Assembly (NCBI GenBank): GCA_963377175.1
Contig: CAUJNA010003239.1
Location: forward strand, 585,596 to 649,595
DNA length: 64,000 nt
Source of the DNA: Effrenium voratum
Taxonomy: Eukaryota > Sar > Dinophyceae > Suessiales > Symbiodiniaceae
Reading direction: 5' to 3'
Of the stretch, positions 1-64,000 are shown in pieces; the stretch's first letter is position 1, and every line of letters starts with the position of its first letter. The position numbers were made by a program, and so were the translations under genes. A model generated the notes under the pieces. It was not told where the DNA came from, searched no databases, and worked only from the letters and a program-made list of their open reading frames with translations.

Positions 1-556
1 GTAGACTTCAGAAGGGTGTCATTCTGAAAGATCTACATCCCTTCGCTTGGGTGCCCTGTAGACATTCCGAGTCCCTCATGTTCTTTTACATACACGCCGC
101 ATAAAACAAGCATGCGTATGCATACATTCATATATTTATTTTTATTCTCAATGCACCTATAATGTACAAACAACATCGACAGCAGTGAATTTGGACGATC
201 TTTCTGTGAAGTCTAGCCTAGGATTAGGTTCCTGAAAGACCGGAAACTGTTGAGCACTCGTGATATCCCATGCCACAGCTGGAAACCATAAATCAAAAAT
301 CCATGTCGTTCGCAGAATTTGCGTACTTCAAGTTGTTGGAAAAGCCTTGAAATGGTGCTGTCCCGGACTCAAGATTCAAGATTGCCACAGCAACATGCTG
401 AACGCTGTTTCGGGAAACACGTTCATGTGTCCCTTCTAACTTCGAGATTGAGAATACCTAAATCTGAACAACTTGTCCTGAAAGTCTGACTCCAGGAGCG
501 GAAGCTGCAAAGTTGTGCCAACAAATCAGGTGATGGCTCCGGGCGGGTGTGTTGAG
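1..556. other. Intron or 5' flank, nothing recognised
   Basis: I see no convincing exon or repeat here. If the dynein model is right it is mostly intron upstream of the first visible exon, ending in the acceptor AG at 555-556. Confidence 0.4.
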
Positions 557-606
557 GCTGGGCTGGAATATCGGATACGACTTCAACGACTCCGACTTCG
601 ACATTT
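557..606 (+). CDS. Dynein heavy chain exon (GWNI-YDFN-SD motif)
   Basis: The exon encodes LGWNIGYDFNDSDFDI, the conserved GWN-x-x-YxFNxSD stretch of dynein heavy chains. The acceptor is AG at 555-556. It ends after T606 in front of a GC donor (GCCCCTTG). Joined to the next exon the split codon is T+GC (Cys) and the frame stays open. The length is 50 bp. Confidence 0.75.
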
Positions 607-890
607 GCCCCTTGCCTCGAATATTGGAGTCTGTGCTTGCTTGCGCCATGTGGCAATATATAAGTGATTTACAGATGCATAGCAATACACGTTATACTAG
701 ACACGTAGTCACATGCACTGTGCGTAGTGTAGATGGAGACGCAAATCAATTTGCATATGCAAGCAGCACATACATGTTGTACGGTCATTCCGTCAAAGTG
801 GAGCTCCTGTTTGAGCAAGAGGCGGTAAGTCCAACCTTTACGTCTCGAGTTCAAGGGCGGTTGGCTTCGGGCGGTTTCCGAAACATCCAG

Positions 891-970
891 GCGAGAACAT
901 TTTGGCAATGTACTTGGACGAGAACCCCAACGAAATTCCCTGGGACGCCATCCGGTACCTGATCGCCGAG
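891..970 (+). CDS. Dynein heavy chain exon (IPWDAIRYL motif)
   Basis: After the two bases completing the split codon come 26 codons containing MYLDENPNEIPWDAIRYLIAE. This matches the dynein signature in which IPW-AL/I-RYL leads into YGGRVTD. The acceptor is AG at 889-890. The donor after 970 is GC (GCGGGAGC), a usual dinoflagellate deviation from GT. It ends in phase 0. Confidence 0.85.
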
Positions 971-2091
971 GCGGGAGCTGAAGGGAAGCAATCTTGCGAT
1001 CTGGATGTTATTCGTCTGAACTTTTGGACCCTGCCTTGAGAGTTAGAAATCCAGAGCGCAATCACCAGGTCCCCCGAACTTTGCAAAGATCGCGGGCTTC
1101 AGATTTCATAGCTGCCTATTGCGAAGCTAGAAGGAACAGCGTTCCATTTGAAGCCCTCGCTCCAGGAGCCGAGGCTAAGCCCAAGGCATTGGACAAAACC
1201 CGTTCCGCAGGGACAAAGACAAGAAGGGCCGGGGCAGGGCGCAACAAGAGGAGTGAAACGGTTTCGCAGGTGCCCGGTGTGGCACATTTTTGTTGCAAAC
1301 ACTGGAGTGGGGGAAGCCCAAGACAGATCAGTTACCGCGTGCTTCTCTGAGTTTGTCTGTCGTATTTGAAGGCAGGAGTGGTCAGTTCCCTGAAAAAGTG
1401 CACGGCCCCTGTTGGAAGAATGTTCCCAGAAGCTGTGTGCGTACAATGAGCGCGCAAGGGCAAGGGATGCGCAATGTCAAAGGTTTAGAGGTGTTGATTC
1501 ATTGATGCTGCCTAGCTTATGAATGGAGGTGATAGCTGATTGCTGTGCTTACGCTTTTCGAATGTTGCTTGGGTCATGTGTAGGTCCGGCAATGGCAGTC
1601 GCCTTGTCGGCAAACAGGTCTGGTGTTCGCACAAGCCTAATTGGGTCGCCCCGCGCAAGGCGCGCGCAAGCACGAGAAGCCGCATGGAATCTGCCCATTT
1701 GTTGTTTTTGAATGCCTTTGCTTCTTGAATGGCCCGCAAACAACACGAAAGCTTCGCATGAGGTCGCGTGCAAACTATCTTCTGTGCTGCTGCGCGCGCA
1801 GGTCCGCGCAAGTGCCGCGCAAGGGCGCAAGGGCCCAAACCCGGGCAACATAAATTTTCTTGGGCACAAAAGCCGTGGGCCTGCCAATAGCATCAATTTG
1901 GTTGCCGGAGTGAACTGAGCTGAAGTGTCTTGATGAGTTCATGTTTGGACCATTAGACCGGCTTGGCCCAAATACGTGCCAAGAGTCATGTGGAATCCCC
2001 ATGAGTCTTGTGCCTTTTTCTGCATACACAACAAGCAGCATGGTTGTGTTATTTTTTAGCTCCAGCATCCTCTTGCCTGGGCTTGGCTCAG
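971..2091 (+). other. Dynein intron, GC donor
   Basis: This is intron between two well-matched exons. The junctions read GAG|GCGGG and CTCAG|GCCAA, so AG|GC stands at both borders. I saw no repeat family or coding segment in it. Confidence 0.6.
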
Positions 2092-2141
2092 GCCAACTAC
2101 GGGGGGCGCGTCACCGAGCATCCGGACAACCGTGTGCTCAG
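2092..2141 (+). CDS. Dynein heavy chain exon (NYGGRVTE motif)
   Basis: The exon encodes ANYGGRVTEHPDNRVL plus two bases of an Arg codon. YGGRVTD/E followed by D-x-R is among the most conserved C-terminal dynein motifs and follows IPWDAIRYL directly in the family, as it does here after splicing. The donor after 2141 is GC. Confidence 0.88.
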
Positions 2142-2283
2142 GCCCGTTCTTGGTGGCTCCCAGCCGTAGCCTTCTATAGTGTTTAGTGGTAGTTTCCTTT
2201 TCTTTTAGCGGGGGATCTGAGGGCAGCCCGGCGTTGTCGTATCACGTTTCCCAGTGCTTTGGTTGCTCGATGGCAAGTGGCAG

Positions 2284-2397
2284 GTCCTACGTGACCGAAT
2301 TCTTCTGCACAGCAGCGTTGCAGCCAAAATTCCAGCTGTCGTCCTTGGCCACGTACTACATTCCAGAGGCGCCTTTGGCAGATCGAGTGGATCTCAG
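2284..2397 (+). CDS. Dynein heavy chain exon (YYIPEAPL region)
   Basis: The exon has one base completing the previous codon, 37 codons and two bases. It contains SYVTEFFCTAAL and ATYYIPEAPLADRVDL. This matches the stretch after YGGRVTD that ends in YYxP in dynein heavy chains. Acceptor AG is at 2282-2283. The GC donor follows 2397. Confidence 0.8.
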
Positions 2398-2798
2398 GCG
2401 TTTTTGGCGTTTCAGCCCGAATCATGCCCATCCCCATCGATCTGCCAAGTTGATGAATCCGCGCCCACTAGTAGATCCAGCAGGAAGGGTGACTCAGCAT
2501 GTATCTAGTCGTTGGCTAATAGGCAAACCATGCATTCTCAGCCTAGTTCATGTGATCATGCACGTTTTGGCAGGGCCGCATGACCCTCCTTATTTGATTG
2601 AACATTGCCTTGTTGGGGCTGGAAATCTTGCAGCTGGCAATCTCTTCAAGTCCGCGAGTGGATGTCGCAGGATTCGGTCGCCTCACTTCTCACTTGAGGC
2701 CTTTAAAGCGGTGCGCGGAGCACTGTTCGACTTAGCCACACGTTTACACAAAGCCCCAGCTGAAAGGGGGGTTGATCAAGAAGGCCGAGATACATGGG

Positions 2799-2878
2799 GT
2801 GACCATTGCTTGGAAAACTAACGAATGATATTTCCCCAGTGACCATTGCTTGGAAAACTAACGAATGATATTTCCCCA
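2799..2878. repeat. Tandem duplication, 40 bp x 2
   Basis: A 40-bp segment starting GTGACCATTGCTTGG is present twice head to tail within the dynein intron. The two copies look identical, so the duplication should be recent. Confidence 0.9.
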
Positions 2879-3015
2879 CATGGCCATGGGTCAAAATCCC
2901 GTACCCCGGTGAACATCCCAATCCCCACTAAAATAGGTTCTAAAATGGGTGGTGAATTCACCAAAACCCCCAAAATGGAATCCCATTTTGACAACCACAG
3001 CCACATGGGAAAAGT
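2879..3015. repeat. Short interspersed repeat, family F4
   Basis: This copy shares GTGAACATCCCAA, CACTAAAATAGGTT and ATGGGTGGTG with stretches at 5583-5722 and 52023-52150. Both edges carry CCATG/CATGG-type sequence, suggesting a fold-back element. No coding capacity is seen. Confidence 0.65.
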
Positions 3016-3060
3016 CACCCATGGTGAAAACTGGGGCCCTGAGGACGGCAGCCTCCAGAG

Positions 3061-3106
3061 CTACCGCCAGTATGTGCAGTCGCTGCCACTCAGCGAGCCT
3101 CCGGAG
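3061..3106 (+). CDS. Dynein heavy chain microexon (VQSLPLSEPPE)
   Basis: This 46-bp exon encodes YRQYVQSLPLSEPPE, matching the short dynein stretch with SLP-x-x-D-x-PE just before FGxHxNAxI. It fits both neighbours in phase: it takes the two bases left by 2397 and ends in phase 0 before a GC donor (GCATAG). The acceptor is AG at 3059-3060. Confidence 0.75.
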
Positions 3107-4171
3107 GCATAGATCGACCTTTGGTGAGCCTCAAATTCCCTGCCTTGGTCGTTAGGGTTCCCGAAGATGGCTCGAACCCCAAAAAGGTGAGCAACGTGTT
3201 TCTGGCTCGGTTTCTGTCTCGGTTTCTCCTGGCCTGCGAAGGTTTTTTTCTTGGGCCGGGAGTTGTCTGCACCACGCCACGTGCGCCACGAGCGAAATTC
3301 GCCTGACACAGGCTGGCCAATCGAATTCCAGAGCTGGAAGCGATTCATTGCATTGTCCAATTGAGCAACCCTTGAAAAAACCACAAGGAAACCAGCCGGT
3401 TGTTGGCCCCTGGTTTTTGCCGCCTGTTGGAAACTTTCACGTCCCTTTCTCTTGGCGGTTGTTTCACAGACTCGATTTCGGCAACGTTTCAAACTGGCAG
3501 TCAGATTGAGGGACATACGTGAATATCAAGAAAGTATGTTTGCCTCGCCACGTCACGTGGCAAGTGACAGGATGATACTGTCTATGTGTGATGCGCGCAG
3601 TCGGTTGTTCTGTTGCATCCGATGGTTTAGGTGTATCCCAAAATAGGATAACGGATCCCAAAATAGGCTTAGGGACACCTTTTTGATTCCCTTCCCTCCT
3701 ACTAACATAGATCCCATTTAGGAGGAACATTGTGCTCCAGAGATCTAGCGATCCATGGCAAATCTCGCCACACCTCATCATGTACCCAACACTCCCTTAT
3801 TTTGGTTTCATGGTGGAAAGGTGCACCTCCACCCTCCTTCCCACAACAGCAGTGAACATTAGGGGATCCCCAAAGAGAAGGTAGTCTTCCGAAACACTTC
3901 TGTCAGCTTTCTGTGTTGGCTCAGGGACCCGCAAGAAAAGACACTTCCGGGCAGGCTTGCGCCAACCCTTGTTTAAACATGCTTAAGTTAAGCCACCTTT
4001 GTTGAGCTCCTTTGGGTTTTCAATGGGGCCCCTTGGTTGAAGCGAATGTTGCTGAGCCCTTTTCAGGCCTTGCTGCCCCGTTTGGACTTGTGAGAAACAA
4101 AGATACCCACAGTCGAAACCGAAGTTCCAAAAAAAATGGTTTCCCCTCTCTTTGAACCCGCGGGGAAAAAC

Positions 4172-4235
4172 GTGTTTCCCCCCCCTCTCCTTCTCCCTCT
4201 CCCTTTCCTTCTCCCTCTCCCCCTCCCCCCCCCCG
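4172..4235. repeat. Pyrimidine-rich CT tract
   Basis: This is a near-pure C/T stretch (TCTCCCTTTCC-type) inside an intron, about 75 bp upstream of the next dynein exon. It is low-complexity sequence. Confidence 0.7.
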
Positions 4236-4310
4236 ACCCTTGAACTGAGGAGATCGGATCGGTTTCGGTTTTGCGGTGGGTTCCTTTCCTCGGGCCGCGG
4301 GCGCTGGCAG

Positions 4311-4388
4311 GCGTTTGGGCAGCACACCAACGCGGAGATCTCCTCCTCGCTGGCGGACACGGACACGCTGCTGCAGACCATGATCGAG
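4311..4388 (+). CDS. Dynein heavy chain exon (FGQHTNAEI motif)
   Basis: Twenty-six codons in phase 0 begin AFGQHTNAEISSSLADTDTL and end MIE. This matches the conserved FGxHxNAxI motif in the AAA6 region. The acceptor is CAG at 4308-4310. The donor is GT (GTGCGC), the only clear GT donor among the recognised exons. Confidence 0.88.
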
Positions 4389-4732
4389 GTGCGCGGCGGA
4401 GGCGCGGATCCGGCGGAGTCGATTCGGAGAGAAGCGAGCAGCCGGCCAACTCGGCTGCAAAAGGCGGGGGGATCTAAAGAGCAAAAACATGAAAGGTGTT
4501 GGGACGAGTGTGTGTGTGTGTGTGTGTTCCTTTTAAACGAAAAAACACAACCTTTTTTTTGCAGTGAGGCCCGCAGCCACACAGTTGTGGCCGTGTTTTT
4601 CGGTGTGCCTGGTTCCTGATTTTCTTGCCGGCGCGACCCAGCTTCAGCTTCCCAGCCCAGCTTTCCAGCTTCAAAGCGCTCGGCCTGAAGTCGTGTAGCT
4701 ACCAGCTCTAGGTCCCCCAGCTAGGTGCCCGA

Positions 4733-4834
4733 CCTCTCACCGTTCCTTTCTTGGTTGGGAGGGTTCCCCTACTAAAACAGCCTACAGACAAAAATAGGGT
4801 ACCAGTATATTCTAACCTGTCTACTGGAGGACCT
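4733..4834. repeat. Short interspersed repeat R1, copy 1
   Basis: The R1 family is about 95 bp. It begins around CACCGTTTCTTT, runs through TTGGGAGGGTTCCCCTACTA, then GACTACAGAAAA and GGTACCCTTATTCTAACC, and ends CTGGAGGACC. Copies lie at 4.7, 18.7, 22.2, 22.4, 29.7, 47.6 and 50.0 kb. A further copy is split by the retroelement at 31.4/43.9 kb. Confidence 0.8.
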
Positions 4835-5582
4835 GGAGCTTCGCGATGTCACCCTTTCGCCTGTCGAAACAGGATTCTGGGTCAACATGTTCACGGTTTG
4901 CAGCTGTCACCTTAAGTCGTTCAATTCCGAAGCGGTTCGGTTTGTAAGGCTCGGTTCCACGATTCCTTTGAGCCCTTGTCAGAAGAAAGATGGGCGTTGT
5001 GCAGATGTCCTTTCACTTGTCCCCTATTCGGCGTTTTTGGTGCCAATTTGAAAGGGAGAATCCTTTAGGCGATGCTTCACGCGACGGCATGTCGCGAGCC
5101 CCGTTGCAGACAAACCAGCAATGAACAACTGGACGGATGTGCCGGGGGAGGTGAGCTGGTGGGTTTGTGCTAGAGCCCGCCATATGCTCGGAAAAAACGA
5201 AGAGATTGTCAAATGAGGGTGAATGGAAATCCGCATTTGATTTCCCGTGGTTGCCTTCTCAAGAACCCTGTTTCTACCTGGTGCCATTTTTTTTGGAGCA
5301 ATAGTTACATCTAGTATGCAGTCTCCAAGAGCTAAGTCAGACCCGCTTGCACCATCTCGATGTTTGAAAGTGCCATCTACCTCTCAGTCCTGGTCACCAC
5401 TGGCCCCAACTCCCAAGAAAGGCATCAGGTTTTAACGGGCCCCTCTAGAGGCCAATGAAAACCTAAAACGCAACCCCAGTACAGGCCATCCCCCCAAGCC
5501 AGTTGCGTGGATTCCCAGGCCTTGAGGCTTCGTTGGATGACCCAAGAAAGGGTTCCTGTATGTCACGGCTGGGTCCACTAAA

Positions 5583-5722
5583 ATGGCCATGGATCAAAAT
5601 CCAAATCGTACCAGTGAACATCCCAAGCCAAGCACTACAATAGGTTCTAAAATGGGTGGTGGATTCACCTACCCCCAAAATGGTACCCCAAAACGGTTTC
5701 GACAACCACAGCCAAATGGAAC
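5583..5722. repeat. Short interspersed repeat, family F4, second copy
   Basis: It shares GTGAACATCCCAA, AGGTTCTAAAATGGGTGGTG and GACAACCACAGCCA with 2879-3015. It lies in a dynein intron. Confidence 0.65.
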
Positions 5723-5907
5723 CATCTGGTTTTCCAAAAAGAGACAGAAAGAGGCCTGAAAGCGTCTGCTTTTCCAGGTTTTTGGAGGGAACCCACAGCC
5801 AAATGGTCCAAAAACGGGCCAAGCCCCTGGAAAATAGGTTGCGTTGAAGAACGATGGGTGAAGAGAATGGGGAATCAAACCTTAGAAAAATGGTCTCAAC
5901 CTGACAG

Positions 5908-6041
5908 AAGCTGCTCCCCTCGTCTACGTTTTCTCCGCGCGAAGCCGCGCGAGGCGGTGCGGCGGCCGGGGGAGACATCGGCGAGGTGGTGATGGGCACC
6001 TGCAACACGCTGCTGGAGAAGCTGCCGGCCACGCGGCCGAG
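5908..6041 (+). CDS. Dynein heavy chain exon (VMGTCNTLLEKLPA)
   Basis: Starting in phase 0 after CAG (5905-5907), this reads through an Ala/Gly-rich linker into GDIGEVVMGTCNTLLEKLPA. It corresponds to the dynein segment with an IL-x-KLP helix before the conserved ERYN helix. The 134-bp length leaves two bases, which fit the next exon (AG+C, Ser). The 3' border around 6041 does not show an ordinary donor (AG|AGAACG), so it may shift by a few bases. Confidence 0.65.
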
Positions 6042-6201
6042 AGAACGGAAGGGAGGGGAGAACCGGCGCAGAGGAGGCCTTCGGGGAAAAACGTCCCTTT
6101 GGGTATGGGCCCAAAATGAATTCAACAGACAACCGCAGAAGCTTTTAGTCCATGTTTCCATTTACCAGGGTTCCATTTTGGGTACCTATTTTTGAGCCAC
6201 A

Positions 6202-6329
6202 GCCATTTGCTGAAATGCTGTGTTTCTTTTGAAACAACAAATCCCCTGTTGGTGTGAAAGGGAATCGATTTCAGTACTGGAAAAAAAGTTGTTTTTGTTT
6301 TTTTCTCCAGGGGGGTTTAACAAAATGGA
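6202..6329. repeat. Fold-back repeat F3, copy 1
   Basis: The F3 family starts near CCATTTGCTGAAATG and ends CTCCAGGGG...AAATGGA, with about 10-base terminal inverted repeats (CCATTTGC against GCAAATGG). An inner GGGAATC...ACTGGAAA is shared by copies at 22.5, 46.6, 58.2 and 59.7 kb. The 3' end mimics an intron 3' end (T-rich, then CAG). Confidence 0.6.
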
Positions 6330-7005
6330 CGGTAATGGCCAAGGGAATTGCGGCTGTGAATTTTAGTTAGGGACCCATTAGTCATATGTAGGAAAACAAC
6401 AGTAACATGGGGTTGCGCATTCCTAAAAAATTGGCAAAGGCCAAGGAAGAAGGGCTGAAGGATTTGCATTTGAACTCGTTCGACTGATTCAAGTGGACAT
6501 TGGAAGGGACCAAAAACAATGGACACATTGCAGTGGCTTGAAGCCCATTGATCTGTCATTTCCCCTTAAACCGGGCAACCAAGGGGACCATGTACTATAG
6601 TGATAGTGGGTGGGATCCTTGGCAAAAGGCGAAGACACTTGGGATGCGCTCGGGAGAAAAGTCCAGGCGCGGCCTTCATAGATGTCGAATGCACTGTAAA
6701 CCGATGAGCACAAAGCAGTAGCAATATGCATAGAGCTCTTTCGCAATAAAGGCCGATCCCTTCTGCTTGGCTCACGAGATGCAGGTCCGGGCATGTGAGA
6801 GACTCGCATATGATACAGTTTTTGGAAAGTAGAGTAGGTGTATGTTTCACATATTATATTTATATGTCTATATATGTATGCCTATATATATATATTTAAG
6901 GGCTGCCGCCCAGTGCCGCCGACCCCAAACCAGTTTGGGAATGGCTGAAATGAACGGGGCCGCTTCAAAATGGGGCCGCGATGGGTTCCCTCTTGTGCCA
7001 GGGTG

Positions 7006-7044
7006 CGGTGCATTTTTGCTTTGCTTTCGGGTGAAAATGCACCG
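7006..7044. repeat. Hairpin with 11-bp arms before a GAT run
   Basis: The arms CGGTGCATTTT and AAAATGCACCG are exact inverted repeats around a 17-base loop. A second copy lies at 7404-7442 and a degenerate one near 7217-7255. Both exact copies are followed by GAT triplets. Confidence 0.85.
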
Positions 7045-7049
7045 GTTTT

Positions 7050-7091
<42 letters not shown>

Positions 7092-7403
7092 TGACATGAT
7101 AATCATCATGACGCATCCTTAGCATCACCAGCAGTCATCGTGATAATGCGCTTTGACTGGCACACTTCCATAGAACCTGCGCCCATTCTGGAGCGATCGT
7201 TTTCTTTCCTTGGCTTGGTGCATTTTTGTAATAATCTGGTAAGAAAATGCGCCGCTGTAAGTGCCTACAATTCTGCTGCTGCTGGGAGCATGTGCCGTGA
7301 CGTTGCGTTTGCAGTAGAGGCTCGTCGCCGGTCACCCCGCAAGCCAACCAGCTTTCTCGCCGCAAGTCGGGGCCGCGATGGGTCCCCTGTTGCAGCCAGG
7401 GTG

Positions 7404-7442
7404 CGGTGCATTTTTGCTTTGCTTTCGCGTGAAAATGCACCG
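7404..7442. repeat. Second copy of the CGGTGCATTTT hairpin
   Basis: Same arms and almost the same loop as 7006-7044, again directly upstream of GAT triplets. Confidence 0.85.
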
Positions 7443-9147
7443 CTTTGATGATGATGATGATGCTGAGCTGACGTGATAATCATCATGACGCATCCTCAGC
7501 ATTACCAGCAGGCATCATGATACTCATGTCCACGCATCTTCTGCATCTCAAATCGGCTCTAACGGGACTGATGATGATGATCATGATGATGATGATGATG
7601 AACTGACATGATAATCATCATGACGCATCCTCAGCATCACCAGCAGGCATCATGATAATCATGTCCACGCATCTTCTGCATCTCAAATCGGCTCTAACGG
7701 GACTGATGATGATGATCATGATGATGATGATGATGATGAACTGACATGATAATCATCATGACGCATCCTCAGCATCACCAGCAGTCATCATGATAATCAT
7801 GTCCACGCATCTTCTGCATCTCAAATCGGCTCGAACGGGACTGATGATGATGATCATGATGAGCACAGTGATGATCATGATGATGAACTGAGATGGTGGC
7901 ATCATCATCATCATTGTAATCATCATCATCGTCATGATCGTCATCATCATCGTGATCATCGTCGTCATCATCATGGATGATAGCCATCATCGTGCATCCT
8001 CTGCATCACCAGCAGTCATGCTGATAATCATGTCTACGCATCCTCTGCATCTCCAACCAGGTCACAACGATGATGCTGTGATGATGATGAGCGTGTCATC
8101 ATCACCATGATGGTGGTCATTATCGTCATCCATCATCATCATCGTCATCATCATCATCGTCATCATCGTCATCATCATCATCGTCATCATCATGGATGAT
8201 AACCATCATCGTGCGTCCTCTGCATCACCAGCAGTCATGATGATAATCATGACTACGCACCCTCTGCATCTCCAATCGGGTCTAACGCTAAGGACGACAA
8301 CGATCATGATGTGATTTTCTGACAAGTATCGTCATTATCATCATCGTCGTCATCATCATCATCGTCATCATCGTCATCATCATCGTCATCATCATCGTCA
8401 TCATCATGGATGATAACCATTGACCATCATCGTGCATCCTCTGCATCGCCAGCAGTCATGATGAAAATCATGTCTACGCCTCCTGATGATGCGATGACGA
8501 TGAGCATGTCATCATCACCATGATGGTGATCATCATCGGCATCATCATCGTCGTCATCATCACCAGCATCATCCGTCATCGTCCTGGTCGTCATCACCGT
8601 TATCATCATCGATGATACCCATCATCGTGCATCCTCTGCATCACCAACAGTCATGATGATAATCATGTCTACGCATCCTCTGCATCTTGAATCAGGTCAC
8701 AACGATGATGATGTGGTGATGATGAGCATGTCATCATCACCATGGTGGTGGTCAGCATCGTTATCATCATCGTTATCATCATCATCGTCATCATCGTCAT
8801 CATCATCGTCATCATCATCCTCATCATCATGGATGATAACAATCATCGTGCATCCTCTGCATCGCCAGCAGTCATGATGATAATCATGTCTACGCATCCT
8901 CTGCATCTCCAACCAGGTCACAACGATGATGATGTGATGATGATGAGCACGTCATCATCACCATGATGGTGGTCATCAGCGGCATCATCATCATCGTCAT
9001 CATCATCAGCATCACCATCATCATCGTCATCGTCATCATCACCGTTGTCAGCATGGACGATAACCATCATCGTGCATCTTCTGCATCACCAACAGTCATG
9101 ATGATAATCATGACTACGCACCCTCTGCATCTCCAATCGGCTCTAAC

Positions 9148-9701
9148 GTCACCCTTGAAACGTATATAAAAAGATAAGGACGACAACATCATGTCTACGC
9201 ATCCTCTGCATCTCCAATCAGGTCACAACGATGATGATGTGATGATGATGATCGTCCTCGTCATCATCACCGTTATCATCATCGATGATAACCATCATCG
9301 TGCATCCTCTGCATCACCAGCAGTCATGATGATAATCAGGTCTACGCATCCTCTGCATCTCCAATCAGGTCACAACGGTGATGCTGTGATGATGATGAGC
9401 ATGTCATCATCACCATGATGGTGGTCATCATCATCATCAGCATCAGCCTTACCGTTGTCATCATGGACGATAACCATCATCGTGCATCCTCTGCATCCCA
9501 ACAGTCATGATGAGAATCATGTCTACGCACCCTCTGCATCTCCAATGTGATAACCATCATCGTGCATCCTCTGCATCACCAGCAGTCATGATGATAATCA
9601 TGTCTACGCATCCTATACATCTCCAATCAGGTCACAACGATGATGCTGTGATGGTGATGAGCGTGTCATCATCACCATGATGGTGGTCATTATCGTCATC
9701 C

Positions 9702-9735
<34 letters not shown>

Positions 9736-12700
9736 TGTCATCGTCATCATCACTGTTGTCATCATGGACGATAACCATCATCGTGCATCTTCTGCATCAC
9801 CAACAGTCATGATGATAATCATGTCTACGCACCTGCATCTCCAATGTGATAACCATCATCGTGCATCCTCTGCGTCACCAGCAGTCATGATGATAATCAG
9901 GTCTACGCATCCTCTGCATCTCCAATCAGGTCACAACGGTGATGCTGTGATGATGATGAGCATGTCATCATCACCATGATGGTGGTCATCATCATCATCA
10001 GCATCATCCTCACCGTTGTCATCATGGACGATAACCATCATCGTGCATCTTCTGCATCACCAACAGTCATGATGATAATCATGACTACGCACCCTCTGCA
10101 TCTCCAATCGGCTCTAACGTCACCCTTGAAACGTATATAAAAAGATAAGGACGACAACATCATGTCTACGCATCCTCTGCATCTCCAATCAGGTCACAAC
10201 GATGATGATGTGATGATGATGATCGTCCTCGTCATCATCACCGTTATCATCATCGATGATAACCATCATCGTGCATCCTCTGCATCACCAGCAGTCATGA
10301 TGATCAGGTCTACGCATCCTCTGCATCTCCAATCAGGTCACAACGGTGATGCTGTGATGATGATGATCGTCCTCGTCATCATCACCGTTATCATCATCGA
10401 TGATAACCATCATCGTGCATCCTCTGCGTCACCAGCAGTCATGATGATAATCAGGTCTACGCATCCTCTGCATCTCCAATCAGGTCACAACGGTGATGCT
10501 GTGATGATGATGAGCATGTCATCATCACCATGATGGTGGTCATCATCATCATCAGCATCTTCCTCACCGTTGTCATCATGGACGATAACCATCATCGTGC
10601 ATCTTCTGCATCATCATCAGTCATGATGATAATCATGACTACGCACCCTCTGCATCTCCAATCGGCTCTAACGTCACCCTTGAAACGTATATAAAAAGAT
10701 AAGGACGACAACATCATGTCTACGCATCCTCTGCATCTCCAATCAGGTCACAACGATGATGATGTGATGATGATGAGCAAGTCATCATCTCCATGATGGT
10801 CGTCATTATCGTCATCATCATCATCGTCATCATCGTCAGCATCATCCTCGTCATCGTCCTCGTGATCATCACCGTTATCATCATCGATGATAACCATCAT
10901 CGTGCATCCTCTGCATCACCAACAGTCATGATGATAATCATGTCTACGCATCCTCTGCATCTCCAATCGGCTCTAACGCTACCCTTGAAACGTATATCAA
11001 AAAGAAAAGGCGACAACATCATGTCTACGCATCCTCTGCATCTCCAATCAGGTCACAACGATGATGATGTGATGATGATGAGCGTGGCATCATCTCCATG
11101 ATGGTGGTCATTATCGTCATCATCATCATCAGCATCATCCTCGTCGTCGTCATCATCACCGTTGTCATCATGGACGATGACCATCATCGTGCATCCTCTG
11201 CATCACCAACAGTCATGATGAGAATCATGACTACGCACCCTTTGCATCTCCAATCGGCTCTAACGCTACCCTTGAAACGTATATCAAAAAGATACGGCGA
11301 CAACATCATGTCTACGCGGTCACAACGATGATGATGTGATGATGATGAGCATGTCATCATCACCATGATGGTGGTCATTATCGTCATCATTATCATCATC
11401 GTCATCATCGTCATCATCGTCATCATCACCGTTGTCATCATGGACGATAACCATCATCGTGCATCCTCTGCATCGCCAACAGTGATGATGACAATCATGA
11501 CTACGCACCCTCTGCATCTCCAATCGGGTCTAACGCTACCCTTGAAACGTACATAAAAAAGATAAGGGCGACAACGATTATGATGTGATACAATGACAAG
11601 CGTGTCATCATCATCATCGTCATCGTCATCGTCATCATCATCGTTATCATCATCGATGATACCCATCATCGTGCATCCTCTGCATCACCAACAGTCATGA
11701 TGATAATCATGTCTACGCATCCTCTACATCTCCAATCAGGTCACAACGATGATGATGTGATGACGATGGGTATGTCATCATCACCATGATGGTGGTCATC
11801 ATCGTCATCATCATCATCGTCATCATCAGCAGCATCATCATCATCGTCATCGTCATCATCACCGTTGTCATCCTGGACGATAACCATCATCGTGCATCTT
11901 CTGCATCACCAACAGTCATGATGATAATCATGTCTACGCACACTCTGCATCTCCAATCGGCTCTAACGTCACCCTTGAAACGTATATAAAAAAGATATGG
12001 ACGACAACATCATGTCTACGCATCCTCTGCATCTCCAATCAGGTCACAACGATGATGATGCGATGATGATGAGCAAGTCATCATCTCCATGATGCATGAT
12101 GGTGGTCATTATCGTCATCATCATCATCATCGTCATCACCACCATGGATGATAACTATCATCGTGCATCCTCTGCATCACCAGCAGTCATGATGACAATC
12201 ATGACTACGCACCCTCTGCATCTCCAGCCGGGTCTAACGCTACCCTTGAAACCTATGTAAACAAGATAAGGACGACAACCGATTATGATGTGATATACTG
12301 ACAAGCGTGTCATCATCATCATCATCGTCATCATCATCAGCATCATCCTCGTCATCGTCCTCGTCATCATCACCGTTACCATCATCGATGATAACCATCA
12401 TCGTGCATCCTCTGCATCTCCAATCAGGTCACAACGATGATGATGTGGTGATGAGCATGTCATCATCACCCTGATGGTGGTCATTATCGTCATCATCATC
12501 GTCATCATCATGGATGATAACCATCATCGTGCATCCTCTGCATCACCAGCAGTCATGATGATAATCATGTCTACGCATCCTTTACATCTCCAATCAGGTC
12601 ACAACGATGATGATGTGATGACGATGAGCGTGTCATCATCACCATGATTGTGGTCATCATCGTCATCATCACCATCGTCATCGTCATCATGGACGATAAC

Positions 12701-12815
12701 CATCATCGTGCATCTTCTGCATCACCAACAGTCATGATGATAATCATGACTACGCACCCTCTGCATCTCCAATCGGCTCTAACGTCACCCTTGAAACGTA
12801 TATAAAAAGATATGG
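9148..12815. repeat. Recurring CCTTGAAACGTATATAAAA block in the GAT array
   Basis: A block reading CCTTGAAACGTATATAAAAA then GATAAGGACGACAAC occurs about nine times, near 9.15, 10.12, 10.68, 10.98, 11.27, 11.54, 11.97, 12.24 and 12.79 kb. It marks a longer higher-order unit. The TATATAAAA core looks like a TATA box, but I see no gene beside it. Confidence 0.75.
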
Positions 12816-13032
12816 ACGACAACATCATGTCTACGCATCCTCTGCATCTCCAATCAGGTCACAACGATGATGATGTGATGATGATGAGCAAGTCATCATC
12901 TCCATGATGCATGATGGTGGTCATTATCGTCATCATCATCATCATCGTCATCGTCATCATGGACGATAACCATCATCGTGCATCTTCTGCATCACCAACA
13001 GTCATGATGATAATCATGGCTACGCACCCTCT

Positions 13033-15240
13033 GCTACGATGACGGTATTGCTTACGCTGATAATATTGAATCTTCGGCTATGCTCATTTACCAACCAACC
13101 TTGGACTTGTGCTGTAACCACCCTTCCCGTGCGCCTCCCCCTTTGAGGAGAAGGGGTCGGCGGATATATATATGTATGTACAGGTACATGCACGCCAATA
13201 AGGATAAACCATGCTCGGAACTCGAAACAATTGACACATCTTGCCACAGCTTGCCTGTGTCTCCAGTTACTCATTCTGGTTGACGAGCAGTGCAACTGCC
13301 ACCGAACCCAGCCCGCCCTGTTTGAGTGTGCGATGTCTGGCACGCTAAACGTGGAGTATCCACCTTCAGGTGTTTCAAACTGACGCCTTGATCAAAACAG
13401 GCACAAAATGGTCAACGGCAGCCAGTAGATGTAGCCTGAACCGACTGTTCTTGTACTTAAGGCCTCAATAACAAATTTTGGGTCAGGGATATAGGCAATG
13501 CCCGATCTCATGTGGGTTTGACTGAGGTTTGAGATCATTTCTGTGAGCCAAAAGCTGAGTGATTGGGTACAGCGAAGTTGCAAAGTACCAAATAAGGGGC
13601 AACCGCAAAATGTTGGTTTTCCTGTTGAGTTCCCTTTAAACCAACCAAAAGTAATATCCTCAAAAACGCACCCACATTAAGGAGATTCGAAAGACCATAC
13701 ATTCGATCTTCGAGATGAAGTCTATTTGTTGGTCAGCGATTCGGAATGACTTTTTACCATGACCAAAACCCAAGCTGTGTACGGCGAAGAGACTTGCGTG
13801 GACCTATGGGATTGACAGATTGGAGCCAAGGAGAACCTCGACTGGGAAGAGGTCCGTGACCGGAACGAGGCAGACTCCTCACCCTTGAAGGTGTGTTTGC
13901 TGCAGGCCCGGCTAGATCGACTTGTGCTCAGACTTGAAGTCGACTGCGTTGAAAATACCATGGAACCAGACTGGTTTTCAGCTTGCTTCGAGTCATTCAC
14001 CAGAGCCAATGTGTGTGTGTGTGTGTTTTCCCAAAACACGCCTAGGTTCGCAGCTTTTGGGGGGACCAACACCTGCTCCAGGGTGCTGTGCTGTTTTTTT
14101 TTTTCTCCCAGGGAGTGCGGGGTCGTCTCAGCTGAGCTCAACTGTCCCTCCAAATTGAAAGTAACAGCCAAGGAGAGGCACATTGCTGCGTGTCCTGTTG
14201 CGGCACAAGGTTCAGTGTCGGGATTTGTTGAAGGGCTCTTATAGCCTTGACAACCTTGAAATGTTGTTTGCAAGTGGTGTCAGATCTTGTATGTCCGGGA
14301 AAATGCCGGTTATCGTGAAGCAGCCTTCAACAGTCGGAAGCGACAAAGCATTCCTGAAAAGTGTTTGAAGGCAGCAAGCAACTCCACCAAGCAACGCGTC
14401 CAGTACCAGCGCACCAATCCAGACATTCAAAGCCGTCGTGAAGGTGTGTGACTAGTGGCTGCACCTTTTCAGCATGCAAGGATCGGGTAGCACAACCCAT
14501 TGCTCAGAACATGCTTCATGCTGTGGTTCTTTCGACTTCATCAACAGGCCAAGGCCAAAGGCAAAGTCCCTGAAAAAGGTAATCTTGCTGGACTGCTGCG
14601 TGTGCCAGGCACGCAGCTTGAAATCGCAATTGTCAGAGGTGGCATGAACATTCACCTTCCCATGAGCCCGCATACTGCCGTTGCCAGCTCTGGAAACATG
14701 CTCTTCTTTTTTTCTCCGGGGACCAGCTTTTTCATTTCCTTAGGGGAACCCACCATGGTCCCGTAGCTGCAAAAAATTGGCAAAGCTAACCAGCAGAGAA
14801 CTTTATTCTTTTGTTTGGTCCATTTTGCCAACGGATGTTAGGACTTTAAGTTTTTGCCAACGAATGGGTTTCCATTAAACCACTAAAAGTTAAGCTTTTA
14901 GCAGTGGAGCAGAAAGCCACCGAGCTTTAGTTTCCTCTCGCACATGAGGGTTCCGCTTTTCACGTGACTCGCTTGGCGTGAGGGCCAGAACCCAAATAGG
15001 CGGGCTGCGGGAATGTGCCTTCCACAACCAGGAGTGTTCCAGTTGAAATGGCGAAGATAACACTACTATCTTGTCTTTGTGTAGCTTGTTTCGTTTTTTT
15101 GGGGGGTTCCCAGTACCCCCCCCTCCCCCCCAATGGTATCCCCCCCCCCTAGAACCCCGACCCCGGAAGAAGCCCTTCTGCTGCGGTCCCCAGACCCCAG
15201 CCCCTGCACCCCCTCAACCCACCTAGGCACGCCCTGCGCC
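13033..15240. other. Intronic DNA, no feature recognised
   Basis: Mixed-composition sequence with short poly-T and GT runs. Reading frames are short and show no family signature. Confidence 0.5.
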
Positions 15241-15716
15241 TTCTCCCAAACTAACCCGAAACAAACCCTAAACCAACCCTAAACTGGTTCGAAACACACA
15301 TCTTTAAACCCACACTTGACACTTTCTGAACACACTAAACCAAGCCTGAACCAACTTAATCAACCCTAAGCCAACCGTAAACCAACCTTAGATTAAGCCA
15401 ACCGCTAAGCACATATCTTAAACCAACACTAAACACACTCTAAACCACCCCGAAACTAACCTAAACCACCCCTGCACCAAGGGGAACAAATGAAACATCC
15501 TACGCCAACACTAAAATACACTCTAAACCAACCATAAACCAACCTTAAACCAACCCAAAACACATTTCAATCCAACACTAAACACACTCTTAAGCAACCC
15601 TAAACCATCCTAAACCACTACAACTAGATCAACCCTAAACCAGGTCTAAACCACTACAACCCCACCACAGGGAGGGGAGGGTGGTCTTAGACCAACCCTA
15701 AACCAACCCTAAACCA
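15241..15716. repeat. Degenerate telomere-like CCCTAAA repeats
   Basis: Many AACCCTAAACC and AAACCAACCCTAAACC variants stand in loose tandem. The unit resembles the CCCTAAA telomere repeat reported for dinoflagellates and plants but is interrupted by CCAA insertions. It sits inside a gene intron, so it is interstitial. Confidence 0.65.
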
Positions 15717-15805
15717 CACCCCAACCCACACCACAGGGGGGGCGGGGAGGACTGGGAACCATGGGGGGGGAGGGGGGGGAGGGGGGGGGGACTTGCGAAC
15801 CCTTG

Positions 15806-16300
15806 ATTATATATATATATATATACTCTGTGTGCGTGCGCGCCAGAGCCTTTGTGTGGTGTGCTCGTTTGTGTGTGTGTGTGTGTGTGTGTTTGTGTTT
15901 GTGTTTGTGTTTGTGTTTGTGTTTGTGTGTGTGTCTTGTGTTTTTTGGTTTCTGTGTTGCGTCTGCTTGCGCTGCGCATGTGTGTCTGTGCGTGTTGTGT
16001 GTGTGTGTGTATGTGGGCGTGTCATGAGCGTGTGACTTGTATTGTGTGCGTATGTGTGTGTGTATGTGTGTGTGTGTGTATGCGTGTGTGCATGTGTGTG
16101 TGTATGTCTTGAGTGTGTGAGAGTGTGTAGCGTGTGTGTGTGTGTGTGGTGTGTGTGTGTGTGTTTTGTGCTTGCGAGCGTATTTGAACTTTGTGTGTGT
16201 ACGTGAACTATATATATATAATGTCTGTCTAATTTATGTGCGTGTCTGCGTGTGTGTGTGTGTGTATGCATGTGCGTGCGTGCGTGCGTGCGTGATTGTG
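15806..16300. repeat. TA, GT and GTTT microsatellite block
   Basis: A TA run at about 15806-15824 is followed by (GT)n, (GTTTGT)n and further GT/GC-GT runs to about 16300. The low-complexity block ends about 75 bp before the next dynein exon. Confidence 0.9.
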
Positions 16301-16374
16301 TGAGTGTAATCGTGTTTCTTTGTGTTTTCGGTGAGTGTGTTGTGTGGCTGTGTGTGCATTAGTTTTGCCAAGAG

Positions 16375-16496
16375 CTTTGATCTCCGCCTCTACGGCACGG
16401 CTTGCGAAGCGAAGCGCTCACAGGAGATCGAGCGCTACAATGTGCTTCTCTCTGCCGTGCGAAGCTCCATCAAGACCTTGCAGAAGGGAATCCAAG
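16375..16496 (+). CDS. Dynein heavy chain exon (QEIERYN...LQKGIQ)
   Basis: One base completing Ser, then 40 codons including FDLRLYGTACEAK, QEIERYNVLLSAVRSSIKTL and QKGIQ, and one base of a Gly codon. The ERYNxLL helix followed by LQKGIQGL is diagnostic of the dynein C-terminal region. The donor after 16496 is GC (GCCGCCGAG). The next exon supplies GT to give Gly. Confidence 0.9.
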
Positions 16497-17616
16497 GCCG
16501 CCGAGAGCACGGCAAGTGTTCAGCCGCTTCGCTGTCAGCAAAACAAGGTAAGGTGGACCCTAGACAAATATACCTGCTGCATTCATAGGGATAATACAGA
16601 TGTTTCTGCCAAAAGTGAAGGATCTGGAAAATGGAGCAGCCTCCATTAACGTGTTATCAAGTTTGCCCAAGGTTATCTTGGCGCCGACTTGCCGGCGCAG
16701 AAAAGCAGGGTTCAAACTAAGGACAGGCAGTATTTGAAGAACACGCATCCGTCCTTGTGGCAGATATTGTGAGTTGTTTGCCAGCATTGAAGGGGCAACT
16801 ATTGAGCAAGCAGGAACGCGGATTGCGAAGCAGATTTGCGCTGGAGACAGGGTATGACGAGATGTGAGATAAAACTGTTGGCAGCAATGTCACACCAATT
16901 GATGGCAATGTCACGATCTGAGAAGTGCTGAATTCATTTGGAATCCTCGGCGAGACAGCGAAGCCTTGGCGTTCATCAATATGGGGGTGCTGTTTTTTGG
17001 GGACCGACCCCCCAATGGTTGTTTTCCTTTTGGTGTCCCTTGAAGCCCATCTAACAAAGGGGACACCCACAAGACGAGCCATGATTGGGGACTTTTCCCG
17101 TCTCGCTGACCCAGCAACTGCGATGCAAGACATTTCCACTTTGGTCTATCTTTTGTTTACTTCGTGTTCAGCTGTGTGCGGTCTTGCAAATGGTCTAGAG
17201 TCTATTCATCATTTTTCTTCGTGTTTAGCTGTGTTTGGAGGGTGAGATTTATGTTATTGTGTCATTTCTTTCGTCCCACGCTCTACCCTTCCATGTTTGC
17301 GCAGCAACCCTTTTTCAACGTAGGGAAGCATGGGGCAACCAAGGCAGCTTGGGGCTGAATAGCCTGAGATTGCTTCAGCTAGGCGGTGCATCCATTCGGT
17401 CTTGGCACAGACTTAACTCTCACACACAAGAGCACACCCCCGGTGCAGGAGAAATTGTCAGGAGGATGATGTTCGCTGTTTGCTGTTGTTGTTTGACACA
17501 GATCGACGTGGAGCGGTATTCTTCGTCCGGTCGTGAATCCAAAGACATAGACATTTTGGCTCTGGAATGGTCCAAGTCTAAGTGGCAATTAGCCTTGTGG
17601 AAGGCTTCTCCGACAG

Positions 17617-17671
17617 GTCTTGTGGTCATCAGCAAGGAACAAGAAGCGGTGCTCACCTCGCATCTTGGCCG
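17617..17671 (+). CDS. Dynein heavy chain exon (GLVVIS)
   Basis: After acceptor CAG (17614-17616) the exon reads GT CTT GTG GTC ATC AGC, giving with the previous base GLVVISKEQEAVLTSHLGR. This matches GL-VVMS-x-ELE, which follows LQKGIQ in dyneins. The 3' border near 17671 is uncertain: a GT donor is available at CGA|GTCAGA. Confidence 0.75.
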
Positions 17672-18533
17672 AGTCAGATCTTGGTTGGAACCTCCGAAAA
17701 TAAGCTTCCCCTTTCCTTTCGGTTCCCCTTCAACACGAACGACCCTGGGCTGGTTTTCCTGTGGCTTTTCCATCAACATGTTCCAGGTGCTGAGGTTTGC
17801 CTTTCTATACCCCATGGTTCATACGACACAATACGCATTTGTGCACATTACAACATATCGTTTTTTCCAGAGCCCCTACCCCAGATCTCTCGAAGGCAGT
17901 GTTCCTTTGATTTGGCGGGCCTGGGTGCAGAGGTTCAGACTCGATTGTTGTGTTGCATTGGCCGGTGCGGTGCGTGCAGTACTCATTGGTGTAGGTACAG
18001 CAAAATGAGGTGCGGTCCAAAAATATCCCATGGTCCTTTCGGGAAAAACGTGGAAGGACTTGGCTAATTGTTTCCGCCCTGGGGACGTACGATTGATTCC
18101 ATGCGCTTTATGAGCACCACGTAATCTTGACCGTGGCTTGCTTACACACGCATATGGGAATGTCTCAAAACCAGAGACATTGTGTTTAGCGCGGGCTTAA
18201 AAGTACAGTGCCAGGAAGCCGGCCGATTGGAAAGGTTTGAGAGGAGTTGGACACACTCCCACAATGATTCTGGAAAACACGTATCGGAAAGCACAACAGA
18301 GCTACATGTAAATTGTTAAGGTTTCCCGCAAGCATGACACTTACAGAGAGCTGTTTTTGTGACATTTGGTGGCCTGGATGGGGGCTGAAAGGTTCACACA
18401 ATGACCAGAATCAGGACACAAAAATGTCCCCAGCTGCAAATGATGGAGTCCCCAACAGCTGCTCTGGCGTCGGGGCATTTTTCAGGGAGGGGTCTGTGCG
18501 CGGGTTCCCGAAATTTCTCTGCGGAGCCGTGAG

Positions 18534-18561
18534 GCCGGACAGGTTGTGGCTGCCACCTGAG
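18534..18561 (+). CDS. Possible dynein microexon (PDRLWLPPE)
   Basis: Between AG (532-533) and a GC dinucleotide, 28 bases encode PDRLWLPPE, resembling the VP-x-x-W stretch expected between VVMS and LKPLxSW. The phase does not link cleanly to both neighbours, so this is tentative. Confidence 0.3.
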
Positions 18562-18653
18562 GCTCTATGCGGGCACAGTTCCTACCTCCTGGCTTTTCGC
18601 ATACCCAAGCCCCTTGGTATGGGAAATGGGACGTTTCGGATATCCTCCAGTGC

Positions 18654-18759
18654 CCTTTCTCACCAACTTTTTTGGTTGGGAGGGTTCAACCCTGCTAAAA
18701 TAGACTACAGAAAAAAGTTGGTACCAACTTATTCTAACCTCTCAAATCTGGAGGACCTT
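18654..18759. repeat. Repeat R1, copy 2
   Basis: TTGGTTGGGAGGGTT, TAGACTACAGAAAAAAGTTG and GGTACCAACTTATTCTAACC are present in order. Its ACAGAAAAAAGTTGG core is the uninterrupted version of the sequence split by the retroelement at 31398/43936. Confidence 0.85.
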
Positions 18760-19662
18760 GCCACTCTGAGTGCACAAAGTTGTGGTTGAACAAGCCTTCC
18801 AAAGATACCTGAACATGCTGCGGCAACCTGGCACCTCGTGCTCTAAGTTGCCCAAAAAAGGCGGAACATTGGTTGGTAGTTCTATACTGATCGTAGTGTT
18901 TCTCAAAAGGGACCCCATGAAGCCAAAAGGAAACCAACCATTTTGGGGGACAGCGATTTTGAGAAGCGCCCATCGGTCCTTCACCGGCCAGACCCAACCA
19001 GATGATGTACTTATAGCAGTTTGGTCATGAATGCAACATTCACAGCGTTGCCGTGCGTTCACGTCGTGGGCGATATGTCTCTATTGTGTAGAAGTACGCA
19101 CGACTTGACATGTCCTTGTCGCGTTGCTGCACGTTCAAGTGAGACAGAAACCTGTTGTTCACCCGCTCCCATTTAACCGCAATCTTCAAAATGTTCCGGA
19201 TGTTATTTGGGGGCCGTCCGCAAATGCTAGTCTTCAGTTTATGTATTCGTGTAACTTGTTATTTGTGCGCGATTGGTAAAACCTGCATCGCGAAAGGCCG
19301 GCGATTGGGACTGCGATTGGGGTAACATCTACATGTTTGGGTGACCCCTCATTGGAAGCGCAAAACATGTTGTTACATCAACGGTTGGTTGTCGCCCTTA
19401 CATATTTGCAGACCCCGCTCCCCTGTAGACAGGGAGATGCGCAGCACCTTGTCTGCGACATGTCTGACACTCACACAAGCTTGTAGTGGACTTGTGGTAG
19501 ACACCTTGCCTCAGCCCCTCAGCTAGGCAGTGTAACGGCCATACCAGTCTCACCAGGAAAGTCGGCGAAATTCGCGATTGGCCCGCGATTGTACGGCGAT
19601 TGGCCGGCGATTGACGAGCCCGTCAAAACCAGGGGGTGCCCTTCCGTGGCCTTCGCTCATGG

Positions 19663-19687
19663 CGCTGCTGGTGTTGCTGCTGCTGGC

Positions 19688-19771
<84 letters not shown>

Positions 19772-19778
19772 TCTGCTT
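19663..19778. repeat. (CTG)n / (CAG)n trinucleotide repeat
   Basis: About 35 nearly uninterrupted CTG triplets. They read as poly-Leu or poly-Ala on + and poly-Gln on -. The repeat lies in dynein intron sequence, so coding use is unlikely. Confidence 0.95.
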
Positions 19779-20403
19779 GTGAGATGGGAAGAAGAAGTTA
19801 CCAAGTTTGCTCCGCGATTGGCCCCGCTGTGGTCGCGATTGGAGCGCGAAAGGCCGGCGATTGGAGGGTTTCCGGGAAAAGTAGTATTGGATAACCCCCA
19901 TATACTGATTGGGTCAGGTTGAGATTGCAAGGGGGCTTGCCACAATTTGGGGGATCTGTTTGAGTGCATTTTAATTTATCTTTGAAGCCCCTGTGCGTTC
20001 TTCTTGGCGTCTTTAGAAAGACCAAGACAAAAGGGCTGACGTTCGGTTGCCGCTCGTGAGTGGGGAGTCCCCCCAAGTGACCAAGTGTAAGGGATGAAAG
20101 TTTTGTTCTTGGTTTCTACTTGCAGAGAAGCTCCTGGAAACAATTATACATATGTCCAGTGGTAGATTCCGTTTAGCACCAACAAGGAATTCATATTCGA
20201 ATTGTTCTATCTCTTATATATTTTCCAACACAACAGCAACACACAGCAAAGCACAGATTTTAGGGGATGTGATTTGTTTTATCCATTATATATATATATG
20301 TATAAAACCAGATTTGTGTTATTCATAACATGATTTTTGGCAACAAAACGTAACAACAAGCAACAGCAGCACACAGCCGAGCTGTCGGAGATTCTTTCGG
20401 CAG

Positions 20404-20478
20404 GTCTGAAGCCTTTGAGCAGCTGGATGCCGGACCTGGCGGAGCGCATCGAGCAGCTCAACTCCTGGGGCTTCACAG
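20404..20478 (+). CDS. Dynein heavy chain exon (LKPLSSW)
   Basis: The exon contains LKPLSSWMPDLAERIEQLNS, matching the conserved SLKPLxSWxxDLxxR of the C-terminal domain, and continues to WGFT plus one base. I placed the start after the AG at 20402-20403; an earlier AG is possible. The donor after 20478 is GA (GACCCG). Its last base plus GG of the next exon makes Gly. Confidence 0.85.
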
Positions 20479-20489
20479 GACCCGATGGG

Positions 20490-20905
20490 AGGCTTTTTTT
20501 TAGTTTGTTTTTCAGTTCTTCTTTTTTCGAGGTTTTTCATTTTTTGTTTGAGTTTTTTTTGTTCGAGTTTTTTTTGGGGGTTCGAGTTTTTTTCCCCGAG
20601 TTGTTTTTTTTTCCCGTTTTTTTTGTTGTTCCTCTCAAGTTTTGTGTGTGAGTGTTTCTTTCCTTATTTTGTTCGAGTTTGTTTTTCCCCCGAGTTGTTT
20701 TTTGTTGAGGTGTGTTTCCGAGTTTGGTTCAATGTTTTTTTGTTTTCCCCGAGTTGTTTTTTGTTTAGTTTTGTTTGAGTTGTTTTTTTGAATTGTGTTT
20801 TGAGTTGGTTTTTTCGAGTTGTTGTTTTTTATTATTATTTTATTTGTTTTTGAGTTTTTTTGTTCGAGATATTTTTGTGAGTTGTTTATTTCTCGAGTTT
20901 TTTTG
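20490..20905. repeat. T-rich tandem degenerate GTTTTTTTCGAG repeat
   Basis: Runs of T are punctuated by CGAG/TGAG roughly every 15-30 bases. The Phe-rich frames it generates are artefacts. Confidence 0.85.
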
Positions 20906-20929
20906 GCCCAAAAGAAAGTGGGGAAACCG

Positions 20930-21190
20930 TTGATTGGGGGGTTTAGTGGTTTGGATGTTTTTTTTCTTTTTTCGAGGATTCGCGGCCCAAAGGAAGTCGT
21001 TGGTCACCTTGAAATTGGGGTGGTTTGGATGGGTGGTTAATGAAAAGCTTACCCGAATCTTCAGTAGGAAAACCGTTGCTTGGGGTGGTTTAGTGGTTTG
21101 GATGGGTGGTTTGGTGGTTTGGATGGGTTTTGGTGGTTTGGATGGGTGGTTTGGTGGTTTGGATGGGTGGCTTGGATTGGTGGTTATTCA
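20930..21190. repeat. TTGGTGGTTTGGATGGGTGG tandem repeat, block 1
   Basis: A 20-bp unit (TTGGTGGTTTGGATGGGTGG) is repeated with variation. It recurs in a second block at about 21326-21575. Confidence 0.85.
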
Positions 21191-21325
21191 TAACCTTTTC
21201 ATTGGTAGAAATCAGGGAAACCAAGTAGCAGGGATACAGGGAGAACTAGTTATTGATACGGGAGGTTTCCCCCGTTTGATGCGCCTTGACTAAGTTTGAT
21301 ATGGGACATGGCGCCAAGGGCAACC

Positions 21326-21575
21326 TTTAATTGGTGGCTTGGATGGGTGGTTTGGTGGTTTGGTTTGGCTTGGTGGAAACCCCTTTTGTTCAGTGGCTTG
21401 CTTCCTTTTTTCGACTTTTTGGTTGGGAAGGGTTCCCCTTTAATGAAGACGGACTCGGACTCGGATGGTTGGATTGGAGTAATGAACAGTTTACCCCAAT
21501 CTTCAGTAACCTTCAATTGGTGGCTTGGATGGGTGATTTGGCGGTTTGGATGGGTGGCTTGGATTGGTGGTTATT
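21326..21575. repeat. TTGGATGGGTGG tandem repeat, block 2
   Basis: Same unit as 20930-21190, separated by about 130 bp of unrelated sequence. Flanking CTTCAATTGGTGGCTTGG pieces are shared too, so the block may be a segmental duplication. Confidence 0.75.
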
Positions 21576-22029
21576 CGGATTTGAAGCTCTGGTTCTAAAG
21601 GGTAAATTGGACGCCACCCTTTAACCAAGCCACCAATCTAAACCACTTGGAAGGAAGCTGAAAGCATGTTTGGGTCTCCAAACCAAGGCGCAACCTCGAC
21701 AAAAAAAGGAGCAAACAGATTTAAAGCTAATAGAAGTTCATAAACGAAAAGCCAAACACCTTTTGCAATTCCCAAACGGCTCAATTGTTGGTTTCGCTGT
21801 CTCCGAATTTGTTTTCTGCCGGGTCTGGACACGAATCAGATCTGTTTTGTGATGGCCCCCAGGTTTGGGCGACTCGGCCAATCAGTACACAAGAGCTTGG
21901 TTTCAGGGTCTACGGAAATGGGAACAAAACAGGGAGCCGATGCAAAATGGAACCGACATAAAAACCGAGCTTTTGTACATAGTCGTCCATTTTCATCAAT
22001 AAACAAGTGAACAAAACAGCAAATTTCAG

Positions 22030-22137
22030 GGGCCGCCGGCCACGCGCCAGGAGTGCCTAAGGTCTTGTGGCTGGGTGGGCTCACCTACCCCACCAGCTTG
22101 CTGACGGCGGTGCTCCAGCAGCAGCTCGGAGCGAGAG
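22030..22137 (+). CDS. Dynein heavy chain exon (WLGGL...LLTAVLQQ)
   Basis: After acceptor CAG (22027-22029) it reads AAGHAPGVPKVLWLGGLTYP and then TSLLTAVLQQQLGAR plus one base. P-x-x-WLxGLxxPxxxLTAxxQ is a dynein C-terminal signature. It joins in phase to the exon ending at 20478. The donor is GA (GAAGTTC). Confidence 0.92.
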
Positions 22138-22231
22138 GAAGTTCTCTTCGGATGGTGCCAGCGCACACGCAAGGGTCCCTTCAATCGACCAAAGTCACCA
22201 CCCCCAAAACACGACCTAGGTCCCCAGCTTT

Positions 22232-22320
22232 TACCGTTTCGTTTTGGTTGGGAGGGCACGCCCCTACTGAAATAGACTACAGAAAACAGGGTACCAACTT
22301 ATTCTAACCTCTCTACTGGA
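22232..22320. repeat. Repeat R1, copy 3
   Basis: Carries TTTTGGTTGGGAGGG, CCCCTACTGAAATAGACTAC and TTATTCTAACCTCTCTACTG. It sits about 95 bp after the preceding exon. Confidence 0.85.
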
Positions 22321-22426
22321 TTGCCAGCTGCGTGGGTTCTAGAATGGTGAGTAGCACAGAATGGGGGTAGTCAATGTAGTCTTAGATTTAGGAGTTAAAC
22401 TCGGTCTCCCAGCAATTGGTGCCCTG

Positions 22427-22523
22427 TCTCACCGTTTCTTTTTGTCGGGGAGGGTTCCCCCACTAATATCGACTACAGAAAACAGTTGGTACCCTTATTC
22501 TAACCTTTCTACTGGAGGACCTA
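22427..22523. repeat. Repeat R1, copy 4
   Basis: Carries TCACCGTTTCTTTTTG, GACTACAGAAAACAGTTGG and CTACTGGAGGACCTAG. It lies only about 110 bp after copy 3. Confidence 0.85.
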
Positions 22524-22530
22524 GTAAATC

Positions 22531-22652
22531 TTCCACTTGCTGAAATGAACATGTCTACATTTTCCCCGATTTCCCTCTGATGTCTTTTGTTTTTTAGGGA
22601 ATCTATCACTACTGGAAACCTTTTTTTTTTTCCGGGGGACTTAAGCAAATGG
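22531..22652. repeat. Fold-back repeat F3, copy 2
   Basis: TTCCACTTGCTGAAATGAAC to CCGGGGGACTTAAGCAAATG. The middle GGGAATCTATCACTACTGG matches the copies at 46.6 and 59.7 kb. It directly abuts R1 copy 4. Confidence 0.75.
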
Positions 22653-23616
22653 ATGTAAACTTGACAAGTCCCACAGAGGCTATGTTTGTGGGAAGGGTAG
22701 ATTGGAAGGGGGTTCAAAATCAAAACTCCTACGACGGCCATTTCAAAGAAGATGCCTCGGCAGTTGTTTCGGTGTCTCTTATGGATGTGCAAAGGCACCC
22801 GAGGTTTTTTTTTGATAAGTCTGCAGATCTTGATGCCCGCTTTATGTTCTCGCCTTGGTTCTGGATTATGGTGTGCAAGGAAATGTTAGGTGAAAGTACC
22901 TTCAAGGACAAAATAAGTTTGAGGATGGCCTACTAAGGTAACAATAAAAGGATTGTGTTCCCCAAGCATGGTTCGGGCCCCAGACGTGACGGTTGTTCCC
23001 GATAGCCAAGGTCAGCTCGCAAGAACATGGCTGGGCACTGAGATTGGCGCGTGCCCAGCCAGGATGCAGTACGTACTGTTGTCAAAACACCCAGTGACGA
23101 AATGATCAAATTGCGTCATCAATCTGTCAGTCACGTTTTGAGACAGCCAGTCAAACGTGCCAGAGATATCTGGAGAAAGTGAGCCATCATCGTTTCCCTA
23201 CGCAGAAAGCGTTGTTATCAGGGTCATAAGCCTGCCTATTTGCTGGCTGGTTCACGGGGCAGTTATTCATTACGCTCAATGATGCGAGTTCCAGAGAGCT
23301 ATCACCAAACTCATTGCCCTGCTGTGGCTTTGTTGAAAGTGCTGGCTATATAATGTCATCCTCGCCATTTGAGCCACAATCAAAACCGGGTAGATGAAGG
23401 TTAGTCAGGGACAATCCCAACCGTAAATAGCTGCGGCCGCCTTCTTAATCATTTGCATGGTTCTGGGTAGACCATTTTTATACCAGGTTTTGATTATGAC
23501 TCGTTTTGTGATTTTGTCATCTCGTCACGTGGGTCATCGCTGTGGTTCTGCTGTGTTCTTTTCTGTTGCCATCGTTGTTGGGTGCCTTTGCAGCAGTCGC
23601 CGCTGCCTTAGGTGCA

Positions 23617-23780
23617 ACATGGGCTGAACGTGATCTGTCATTCTGTGGATGGTTGCGAAATCCTGCACCACCTAAGAAACCATTGGAATCCATTGTTCGT
23701 TGGTATTCACAGGGGAATGATCATCCAGGGATTCTTATGTGGTGCAGGATTTCGTCCATGGGCTGAACATGATCTGTCAT
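23617..23780. repeat. Fold-back repeat F5 with flanking direct repeats
   Basis: AAATCCTGCACCACCTAAGA near the 5' end pairs with TTATGTGGTGCAGGATTT near the 3' end. ATGGGCTGAACGTGATCTGT outside it is repeated as ATGGGCTGAACATGATCTGT at the other edge, resembling a long target duplication. A related copy is at 59512-59575. Confidence 0.7.
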
Positions 23781-25672
23781 ATGTTCGGCTAGTTTGGTTG
23801 GTTAGTGCGCACTTGCCGAGGTTTCTGTTGACACCTTGAACTTCGACTATGTGGTCCAGACCCAGGACCCGGTTTGCCATGTGACAAACACGTATGCGAC
23901 AGCGGAGGAGAGCTGTTTTGCAAAGGGTGCCATTTTGTCTGCGATAGAATGATTATCAAAATATGTTTAGCCAGAGCTCCGGTAGTACTGGAACTAATTT
24001 AACTAGCTCGCTCTAAGAATGCATTTGCGTGCGATCTCGAAGAAACTACGCGTGAAAAAGCTAGGAAAAGGGAGCCCGCGAGAACCTGGGAATGGACGCA
24101 AGGACCTAGGCGTGAATTCGGCCCTTCCGTGCGCAAACCACCTCGGGCGCGACCTCACGGCAGCGGGCTCTGAGCGGTCTCGGAGACGGGGGCACTGGCG
24201 CGTCCGCACGAGCTGTTTTGCCACCATGAAAAGGCGAACCTTCTGCGGACTTTCGGCTGGTCGACCATAAACACGTGGTTTTCCGCGCTTTGAAAAAGAG
24301 GAGAAGCAAAAGAAGGAGCAAGAGAAAGAGCAAGCAACACATTGCCAATTGCGCCAAGTAGAAGTGGGTGCCAGCACTTGGTGCTGGGTGGACCGGCAAC
24401 GGTTTTCCAACACGCCACCCTTCATAAGGTTTGAGCTCCTGTCGACGAAGGTAACCAAAATCGCCTTTGGCACGAGGGCTTTTGTCAGCTGTGCAGCTTG
24501 CTGACGTTTTAGTCCTGGGCGCTCCAGCTTTCACGGGCAGAGCTCGTGTGAGCGCGCTTGATTGCTTTACGCCCAACTGCAAGAGTTGTTAAGTGGCTGT
24601 GGGTCCAAAATAGGTACCTTGGTAAATGGAACCAAAGACTGAAAACTGCGGTCCCCTGGTGGCTCCAATGTGACCCACACACAAGTTGCAGCTGTCGCTG
24701 CAGGACTTCGGATTGGCAGGCCAGCAGTGGATTCAACAAGTTGCACGGGCAGTTTTGGAGATCAGCAAGTGGTACCCCGCCCTTCCACCATGTCTCACAA
24801 ACGTGGACACTGGACAGCGAGGAAGCAAGAGAGCAGCGCAGCCTCTGAACAGACCAGATGGATGCGTTTTGATAGCGTAGCGTGAGAGCAGCAGGTTGGG
24901 AGAGCGGAGAGTTTCACGGCCGAGTGCCGTGTTAGAACAATCGCCGTCATGGGTCGCCTCGATGAATGCTCTCAGGTGAAGCGAGTTAAAGGATGATTGG
25001 CGCCAGGCAGATAACTGCAAGTGTTGGCGATGAGACACACGTGTCAGCAGTGACACTTGCCGTTCCAGCGCAAGGCGATTCTTCTCCAGTAGCTTTGGCA
25101 GTTGATTTCCTAGGGCGGCCAAAGCTGTGCTACTCCATGCTTTGCTGGGGCGAAGGAAGCGTAGAGGAAGTCTAGGGCTTGGGAGCGACCTTATGCCGCA
25201 GAGGTAAGCCCGTTGTACGCGCGCCGGCTTGCAGCTTCAACCCGCGCCTCTTGCTATTGAGGAGAAACACGGGAAACCGCTGCAGTGAACTGATCGCTCT
25301 GCGTTTCGTTGACTCCCCAGGGCTCTTTTTGCAGAACGTGGTGTGCCCGGAGGCGCCCAGGCGTCACGAGAAGCTCTCGCCTACAGAATGACGCAAGCTC
25401 GATTTGCCCATTGCCACGCTTGTTATTGAAACGCTTCGTGCTGCTTATCGCCTCACTGGCGATAGAGATGCTGTTTGATCTCCGTTCTCCAAGGCCGGGC
25501 GTGGGGAAGCTGGGCAGCTGAGAAACGACGTTCACGCCTGGCCATGCGTGAAAGCATCAGCGTGAAAGTATCAAGAACAGCCGCAGCCATAGTCCAGGGG
25601 CAAGGGGTCAGCCGCATGGCTTAGCTGGCGGGTTTGAGGGCAAGGGGCTGAAGCTAGGCGAAGCACCCAGTG

Positions 25673-25797
25673 TTCTAAGGGTAACTTCCCCATTCTTTCC
25701 AGGGATCCTGCTTTTCAGAAAACCATCAACACACCAGTAAAACGCCTGGTTTTCGAAAAGAACGATGGTTGAAAAGAATGAGGAGTCATTTTCTAGG
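25673..25797. repeat. MITE-like fold-back element F2, copy 1
   Basis: The 5' half (TTCTAAGGGTAACTTCCCCA, then TTCTTTCCAGGGATC) and the 3' half (GAACGATGGTTGAAAAGAATG, shown here as positions 25760-25780) are imperfect inverted repeats, so the element folds almost end to end. Further copies are at 30.9 and 54.5 kb. Confidence 0.75.
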
Positions 25798-25897
25798 TGT
25801 GTGTTCAATCGTGGGCCCCTCCGTAAACGGTGGGGTCGTTTGGGCTTCGCTTTGGAACGTGCGGGTGCCAGTCTGGCTTTCGAATGCCACCTGTCAG

Positions 25898-25946
25898 GAC
25901 GAGGGCAGCATCACGGGGCTGCCCAAAGAAGGGGCCTACATTAAGA
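25898..25946 (+). CDS. Dynein heavy chain exon (PKEGAYI)
   Basis: After acceptor CAG (25895-25897) the exon encodes DEGSITGLPKEGAYIK. PxEGAYIxG is the conserved motif that precedes LEGA in dynein heavy chains. The exon ends at about 25945-25946. A preceding exon with the LD-x-L stretch was not located with confidence. Confidence 0.75.
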
Positions 25947-26697
25947 GCAGCTGGGCTGATCGGGGTGGGCGTGGTAGATGGTGCCACCTGCTTGCGTGAC
26001 AGTAGGAACCTGATCTTCCGCGATCTTAAGGTTGCTAAAAACTAGACCCTCCTGAGCCCCAGGAGATGTAAGAGGCCAGCTGCCTCTAACTATGGCTGTT
26101 TCTCAGGAACATGGCTTAATACACTACGGCCCCAAGGTTCTTGGGAAGTGCTATGAATCGAGGCCCTGCCGAACGAACCTCCGCAATTAACAAGAAATGG
26201 TCTGGGAGTGACGTCAGCGTGACCCGATTTGTACATCAGTTTGCTTAAGAGTTCAAATCAGCCCTTCATTTGTCTAGAAAACGGTTTGGATGCGGCTTTT
26301 GGGGAACCACCGTGTAGGACATTGAAACAGAATAGAGTGTCCTAAAAAAGAGCCTACAGGAAGAGGAACAGGTGAAAATCCACCAAAAATGCATCCAAAC
26401 CGTTTTCTAGAATTTGGTTGTGTGGCTTCTTGGGGATGGACCCCATTTTCGACCCATTTGTACGTCTAGCTATCGGAGTTCATTCTTGCTCTTCCTTGGC
26501 GCCTGGCATTCCAGACCAGCCCGATCTGGAAATTTGCCGGGGAGAAACGAAGGCGCCATTTGAGTGAGAAAAACGGATATGATGTGCCCCAGTGAAGCAG
26601 CATCCTCCACCTGAGCCCTGTTTTCTCTTTGCAGCAGCTCCACCCTTAATGACGCGAGCCGGAGCTGGATCAGACATGCACCAACTCGCATCCCAAG

Positions 26698-26720
26698 GCA
26701 TGATCCTGGAAGGCGCGCAG
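26698..26720 (+). CDS. Dynein heavy chain exon (MILEGAQ)
   Basis: After AAG (26695-26697) the sequence reads GC ATG ATC CTG GAA GGC GCG CAG, giving MILEGAQ, the family's GLxLEGAxW motif that follows GAYI. With one base carried from 25946 the phase fits. The 3' border is uncertain; the frame stays open to about 26840. Confidence 0.6.
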
Positions 26721-28330
26721 CGGGCGTTTGCTTGGTGGATGTCACAGGGGTCCCGGAATTCCCCTTTGCTGGACCTTCACAAGCCGCAGTTTATCGGAAC
26801 TCACCAACTTGTGGGGAGAGCCAGCGACCACTGGCTTTGACATGTGCCATATGTTCCATACGTGCCACGGCCATGATGTTGATGCCGATAGAGAGCCTCA
26901 TGTAAGCATGAATCCCTCCATAGCCCTGAATCAAGTCTGGCTCCAACCAGATTAAATGGACGCAGCCGATCTACTGGTGTTGTACATGTTGTTGAAAATT
27001 CCGTTCAACATAAGGTGGCTGATTCTGAGTCATGTGACGATTTTGGGTTCGCGTGGCACACGCTGGGCAGGTTTTTGTTTGGACGGCAACACCATGAATC
27101 TGTTACGAGGTTCTACTCTGGAACTCCCTGGTTCGACAAAGCATATCTCGAGGTTCACCACAATCCTTTGCAAGCATGTCAGAGCGGATCTGGCTGCTCA
27201 GCTGACATAAACAAGGTGCACCTTGTCCCGATGGGAGTGAGAGCTAGAACTGCAGCGCCGACTTCAGTATTGGCCCATGACAGTCTCCCTTGCCTTGAGT
27301 ACTTCCATCTGTCCAATACGTACTTTAGCGTGTTTTTTTAATATGAAGGCAATCCGCTCGACGGGCCAAACCCGGACAGTTCGACAAATTTGTGACCCCG
27401 TGGCCAAGGCTGAGGTGGGTATTCACCAGGCTGCTCCATTTCACAGACCTTGATCTGAGAATTGCTCCAGCCCTTTGCCACGGATGCTTGAGCTTTCGTT
27501 TAGCGCAGCGCACCATGAATGACACTGAGGAATACTCAAATACCTCGCCTGACTTTAGACATGTATGCACTCGCGAAGGCGAATTGTTTGGTCAGCCAGA
27601 GCTAAGCGCTTGTCTGTCTGAGGCCCACTTCTCTAACGACATGAGACATTGTTCTGACTGGGGACGAAATCCCTTTGCTTTTGAGTTTCTTGTGAGAAGC
27701 AACTCAAAAAGTGTTTGCTCACTTCACCCGGTCTCGTAGGTTCCTTCTTAAAAGTACCGTGGTTTGCAAAAATAGTCTCACCGATAGGAGCGAAGTGGGA
27801 CAACAATGGCGGGTGCCTGGCTGACGCTGACACCATGGCACTCTTCAACCCCATGCCCATCGTGCCTTGGAGTGATAGTGATTCGAGACATGAGCATCAA
27901 ACGGCCAAAGCTCTGTTAACAAATGCCAGCTTTTCTCAAGAGAAGAACCCAACCCCAATGTGCAATAATATCTCAATGATGAATGTCCACTGCTGATTCT
28001 ATGCTCGAAGAATTGAGTTGGGTGCTCAGTCAATTTGGTCTGTAGCTTGCTGGGCCCAAAAGGCAGACGAGCGCCTTTTCTCTTCAATATGCCCAGCTTG
28101 CTACTCACAGGCCGTTGCTCCGATTTGGCGCCTTCTGAACTGTCTTTGGTGCTGATGCGTCCCAGCACCTCGAATGCTGGCAGCGCCTCGAACAACCAGG
28201 CATAGGACGATGCAGTGAAGCTTTGCAAGTTCCTCTGCCACATGAACTATCAATCACTTGTACCTGTATTGTTGCCATTGAACTTATGCTCCAACAACAA
28301 TCAGGTGTAACAGCAGTGGGTGTGTGTGTG

Positions 28331-28378
28331 GTTTGTTTGGTTGGTTATTTGTTGGTTGGTTGGCTGGCTGGCTGGCTG

Positions 28379-28435
<57 letters not shown>

Positions 28436-28534
28436 TTGCTTGCTTCCTTGCTTCCTTGCTTCCTTGCTTGTTTGTTTGTTTGTTTGTTTGTTTGTTTTTT
28501 GTTTGTCTGCTTGTTCTCTTGTTTGTTTGTGTGT
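28331..28534. repeat. (TTGG/TGGC/TTGC/TTGT)n tetranucleotide array
   Basis: Successive blocks of TTGG, CTGG, CTTG and TTTG tetranucleotides give alternating Leu/Ala/Cys or Lys/Gln/Ala/Ser frames that are artefacts. Confidence 0.95.
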
Positions 28535-28641
28535 GATTTTGAGTGTTCGCCTTGGGGGTTGTTTTGAGAGGAAGCTACACAATCGCAGCCGAAAATCGGT
28601 GGGTTTCCCCGTTTTGGAACCCATCCCAAGTCACGGCTCAG

Positions 28642-28690
28642 GTGCACTTCAAGCCCGTGGTTCGCAAGAAGGCGGCGAAAGGGAATGAGT
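28642..28690 (+). CDS. Possible dynein heavy chain exon (VHFKPV)
   Basis: After CAG (28639-28641) it reads VHFKPVVRKKAAKGNE. This resembles the dynein segment LPVVHxxAV upstream of Y-x-CPVY. The match is short. Both the identity and the 3' border are uncertain. Confidence 0.45.
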
Positions 28691-28876
28691 TGAATGCATT
28701 GCTTACAGCATTGTTTGGGTCTTTGGTCTGTTGCTTCCAGGCTTGTGCACCTTGTGTGTTTGTTCTTGGTCGCTTGGTTGCTTTCTTTGCCGCCTGTCTG
28801 GCTTGGCCGGCACGATGGCAGAGGGATGATAGATCCAAAGGAGACTCGACACCTGGGTCCCTGTGGCCTCTTGCAG

Positions 28877-28926
28877 GCGTCCATGGACGGGATCTACCAG
28901 TGTCCGTTGTACCTCTACCCCATCAG
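28877..28926 (+). CDS. Dynein heavy chain exon (YQCPLYLYPIR)
   Basis: After acceptor CAG (28874-28876) the exon encodes ASMDGIYQCPLYLYPI plus AG of an Arg codon. Y-x-CPVYLYPIRTG is a hallmark near the C-terminus of many axonemal dynein heavy chains. The following dinucleotide is GA (GAGTGG). The last 40-60 residues of the protein should lie in exon(s) further right. Confidence 0.85.
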
Positions 28927-29049
28927 GAGTGGGCCAGCGACAATTGCGAGCTACTAGGTGACTAGAACCTGTTGAGCCAGGTTGAAGGTCGCTGCGGGAA
29001 CATGCAGCTGCTCTTGTGATTCTCTATACGGTTTGAGTGGACCGGTCAA

Positions 29050-29213
29050 TGCAGAATGCCTGGTGCTGATGACTCTGTTGCAAAACCGGTGAAAGGACAA
29101 CTGCTTGTTGAACAGTGAAGGATAACCGGTGAAGGACAAGTGCAAAACCGGTGAAGGATAACTTCAAAACCGGCAAATCGGTGATGACTCTGTTGCAAAC
29201 CGGTTAAAGTTAT
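29050..29213. repeat. AACCGGTGAAGGA short-repeat cluster
   Basis: AACCGGTGAAGGA/AACCGG occurs about six times within 165 bp. TGATGACTCTGTTGCAAA flanks it on both sides as a direct repeat (29066 and 29182). Confidence 0.8.
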
Positions 29214-29690
29214 TGAATAGGCATCAGGAGGGATTCGAGTTCCGAGACGCTTCAGACCTTCAGGTTTGGATAAATTGCCTATGATCTGCCAGCTGGGACT
29301 TCCCAAAAACCCGAGCGCACACAACCAGGCGTTGGTTTGGAGCCTTAAAGACCTTCCGCCAGACCAACATTTTGATGGAAGAAGTGTATTTCAGCAAAAT
29401 TATCAGGTCTTACACTTCTGTCCAGATGGAACCAGAGGTCCAGGAAAATGGTCCGTGTAAATTGGGTCCATGAGAATGGGTCTTCTCGGGAAAATGACAC
29501 CCAGCACCCCTCAGTCAATCAGTCAATGGTCATCCCATCCAAAATGTTTTCCATGTCGACAGACACACCGCATCTCGCAGGACGGGCACTCGCGAGAGGC
29601 CCTCCTTTATGATCTGGGTGGACTTGAAGCCGGGCTCTCGAAGGGCTGACGTTCGGAGTGAGTCCAGGTCTCGCTTGCCCGACCCACCCG

Positions 29691-29755
29691 GTCCTCTTTT
29701 TTGGGGGAGGGCTCCCCTACCAAACTAGACAGAGAAAAAGGGCGCCCTTACTAAG
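29691..29755. repeat. Repeat R1, partial copy 5
   Basis: GGGGGAGGGCTCCCCTAC and AGACAGAGAAAAAGGGC align with the R1 core. The 3' part is diverged. Confidence 0.55.
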
Positions 29756-30891
29756 CACCGCTTTGCATCTTCTTTTTTTCTCTCTTTTTTTTTGGGGGGG
29801 GGTCCGAATCCTAAGAACCGAAAAGCAGCCGAATGTTAAGCTTCAAGGCGTTGTCCCCTGGGATTACACCCGTAGAAGCACACCAGGCTGGGGCAATTTC
29901 CAGATGAAACCTGACTGGATTTATATACATATAGTTATATACTTTACTATATTACATGTATATTGTAGGACTCCCCGCAAGTCCTGCCCCAAAATCAAAA
30001 AACATAAACATACATCAACACTGGAAGACACGGCTAAAACCTATTTTTGGTGGGGAACCATATATAGTACACACACACACACGTGTCCCTACACCCCGCG
30101 GCCGCAACATAGTTTAGCTGCGTTGAACAAATTGTACTCGGAGGTCACACGCGTATCGTAAAAGGCTAGTGACTTCAAGGCATAAACCTTGAATTATCCT
30201 AAGAATCGAGCCTTCTGCATAAGTTTCATGTTTTGGCTGGGAAGATCTGGGAAAGATTTCCTTCCGACTTTGAGTTCCCTGACCTTTCGCAATGATGGGG
30301 TGAATCCAAGGGAAAATACCAAGCAGTATAGCACATATTGATTCAATCCATGCATAGTACTACACTTCTGTACCACACAGGGGCGGGTTCACAACGATAT
30401 TATATATATATATGTATATAGATATTTATACACATATTTCACTGCATTGGATGTTGGGTTTCAAAATACCACTGTTTGGATGTTTCTAGGAGGACCCCAA
30501 GCACTTTGGAGGTGTTCCAACTCTTAACATGGAATCTGGGAGCTTCTTTTCAGGACGTGCTGGCTGGCCTAGGTTTTGCTAAAAGACAAAACTCCGAGTG
30601 TTCCTTTGGTGTCCCTTTTGAACCCAAGGGAAAAAGCCCCACACATGTATCAGACCCGATATGAAGCAACAAGATGTCCACCCAACTTTGGTGTCCCTTT
30701 TGAAAGAAAAAGGTTCTTCCCTTGGAAAGCTGGATCCCAACATGTGACTCTCTTGGTGTCCCTTTGCTATCCCTTTGGTAGCCCCAAAGATGAGCTTAGG
30801 GCGGGCAACTTCTCGGCGGATCAGTGGACCAAGCGGGGCACCGCCCTCCTACTCTCAGCTGCTCGGCTGAAAGCGCAACGGGTCCTCTCAG

Positions 30892-31022
30892 TTCTAAGGG
30901 ACACTTCGCCATTCTTTCCAGGGATCTGAATCTTTTCAGAAAACCAGCAGAATCCAAGGGGAAACAGCTGGTTTTTGAAAAGAACGATGGTTGAAAAGAA
31001 TGGAAAAGGAATCAACCCCTAG
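30892..31022. repeat. MITE-like fold-back element F2, copy 2
   Basis: TTCTAAGGGACACTTCGCCA at the start and AATCAACCCCTAG at the end. The inner arms AAAACCAGC and GCTGGTTTTT pair as part of a long imperfect stem. Confidence 0.8.
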
Positions 31023-31365
31023 ATTAGTGCGTCCTGACAGGTTGGACCCCCCAACATGGCTTCGGTGATCCTTTCGATGTAACCGACCACGAAAAAGCGA
31101 GTACGTATCCCCAAAACAAGCGAAAGCATCATATGTTGCCTTTTCGGTGTGGTAGCATCACCTGTTTGGCCCAGGTGAGTTTTCAGTTTCCTTTGGGTGA
31201 TGGGAGAACAAGGAGAACCCTACGGCACTGCTTTGCAGATTGGTGGACTGTCCACTTCGAGCTTAGAGCATATGTTTAAGATGAGCGGTTCCCCATTTGC
31301 TAAATTTCTCTCCATTTTAGGGGTGGTTTGTTTGATAATCTAAGCCCCCCAGTAGTGCTATTTTA

Positions 31366-31398
31366 CCCTTTGTTGGGGGGAGGGTACTACAGAAAAAA
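31366..31398. repeat. Left half of an R1 copy split by the retroelement
   Basis: TTTGTTGGGGGGAGGG followed by TACTACAGAAAAAA is the left part of R1 with an internal deletion. It stops exactly where A1 begins. The rest of R1 resumes at 43936. Confidence 0.8.
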
Positions 31399-31514
31399 TG
31401 GGCTAAAGCGTTAACCGTAGGTGGTCGCTTGTCTTGACTCTTAATAAGTATCCACTTGGGCCACCATTTTGGCTCAAGTGGACCTTTTGATCTTTTGTCT
31501 TGTGATTTGAAATC
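31399..31514 (+). repeat. Terminal repeat A1
   Basis: It begins TGGGCTAAAGCG and ends TTGTGATTTGAAATC, 24 bp before the ATG of ORF1. It includes a stem-loop at 31452-31481 (CCACTTGGGCC / GGCTCAAGTGG, loop ACCATTTT). Within it CCATTTTGGCTCAAG (31464-31478) equals the last 15 bases of the dinoflagellate spliced leader. A pyrimidine tract ending in AG (31535-31536) precedes the ATG. Confidence 0.92.
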
Positions 31515-31538
31515 TTTCTTTCCCCTACTCTCAAAGCC

Positions 31539-34500
31539 ATGTACGCCCCCGCCTACGCTGGTGCCGCGGTAGCAGAGGCCAAGGCTAAGGCAAAGGCCTC
31601 CATGGCAAAGTACCTGGCGAGCCTCGTGAAGAGGGAGGAAGAAGGATGGACCGTTTTGGCTGCTGAGGTCCCTCAGGCACCTGACGAGCGTTTCTTCTCC
31701 AGCGCAGATGAGCTGGAGCAGGCCCCCCTTATCCCGGCCAAGCGCAAGGCAGAGGATGAGCCGATGGAAGATGCAGCCCCTGGGGTGGCGCAGGTGCCGA
31801 AGGCCCTGACACGCCCCCCAGGGGCGTTCCTGGAGCTCCTGAACCCGCCGGAGGAGGACGTGCCCATGGAGGAGCTCCTGGCGAAGGACGAGAAGGAGCT
31901 GCCGATGCCCAGGTTCCCCTCGGCTGCAGCCCGCTTGGAGGAGGCCCGCCTGGATGCCCGGGCAGACGCCAAGTGGCAGAGGCGCCGGGAGCTGATGGCG
32001 AAGGTCAAGGAGCAGGCGTCCTCGGAGGAGGATGAGAACCCCGCAGCCCCCCCGCCGGGGGGGAGCGTGTTCACCAAGGCCCTCAAGGTCTCGGAGGGCC
32101 TCTACCAGTTCAGCGACGACCAGATGGCGGGCGACTTCCCTTGCTTCGATGCGACCACGGCCACTAGGCTCCGCCGACTGCAGGCCAAGGACGTCCAGCG
32201 GCTCCTGCGAGGCTTTGAGGGCCCCCAACTCAAGCGGGGGGGCCTGGAGCGCGTTGTGGAGGCCTTCTACATCGCCAAGATGAAGTACGAGCATGAGGCC
32301 CGGCTCAGCACCCCGGGACAGCAGGTTGGCAAGCGCGCTGGCTTGGGGTACGGGGGCCTGGAGAACCGCCCCCTGGGCAAGGTGCCCACATCCTGGATCT
32401 GCCCCTGCTGCACCATGCCCTGGGTGAAGAAGGGCGCCACGAAGTGCATGGGGTGCGGCAAGAAGACGGAGCCCATTGACACGGCGACCAACTCGGCCAC
32501 CCTGGAGATGGCGGGCACGCATTGGCAGTTGACGGTGGATGACCAGGGCAATGCGGTCTGGACGGCGGCCCGGTCCGCGGGTGCCGAAGGCCCTGACACG
32601 GACCGGGCCCGCGACCTCAAGCTCAGTGCCTCGGTGGACGTCAGCGAGCTGGCCACCGACCCGATGGCCTGCGAGAACCCGGACCAGGCCAGCTTCTCGG
32701 ACTTCGTCCCCTCCTCGGTCCGGGCGGTGATCAGGAACTGCCCCATGGAGCTGGACGAGGAGTTTCTGACGGCCCCACCGGGGGAGAGGCCCCCATTGCC
32801 AGGCGACAAGGAAGAGGGCCAGGAATGCAGAGCCTTCCACCCGTCTGCGGTGAAGGCCTTCAAGATTCAGACCCGGCTCAACGCCACCACCATCGCCCAG
32901 GAGGAGGCCAAGAAGGCGGACCAGGTGGAAGCGGTGGAGCGCTCCGCGGCGGTCCTCCACGAACTTCAAGGGGGGGCCATTGACGGAGGAGGTGATGGAG
33001 GCCTGCTCCTGAAGAACCTGGACTTGGACCTCTTCCGTGAGAAGCTGCTGGACAAGCTGGGTGCGGACTGGGGGAGACCCACACCGGAGCTCCTCCAGGC
33101 CCAGACCACTGCGGAGGAGGCGAAAGCGAAACACCAAGCCAGACAGGCGAAGGGCTCCCTCGAAACCAGAATGCTCGAGCCCATCGCGCCTCCCTTCAGT
33201 GCGTGGCCTAGTGAGGTCCGGGTCGCCATTGAGACTGGGGTCTTCGAGCCGACAACGGCATGGAGGGACTTCAGTATGGACGACCTCACATCCCTCACGG
33301 ACTCCTACCTTGAGGCCAAGGCGGTCATCTCGCTGGGTAGGAATCCCTTCCCGGCGGCCCTCCTGTCAGATCTGCCGGACCTGACAGGGATCCCCATGCC
33401 AAAGGCGGGGGGCTCTGGTGCGGCGCGCCCAGGTGCCGAGGGCCCTGACAGGCCGCCCACCATCCCCCCAGCCTCGGGCTCTGGCGTGACGAGCTCAGGT
33501 GCCGAGGGCCCTGACAAGCCGTCCGCCACCCCGGTGGGCCTGGACACCAAGGACCCGGAGGTGCAGCTCTCGGTCCTGCGCTGGATGATGAGCAAACGGG
33601 TCGGAGAGGTCCGTATCTTTGCGGGCCGCTGGGTCCGACGACCGGGCCCGGTACACGTCCCGGATTGGGCGAAAAACCTCACCAAGGTGAATCCGGAGGC
33701 GTTGGAGAAGGGTACGCATCCCAGGAACCACCAGGTGGGTGGACTCCCCTGGGCCAGGTACTCCGTTGATGAGTTGCACCAGCAGGCGAAGGCGGGGGAC
33801 CGACCCTACCCTGGGGACCTGCGATCCATCTTTTGGGCTGCCCCCCACGATCCGGATGAGGACTTCCACTGGACGCGCCAGATCTCGTCCTGGACACTCC
33901 CAGGCCTACTGGGGATGTTCGGGCACAGCTACACCCTGCGCCAGCTCTGGGGAGTCTGGGAGTCTCTGCCACTGCTGCAGGGCCCTAGGCAGCGGGGCCC
34001 GAAAAACAAGGCCCAGAATCAGACCCGCCTGGAGGGCTGGGAGACCCTGAAGGAGGACGCGCGGTGCTTCCTGAAGGAGGAGGGCCTTCCGTTTCCGCAG
34101 ACAGGACCGGAGTGGCGATTGGTCTACCGGGCCATGGGCAAGGTCCTCGCGGCCCGGGCCTTCCTCACGGACACCCCGGCGGAGGTGATGCAGCTCCCGG
34201 TCCAGGACGTGGCGGACTCCAAGGAGCAGATGATCCTGCGGGCGGTATGCGACGAGCGCATCTCGGTCCCGGTGGAGAGCCTCCAGCAGTTCCCAGAGGT
34301 GTACAAGGCCCTCATGGACCGCATTGGAGGCCCGGGGGCCCTGGCGGAGGTGAAGGTCAACTGGCGCTGCAACACGAAGCAGTGGTGGGTCGGCGCAGTC
34401 CCCGACTCAGTGGCCCCCTCCATCTACCGCAAGCTCGGCTACACCAACGACATGATCAAGCTGATGGGCCTGGACCCCTCCGCCCCTGGGTGCCGGACAG

Positions 34501-35075
34501 GTGCCGATGGCCCTGACATCCGCCCCAGGGGAGGCGAGGGCGATGAGGGGATCGTTTACCCCCCCATCACGGCGGACAACGTCCACGGCGTGGTGGGTAA
34601 GGACTACCGGAAGAAGAACTATCCGGTGGAGATGAAGCATGTCTTCTGGGCGCACATGGAGTGTGGCCTGGTCCTGAGCTCCGTCACCCCGTGGGAACTC
34701 ATCCCGAAGACAAAAGGGGAGACCCGGGGGGGCTACATGTGCAAGTATTGTAAGGGGTACTGGCGTGCCGGGGGAGGGGGCACCCGCCTCCTCCAGATCC
34801 GGGCCGGCAAGGCCATCTTGCAGCTGGTGTTGGACGAGCCGCCGGAGGGCCTCTACAACCGCTGGGTGAAGGAGCGGCTGGAGTACTACCGCCGGGTGGA
34901 GCCCTCGGCCCCGTTGCGGGACGTCTCCATCGTGGACCAGAAGGTGCCCAGGTTCAGATTCAGCCAGACCACCCAGACAGGCCACGTCTCCAATGCCATC
35001 TGGGAGCTGATTCTGCGGAATCCGGAGGCTGCTGCGCTCAAGCGCATCGATGACATCGCGAAGGGGGCCGCGTGA
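31539..35075 (+). CDS. ORF1: 1178-aa retroelement protein with CxxC zinc motif
   Basis: The frame is open from ATG 31539, the first ATG after A1, to the stop at 35075. I do not recognise the family. The N-terminus is Ala/Lys- and Glu-rich and looks disordered. A zinc-ribbon-like cluster C288-x2-C291-x11-C303-x2-C306 (CPCC...CMGC) follows. The middle is Ala/Glu-rich and helical, with a likely coiled coil at about residues 455-490. The C-terminal third is Trp-rich and compact, with another pair C1068-x2-C1071. Five copies of the element's hairpin motif lie in frame and read as VPKALT or GAEGPD/GADGPD. By position it could be a gag-like or nucleic-acid-binding protein of the recombinase unit; this is inference. 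There is no protease, RT or RNase H signature. Confidence 0.8.
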   Translation: MYAPAYAGAAVAEAKAKAKASMAKYLASLVKREEEGWTVLAAEVPQAPDERFFSSADELEQAPLIPAKRKAEDEPMEDAAPGVAQVPKALTRPPGAFLELLNPPEEDVPMEELLAKDEKELPMPRFPSAAARLEEARLDARADAKWQRRRELMAKVKEQASSEEDENPAAPPPGGSVFTKALKVSEGLYQFSDDQMAGDFPCFDATTATRLRRLQAKDVQRLLRGFEGPQLKRGGLERVVEAFYIAKMKYEHEARLSTPGQQVGKRAGLGYGGLENRPLGKVPTSWICPCCTMPWVKKGATKCMGCGKKTEPIDTATNSATLEMAGTHWQLTVDDQGNAVWTAARSAGAEGPDTDRARDLKLSASVDVSELATDPMACENPDQASFSDFVPSSVRAVIRNCPMELDEEFLTAPPGERPPLPGDKEEGQECRAFHPSAVKAFKIQTRLNATTIAQEEAKKADQVEAVERSAAVLHELQGGAIDGGGDGGLLLKNLDLDLFREKLLDKLGADWGRPTPELLQAQTTAEEAKAKHQARQAKGSLETRMLEPIAPPFSAWPSEVRVAIETGVFEPTTAWRDFSMDDLTSLTDSYLEAKAVISLGRNPFPAALLSDLPDLTGIPMPKAGGSGAARPGAEGPDRPPTIPPASGSGVTSSGAEGPDKPSATPVGLDTKDPEVQLSVLRWMMSKRVGEVRIFAGRWVRRPGPVHVPDWAKNLTKVNPEALEKGTHPRNHQVGGLPWARYSVDELHQQAKAGDRPYPGDLRSIFWAAPHDPDEDFHWTRQISSWTLPGLLGMFGHSYTLRQLWGVWESLPLLQGPRQRGPKNKAQNQTRLEGWETLKEDARCFLKEEGLPFPQTGPEWRLVYRAMGKVLAARAFLTDTPAEVMQLPVQDVADSKEQMILRAVCDERISVPVESLQQFPEVYKALMDRIGGPGALAEVKVNWRCNTKQWWVGAVPDSVAPSIYRKLGYTNDMIKLMGLDPSAPGCRTGADGPDIRPRGGEGDEGIVYPPITADNVHGVVGKDYRKKNYPVEMKHVFWAHMECGLVLSSVTPWELIPKTKGETRGGYMCKYCKGYWRAGGGGTRLLQIRAGKAILQLVLDEPPEGLYNRWVKERLEYYRRVEPSAPLRDVSIVDQKVPRFRFSQTTQTGHVSNAIWELILRNPEAAALKRIDDIAKGAA

Positions 35076-35181
35076 TGATGCGGGACAACGCCATCTTCCG
35101 GCACACCATCCAGGACCGCGGCCATCCGGAACGGATGCGCAGCGCACCCCGGGGGGGGGACAGCTGCCGAAGGCGCTGATA
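31791..35181 (+). repeat. Hairpin motif copies 1-6 (in and just after ORF1)
   Basis: The motif CAGGTGCCGAGGGCCCTG or a variant starts at 31791, 32578, 33430, 33496, 34498 and 35161. The fold is CAGG-T-GCC-GAG-GGC-CCTG, a 7-bp stem with one bulged T and a 3-base loop. The third loop base varies (A, A, G, G, T, A). At 32578 the second pair is G-T. At 35161 G4-C15 is replaced by C4-G15, preserving pairing. Confidence 0.85.
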
Positions 35182-35189
35182 TCCCCCCC

Positions 35190-35429
35190 CAGGGAACAGC
35201 GCAGGCCCAGACTTGCACCAGGCGAGGAAAATTGGCGCGGCTTGGGCTGATCCGGGGTGCGCCTGGTTCCCCTCTCTTGTTTGGTTTTCCCTTTTCGGGG
35301 CGGCTCCCTGGGTCCCCCTTTTTCCCCCGTTTCCTCCGTTTCGGGGTTGACTTTCCGGGGTTTTGGGGGGCCCCCTGTTGTTTGGTTGGGGTTTGCACCT
35401 AGGGACTAGGCCCCCGGCTCGAGTGGATC
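35190..35429 (+). promoter_or_regulatory. Spacer with pyrimidine tract and possible trans-splice acceptor
   Basis: A C/T/G-rich, A-poor stretch (about 35265-35395) leads to TTTGCACCTAG with AG at 35401-35402, 27 bases before the recombinase ATG. Dinoflagellate mRNAs receive a spliced leader at such acceptors. This would give the second ORF of the unit its own 5' end. The evidence is composition and position only. Confidence 0.4.
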
Positions 35430-37610
35430 ATGATGATGTGGAGGCCCCGCCTCCCTTCCCCGTTTGGGACGACCTTCCTAGGGGCGCCAACCGCGCTCCA
35501 GTTGATTTTGCATGACCTTGGATTTGCACCAGTGCAGTCGGACGGGGAAATCCTCGTGGCGTGCTGCCTGGAATGGGTCAAAAAGGACAAGGTCGCCAAC
35601 CCGGATGCGGTGGTCTTTGACCCGCGGCCGTGGACACGGATCGTGGGGCTGGCACCTGACGGCAACCACGTCCTGGTGGCCTCGGACACCTACAACTTGA
35701 TCCTCGCGAGGATACTCGGCTCCCAACCACAACCGCTGGAGGAGGCGGATTTGGAGCTCGCTACTAAGACCCTGCAACAACTTCTGTTTCGTGCGGCAGG
35801 CGCCAGGCAATCGCACACCTATTCTCCACTGGAAATGGAACAGGCCATCCGGGACCGCGAAGAGTGGATCCTTTCCGGATCGATTGAGGCCCCGGATGTC
35901 CTGGCAGTGGCCAACAAGTGGCGGCATTGGAAACCAGGGAAGATCAAAACCCAATTGCCGACATCTCAGAGAGCGTTGGAACAACACTTGAGGGCCAGGT
36001 GGTTGGAACGCCTCCTGGGATACTTCATCCCCTTCCGGCACCAGATCCCCTACATGCACCAGGTGATGGGGGCCAGGGAGCTGGAGGAGTTTGGCCACCT
36101 CTTTGGTGATGCCCGGTTCCGTACCATCCGGGCACACTGCTTGGCCTATGAGGGCATGCGCAAGATCGGCTTCCAGAACCTCCCCTGGACGGCCGGCGAC
36201 GTCCGGCACCTCATGAACCAGGCGGTCACGTTGGAGGTCACCCCGGCGAAGCTCCAGAAGTGGTGGGGCACTTTAAAGTGGCTCTCCATTAAACTCGGCA
36301 TGCTCAACGTTGACGAACACAAACAACTCCTGGAGAAGCGGAAAGCCATCCAGGAGACGCTGGTGGACACCCAGGTCAAGCCACAGCGCAAGGCGGTGGT
36401 TCCGACCCGGGCAATTGTTTGGGCCCTGGAACAAGGGGCAGAAGGGGCCCCGCCGGAGAACCGGGTCCCGGAGCTGACCAAAGCAGTGGACAGGTACATC
36501 ATGGCGATGGCCAGGTTCAACCTGGCCTGCAGTGCGCGCTTCAACGACGTGCAGCACACCTCGCCGCAGACGGTCAAGTCCACGAGCAACACCCTGGAGC
36601 TGCTGGCCTGGCAAACGAAGACCACGTCGGCAGTGGCCATCAAACGGAACCCGGTCCCGCTCATCGCCCCATTGTTCTCCTTCTCGGGGGCCAGATGGTG
36701 GATCCCCTTGGAGCGGTGGTGGAAGAGATTCAGGGCCTCGGAGGAGTTCCGCGAGATGGACTACCTGATCCCCACGATCAACAAGGACAGGACGGGCTTC
36801 ATCCCCCGCCCAGGAACCCCAGACAGGTCCCTGAGGTGGCTCAAAGACGCCTTGGGGAAGCAGGGCGCGCCAGTCAAGGACGTGGCTGAACTCTCATGGT
36901 ACTCCTTCCGGGTCTTCATGCCGGATTTGGCATTCCAGGCGCACATACCGAGGGACCAGCGCCAGTACCTGGGAAACTGGTTCAAGGAGTCCACGGCGGA
37001 TGTCTACACCCGGGAGAAGCGACACGTGGTGTGCTCCATCTGGGACCAGGTCCTCCAGAAGCTCCCGTCCATGCAACTCGAGGCAGGAAGGGCGGTCCGA
37101 GTCGACCTCGGACATGAGGACTGGGAGGACAAGGTGGAGTGCCCGGCCTCACCGAAGGCCTTGTTCAAGGAAGTCCCGGACACACCGCCCTCGAATGCCA
37201 GCTGGGATGTGATCCCCGCCAACAAGCCGGCCATCACCAAGATGGCTGCGGATGAGGTGCCCCCGCCTCGGGGTCCACTGACGGTGGTAGCCACCACGGC
37301 CCGAAAGGGTCCCACCAAAGCTTACAGCATGCACCTACTGGACACAGATGGAGTCACAGTGGGGTGCGGCTGGAGGCCGGGACCGCTCAAGATTTCGGAG
37401 CTGGCGGAGCAGGACTTCCATGCTGAGCCGGAGGTGTACCTGGGATGCACCAGATGTTTCCGGCATTTCACCTTCCCGAACACGTGGATGGCCGTGGAGC
37501 CCTACGCAGCACAGGACTCCGAGGCCTCCATCTCCCTCTCCTCGGACACCGACGAGAGCGTGGACACTCAGTCGGACAAGGAGGCGGTCGTCCTCCCGGA
37601 AATTGAGTGA
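35430..37610 (+). CDS. Tyrosine recombinase (YR) of the retroelement, 726 aa
   Basis: The ORF encodes a tyrosine recombinase, the enzyme that DIRS/Ngaro-type retrotransposons use in place of an integrase. Visible catalytic signature: R370 in ACSARFNDV, a candidate beta-hairpin lysine K397, R494 in WYSFR, W517 in LGNW and the likely nucleophile Y526 in ADVYTRE. Spacing R494-23-W517-9-Y526 equals that of the classical HxxR...H/W...Y block. The HxxR histidine is replaced by Tyr (Y491). An N-terminal core-binding-like helical part (about residues 190-330) precedes the catalytic domain. The C-terminal 150 residues are Pro- and Asp/Glu-rich and end without a known domain. I used the first ATG of an ATGATG pair. 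The frame is intact. Confidence 0.85.
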   Translation: MMMWRPRLPSPFGTTFLGAPTALQLILHDLGFAPVQSDGEILVACCLEWVKKDKVANPDAVVFDPRPWTRIVGLAPDGNHVLVASDTYNLILARILGSQPQPLEEADLELATKTLQQLLFRAAGARQSHTYSPLEMEQAIRDREEWILSGSIEAPDVLAVANKWRHWKPGKIKTQLPTSQRALEQHLRARWLERLLGYFIPFRHQIPYMHQVMGARELEEFGHLFGDARFRTIRAHCLAYEGMRKIGFQNLPWTAGDVRHLMNQAVTLEVTPAKLQKWWGTLKWLSIKLGMLNVDEHKQLLEKRKAIQETLVDTQVKPQRKAVVPTRAIVWALEQGAEGAPPENRVPELTKAVDRYIMAMARFNLACSARFNDVQHTSPQTVKSTSNTLELLAWQTKTTSAVAIKRNPVPLIAPLFSFSGARWWIPLERWWKRFRASEEFREMDYLIPTINKDRTGFIPRPGTPDRSLRWLKDALGKQGAPVKDVAELSWYSFRVFMPDLAFQAHIPRDQRQYLGNWFKESTADVYTREKRHVVCSIWDQVLQKLPSMQLEAGRAVRVDLGHEDWEDKVECPASPKALFKEVPDTPPSNASWDVIPANKPAITKMAADEVPPPRGPLTVVATTARKGPTKAYSMHLLDTDGVTVGCGWRPGPLKISELAEQDFHAEPEVYLGCTRCFRHFTFPNTWMAVEPYAAQDSEASISLSSDTDESVDTQSDKEAVVLPEIE

Positions 37611-37623
37611 GGGGTGGATAGCG

Positions 37624-37969
37624 CAGGTGCCGAGGGCCCTGACACGCTTCCCCCCATGCCTCAAGGCAAGGAGGCAGGGGGAGAGGGCGCAGGTGCCGAG
37701 GGCCCTGATACGCCCGGCACCCCCCAGAGGCCCAGCCCCGCGGCCAGTGGGGAGCGCAGGTGCCGAAGGCCCTGACACGCAAGGGGGGAGACACAGGTGC
37801 CGAGGGCCCTGAGATGTTCTCACCCCTATTTTGGGGGGCCAGTGCGCCGGGAACCAGGGGACACAGGTGCCGAGGGCCCTGAGACATCCCAGGCAGCGGA
37901 TTGACGGGGTCCGCACCGGGTGGACCGCAGCCGGACCGCTGGACGCACAGGTGCCGAGGGCCCTGAAAT
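37624..37969 (+). repeat. Hairpin motif copies 7-12
   Basis: Six same-strand copies of CAGGTGCCGAGGGCCCTG start at 37624, 37690, 37757, 37794, 37864 and 37948. They fill the 3' untranslated part between the recombinase stop and B1. Only the third loop base varies (A at 37757). Sequence between copies is unrelated. Confidence 0.9.
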
Positions 37970-38067
37970 GCGACAGCGGGACCACACGGCATACGTGGAG
38001 GGAGGACCTCCCCAACGACCAGCTCGTCCGTTGGTATTGGCAGCTGATGCGATCCGTCCGTTGGGGA

Positions 38068-38220
38068 TGGCATCAATTCTACTCCCATCAGCTGCTGAGG
38101 GGAGCTGCCCAGTGGAGCTGGGCAATCCTCCCATTTTGGCACTAATCCTTATGCGGCGTAAAGGATGCACCGTTTCGCGATTAAGGTACCAGTAGCACCA
38201 ATGTGGTGCTTTGAAGAGTC
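38068..38220 (+). repeat. Terminal repeat B1
   Basis: The 153-bp repeat starts TGGCATCAATTCTACTCCC and ends TGCTTTGAAGAGTC. It appears identical to B2. It contains three small stem-loops: TGCCCAG/CTGGGCA, ATCCTT/AAGGAT and AGCACCA-ATG-TGGTGCT (38194-38210). It abuts A2 without a gap. At the junction the short arms GCTTT (38208-38212) and AAAGC (38227-38231) flank a 14-base spacer, as in a minimal recombinase site. Confidence 0.93.
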
Positions 38221-38335
38221 TGGGCTAAAGCGTTAACCGTAGGTGGTCGCTTGTCTTGACTCTTAATAAGTATCCACTTGGGCCACCATTTTGGCTCAAG
38301 TGGACCTTTTGATCTTTGTCTTGTGATTTGAAATC
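38221..38335 (+). repeat. Terminal repeat A2
   Basis: This is A1 minus one T (GATCTTTGTC against GATCTTTTGTC). It carries the same stem-loop (38274-38303) and the same 15-base spliced-leader match (38286-38300). A gag-like ATG follows at 38351, 15 bases downstream, as ORF1 follows A1. Confidence 0.93.
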
Positions 38336-38350
38336 CCGCCCACCCACACC

Positions 38351-39643
38351 ATGGCGGTGACACCAGATGAGTTGGTGGCACCACCACAGGAAGTTCCTGG
38401 AGTGTACACGGACGCAGTGGCTAAGCTCCACAAGACCGCCAGGAACCTCATGGTCCTCAAGGGCATCCCGTGGTTCATCCAAGCGACACTGTCGGATGAG
38501 GGCTTTGTCTCGATGGAGGACCTCGCGACCCGGTGGGACTCGCCCGACCGTGCAAGGGAGACGGCGCCGGGGGAGTTGGGCTTCGCCCCCAACAACCACC
38601 ACTACACGGATGCTGCGGGAACGAGAGGACGCACATGAGGAGGGTGTTGCGGAACACCGCGTGCATCCTCTCGAGCTGGTGGCGAGTTTTGGGCTCGCCC
38701 CGCTCTTCCACCTCATCCTCCCGGTCCCAGCCATCAACCGTGCTCTTCTTAGTGGTCTTCCATGGCCGTTCTCCTGGCTCCGGGAGTGCGCTTACCAGGT
38801 ATTTCATGGGGATGAAACCGATCTCGCCTCCTGCGCAGAGCTTGAACTGGCGCTTCACCAGCTGGTCGCTTCCTTGAAGGGCCAGCTTGGGTTTGGTGAG
38901 CTTGGTCTTCTCCTCCCAAACCCTCTCCAGCTGTCCCCGTTCGCACGAGACCGTGAGATTCGGGGCGGTGTCCCCGGGCGTGTGTGGCCCGGGTCCCGCT
39001 GTTGCATGCGCCCCAACTCCCATGGATCGTTGAGCCGCGTGAACCACCTGGAACATGCGGGCCGCGATCAGCCGGGAGGTCAGTTCGGCCAGTTCGACAT
39101 CACCCGGGAGGACTTGGAGAGCTGGTACGAGTGGTTCTATGGTGAGGACATCGGGGGCCGTTTTCCCCCGCCAGAGGACCACGTCCTGGCAATTGCCGAA
39201 CGCAACGCATGGCGAAAGATTCACGAGAAGATGCATGAGGGCAACACCCTCAGGCGGCCATGCTGTCGGTCAGGCAGGACACATTGTTCTGGACACGTGA
39301 GGTCTATGAGAAGATCAAGACCTTTTCCAGGGGCCGCCCATCAACCAGGACATCCATGGACTACGCACCACCTCAGAAGGGCAAGAACAAGTCCAAGGGC
39401 AAGGGGAAGTCCAAGGGCAAGCCTGGGAACAAAGGGAAGGGTAAGACCCCCCACCCGAACAATCAGGCGTCCCGGGGCGGTAACAAGCAGGCAGCCACCG
39501 ACCCGAAAGGGAACCAGTTCTGTAACAACTGGATGCGCGGGCGCTGCCCGGGCAACTGCGGCCGCACCCACAAGTGCAACCTCATCCTGGCAATGGGCCG
39601 CATCTGCCTGGGGGACCACCTCCCGCAGGACTGCCCGGGTTGA
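38351..39643 (+). pseudogene. Gag-like gene with CCCH zinc motif, broken by an inversion and a frameshift
   Basis: The protein-like signal runs in three pieces. The N-terminal part (38351-38618, +) starts MAVTPDELVAPP and includes GIPWFIQATLSDEGF. The middle part (about 39086 down to 38619) reads on the - strand and contains LTKPKLALQG, VKRQFKLCAGG and EPGERPWKTT. The C-terminal part (39087-39643, +) contains DITREDLESWYEWFYG and LAIAERNAWRKIHEKMHEG. A small deletion near 39255 then shifts frame to a Lys/Gly-rich tail and C-x7-C-x3-C-x3-H (CNNWMRGRCPGNCGRTHKC). Taking the middle part in reverse makes the text continuous at both borders. The position right after A2 and the basic tail with zinc finger fit a gag-like nucleocapsid protein; I infer this from architecture. 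Confidence 0.65.
38619..39086 (-). other. Inverted segment inside the gag-like gene (about 468 bp)
   Basis: The - strand frame through this segment has protein-like composition, while the + strand frames lose it at both edges. GAAC at 38619 and GTTC at 39083-39086 are a 4-base inverted repeat at the breakpoints. Breakpoints are accurate to within a few bases. Confidence 0.65.
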
Positions 39644-39677
39644 CTAGGGGCGCTGACCCCTACCCCCCGGGAGGCCT

Positions 39678-39984
39678 CAGGTGCCGAGGGCCCTGATAAG
39701 GCCCGGGGGGGCGAGAAGGGGCGCAAACGCCCCAAGCAGGCACAGAAGCCCCCTCCTGCAGGTGCCGAGGGCCCTGACACAGGGGGGGGACAGGCCAGGT
39801 GGCGGCCATCCTCGGCGGAACAAGGATGGGGACGGCAGAACCAGCGTGCACAACGCCCTCGCCGTGATCAGAACAGCCACACAACCGGCACAACGGCGGC
39901 GCCTCAGTCCCGAGCCACAGGTGCCGAGGGCCCTGATATGGCGGGGACGGGACGGTTCCCCGCAGGTGCCGAGGGCCCTGACAC
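39678..39984 (+). repeat. Hairpin motif copies 13-16
   Basis: Copies start at 39678, 39759, 39918 and 39963 between the gag-like stop and the polymerase frame. All have the GAG loop and the full stem. The possible start ATG at 39938 lies two bases after copy 15's CCCTGA. Confidence 0.9.
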
Positions 39985-42289
39985 GGGGGGCCGCACCCAG
40001 AAGGCCCGAGTGCCGGATGACTGGCAGCACACCGCAACGCCAAGGGACACTCCCAGGAAGCAGCCGATCCCACTTCCGGCGCCCAACATCATCAAGCATA
40101 ACCCGGTGGTTTTCCACAAGAGCTCGGTGGGGCTGAATGAAGGGGGCCAACGCCTTTCAGCTACCCCCCTGACAAGTCCAACGGAGCCGTCACCGGGATT
40201 GGACATCTTCCCGTGGATGGAGAACATCCCTGAGCGTCTGGTACAGCGGCTGAGATGGACACAGGGCACATCGCCCAAAGTTCCATCCAGTGGGCCCATC
40301 ATTGTCCTGCTCTATGCAGGCAAGGAAGACCCAACTTCCTTGGACAGCTGTCTTCATGCCAACTACCCACACCTTTCCAGCATGGTGGTGGCGGTAGACA
40401 TCCTACGGTCTGGACCAAAAGGGGACCACGATATGCTCCAACCCGAGCTGTATGGAGCTCTTTGCACGGCAGCAAAGCAGGGCCGAGTGGTCTTCATTGG
40501 AGGAGGACCCAACTGCAGGACATGGTCCATCCTGCGCCACATACCAAAACCGGGGGCTCCCACCCCGGTGCGAGGGCGCACTCCAGAGACACTTTGGGGC
40601 CTTCCACACCTGGACCAGGCCGCCCAGACTCAACTTGATGATGACAGCATCCTCATTCTGAGACAGATGTACATCACCAGCCTGGCAAGGGCCTCACGAG
40701 CGGCGGTTTCTCTGCCAGGGCCCAGGTCCTTCCTGGAACACCCGGAGGACCCAGTGGTGAGCAGCTCGCTGCCCAAAGCCAAGGAATGCTCATCCTTCTG
40801 GATCACAGAGGAGGGGCAGCTTTGGATGGAGGAGAACTCCTTGACAGCAATCTCCTTCGACCAGTGCCGCCTGGGCCAGCTGGTCAAGAAGGCCACTACG
40901 CTGGCCACGGATCTCCCGATCCAGGACTGGGATCAAATGCGGTGCACGCATCAGTCACATGTGGGCACCAACGAGTCCTCGACTCTTAGCAGATACCCTT
41001 GGGATATGATGGCAGGCCTGGCCAAAGCCATCGCTGTGTCACTCGCAGCGCCGGGGCACATCCGGATCCCCTCACAATTTCCGGGAAACCCCAAGGAACC
41101 ACCTAAGGGGCGGGGGTCGGACCCCCCGGAAGGCCATTCCCCCCGGGGAAAACGGGGGCCCAGTCAAGGAGGCGGTCCCTCCTCATCACACCAGGGCTCA
41201 AAGCCCGGAGGCAAGAACGCCCCGAAGCCCCGCCTGCACGGGCAGTTCCACCCTGAGGCAGACACCGTAAGCCCTCGTGGAACAATGAACCCAGACTTCC
41301 CATCTCCCATGCCCCCGATGGCCGGAGATGCGGAACAACTGGGGAAGGAGGGACAGGGGGACCAGGTCCTGGACCGCCCCGAATGCCTGCCCGCTTTCAG
41401 GGTCCCACACCTCACTGACCGGGTGGCGATTGTCCAATTGGGTTTCCGCTCACGCCCCCTGAGGGATGGGGGGGGAAAACCTTCCCCAGGGAGGCTCAAC
41501 CCCCCTTTTCGGAGAATTTCCCCATTGGCTACTTTGGGCGCCCTGATCATGACCCTTACCCGGCCCTGGATTGACAAGGTCCGAATGTCCCTGGCATCAG
41601 GTGCCACCACACACCCCTTCCAGGAAGCCGACCTCGAGGAGCTGCGGGCTATCCTAGGACCGAGGCACCTCCATGAACGATGCCCAGGACAACCCTTCCT
41701 CCTGGACTTAGTGTCGCACTTGGCATCCCTTTCAGGTGACCCTGATTGGGAGTTCCCCCTAACACTGAAAGAGGGGGTCCCCTTGGGAGTCTCGGACCCT
41801 ACCTTGACCTCCCCGGGAGTTTGGCCCACTAAGGAGGAGCTTAAGGGAGAAGCCTGGCTGGGGGAAGATCCCCCCCCGCCAGTGGCTCATGATAACTACC
41901 CAACGGCTGAACTCTTTGCCAAGGAAATCGAATCAACCTTTTACGAGGAACGAGCCTTGGACATGGTGGACGGGCCCTTCACTCGCTCCGAGGCGGCAGA
42001 GAGGTGCCGCTGCAAACCGGAGGAACTTTGCCCGGGCCCCCTTGCAGGGATTGATGAGTCGGACAAGATCAGGACGATCTATGATGGCTCAAAAGGGGGA
42101 GCAAACGCACACATCCAGGCTCACACGGAGGAGAAGACCACCGCACCGATGGTTGGAGACTGCCTCCATGCCATCCACTGGCTCAGGACAGCGGCGGACC
42201 ATCCTCATCTACTCCGAGCCCCATCCTCGGGCACTGATCGGGATGCACCAGCCGGTGCAGGGGCAGTCCCCAATTGCCGAGGGCCCTGA
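39938..42289 (+). pseudogene. Polymerase gene, 5' part: methyltransferase-like domain and start of reverse transcriptase
   Basis: This 783-aa open frame contains at residues 120-350 a domain resembling a C5 cytosine methyltransferase fold. It shows VLLYAGKEDPTS, VVAVDI, GGGPNCRTWS with the candidate nucleophile region at C193, SFLEHPEDP (ENV-motif position) and a CRLGQLVKKATTLAT stretch. A Pro/Gly-rich linker follows. From about residue 690 the N-terminal RT fingers begin (DKIRTIYDGSKGGANAHI, then DCLHAIHWLR). The frame ends at TGA 42287-42289, which is part of hairpin copy 17. RT motif A appears only 240 bases later in another frame. The methyltransferase assignment is moderate; the classical PPC and ENV motifs are altered. 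Confidence 0.65.
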
Positions 42290-42434
42290 GAGGGACCCCC
42301 ACAGCACCAGCCTGTTCCAGGTGCCGAGGGCCCTGATAGGGGCAGGCGGATGATGGAGACCTCCGGCGGCCTGGCTCTCCGCGGTCAACACCCTCAGGGA
42401 AGGGGCCACTCCCAGGTGCCGAGGGCCCTGATAG
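42271..42434 (+). repeat. Hairpin motif copies 17-19 interrupting the RT coding region
   Basis: Copies start at 42271, 42318 and 42413. Copy 17 (CAATTGCCGAGGGCCCTG) has lost two outer pairs and supplies the stop codon of the upstream frame. They lie in about 240-330 bp of non-protein-like sequence between RT fingers and motif A. Confidence 0.85.
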
Positions 42435-42519
42435 GAGGGCCCCATTCCCCCCAACCCCCCAGGCACGGAACGCCCTGGGGGGAGCAGGGGGGAACCCCTG
42501 ACGTGGCAGCCGCCGACAC

Positions 42520-43731
42520 AGGGGGAAACCTTCATCATCCTCAAGGCGGACCAAGGCCCACAGGCGCATAAAAGTGCTCCAGAAAGACTGGAAATACCAG
42601 GTGGCCTGCATCCAGAACCGGTGGTGGGTCAATAGAGTGGGCACGTACGGCATGGCCTCGGCACAACTGTACTGGGGAAGAAAGGCATCCTTGGTGCTCA
42701 GACTCTTGTACTACATCTTCCCTCAGGTGGACTGGCACTTAGTTTTTGTGGACGACTACTGCTGGGTCCTCAGATGCAGCAGGGCGGACTGGGACGCCAC
42801 AGCCATCCTGGCCACTCTTCTGGCGCTGGGAGTCCCGCTTTCTTGGAAGAAGACGGCGCTCTCCCCGGTCAATACCTGGTTGGGATTCGTGGTGGACCCA
42901 ATCACGCCCTGTGTGCTGCTGGCTCCAGTCAAGCACGTCATAATCCTGGCCACTCTCAAACGGCTGGCCCAGGGGGACATCTTTACCAGCAAGGAGGTGG
43001 AACAAGCCCTGGGCCGGATTCAATGGGCTACTTCGGCGTGTCCATTGACGAAACCTTTCCTCCAGCCCTTTTGGAGCTGGAAGAAGGCCTGCACCACTTC
43101 GGGCAGGCCACCGAAGCTGGTTCGTGCTCTGGCCATCCTTCTGGGGAAGCTCTTCAACCAGAGGTTCCCACTGGCATCTCCATTTGCTCCCACACTTCCA
43201 TGGACGGGGGCATCTGATGCGGGAGCTGGCAAACAGGCGGACCATGCATGGGTTGGTGGTTGGTGCTCGGACGTGCCCAACCCCGACAAGTCCCGAGTGA
43301 AGTGGTTCCAACACAGAATCACACCGGAGGGCGAGCCGTGGGCCTTCACTACTGGGGACCCGCAGCGGGCGATAGCGGCCTTGGAGCTCTTCGGCCTCCT
43401 CCTTTTGGTGAGGGCTGTTCTGCTTTGTGCAGCCGGCTCGGCTTCTCACACTAGGATTCTGGTTGCTAGTGATAACCAGGGAAACGTTTTCTCCCTGCTT
43501 AACGATTCCACTCGCAGGATGCCCAATGCGGCCATCCTCATGGAAATTGTGTTAACACTGCATGACCACCAGGTCATGTTAGGACCGTCGCATGTGAAGC
43601 GCGACTTTAACACATGGGCGGATGAACTTACTCATCCGGACCCGCAATTTCCGACTGAGAACCGGGTCTTCCCCTCAGTCGAAAGCGAATTGATCAAGCT
43701 GATCTTCGCTACTTTCCTTCCTCACCCATGA
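42520..43731 (+). pseudogene. Polymerase gene, 3' part: reverse transcriptase core and RNase H
   Basis: RT motif A begins in one frame (ETFIILKAD, 42525-42551) and continues in the next (KAHRRIKVLQKDW from 42553), so 1 or 2 bases (mod 3) are out of register at 42552. Then come motif B (VNRVGTYGMASAQLYW), the catalytic FVDDYCW (Asp codons at 42751 and 42754) and a WLGFVVD thumb-border motif. RNase H follows, with GASDAGAG (Asp at 43216), ALELFG (Glu at 43384), ASDNQGN (Asp at 43471) and DFNTWADELTH. The KAD..AHRR and GTYG.ASA.YW motifs are those of DIRS-type RTs. An ATG is lacking; a start drawn at 42574 would be GTG. The stop is at 43729-43731. Confidence 0.82.
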
Positions 43732-43782
43732 TGCCGGGAGGGCATCCGGTGAGGTGGGAGGATTCCTCCCTCGCTGTGGGAG

Positions 43783-43935
43783 TGGCATCAATTCTACTCC
43801 CATCAGCTGCTGAGGGGAGCTGCCCAGTGGAGCTGGGCAATCCTCCCATTTTGGCACTAATCCTTATGCGGCGTAAAGGATGCACCGTTTCGCGATTAAG
43901 GTACCAGTAGCACCAATGTGGTGCTTTGAAGAGTC
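43783..43935 (+). repeat. Terminal repeat B2 (right end of the element)
   Basis: I found no difference from B1 over 153 bp. It begins 51 bases after the polymerase stop and ends GAAGAGTC, after which the interrupted R1 repeat resumes. Confidence 0.93.
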
Positions 43936-43975
43936 AAGTTGGTACCCTTTTTCCAACCTCTCCCTTTGGTTAATC
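43936..43975. repeat. Right half of the R1 copy split by the retroelement
   Basis: AAGTTGGTACCCTTTTTCC followed by AACCTCTC matches the R1 3' half (GTTGGTACCCTTATTCTAACC). Together with 31366-31398 it restores one R1 copy, with at most AA repeated. Confidence 0.8.
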
Positions 43976-44940
43976 CGAGGTGAACATAGCGAATCAGAAT
44001 GCGTCAAGCACCTTTGCAGCATACCGACACCCCCCGTAGTTTTGAAACCCGCATGTTCCAAAATCTGCTTCAGCACATTTGTCCTTTAATCTACTCCAGC
44101 AACAAAACCATCCAACAAATGACCATACATCCTCCGTGAACTTGTAAAAAAGGAGCCCATGGCTTTGAAGAAAACATTCAACTAATTCTGAGTGATGACG
44201 CATGGGGACTTCCCAACATATGTTTGATTTGGGCTGACTGTGCTGGTTTAGGCTGGCAAAAGGTCAGGCTCAAGCGATGCTTCCTTTTGGTCCTCTTGTG
44301 GTGCCCCCTTTCGGTTTGCTTCTGATCTCCTTGTAGTCTACTGACACCTCACAAAAAGGTGGATTCTCTTTGTGTTTTTTGGACGTCCATGCTTAGCAGA
44401 GAGAGGCCATTTGCCAAGAGTCTGGCTCCCTATGTTTGACCCAACGATGCATCCTTGGAACTGGATTCCCCAAACCAGCTGCGAGAATGATGACTGGCAT
44501 TTGGGCGGCACATTCTCTGAAGGACCGTTGCGTACACGTTGCTTCCGGCCACAAAATAGCCAGTGCCATTTTTGTTAGTTGTCCAGCTGGCTTGTGTTTG
44601 GAGACTGCACGGAGTTTGTACTTTGTTGGTACACGCGCACACGCACATGTATAGATAAGCAGACAACATATATATATATATATATGCTCATATTTAATAT
44701 GTATGTACGCAGGTTTGCACATATATGTGTTTGCAAGCTTGTCTTAAGCAAGATGTGCTTTTGTTGCGGGAAAGTGGCTTCGTTTGAGAAAGGCCCGTTT
44801 GCGGCATGCAGTCTGAGGTTGCAACCTAAGCGCTGCGAGAATTCGATGCCGTCGGCTGGAACTGCCACAAGGCAAGTCTGAGACAATTCCATCAGGCCCC
44901 CTTAAAACGGTTTCGGAGGGGTATTTATTTTAGGATTTTT
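43976..44940. other. Spacer, nothing recognised
   Basis: A TA repeat lies near 44670-44690. No exon with a family signature is visible. Confidence 0.45.
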
Positions 44941-45260
44941 TTCGTTTTGTTTTTGATTTGCTTTTTCGCTTTTGGCTTTTGGGCTTCTTGGCTTTTCGGC
45001 TTCTTGGCTTCTTGGCTTTTTGGCTTCTCGGCTTCTTGGCTTTTCGGCTTCTTGTTGGTTTATGCGGCTTTTGGTGGCTTTTTGGCTTGGGCTTTTCGCA
45101 TCCTCTGCATTCCCAGTTCCTCTATTTTGGCTTTTGCGGCTTTTCGGTGGTTTATGCGGCTTTTGGCAGCTTTGGCTTGTCGCATCCGCTGCTTTCCCAG
45201 TTCCTGTCCGGGCGTTTTGGCTCTTGCACCCTTTCATTGGTTTCTTGGATTTGGCTTCCC
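44941..45260. repeat. GGCTTTTCGGCTTCTTGGCTT tandem region
   Basis: Short alternations of GGCTTTT and CGGCTTCTT (about 9 bp each) run to about 45065. A longer imperfect duplication follows around CGCATCC...CCCAGTTCCT (45098 and 45181). Confidence 0.75.
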
Positions 45261-45284
45261 GCATCATCAGCATCACCAGCTGTC

Positions 45285-46030
45285 TCCCTATTTGAATCAT
45301 CACTGGGGGGGCTCCCCCCCACCCACCTGCTACTTAGATTGTTTGCAGAGTATTTGCACCCCTATTTGAATCAACACTTCTTCAAACATCATGGTGGGGG
45401 CTGCCGCCTCCCCACCCCAACCCCCCGCTACTTTTTAGATTTCTTGCAGAGATTTAACTGCATTCCTATTTGAATCATCACTTTGTCGAGCGTCCAATTT
45501 CACGAGAAAATGCTGTAAAATACGACATTTCAGGTAATCTATGTAGTCCATGTATGTCTGTATGTATGCACTTCTGTAAACTATGTAATCCATATATGTC
45601 TGTATGTATGCACTTCTTCGAACATCATAGGGGAAGCCACCCCCGCCAACCCTCCCGCTGCTTTTTGTAAATTTTATCGCACCCGTTCTTGAATCATTGC
45701 ACCCCTACTTGAATCATCACTTCTTCGAACATCATGGGGGGGGCTGCCGCCCCCCCAACCCCCCCGCCAAGTTTTAGACTTTCTACAGAGATTTAATTGC
45801 ACCCCTATTTGAATCATCACTTCTTTGAACATCATGGGGGGGCTGCCCCCCCCCCCCCCAACCCCCCCGCTACTTTTTAGACTTTTTGCAGAGCTATTCG
45901 AATCATCACTTCTTCGAACATCATGGGGGGGGCTGCCGCCCCCCCAACCCCCCCCAACCCCCCCCCCCCCCCCCCGCTAAAGTTCTTTTTACAGGGATTG
46001 AAATGCCCTCCTATTTGAATCATCATGTTT
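45285..46030. repeat. Tandem repeat of about 100 bp with G7-CTGCCG-C7 hairpins
   Basis: Six or seven units share CACCCCTATTTGAATCATCA, CTTCTTCGAACATCATGG, then GGGGGGGCTGCCGCCCCCCC and TTTTTAGACTTTTTGCAGAG. Each G-run/C-run pair can form a very stable hairpin. Copies near 45840 and 45960 have expanded C-runs. Confidence 0.9.
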
Positions 46031-46588
46031 TTGACCCCGTCAACCTGCCAGCTACTTGTTTGATTCTGTTACTCACAATTTGTGTGTGATGCTAGGGATG
46101 TTGGTCGGACATGTGGGGGATGTTGAAAACGATGCTGGGGATGTTGGCGGGCTAGTGTAAAATGCGTCAATTTTGCGAGAACATGCTGTAAAATACGACA
46201 TTTTACGGCCCGACGTAAAACGAACAAACAAACAAAAAACGCACCCCCTTAAAACGGGGCTCACACCCGTCCTGGCAGGGCTCCGCAGGTTTTCAGCCAA
46301 CAAGAAGCCGAGGGCTTGTAAAGACCTATGCCTGCCACGCGGAAAGCGAGTGATGGCCATCTTTACCATGGAAAGGCTGTTTGGTGCTAATTGACGCGCG
46401 AACTTGAAGGCGGGATGCGTCTCTTCGTGTTTGATCGCTTTTTTTCTGGGCCAGCCGTGCTGCGCTCTGCTCAGTGCCAAAGAAGGCCCGTGTCATCGAG
46501 GGAGCTGTGACCTGTGGCGATGGAACCACGGGCCGCCACGTCCAAGAGGGGATGCACGGTCGCAAAAGCCGTTTTGTTTTACCTGTGG

Positions 46589-46690
46589 CTTCCATTTGCT
46601 TAATAATATGTTTTTCCCTTGTTGGTTTCAAAGGGAATCCATCACTAGGGGAAATATTTTTCTTTTTTTCAGGGGACTTCAGCACATGGA
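46589..46690. repeat. Fold-back repeat F3, copy 3
   Basis: CTTCCATTTGCTTAATAATATG through GAATCCATCACTAGGGGAAA to TTCAGGGGACTTCAGCACAT. Arms TCCATTTGC/GCACATGGA are now imperfect. Confidence 0.65.
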
Positions 46691-47546
46691 GGGTAGCCAA
46701 GGGCCCAGCTTCCGGATGTCTTGCATGTGCACGCGTCCATAGGACTTATCAAGAATTTGCACCGGAAGAGTGGCCTCGTCTCGGAAAAGAGCGCCTTTCG
46801 GGTCCGGGATAAAGCCCGCCATGGGGCCAGTCAGCCTCTTGGATTTGCCCCCCCCCTCCCCCAACAAAAGAAGAAACAACTGCGCCAACAGTCAAATCAA
46901 TGGTTTCTGTTGAGTAGGAGTTGGGCAGGGCTCTAGTTGGGCAAATTTGAAACTTCGTCGGATTTGGGTATGGGATTGGGCCAATGCCAAACTTGTTTTT
47001 CCAATTGAGTCTTGCCGGTTCCCAGCTAAGCACCCCTGGGGGAGGTTTCCCTGCCAAGCTGAGAAGAGGGGCTCTTGGCAGCTTTGGGTGACGTCTTTGG
47101 CTGAAAAGGCCGAAGCGAAACACGAGAATGGGATGAGAGAAATGGGATTGCTTCTTTGGCTGGGAAAAGCTTTTTATGACCCCTAGACCAATGAAAAACC
47201 AGAGGCACACGAGGCTTGGTCCATGGTAGGCCGCAACCGGCCAAGCAAACTCACGGTGCCTATGCTTTCCGATGAAGCTGCCCGAACCGCAAGCTGCGGA
47301 TTTTTGATTGGCAAAGCGCCGGTTGGGTTGCATCCCTGGTCCCCTGGATGCGCTTCTTCTTCTTCGGCTTTCAGAGAGTTCTAAGCTCCGGGCCGTGCCT
47401 GGCGGTTGCTGGAAACATCCGGGGTCTCAAACAAGAGGAGCCCAAACAAAGGGAGCCCAACCAAAGAACGAGCTTTGACAATCATGGTATTCTAGGTTTC
47501 TGACAAACATGCATGGTATTCTAGATCCCCCGGTACTGCCTTTTAA

Positions 47547-47643
47547 TCACCGTTTCTTTTTTGGGGGATGAGGGTTCCCCTACTAAAATCGACTACAGAA
47601 AAAATCGGGTACCCTTATTCTAACCTTTCAAATCTGGAGGACC
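47547..47643. repeat. Repeat R1, copy 6
   Basis: TCACCGTTTCTTTTTTGG, CCCCTACTAAAATCGACTAC and GGGTACCCTTATTCTAACC are present in order. It ends CTGGAGGACC. Confidence 0.88.
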
Positions 47644-48830
47644 CAGCTATTAAATTTGACGTTGTTCCATGTCGTCTTAATCGCCTTCGGGATGGCGATC
47701 TCGCCCACTCGCCACCTCGCCCAGTGCGCAACAAGGTCAAGACGACCAGGCTTTCCCAGCCAATTGTCGGAGAACCAACTGTCCATGTCAAGTTTAATCC
47801 TTATTCTAGATGGGTTGCGTGACGGTTTCGTGGTGTCCCCCGTTCTTCTGCTTGTAGACTACGATTTCGGCTTAGAGATCTCCCATTTTCCCAGCTTGCC
47901 ATGGGAGTACACACGTTAACAATGGCGTTGCATAGGAATCCGCGTTGAGTTCAGAGCATTGGCCGGGCATCGGCTCATGCCAGGAAGCCTGCCGATCTTG
48001 CGCCGGTGCTCAGCTGAGGGCGGAATCAGGCGGCGGAAATAGGTTGTATTTTTTCTGGGCCAGAGCGTCCATTCCCCCTGTGTTTTTTGCTTGTCACGGG
48101 GACGGGAGTTCCACTTTAGTATCACAGATTGTGCGCGGGGCAGTCCATGTTCCCCCTGTGTGTGTGTGCGCGCGTGTGTGTGTGCGCTTGTGCGCGTGTG
48201 CGTGTGCGTGTGCGTGTGTGTCAGTAGCGACACTCGAAAAGGGCTAGGGTCGGTGTTGTTTCAGAATGACCCACCTAGACCCTGTTGTCCAACACATACC
48301 CCCATTGGATTGGAGGAGTGCCCCAAAATTTAGCCAGTATGTGGGGAGTTAATGATTCTATGGCAGCAAGAAAGTTCCCCGTACGGCAAGACTGATGTTC
48401 CCAGGATATCCGAGGATCACTAGGAGCGCTCAACAGCTGCCAAACGAAAAACCAAGCCCCGATTGTCGCAGTGCAAGTGATAAACCACCAATTCATGGTT
48501 TAAAGGCCAAGAGGTTACGAAGCAATTCGCTTTGTGTTCAGCGCTGGCAAGCGGTAGCATAAGCTGATTAATTATTACACAGAATGAGCGCCGTTGCCAT
48601 GAAGCTTGATTGTTTTTGGGCAGATTCCGCAGTACTTGATGTTGTCTTGGTGAGTGTCGTGTTCGTTGGCGTTCCCTACGGTTTCTGCGGAAACACCCAA
48701 GCTTCATTACTCTCTTGTTTAAGCCCAAATCCTTCCGCTTGGTGGCACGCTTGTGCGTGCGCTATTGGCTCAGGATGGGCGTGCGGCCCCGCTTTGCGGC
48801 ATTTTGTTTTTTTGGCCATGGCTTTCCACG
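47644..48830. other. Spacer, GT-rich near 48.16-48.22 kb, no gene recognised
   Basis: The only marked feature is a (TG/CG)n microsatellite at about 48159-48222. Confidence 0.5.
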
Positions 48831-48875
48831 AGAGCTTCTCGCGGACGCGGTCCGTGTCATGTAAAGAGACCTCCG

Positions 48876-48943
48876 AGCAGCAGATGGACGATGCGCTGGT
48901 GCAGGCCGTGAACGACGCCATCGTTTCGCAGGCATTTAAGTCT
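48876..48943 (+). CDS. Exon-like segment, unknown protein
   Basis: The segment encodes ETSEQQMDDALVQAVNDAIV then SQ, with high third-position GC unlike its surroundings. It starts near AAAGAG and is followed by CAG|GC at 48943, the border type seen in the dynein gene. The frame continues 9 codons to a TGA. Family unknown. Confidence 0.3.
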
Positions 48944-50010
48944 GCCGTGGAGGAGAGCTGAATGCATTTGCATGTTCAACAAGCTGTTGTTCACGTATTC
49001 AGAGGGAAACCTACTTCTTTAGTCTTAGTTTGCGGGGTTTTGAGGGGCCGGCAAAAGGTGCCTCGCTGTGCGGAAGCAACCTAGCCTCGTCGGATCGGGC
49101 CAAATAAGGAGTGGGTTCTCGGTCAGGACTGCAGATTCTGCGTCACAGTGGCGAACCCGCAGGGTGAAGATTGCCCGCTGATCGCTGTCTCCAAGGAATT
49201 TGAGACGATGACAGGCGGGTGCCCTAACGAAAGGCCCAAGAATATGGTTTCGGGGAGTCGAGTTTTCGTTTGGCCCGACCCGACCGCAGCATCTCTTACC
49301 TCAATCGTGCCTGAAAATACCAGTGCTTAGGTATTTGAACAAAATCCTTGCTCGTTTTTAGCTGCACTGGAAATTAGAGCTTCTTGGGCAAAGCTCATGA
49401 CTCATTTCTCGCCGCAAAAAAAGCGAATTCGCCAAGGGTATCATGTTGTCAACAAGGGCCAACCAAGGGCACGTTGTCTTGCGATTATCCGCACGATTTT
49501 TTTGGGACACGTGCGGAAATTTCAGTACATTCGGAGAGTGGAACGTCTCTCTCCAGGTTACACGCGGAATGAGATCCTGGGCGTCAACTGTCGCTTCCTC
49601 AATCAGGGCGTGGACATGAATCCACAGGAGCGAGAACGAGGAATTTCGAGGGGGTGATTCCTGGTCCATTCTTTTCAGCCATCGTTCTTTGGATTTCAAA
49701 TGTCCCCAAGGTCTTTGGTGGGTTTCTTTTGAAAGATTCGGATCAAGAATGGAAATGGCAGTTGCCCCTAGAATACCCCCCAACCCCCCAACCCTAACCC
49801 AACCTAACCCCCCAGCCCTAACCCAACCCAACCCCCCAACCCCCCCCCTTTGCGGAGTGAGACTCTTGTGACGACCTCCCCACTTGAGCCGATCCCAGTC
49901 CCGAACGGGAAAACTGGCCAAAAGTTTCAGCCCTCGCAGGCGCAAGGATCTGATTTTTTTTTCCGGGTCAAGGTGAATCAATACCAGGTCCAGAAATGTG
50001 CCGTTCCTTT

Positions 50011-50103
50011 CTCACCGTTCCTTTCTTGGTTGGGAGGGGTCCCCTAAAATAGACTACCGAAAAGAGGGTACCCTTATTCTAACCTCTCTACTGGAGGACC
50101 TAG
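50011..50103. repeat. Repeat R1, copy 7
   Basis: CACCGTTCCTTTCTTGGTTGG to CTACTGGAGGACCTAG, with a short internal deletion (GGTCCCCTAAAATAGAC). Confidence 0.88.
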
Positions 50104-50758
50104 ATAGAATACATTCCGGGCGTTTCAGGTCGTTGAATGATTGTGTTTTACCTACATGAACATGTTGCGCAGGGATCGGCCATCGCATTTCGCTGAAAGA
50201 GACTGCTGGTTATGGGCTACAGAATTGTTTGCTGCTTGATTCTAGAAAACAGGTTGGATGCGCTTTCTGTGGATGTCAGTTGTTCTTCCACTGTTCATAT
50301 CCTATAGGGGTGGATCCGCAACTGCCACATCCAATTCCATTTCTAGTTTGATGAGCTGGTTGCTTGTCTTCTGTGGTGATGGGCCTCAGCGCCATTGACA
50401 CATCCCCATACTCTAAGAAACATGGCATTGAGGGAGGGCGGTTGACCACTGGACTTTCTTATGCAGTTTGCTTCCTTGCGCCGAAAAATGGATACTTGGT
50501 TTTGGGGACACCCCTAACCGCCAAAAGCTCCCTAAGGCTGACGTGATCACACCATCCCGAAAGAAGCTGAAAGCAAAACTCTTGATTGCTGGGTCGGATC
50601 TTTAGACTTCAACCTCGTTGGTTGAAATCAAGTTCGTGCTCAACCAACCATTGAGATGATTTCAACCCATTTTGGGGTTCACCAAAAGTTCAACCCACCA
50701 AAAGTTCAAACATTTTTGAGACGAAACCCACCAAAAGTTCCACCCATTTTTTTTGCAG

Positions 50759-50853
50759 CGGGTCAACAGCAACCAAGTTTGCGGGCCTCACCTCGCGAAA
50801 CTGGCAGCGTCAAATCCGCGAGGACCTGGCGCATTTGCGTGAAGCGAGTGCCT
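50759..50853 (+). CDS. Exon-like segment, unknown protein
   Basis: After a T-run and GCAG, one frame reads KFAGLTSRNWQRQIREDLAH then LREASAS, ending at CAG|GC. The composition is protein-like and the border matches dinoflagellate introns. The function is not recognised; other frames are also open. Confidence 0.3.
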
Positions 50854-52022
50854 CAGGCGCGCCCTTTACAGCGATTCTGCCAAATCGAAAGAAGTCCGGG
50901 GAGCTATTTTTGAATTTGCTGGACGTGCGGGGGCTGACGGTCGCAAGCCCCTCGGATCGAAAGAGAGAGAGGGAGTGAGAGCCGGAGTGTGGCAGGAACT
51001 AGAAAGATAGGGTTGAGTCAGGGATACGAATCACACCCCCAAAAGTCTCCCTTGGATGGGGCGGGGTAAATACGCCTCATTAGAGCCAAATAAGGCGCTG
51101 TAAGGCCAAGTAGCACCTCTTTTTTGGGGGTGTTGTCTTTTTGGGGCTGGTTCGGGCTGTTTATGTTTCTGCTCAGGAGACAAGACAACAGGTGAGGAGC
51201 TTTGGTATCTTATTGGCATCCAAGCAGATGTGTCAGAACTGGGAGAGGAGCAGGTGCCAGAAGATCATTTCATAGAGCTACAGATGCTCTCCGATTTCAT
51301 TCGGGACAAGATCATCAAGGACCAGCGCCATGGGGCTTCTGGACATGATCTGTTTGAACAATGAGTCTCATGCAGGTTTGAATTGACCAGTGCAGAAAGG
51401 CACTCTTCTGACCGGCACCCAGATGGATCCAAGTCGTTGCTACGGATCTTGGTTGTACCTAAACCATACGAGGTGCACATGCAGTAACTTGTTTCGTTCG
51501 GACGGAAGAGTATCCTGTTTAGTGATAACGGGGCACCTTTAAGATCAACAAACGCCCGCTGAGTACAGCAATAATTGAGACGGCTTAAATTTGTTGGGGT
51601 CAGCATCGCTTGTACTTTCTTGCTGCGTGAGGGCGTCACAATAGCTCGGCCATGAAAGCGGTTCTGCAACAGCAGTCCGCGTGGTTGGATGCAAATTTGC
51701 CCAAGGTGGATCGACCTTTCGTCTGCCTTCCCGTACTGTATGTTGGCGCATTTGGTTGTCAAGATGTGGCAGTGGCTCAAAAGTAAATAGCTAGGGTTAC
51801 GCAGGTTTTGGTCTATGTTTCCACTTATCGGGAGCCTAGTGAGACTTTCTTGCAAGCTCATGTCGCATACCACGACACACCCCTTGAGTCCAAAGCCGGG
51901 CAGGGAGGGCTGGCAGCTTTCCATCAGGCGGTTCTCCCGCAAGATTTGTTCAAGCAAAATAAGCCGAAGCCGAAGGCCAAAATTTTCCCGCGGCCGGTTC
52001 CTTTGCATTTTTCCTGGCAGAT

Positions 52023-52150
52023 GTGGCCATGGGTCAAAACCCCGTACCCCCAGTGAACATCCCAATCCCCACTAAAATAGACGAACATGGGTGGTGCACC
52101 TAAAACCCCAAAATGGGATACCATTGGTGTTGACCCACGGCCATGTTGGT
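52023..52150. repeat. Short interspersed repeat F4, third copy
   Basis: GGCCATGGGTCAAAACCCCG to CACGGCCATG. The core CCAGTGAACATCCCAATCCC and ATGGGTGGTG is shared with 2879-3015 and 5583-5722. The terminal GGCCATG pieces are inverted. Confidence 0.7.
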
Positions 52151-52943
52151 GTGCGGGGGTGTGCCACCTCGATCTTTGCCTATGGCAGAAACTGGTTGGT
52201 GTGTTGGGGGCCTGCTTCCGTGCTGAGAACTTGAGGAATGTGTGCGAACGGTGAAACCCCAGACGAGTATTGCTCCACTCCTAAGTGTGCTGCTTGATTT
52301 TGGTTGGCATTGGTCATTGCCACTTCGATCTCTTTCCTCTCAAGCTGAAAAGGTAACTGTTGAGATTCCTACATCACTTAAGACTGCAACCTAGGTTTGG
52401 TCGGTAAAGCCTTTCCCCTCCAAGTTACCCTTGTGTCCTTACCATTTTCCTTTCAAGGGGCCTTTTTCGAATCAGGTTCCATGGATTCCATGGACAGGGT
52501 AAGTTTTGTTTCTTTGGTTTCCCGGAACTCAAGGTGAAACCGCCCATCTGCTCTCAGCCAATTAGCTGCCCCTCGCGCCCCCGCGCGGCCCCAACTTCAA
52601 TGTTAAGATGCTGTGATGTCTGAAGCCAGAATGGTCTTTGTGTTTCTTTTCCGCAGGCTTTGTTCGTACGGGCCACATCCAACTTTGAACTTGGGGGATA
52701 AGAGGGGTGGATTTGGGGGGATGGGCTGTTTTTTTTCCCGCAGAACCCGGTAACCCCAAAGATGAGGTGATAACTTCCCGAGTTCATGGACTTTTCCCTC
52801 TTGCCCATTTTAGTGGGAACTGGTTCTTTCTTTTTCTCGGGGGGCCATCTTCAATTCGTTTTGTTTTGGGTAAAGAATGTCCTTTAGCATTTGTTTGTAA
52901 ACTATACTAATCATCTTTTGCTGAAATTTGTGGGTTCACGCAG

Positions 52944-53093
52944 TCTCAGCCAACGTGAGGGAGGAAGCCAACTCTCGGCAGGAGCTTTCGGACTACGCGC
53001 TGGCCACCCAGGAGACGCGGCAGGGCTCCTGCTTCGAGCTGCTGCCGCGGCCCGAGTGGCGGCGCGGAGCGCCGCTCGGCAGCCGCAAGGACT
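52944..53093 (+). CDS. Exon-like GC-rich segment, unknown protein
   Basis: A sharp GC-rich island reads SANVREEANSRQELSDYALA and TQETRQGSCFELLPRPEWRR on the + strand, after a CAG at 52940-52942. I recognise no family. The opposite frame is also open, so the strand is inferred from composition. Confidence 0.3.
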
Positions 53094-53235
53094 CCAAGAG
53101 GCCGAAGGGCGAGTCCCAGCCCCAGGCGTGGAGAAAACGACCCGGGAAAGCGGAGGGGCGGAGGGGAAGGAGAAGGGGGGAGGGGAAGGGGACGGGGGGG
53201 GAATGCGACAAAATGTATGGGCGTGGCTCAAAATT

Positions 53236-53332
53236 CAAGAGCTAGGGTTACGCAGGTTTTAGTCTTTGGTTCCATTTACCAAGGGGCCATTTGGGTACAT
53301 GTCGACGTGTCTTTAAGCCACAGCCAAATCAC
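53236..53332. repeat. Short interspersed repeat with GCTAGGGTTACGCAGGTTTT
   Basis: GCTAGGGTTACGCAGGTTTT followed by GGTTCCATTTACCA recurs in part at 51791-51830. TTTAGTC...CCATTTACCAGGG...GAGCCACAGCCA recurs at 6146-6210. Family size unknown. Confidence 0.6.
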
Positions 53333-54202
53333 AAAAGACAAAAATATCAATGGTCAATTTGATTGGGGGGGAAAAAACAAGCGAAAAAGACATGAGCTCT
53401 CGAAAAAAAAAAAAAAGAGTCTCATCTCGTTGAGGCAACTGGGGGTCAATTTGTCTGAGCCCGTGAAGTGGCCCGGGGGTTGATTTGTTTGGGCCGGCAC
53501 GTTCCACAACCTGTCGAATTGCCTCCCAAATCCCAAATTTGATTTCAAAAAGGCACTTAGTGCATCATTTGAAAGCCGTACAATGTACTGGCATTTGTCT
53601 CATGGCGTCCGTCACCCCATGCGTGTTTCCAGCTACCGCCATTGATAACCAGGGGATATCACCATAAAACTCCAGGCAAGTTGGTGGTTTTCCACGTGCG
53701 TCCGTAGTGGACGCTGGGACGTGAGGCAGGGAATCATTTTAGAAATGAAGGTTTGACTTTTGGTTTCCCAAGCAATCCCAGACCTTCTTCCACAAACAGG
53801 CCACACACACACACCTATGCTGGAAATGGTGCAACAGGCGAAAAGAGGCTTGGGGTGAAGAGACCGGTGAATTGATGGGAAGTCACTAGAAGTTGGGTGG
53901 GATGCCTCGACAGCCGGGAAGGAAACTACAGTCGAACTGCTGGTTGGATGCAATTCTTGAGGTACCCCAAAACATCGGGAGACTTTCCCTTTCAGATCCC
54001 CGAGAAACGGTACTTTGATTCTTTGGGCCAAAAGTAGCCAGCATAGTGCCTGCACAGCAGGCGGATGTCGCGAAAAGGCGGATCAGCGTCGGGCTCGGGC
54101 TGAGCCTCTTTGCCGTAGGAGCCGGATTAACGATTTTCTTAATGCGCAGACGTGCACGCGGATGATCGTAGTGTAGTGAATTTCTGAATGCGATCGCAAA
54201 AA

Positions 54203-54306
54203 AAAGGAGGGAGAGAGAGAGAGAGAGAGAGAAAGAAAGAAAGAAAGAAATAAAGAAAGAAGAAAAAAAGCGAGAGAGGGAGAGAGCGAGAGAGAGAGAG
54301 AGAGCC
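54203..54306. repeat. GA/GAAA microsatellite
   Basis: (GA)n, (GAAA)n and GAGC runs. Low complexity. Confidence 0.95.
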
Positions 54307-54438
54307 AACCGTGCGAAGGAGCAGTCTTGCTTAGTCGGACTTAAGGGCACAGCCTTTGCCAGTTGCAGCCAGTGTTTGCCCAGCGGAAGCCTTGGAATGC
54401 ACAAACCAACTCTTTTCTTATTTTTTTTAAGAAGGAGG

Positions 54439-54565
54439 TTCTCAAGGGGTACCTTGCCCATTCGTTCCAGGGATCCTTCTTTTCAGGAAACCATCAGAAA
54501 CGCAGGGGAAACAGCCAGCTTTTGAGAAGAACGATGGTTGAAAAGAATGGGGAATCAACCCCTAG
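54439..54565. repeat. MITE-like fold-back element F2, copy 3
   Basis: The 5' half CCCATTCGTTCCAGGGATCC and the 3' half GAACGATGGTTGAAAAGAAT are inverted. The element ends GGGGAATCAACCCCTAG, as copy 2 does. Confidence 0.78.
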
Positions 54566-57500
54566 AACTAATAGATGTCCAACTGGCCATGGCGCCTCTG
54601 CTTCTCAGCCAAAATTGTGCCAATTCTCAACTTAAGGGACGCGTACGCGCGGCATTGGATGTGTTTGCCTGGTTTGACAGTTGAAGTATGTTGAAGTAGA
54701 GAGAAGGAAACCGCGACAGCCTGTCATGAGCAAGCCTGGTGGCAGCCTAGTCCCACTGTTGCCAAAGTACCCAGTAGCCACAAAGCAGAATACGAGGCCA
54801 TGGAATTTCAAGAAACAAACTTCAAAGTGGGCGGACATGAATTGCCACCACGATGTCCACCATGCCCCGAATGGAAGTTGCTCATAGCGCGAGGAAAAGA
54901 CGATCAATGGACCTTTTGGTTCAATGGCACAGCCATCCTCAGGAAGCTTCTTTCAGGACACCTCATGCATGTCCAAGGTGTGTTGGAGTGCCAAGCGGCT
55001 CACTTTCTTCGAAACTATGCGGCGTGCGTTGGCTTTGGTTCTCATGCTGATTGTTGAGAGTTACTTCTGCTTTGTTTGTTGCCAGTCGGTTTGCTACAGC
55101 TTTAACCAAAGCCTAAACCCTAAAGGAACCAGAAAGTCTGCCAGAGGATCCATGTAAATTCACCTCTCCAGTCGTTTGGCCCGGTTTTTTTCCCCCCTAC
55201 ATCAATGGGGGCATGAATAAGCCCTGCTTGGCCGGGAAACCTAACTAAACTCATTTTGTTTGGAGGGGAGACCATTTTAGTGGTAAATGTAAAGTGTTTT
55301 TTTTTTGGGGGGGGCATCCACTCAGCAAGCGAGTAAAGGAAGCCAAGTGTGGTTCCCCCTTGTCTTTGCGAGTTTCAAGAAATGTGGTTTCCCTCAGTGT
55401 TTCAGTGGCTTTGAGAGTATGCTTGACCTTTTCAAGCCCCAGCTTTCCACATGCTGAGGCAGGATGCGCTGAGTGGAAGCTGATAGGTGCCTTCGGGTTG
55501 TCTCCGTTTTGGTGTTCGGTCATAGCCATACCAAACGGATGTCAAAAGGGAAACCACTCATTTTGAGGTTTTTCACATGAGCAAAGCCACCCGGGGTGAT
55601 GGAACCGGCCAATTGACATTCTTGGCAATCAGAGATCTTGCTCGATCAGGGTGACTCGTCAGAGTTCATAATTTCTCTTGGTGCAACAGTTCATTGTTCC
55701 GAAGTGATGTCCACATCAAGGTACCGATGTGTTGCTTGTGGGAAACACTCTTGTGCAACTGAAAGGCACTCAAGCTTCAGCTTTGAAGCCTCGCTCCAAG
55801 TGCCAAAAGGGCACCAAAGTTTGGATGCGAAGGAACGCCGCAAAAAGAATGTTAGCCTGGAGTGTCCTGAACTGGTGGCACCCTGATCTTGGTATGGAGC
55901 CCCTATTTTCTGAGGTATGATACCAATGAGCCACACAAGTAGACTCACATGGTCGAACAAAATCAGCAGTATGATGGTACCTTTCCACGTTGAGTGTGCA
56001 CATATTTGATCACGATGAGTTCCAATTAAGTTCGCGAAGCAAGACACATACAGTAGTTTCCGTGAAACATCATCCAATGCAGGTGTTTTCCGGTTTTTGT
56101 CATTTTCTTGCTAGGCTTTTCACGGGGCTTTCCCTTGAACTGCATCACTTGCAGCATTGACAGCACAGTGCATGGTGTCTGAACCTGTGGTCATGCTCCA
56201 TGTCTGCTTTGCCTGGGGGCTGGCCCTAGGCCAACTGAGTTTCAACGTGATAAGCACAGCCTTGCACTAAGCACTGGTTCCATGTTCAATGCCAAAACTA
56301 GTAAGCAAGACTGTCGCTGAGTATTAATTACCAAGGCTAGTCCTGCAGGTTCCATGTCTAAAGCAAACTTGTTCAACGCCTTGGTCCAACCCTCCTCACT
56401 GTTCGATTCAAGCAACGACATGTGAACGTGGCCAGCATTCAGCCATCCAAGGCATCCATTTCCCTGTTTGCAGCAAAGAAAAGGGAAGTTGTCGTAGAGA
56501 CATTTCCCAGTTTGTTTGCTGTGTTTTGTCTTGTTGTTGTTTTCTTTGTGGGAGAGGGGGGCAAAGGTGAAATATCATTTCGTTCGTGACAGTTCCTTGT
56601 TGAGTTCAACATACGTCCGAAATGGGCCTGGTTCAGTCCCGTGAAGCACAGGTTTATTCTGCATGCTTTGTTAGGGAAGTGCAAGCAGTTCTTCCTGACC
56701 CACTCACTCTCAAGAAGTGCCAGGATCTTAACGACGACAAGTAGAGGACTTTCGGTATGTATTTCGGTTAGAGCAACCCTGGCAAAAGCTGAACAGTACT
56801 TGGAATGCATGGACCCCTTGACGGCACTCTCAGTACAGCCAGCGGTCCCTGATCATTTCCAGCTTTTGGCCCTCGTGGGTTTCCTGCATGTTTATCTCAT
56901 CTCCCCTTTTCACCAACAACTTCAGTTTGCTGCAGCGTGTCGAAGTTTGGCAGAGTGATGTCTTTCTTTCTTGGTTCGCAGACTTCGGATTCAGTGGCGG
57001 CTAAAGGGACATGCACTCGGCAAGAAGAAGCTTTCTTCTATACCAACCCATTGTGTGAGTTGGGTTGTTTGAAAGAAGCTGGTGGTCAACTTGATCCAGA
57101 GGCCTGAGTTGTTGTTTGGGTGGACCAGATGTTTGGTTGAGTCTTTGCGAAGCATCCGGAATGATACGCGCATGAATATATGTATATATATATATACATA
57201 CACATATGCAGTATTAATTTGTACAGCTTAGGGTGAAGGATTCGTGCGCATCAAGGTATGAGACAGTTCCCGGCTTGAGCCCCGGAGGAGGGGCCTTGCC
57301 ATGGCATGGCGATGGCTTTTCCTACAGGCAGGGCGTGTCCGTTTGTTTTGTTGTAAACGGGTCCTAGCCAAGGTGCGGCGCCTTCAGTAAAAACATGCAG
57401 AATAAAGCAAAATCGATGTGTTTGCTCTGAAACTGTAGATGTGGACGACATCGTTTTGGCTTTACAGAGGTCGGGATGTAACGGTGTGCATTCTGCTCCC

Positions 57501-58212
57501 CAGCTCCAAACAATAAACGTCACGGAAGCTTCAGATCAGGAGTACCACAAGGTAGTCCGTTCATTTCAGGTGACTTGCCAGTTGTTTGATAGCTGCCCAT
57601 TGACCTCGCAAAGGTGCACCAGGTTTCACAGAATCTGGGGATATCTAAAGACAACTTTCGGATGAAATATACACCTGAGAACAAAAGAAATTCTCAGGCT
57701 AGCGGCCCGCTCTGCGGTGCTCTTTGGTCCAGCGAGAGATAGCCACTGGCGTGGAGCAAGGGATAGCAACATGGCACCAACCAACGAGGGAAACCAACTA
57801 GGGATACCGGAAAACCAGGGATACGGGAGCATTCCTAAATGCACCTTGACTAAGTTTGATATGAGAAATGGCGCCAATCCCCCCATATCCCCGCTCCCGT
57901 ATCCCCGCTTTGTTTGTCCAAAACGAGCAAGTGCAAAACGGAGGTTTCCAAGCACCAGCCAGCAGAGCTCTCGGCTATCCCAATTCTTGGGGGAGCGCCG
58001 CTGGATGAGACTTCTCTCCCACACGCGCTTGGGAAAACACAACACGCCTTTGCTTGTTTCAATCGTGCAATCGTTGGCCTTTTTGCCCCATGCCTGTTGG
58101 AAATGAACCAACAGGCTCGTGCTCGGGAGCAGCCCTGTTGTGTTTCACCTTTTCATCACCTTGGGTTGACGCATAGCAAAATTGCTCACATGGCAAGCGG
58201 TAAACCTTTTAA
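54566..58212. other. Long stretch without a recognised gene
   Basis: Frames are short and overlap on both strands. The longest (55691-56077, -) shows no family motif. TA repeats lie near 57180-57200. No structured repeat family member was noticed. Confidence 0.4.
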
Positions 58213-58387
58213 CTTCCATTTGCTGAAATGAATCTGTGTGTTTTCCCCTGTCAGTTTGTTCAACGGAATCTAGCACTACCGGACATACTGTTTCCACTTG
58301 CCTAAGAATATGTGTTATTTTCGCTGTTGGTTTTCAGTTTTCAAGGGATATATATATATATGTTTTTTGCAGGGGGCAGCAAATGGA
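58213..58387. repeat. Fold-back repeat F3, copy 4 (long form)
   Basis: It starts CTTCCATTTGCTGAAATGAA and ends TTTTGCAGGGGGCAGCAAAT. An inner CCACTTGCCTAAGAATATGTG resembles a second F3 start, so two copies may be nested. A GC-rich exon-like stretch begins at its 3' end. Confidence 0.6.
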
Positions 58388-58520
58388 TGTTGAGCCGTCA
58401 GCAGCTGCTCCACCAGACTTGCACCGCACGCCTGGGACGCGGCCACATGTTCAGAGCGCCTTCGCGGGCTGCTCCCGGGCCGGCCCTTTGCCACGAGCTG
58501 AGCCGGACCCATGCGAGGGA
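58372..58520 (+). CDS. Exon-like GC-rich segment, unknown protein
   Basis: After TTTTTTGCAG a GC-rich stretch is open in two + frames (one reads SKWMLSRQQLLHQTCTARLG). Its start overlaps the F3 repeat end, so the repeat might provide a splice acceptor. Identity unknown. Confidence 0.25.
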
Positions 58521-59332
58521 CTCTGAATCTCGACCCGGGCTTGTGAAATTTGGTTGGGTTGAGTGACCCTGTTGACCCCAGACTAAGAAACCCCTGTTTA
58601 TTCAGAGGTGTTGCTGGTTTTAGTGGGGGTTCATCACTTTTGGAGGGGAACGCCGCCATATTAAGTTCCAGGGCGTTCTTAATCCGGGGTCAACATTGCC
58701 AACCATCCCTTGTGTTTGCCTTTAAGGGAATGCCTAGGTTCATTTCAACATTTCCCCTGCAAACGGCACCAGAAAGGGCGGCAACAGGGTCCAAAAATGG
58801 ACCATACTTTACTCACATGGGATCACATGGGTGTGTGTCAGAATTGGGATAGCTACCCCAAACTTGGGGGGTCCTCTTTTGGTTTCCGCGTCCACCAAGC
58901 GACAAATGGTACCCTCACAAAAACGCGCACGCTTCCGTGTATGTCTTTAGGGTATTCAGTTTGAGGTTTATCAACCAAAATCCAGAGAACAACCACCAGT
59001 TTTGGGGCCTTCAAGTCCAAGAACTATCCCTGCTCCAATCTACGCCGGGCAATTCATGGCGCGGGAGTTGCAACCTCACCCGTGATGAAGGTTCCTTTCT
59101 TAGGGGGGTCTCTTATCGCTGATTTGTTTGGGCCATCATGATTTGCCCTGATTGTTAGATTTGGGCCACTTTGATTTTCCACAGATTTGACCTGGTGCTG
59201 TAATAGACAATTGCTCAGCGTGGGATGTAGCCACATTGACCCAGGGAAGAAATCACAGATGCCCAAGCCTGAGCTTCTGATGGACAAAGCAGCATTTCTG
59301 GTTGCGGAAGAGGATGCAACAGCTATTAGTGC

Positions 59333-59378
59333 TTGAAATCCAACCACTGAACTGCTAAAACTTAATTTTTTGCTCCCC
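59333..59378. repeat. Short dispersed repeat, pair with 62889-62935
   Basis: TTGAAATCCAACC, ACTGCTAAAA and TTTTTGCTC occur in the same order in both places. Confidence 0.6.
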
Positions 59379-59511
59379 ATGGACGTGGATTTGGGGAGCT
59401 TCCATGGCTTCAGGAAAGTCCAAAACCCTCCCATCCTCAGCTTCCATACTGTGGATGGGCAAAATCTATTTCGCGCCACTTTGATATGGGAAACCAGTAT
59501 TTGCTGGTAGT

Positions 59512-59575
59512 TACGGGGGAATGATCATTCCAGGGTCTCTTAGGTGGTGCGACATGGATTTTGTCCATCCACAGT
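59512..59575. repeat. Fold-back repeat F5, partial copy
   Basis: GGGGGAATGATCATTCCAGG, TCTTAGGTGGTGCGACATGG and ATTTTGTCCATCC match the 3' part of 23617-23780. Confidence 0.7.
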
Positions 59576-59682
59576 AGGGCGAAAACGAATCCAAGGGCCA
59601 TGGCTTAGGCGATGTGCCAGGGCCCGCGCCGAGATCGCCGAGCCAAAACCTCGCCCGGCATTCTGAAGGACCTGACATTTCC

Positions 59683-59789
59683 TTCCATTTGCCCAAGAAT
59701 GTGTGTTTGTTCTCCCTTGTTGGTTAAACAAAAAAACTTATCACTACTGGAAATATGCTATTTTTTCCAGGGGTCTTAACCAAATGGAA
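59683..59789. repeat. Fold-back repeat F3, copy 5
   Basis: TTCCATTTGCCCAAGAATGT through TTATCACTACTGGAAATATG to TTCCAGGGGTCTTAACCAAA, then TGGAA. Confidence 0.75.
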
Positions 59790-60165
59790 GTTTCGGAGAT
59801 GCGTCAAAATCTGTTGGGGCTGTTGCTTTTATTGGGGGGTCTGCTTTTAAAGGGGGGATGCTAGAGGGGAAATATACCAAGACCCATACCCTTGTGGCTG
59901 TTTGGGGGCAATTTCTTGGGGTTTCCGGAATCCGGCTTCCGACAAACCCATACAAGTGGTCAGACACGGTCATGCTTTCGCCAAGCCGGATTCCCTTTTT
60001 GACATGGGATGCTTCCCTAGGGAATTCTGAATGGGTTCCCATTGAGTTGCACGGAGCTCAGGTTTCCGCCAATGCTGAGTGATCGTAAATATCTTGGCAC
60101 TGGCTCACATCAACTAGGAGCGCCAGTTGCGCCGCGCAGCCTTGGGATCATTCCGGCGCATGAGC

Positions 60166-60255
60166 CCCGTGGAGGCCTTCAATGCAAATTCCCCGCGCGC
60201 GACTGCGTTTGTAGTGTTCAATTTGGAGTGCGGTGATTCTGCTCGGCGCCATTGC
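60166..60255 (+). CDS. Exon-like segment resembling a dynein C-terminal exon
   Basis: One + frame reads NSPRATAFVVFNLECGDSA then RRHC. It resembles the dynein stretch RPSFxVxLDLxSGDxxPxxW that follows YLYPIR. The phase does not join directly to the exon ending at 28926, so another small exon would be needed. Borders are guessed. Confidence 0.25.
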
Positions 60256-61689
60256 AACAGAACATTTCAGGGTGTGACTTCTGCAGATATGACTTTATTT
60301 GGACCAGACCCCGACCATTGCGACTTCTGTGTAGTGCTTCGGCTTTGTGGGCATCGTTGTGAATGGCAAGAGTCTAGCTGACGCTCATTCAGATTTGAAC
60401 GTGCGGATTCAGGTCGCCTCATCATTCAACGAGGCGATCGAAGCAGATGGCTGGCTTTAGAAACGAGATCAGCATTATGTTTAGTTTATTTGGTTTAATC
60501 TCGGTCGCTCTGTCTCTCTATTTTGTAGTCCCCAAATTTGTGCAATTGGACAAAGAGCAGTGGTTGGCGTTTGATGTCCAGCTGTGTGGACACTAGTCGA
60601 TTCGTGCTTATCCAGGACATAGAACGCGAGGGCAAACGGCCCATTCCACTCGCAGTCGCATTGTGACACTGCTTCCAAAATGTTTTGTTTTGGCCTCCAT
60701 TGACAAGAGCTGCATTGGTACCTTCACAAAAGACAGACCTGTATGTGTAGATGTGGCGTGTTCGGGTTGAATGTCTCCTAGCCGCAGCTTTGCCACCGAG
60801 CATCTGACGTGGAGACTTGCAATCCCCTCATACCTAGTAGCCCCTTTGCTGTGCGTAGGGATCCCGGGCTCCCGTTCGCGGAGTCGAGGACCACCTGCTG
60901 GAAGACTCGCCAGTTTGCAGGCGCGAGAGAGAGGAGTCCTTACGGCCATTTGGGGGCGCCGCGGCAATCCAATGCACAGGGATGCACCATTCCGGCGTGA
61001 GAGTTTGCAGGTCTTCCCGGTTGCGTGCGGTTTTGTTCGTTGAGGCCAGCCCGTTTTGTTTGTATCATATTGAAACGTGACAAGGACCTCAGGTTCAAGA
61101 CTGGAAGGAAGCAACACATTGGCATATCTTTGCGCAGGTTCTCGCAGCTTTGCATCTGCCGCAGGGGGTTGCTCCACTAATACCTGCGCGAGGATACGGA
61201 CACATACTGTGAGACAAGCCCATCCCTGGCCCAATACCTGCAGTCAAAAGAGCTGGTCATCGAACATTTTCCAAGGGCTTGCCACAAACAAATCACACAA
61301 GAGCCCTCATACCAATTACTTCGCTTCGAGCAATCCCCACCCTCCACACTCACGAGCTTACGACCGTGAACACGGGCATGGTTTTCGAGTGGCTTGGGGC
61401 GTATGACTGCTCGACAAGCTTTGCGTTGAGAGCCTTATCCACCTGTCTGTGTGTCAAACTCCACTTGTCTGCGGGCCGATCTCGAGAACTCAAACATCGG
61501 TTCCGTGAACAAGAGCCAAGCCCCTTCCAAAAGAAATCCGCCGGGGGATTAAACGAAGTTGCTTATTCACAACCCAAAGCGACACAAAAGCATCACCCTT
61601 TCCGAGCCTCAGGGTACACTCAAAACACGAAGGCACCAACATGAAATGTAAACCCAACTGTGCGCCGAGCGGGACATTAAAGCAAAACC

Positions 61690-62108
61690 AGACTGGCGAG
61701 CTGCTCTGGCGGGATACTGGCGGGATTCACTGGCGGCGAGCCGCTCCGGCTCGATACTGGCCGGATACTCGGCAGGATCCACCGGGAAAGAAAACTGAGC
61801 GGGACACTCGGCGGGATCCACGGGCTGTTCTACTCTGGCGGGATACGGGATCCACTGGCGAGCTACTCTGGGATACTAGCGGGCTGCTCTGGTGGGATAC
61901 TCGGCGGGATCCACTGGCGAGCCGCTCTGGCGGGATACTCGGCGGGATGCACTGGCGAGCCGCTCTGGCGGGACACTGGCGAGCAGCTCTGGCGGGATGC
62001 TGGGCGGGATCCACTGGTGAGCAGCTCTGGCGGGATACTCGGCGGGATCCACTGGCCTGGCGGGATACTCGGCGAGATCCACTGGCTAGCTGCTCTTGCG
62101 GGATACTG
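61690..62108. repeat. Minisatellite with GGCGGGATACT and GATCCACTGGCGAGC units
   Basis: About ten units of 25-60 bp combine CTGGCGGGATACTCGGCGGG and ATCCACTGGCGAGCCGCTCT. Both strands stay open over long frames, as expected of a repeat without stops. A coding role is possible but unsupported. Confidence 0.88.
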
Positions 62109-64000
62109 GGTGTGGGCGCGGTGTAGAAGCATCGCGAACGCGGATTCCAACATCAAATCTAACAACCCCTTCTTGTCGGGTGGGGAACAAAAACCATGAC
62201 TAAAACACACGCTGAAGAGAGTTTGAGCCATGGCACCTTTGCAAAGCAACCAGATGGCAGAACAAAGTCGCGGCAGAAATTCTTAGTCTCTGCAAGGCCA
62301 GCTCTCACGTGCGTCGAGTTGCTTCTCCCACCAGTGTTTCTGGCCGTGTCATCATGCATTCACCAAAGTTAGACAGTGTTGAGTCGTCGTGTAAGGCAAC
62401 ATTCGGCATGTTTGCCTTCGAGATGAGCATTGGCCAAAGGTCTAAGTGGCCCCCTGCCTTGCTGGGCCCGAATCGCGTTGCTCAGCCTCGCACCGCCCAG
62501 GCGCGTTCGATTCAGCACGCATGTCACGGTGACTTGCATCGAGAAGGCAGAGAAAGCACAGGAGCCCATGGGTACGGAATACCCCTCAATGGAAGCTGAC
62601 AGGCTTGGGGAATACAACTTTTCTTTAAACTCTCAAAGCTTCAAGTCCCATGGTGGTTGGACAGGGGGTATCCCCTTGCATGAGATGATTCTTTTTTATG
62701 AGGAAGTCCCTTTGCGTGCGAGAAAACAAGAAGAAGGAACCACCCGCCCAGGTTGGGATTCTCCTTGAGTTTAACCATAGATGTTTTGGTATGGGTTGTT
62801 TTGTTCCAAGCGCACGCAATGTGTTGCTCAACTATACATGGTTGTTCTTGGGGAACAGCTTACATTTTTGCATGTTGTGTTTTAGTGGTTGAAATCCAAC
62901 CTCTTAACTGCTAAAATTTGGGTTTTTGCTCGCCAAACCCAACGTCAACCAAGTATAGGTCACCAAGGCTCTTCCAAGTCCCCGTGCCGATGCCCCCAAC
63001 AAGCCGTCGACAGGCAGGCGGAAATGTGGCTGTGAGGTCCGGATATTTCAAGACCCTTTGGCCCTTAGAAGAAAACTTTTCAAGGGCAACTGCCTGGCAG
63101 TTGGGTCCCAAAGTAACACACACCTTGGGAAGTCTCAAGGTGTTTTTTTCTTTTCTCAGATCTGGATTCTCCTGTCAGTGGCCTGACGTCAGGAGATCGA
63201 AAGCTCAGAGAGTTCCTTTTGCAAGTCCTCTTCCAGGAGAGCTTTGATGCATCGTCTAGGCCACAGCTACCGCAGAATGGCGCGTCGCCAAGGTTTCAGT
63301 GAAGATGGACTCCAAACCTCGGCATCCCACACCCTGACAGGCGGCAGCTTCCATTAGGGGCAAGTTATATCGACCTTGGGCTTTGCGACTTCACTGAAGT
63401 TTCTGGAAAAGTTTGGACCAGTAGATTTGAGTGACATATGATATATGTTTCTCACGCACATTCCACGGGAGCCTGGATGCAGGGTACCTTTGACTGTTTT
63501 GCTCCGGGCGACAATTTCTATCTGAGTGTAAGGGGATAAATAGATGTTTGCGCAATTCACACTGTGTTTTGCGGTCATGGGTAAGGCCATTTGGTGGGGT
63601 CAGGAAGGGTTTACCTTTTCCGGGATCAGTCTGATTTTCTGGAAGTTCCATGAACGTCTCACGCTTATGGAAGGAGCATGCTGGTTCCTTTGTTACAAGA
63701 GCACCTTGCTGTCGGGGCGAACTGTTTACTGAAAGAGAACATTCAACAGGCTGGATTATCTCGCTGACTAGTTTGGATGTAAAATGCAAGCGCTTTGGCA
63801 AGTTGTCGAACAGCGATTGGTTGAATAGTTTGGTCGATGTTTGTTGTTCTCCTCCTTGTTTAATTATATCCTCCCCCCCTTCAATCCCTTTCGGTTTCCC
63901 CTTCCCCGTTCGTTAAAGTTTAGTACAATTACAGAGATTGATGTTGGCTGTCAAACAATGGTGCTGGTGCAGTTCCAATGCAGTTCTCATGTTCGGCTTG
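62109..64000. other. Right end of window, no gene recognised
   Basis: Apart from the short dispersed repeat at 62889-62935 I see no family-level signal. Frames are short. Confidence 0.4.
62889..62935. repeat. Short dispersed repeat, pair with 59333-59378
   Basis: GTTGAAATCCAACC, AACTGCTAAAATTTGGG and TTTTTGCTC are shared in order. Confidence 0.6.

Follow-up and report, generated by a model that had tools for sequence, protein, structure and literature searches.

Retrotransposons that encode a tyrosine recombinase (YR) have been described with several arrangements of repeats and genes. The closest published element is SymbioDIRS-Dnmt3 (de Mendoza et al. 2018, PMC5890265), from dinoflagellates: its YR occupies an ORF of its own, its Pol protein carries DNMT3-like, RT and RNase H domains, and it has paired repeats A and B. 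The legend in that paper gives its layout as A-coding region-B-A-B, and the integrase and Pol ORFs are reported there in two orders. Kangaroo of Volvox and the nematode form of PAT have A1-B1-A2-B2 split direct repeats; as described in PMC4157794, the internal pair lies between the methyltransferase (MT) and the YR, with genes on both sides, and the YR follows that pair (in Kangaroo in inverted orientation). In the accounts of Ngaro (PMC8547959) and VIPER/TATE (PMC6681497), which also have split direct repeats, a YR and an RT, all genes come first, and the internal B1A2 stands beside B2 at the 3' end. Ngaro is described there as having no MT domain, and the hosts of VIPER/TATE also trans-splice. 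The account of DIRS1-like elements (PMC3266345) gives them a YR, an RT, integration without target duplication, and inverted terminal repeats with internal complementary regions; a published model rebuilds their ends from the internal copy.

We analysed a window of 64,000 nucleotides, the whole stretch of Effrenium voratum DNA considered here. An element with the layout A1-(ORF1, tyrosine recombinase)-B1-A2-(gag, DNMT3-like/RT/RNase H)-B2 occupies positions 31399-43935, all on the plus strand. Its features are as follows.

31399..31513, plus strand: A1, left terminal repeat, 115 bp (repeat search; host DNA directly upstream in 28/28 A1-ORF1 ends read)
31464..31478, plus strand: exact spliced-leader relic (DinoRL) CCATTTTGGCTCAAG in A1, 65 bp into the repeat (exact match)
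31539..35075, plus strand: ORF1, 1178 aa (adjoins the YR in every copy read)
31793..42431 (span), plus strand: 19 hairpins with the common core GGTGCCGAGGGCCCTGA and copy-specific stems (sequence comparison)
35430..37610, plus strand: predicted YR ORF, 726 aa (catalytic residues and fold match)
38062..38220, plus strand: B1, internal counterpart of the right repeat (159 bp; repeat search, copy alignment)
38221..38334, plus strand: A2, internal counterpart of the left repeat, directly adjoining B1 (114 bp; repeat search, genome copies)
38286..38300, plus strand: exact DinoRL CCATTTTGGCTCAAG in A2 (exact match)
38351..39643, plus strand: gag-like region with a CCCH knuckle, broken in the window copy (ORFs)
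38613..39082, minus strand: 470-bp gag segment, inverted in the window copy (comparison with other copies)
39938..42289, plus strand: first part of Pol, predicted DNMT3-like domain and N-terminal part of the RT, frame broken in the window copy (ORFs, fold of relative P0064)
42574..43731, plus strand: second part of Pol, predicted RT with FVDD and RNase H (ORFs, fold of relative)
43777..43935, plus strand: B2, right terminal repeat (host DNA next in 28/29 ends read)

The repeats and ORFs bear out the layout proposed in the initial annotation. That annotation also held A1 and A2 to be one base apart and B1 and B2 apparently identical. A single T is indeed the sole difference between A1 and A2 in the window copy, but B1 and B2 are mismatched at bases 5 and 6 of 159. 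The window copy itself is damaged, by the 470-bp gag inversion and the broken pol frame. Because the B1-A2 joint sits between the recombinase and gag-pol blocks, each block is framed by an A and a B. We consider the locus likely to be a 12.5-kb tyrosine-recombinase retrotransposon of the SymbioDIRS-Dnmt3 kind, with split direct repeats and the B1-A2 joint between its YR and gag-pol blocks, which would propagate by the four steps set out below.

The recombinase carries R370, K397, Y491, R494, W517 and Y526, the R-K-H/Y-R-H/W-Y set of the YR retrotransposons of the DIRS order, and its fold matches Cre, XerH and Flp (E about 1e-3). The RT and RNase H typical of that order were recognised in the fold of P0064, a relative that can be aligned to the window ORF. 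The window's own Pol is broken, and its DNMT3-like domain was placed by alignment to P0064; the domain was seen by the fold of this relative only and not by Pfam PF00145. PAT and Kangaroo are characterised by a Dam-like (adenine) methyltransferase; what Pol showed was this DNMT3-like fold. A Pfam search named none of the element's proteins, YR and RT included, so that these two are predicted from motif and fold; ORF1 had no match at E<=1, and sub-threshold matches (Cas2, UreF, Myofilin and others) were taken as chance. The relative P0074 reads through the gag region that is broken in the window copy, and an ORF1 homologue is fused to a YR in P0052, whose source names Symbiodinium microadriaticum. 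YR-Pol fusion proteins (P0005, P0019, P0020 and P0053) fit a YR-Pol order; they may be gene-model artefacts and were therefore left out of the evidence for block order. Scans of viral contigs with the YR P0001 and with the Pol P0064 found no relative, and an Rfam search of 31.0-44.5 kb gave no match.

How does the element compare with the described systems? It shares with Kangaroo and nematode PAT the split direct repeats and an internal pair between the MT/RT and YR blocks, but the block order is reversed: the YR comes first and gag-pol second, as in a circular permutation, and the two blocks are co-oriented. The repeats, YR and RT also recall Ngaro and VIPER/TATE, but gag-pol lies between A2 and B2 instead of before B1A2B2, and Pol has a predicted MT domain, unlike Ngaro. 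The resemblance to DIRS1-like elements extends to the YR, the RT, integration without target duplication and the proposed rebuilding of ends, but the repeats are split and direct; the only inverted pair of at least 30 bases at 30.0-45.5 kb was an AT palindrome outside the element. SymbioDIRS-Dnmt3 agrees in host group, separate YR ORF, predicted RT and RNase H of Pol and paired A and B repeats, and may agree in the DNMT3-like domain predicted from P0064. Its A-coding region-B-A-B layout is not found here, where B-A separates two coding blocks, so by the published description we set the element beside SymbioDIRS-Dnmt3 and not within it. The leader relic, fixed polarity and solo RT units documented below are absent from the SymbioDIRS-Dnmt3 section of PMC5890265.

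We counted the four types of repeat end in the window's own 1.156-Gb assembly, the source of all genome counts given here. The best ~40 of 586-869 candidates were scored in each search, so the counts describe best-scoring, young copies. The B-A junction was found at at least 40 places. Two stretches were read of each of ten large loci picked from the 40 best B-A matches: the YR preceded and gag followed B-A in 10/10, the left end was A in 8/10 (one, C316, is rearranged) and the right end was B2 in 8/10. Among the best 40 YR-B1 matches, A came next in 38 of the 38 that could be assessed, the other two stopping before the end of B; 26 were read directly and all ran into A (25 into the usual A, one into a variant A), and 12 more were known from other match lists. 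B lay upstream of 38 of the best 40 A2-gag matches (23 also among the B-A matches, plus 15 of the remaining 17), leaving two without it. Twenty of the best 40 A1-ORF1 matches were read upstream and none was preceded by B; with eight more from the first loci, host DNA abutted A1 in 28/28. Likewise, 20 of the best 40 RNase H-B2 matches were read downstream and A followed in none; with the first loci, host DNA came next in 28/29. The exception is C316: a partial B, an A and gag come after its B2.

Reversed block order was sought by comparing all match-list coordinates on shared contigs, and none was found except at C779 and C1207. C1207 has one gag match on the opposite strand, making an opposite-strand pair, and C779 has a chimera 13 kb away, in which A and 266 bp of gag leader are followed by about 100 bp and then ORF1. 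C69 is a complete stand-alone RT unit, reading host, A, gag, MT, RT, RNase H, B, host, and in C316 the left part is rearranged and RT units stand in tandem. These three loci show that the blocks sometimes part or recombine, through chromosomal recombination between A repeats or template switching. We count the solo RT units, the C779 chimera and the C316 tandem against our preferred explanation. Ngaro's isolated AB repeats (PMC8547959) and the VIPER-related SIRE, an A2-B2 (PMC6681497), are described in those sources as short forms and may be compared with the solo units. C3583, at first taken for an RT-RT tandem from a B with a B2-type deletion, proved to be an ordinary copy when the YR tail was found within the 500 bases upstream.

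Searching with the relatives revealed another family in this genome (the second family), with about 48-52% identity to P0025. At C313 its recombinase is followed by a 179-bp B that directly abuts a 120-bp A, and then by gag. The same B-A junction was present in all 12 further loci whose match reached residue 741 or beyond of the query, and the YR-B1-A2 junction in 13 of the 14 second-family loci read. C3108 has A, ORF1, YR and B1, then Pol and B2, with A2 and most of gag lost from in between; this locus too is counted against our preferred explanation. At C488, A is followed by a shortened gag, most of which is lost, then Pol and B, and there is no YR match in the 10 kb upstream. C780, assessed at its left end only, has no B or YR match within 1.5 kb upstream. 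Both look like RT-only units. Four Pol loci of this family were examined, and in two of them the left end is of the RT-only type.

The initial annotation offered two readings of the layout: a new arrangement in which the B1-A2 junction has genes to either side, or a bipartite retrotransposon. The ten loci, the 38/38 YR-B1 ends and the 38/40 gag starts argue for the first, a single element whose genes flank the junction, although such an arrangement is not new, being already described for Kangaroo and nematode PAT (PMC4157794). A bipartite system, with YR and RT units that are separate, complement each other and are joined only sometimes, would account for the A and B on each block, the complete unit at C69, the second-family RT units lacking a YR upstream (C488, C780) and the RT-unit tandem in C316. 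We nonetheless judge it improbable: none of the 38 assessable YR-B1 ends among the best-scoring copies belongs to a solo YR unit, B stands upstream of 38/40 A2-gag starts, and the order is YR-first throughout the coordinate comparison save for the C1207 opposite-strand match and the C779 chimera. Both blocks in the same order in every copy was to count as refutation of the pair, and this is nearly what the genome holds, a few solo RT units remaining. The annotation had also raised an artefact of assembly at the B1-A2 junction. Such an artefact, or one element nested by chance in another, has nothing beyond repeat richness to recommend it and is hardly conceivable, since at least 40 junctions lie on many contigs with distinct host flanks and the junction recurs in the second family; as far as the assembly can show, it is refuted.

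The solo RT units could also be true offspring of an A2-to-B2 mRNA mobilised in trans, so that a full element would be accompanied by RT-only satellites. C69, with intact A and B ends and host DNA on both sides, fits this view, as do the two of four second-family Pol loci, and no solo YR was found although the B1-B2 pair (159 bp) is longer than the A1-A2 pair (115 bp). Against it, 1/40 and 0/38 do not differ significantly, chromosomal A1-A2 recombination would produce such units as well, most of gag is missing from C488 and C780 was assessed at its left end only. We regard trans-mobilised satellites as rather unlikely.

Aligned copies allow the ends of this single element to be compared. A1 and A2 differ at positions 93-102 of 115, plus one site at 20 in the A1 of C3351; B1 and B2 differ mostly at 5-6 and 112 of 159, with the B2 of C3351 differing at two more sites (about 23 and 82). 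The outer stretches of A and B are near-invariant. That the outer parts are alike while the inner parts keep their own state is as expected if B1A2 templates the outer parts; the copies are so young, and A/B differences so few, that this argument for regeneration rests on few sites. By eye, the end word shared by the two flanks was at most 2 bp in the seven copies with both flanks read, indicating no target duplication. Target sites are biased at +10 (T in 22/28), +7 (A in 19/28), +1 (T or A in 25/28) and -4 (A in 17/29), in a test of 80 positions in which +21 also passed p<0.001. The 3' flank begins with TGG, like A, in 5/28 copies (expected 0.5).

We propose that these elements propagate in four steps. 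A full-length RNA would run from inside A1 to inside B2. Each A, with its leader relic, would form the 5' end of a trans-spliced mRNA, ORF1-YR being expressed from A1 and gag-pol from A2, and each B would form a 3' end, so that B1-A2 separates two mRNAs. Reverse transcription would then yield a cDNA lacking the outermost A1 and B2, whose restoration and joining the internal B1A2 would template. Finally, the YR would integrate the joined B2-A1 end, with no target duplication and a weak preference for site sequence. If a double-stranded circle carried two equivalent B-A joints and could integrate by either, half of the copies would be expected to begin with gag. On the contrary, among best-scoring copies B lies upstream of 0/28 ORF1 left ends, and host DNA abuts 2/40 gag starts. 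As no copy read has gag first and the YR last, the internal B1-A2, though nearly identical, seems not to be the integration site. Given this departure from the equal-joint expectation, we infer that the B2-A1 joint differs structurally from the internal joint when the YR acts.

Both A repeats contain a sequence of the host. The dinoflagellate spliced leader is given as DCCGTAGCCATTTTGGCTCAAG in PMC7245778, and DinoRL, the relic left by a second round of trans-splicing, as CCATTTTGGCTCAAG in PMC12014239. The exact 15-mer CCATTTTGGCTCAAG occurs twice in the window, once in each A. It is exact in 65/65 distinct A repeats read (48 of the window family, one of the C224 subfamily and 16 of the second family), a count from which we dropped a chance start-word match (C488:151171) and the cut read L114, which covers the C224 place a second time. 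The relic lies 65 bases from the B-A junction in the window family (62 in L098), 69 in C224 and 68 in the second family (66 in C194). Variable bases directly adjoin it. With the relic masked, the A repeats of the two families are barely more alike than shuffled sequences, their score being reached by 26/500 shuffles. The relic was also considered as one half of a hairpin: by eye, the stem holds its 3' half in the window family and its 5' half in the second family, so no single stem accounts for the whole word. A literature search covering sources other than subscription journals and preprints found no published report of a spliced-leader relic in DIRS-type repeats.

Host trans-splicing would mature both blocks, and the internal B1A2 would restore the ends missing from the processed RNA. 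What does the relic do? It may be a working part, a reading we put forward tentatively: a trans-spliced RNA begins with the leader, and the 15-nt match in the internal A2 could be a landing pad for the cDNA end, from which the ~65 outer bases of A and the lost end of B would be rebuilt on B1A2. Such a landing pad would explain the exact relic, its near-constant distance from the element end and the B-A joint inside the element, and the element would be using the universal RNA tag of its host as a strand-transfer sequence. The relic could instead be an inert scar, inherited from an ancestral copy made off a trans-spliced mRNA. This is conceivable, as DinoRL scars are described as common in dinoflagellate genes (PMC12014239, PMC11453091), but we hold it with some doubt: the relic is exact in all 65 A repeats of two families at a near-equal distance from the end, next to variable bases and within repeats otherwise scarcely alike.

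As far as our literature search reaches, a B1-A2 joint with the YR block ahead of it and gag-pol behind it, present in two families, is new. So are the presence of an exact leader relic in the A repeats, the count of polarity, the RT-only units and the hairpin set. For split-repeat YR retrotransposons, the rebuilding of ends and the integration joint are known from models alone. Because genes lie on both sides of the internal joint, each insertion records which joint was used. The joint is the same one in all copies read, which puts the circular-intermediate model with two equal joints to the test. The relic, at near-constant distance in two families, ties retrotransposition to host trans-splicing in dinoflagellates.

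The motif GGTGCCGAGGGCCCTGA is present 19 times between 31793 and 42431 (up to 3 mismatches allowed). Every one of the 19 falls within the element, in the orientation of its coding strand:

31793, 32580, 33432, 33498, 34500, 35163, 37626, 37692, 37759, 37796, coding strand of the element: GGTGCCGAGGGCCCTGA copies 1–10
37866, 37950, 39680, 39761, 39920, 39965, 42273, 42320, 42415, coding strand of the element: GGTGCCGAGGGCCCTGA copies 11–19

Each core is flanked on both sides by complementary arms whose sequence differs from copy to copy. As a control, we exchanged the right arms among the copies (2000 swaps): the mean stem score of the 19 native pairs was 8.8 versus 4.3 ± 0.6 after swapping, and none of the swaps reached 8.8. 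The hairpins occur both within ORFs and in untranslated parts, and their sites are mostly conserved in place across 10 other element copies. An Rfam search of 31.0–44.5 kb gave no match, and the literature searched held no counterpart. Elsewhere in the window, a dense direct-repeat block at ∼7068–13018 with a strong GC skew (∼−0.25) is likely a satellite array.

The gag region of the window copy carries a clean 470-bp inversion (38613–39082), and the inverted segment is 100% identical to the same segment, uninverted, in C3151, another contig of this genome. Different small inversions were found in two other copies: ∼190 bp within the tyrosine recombinase (YR) gene in L015 and ∼790 bp within RT/RNase H in L021.

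P0022, a database protein, is a gene model joining the N-terminal half of the recombinase to a PF00145 DNA methylase; this fusion may be a gene-model artefact or reflect a neighbouring DNMT element. A further joint was found in the copy on contig C316 (L023, C316:15431–15533), where B2 is followed by B starting from its base 57 and then by A-gag. At base 57, B reads TGGGC, the same as the start of A, as if the recombinase had taken this motif within B for a false A end.
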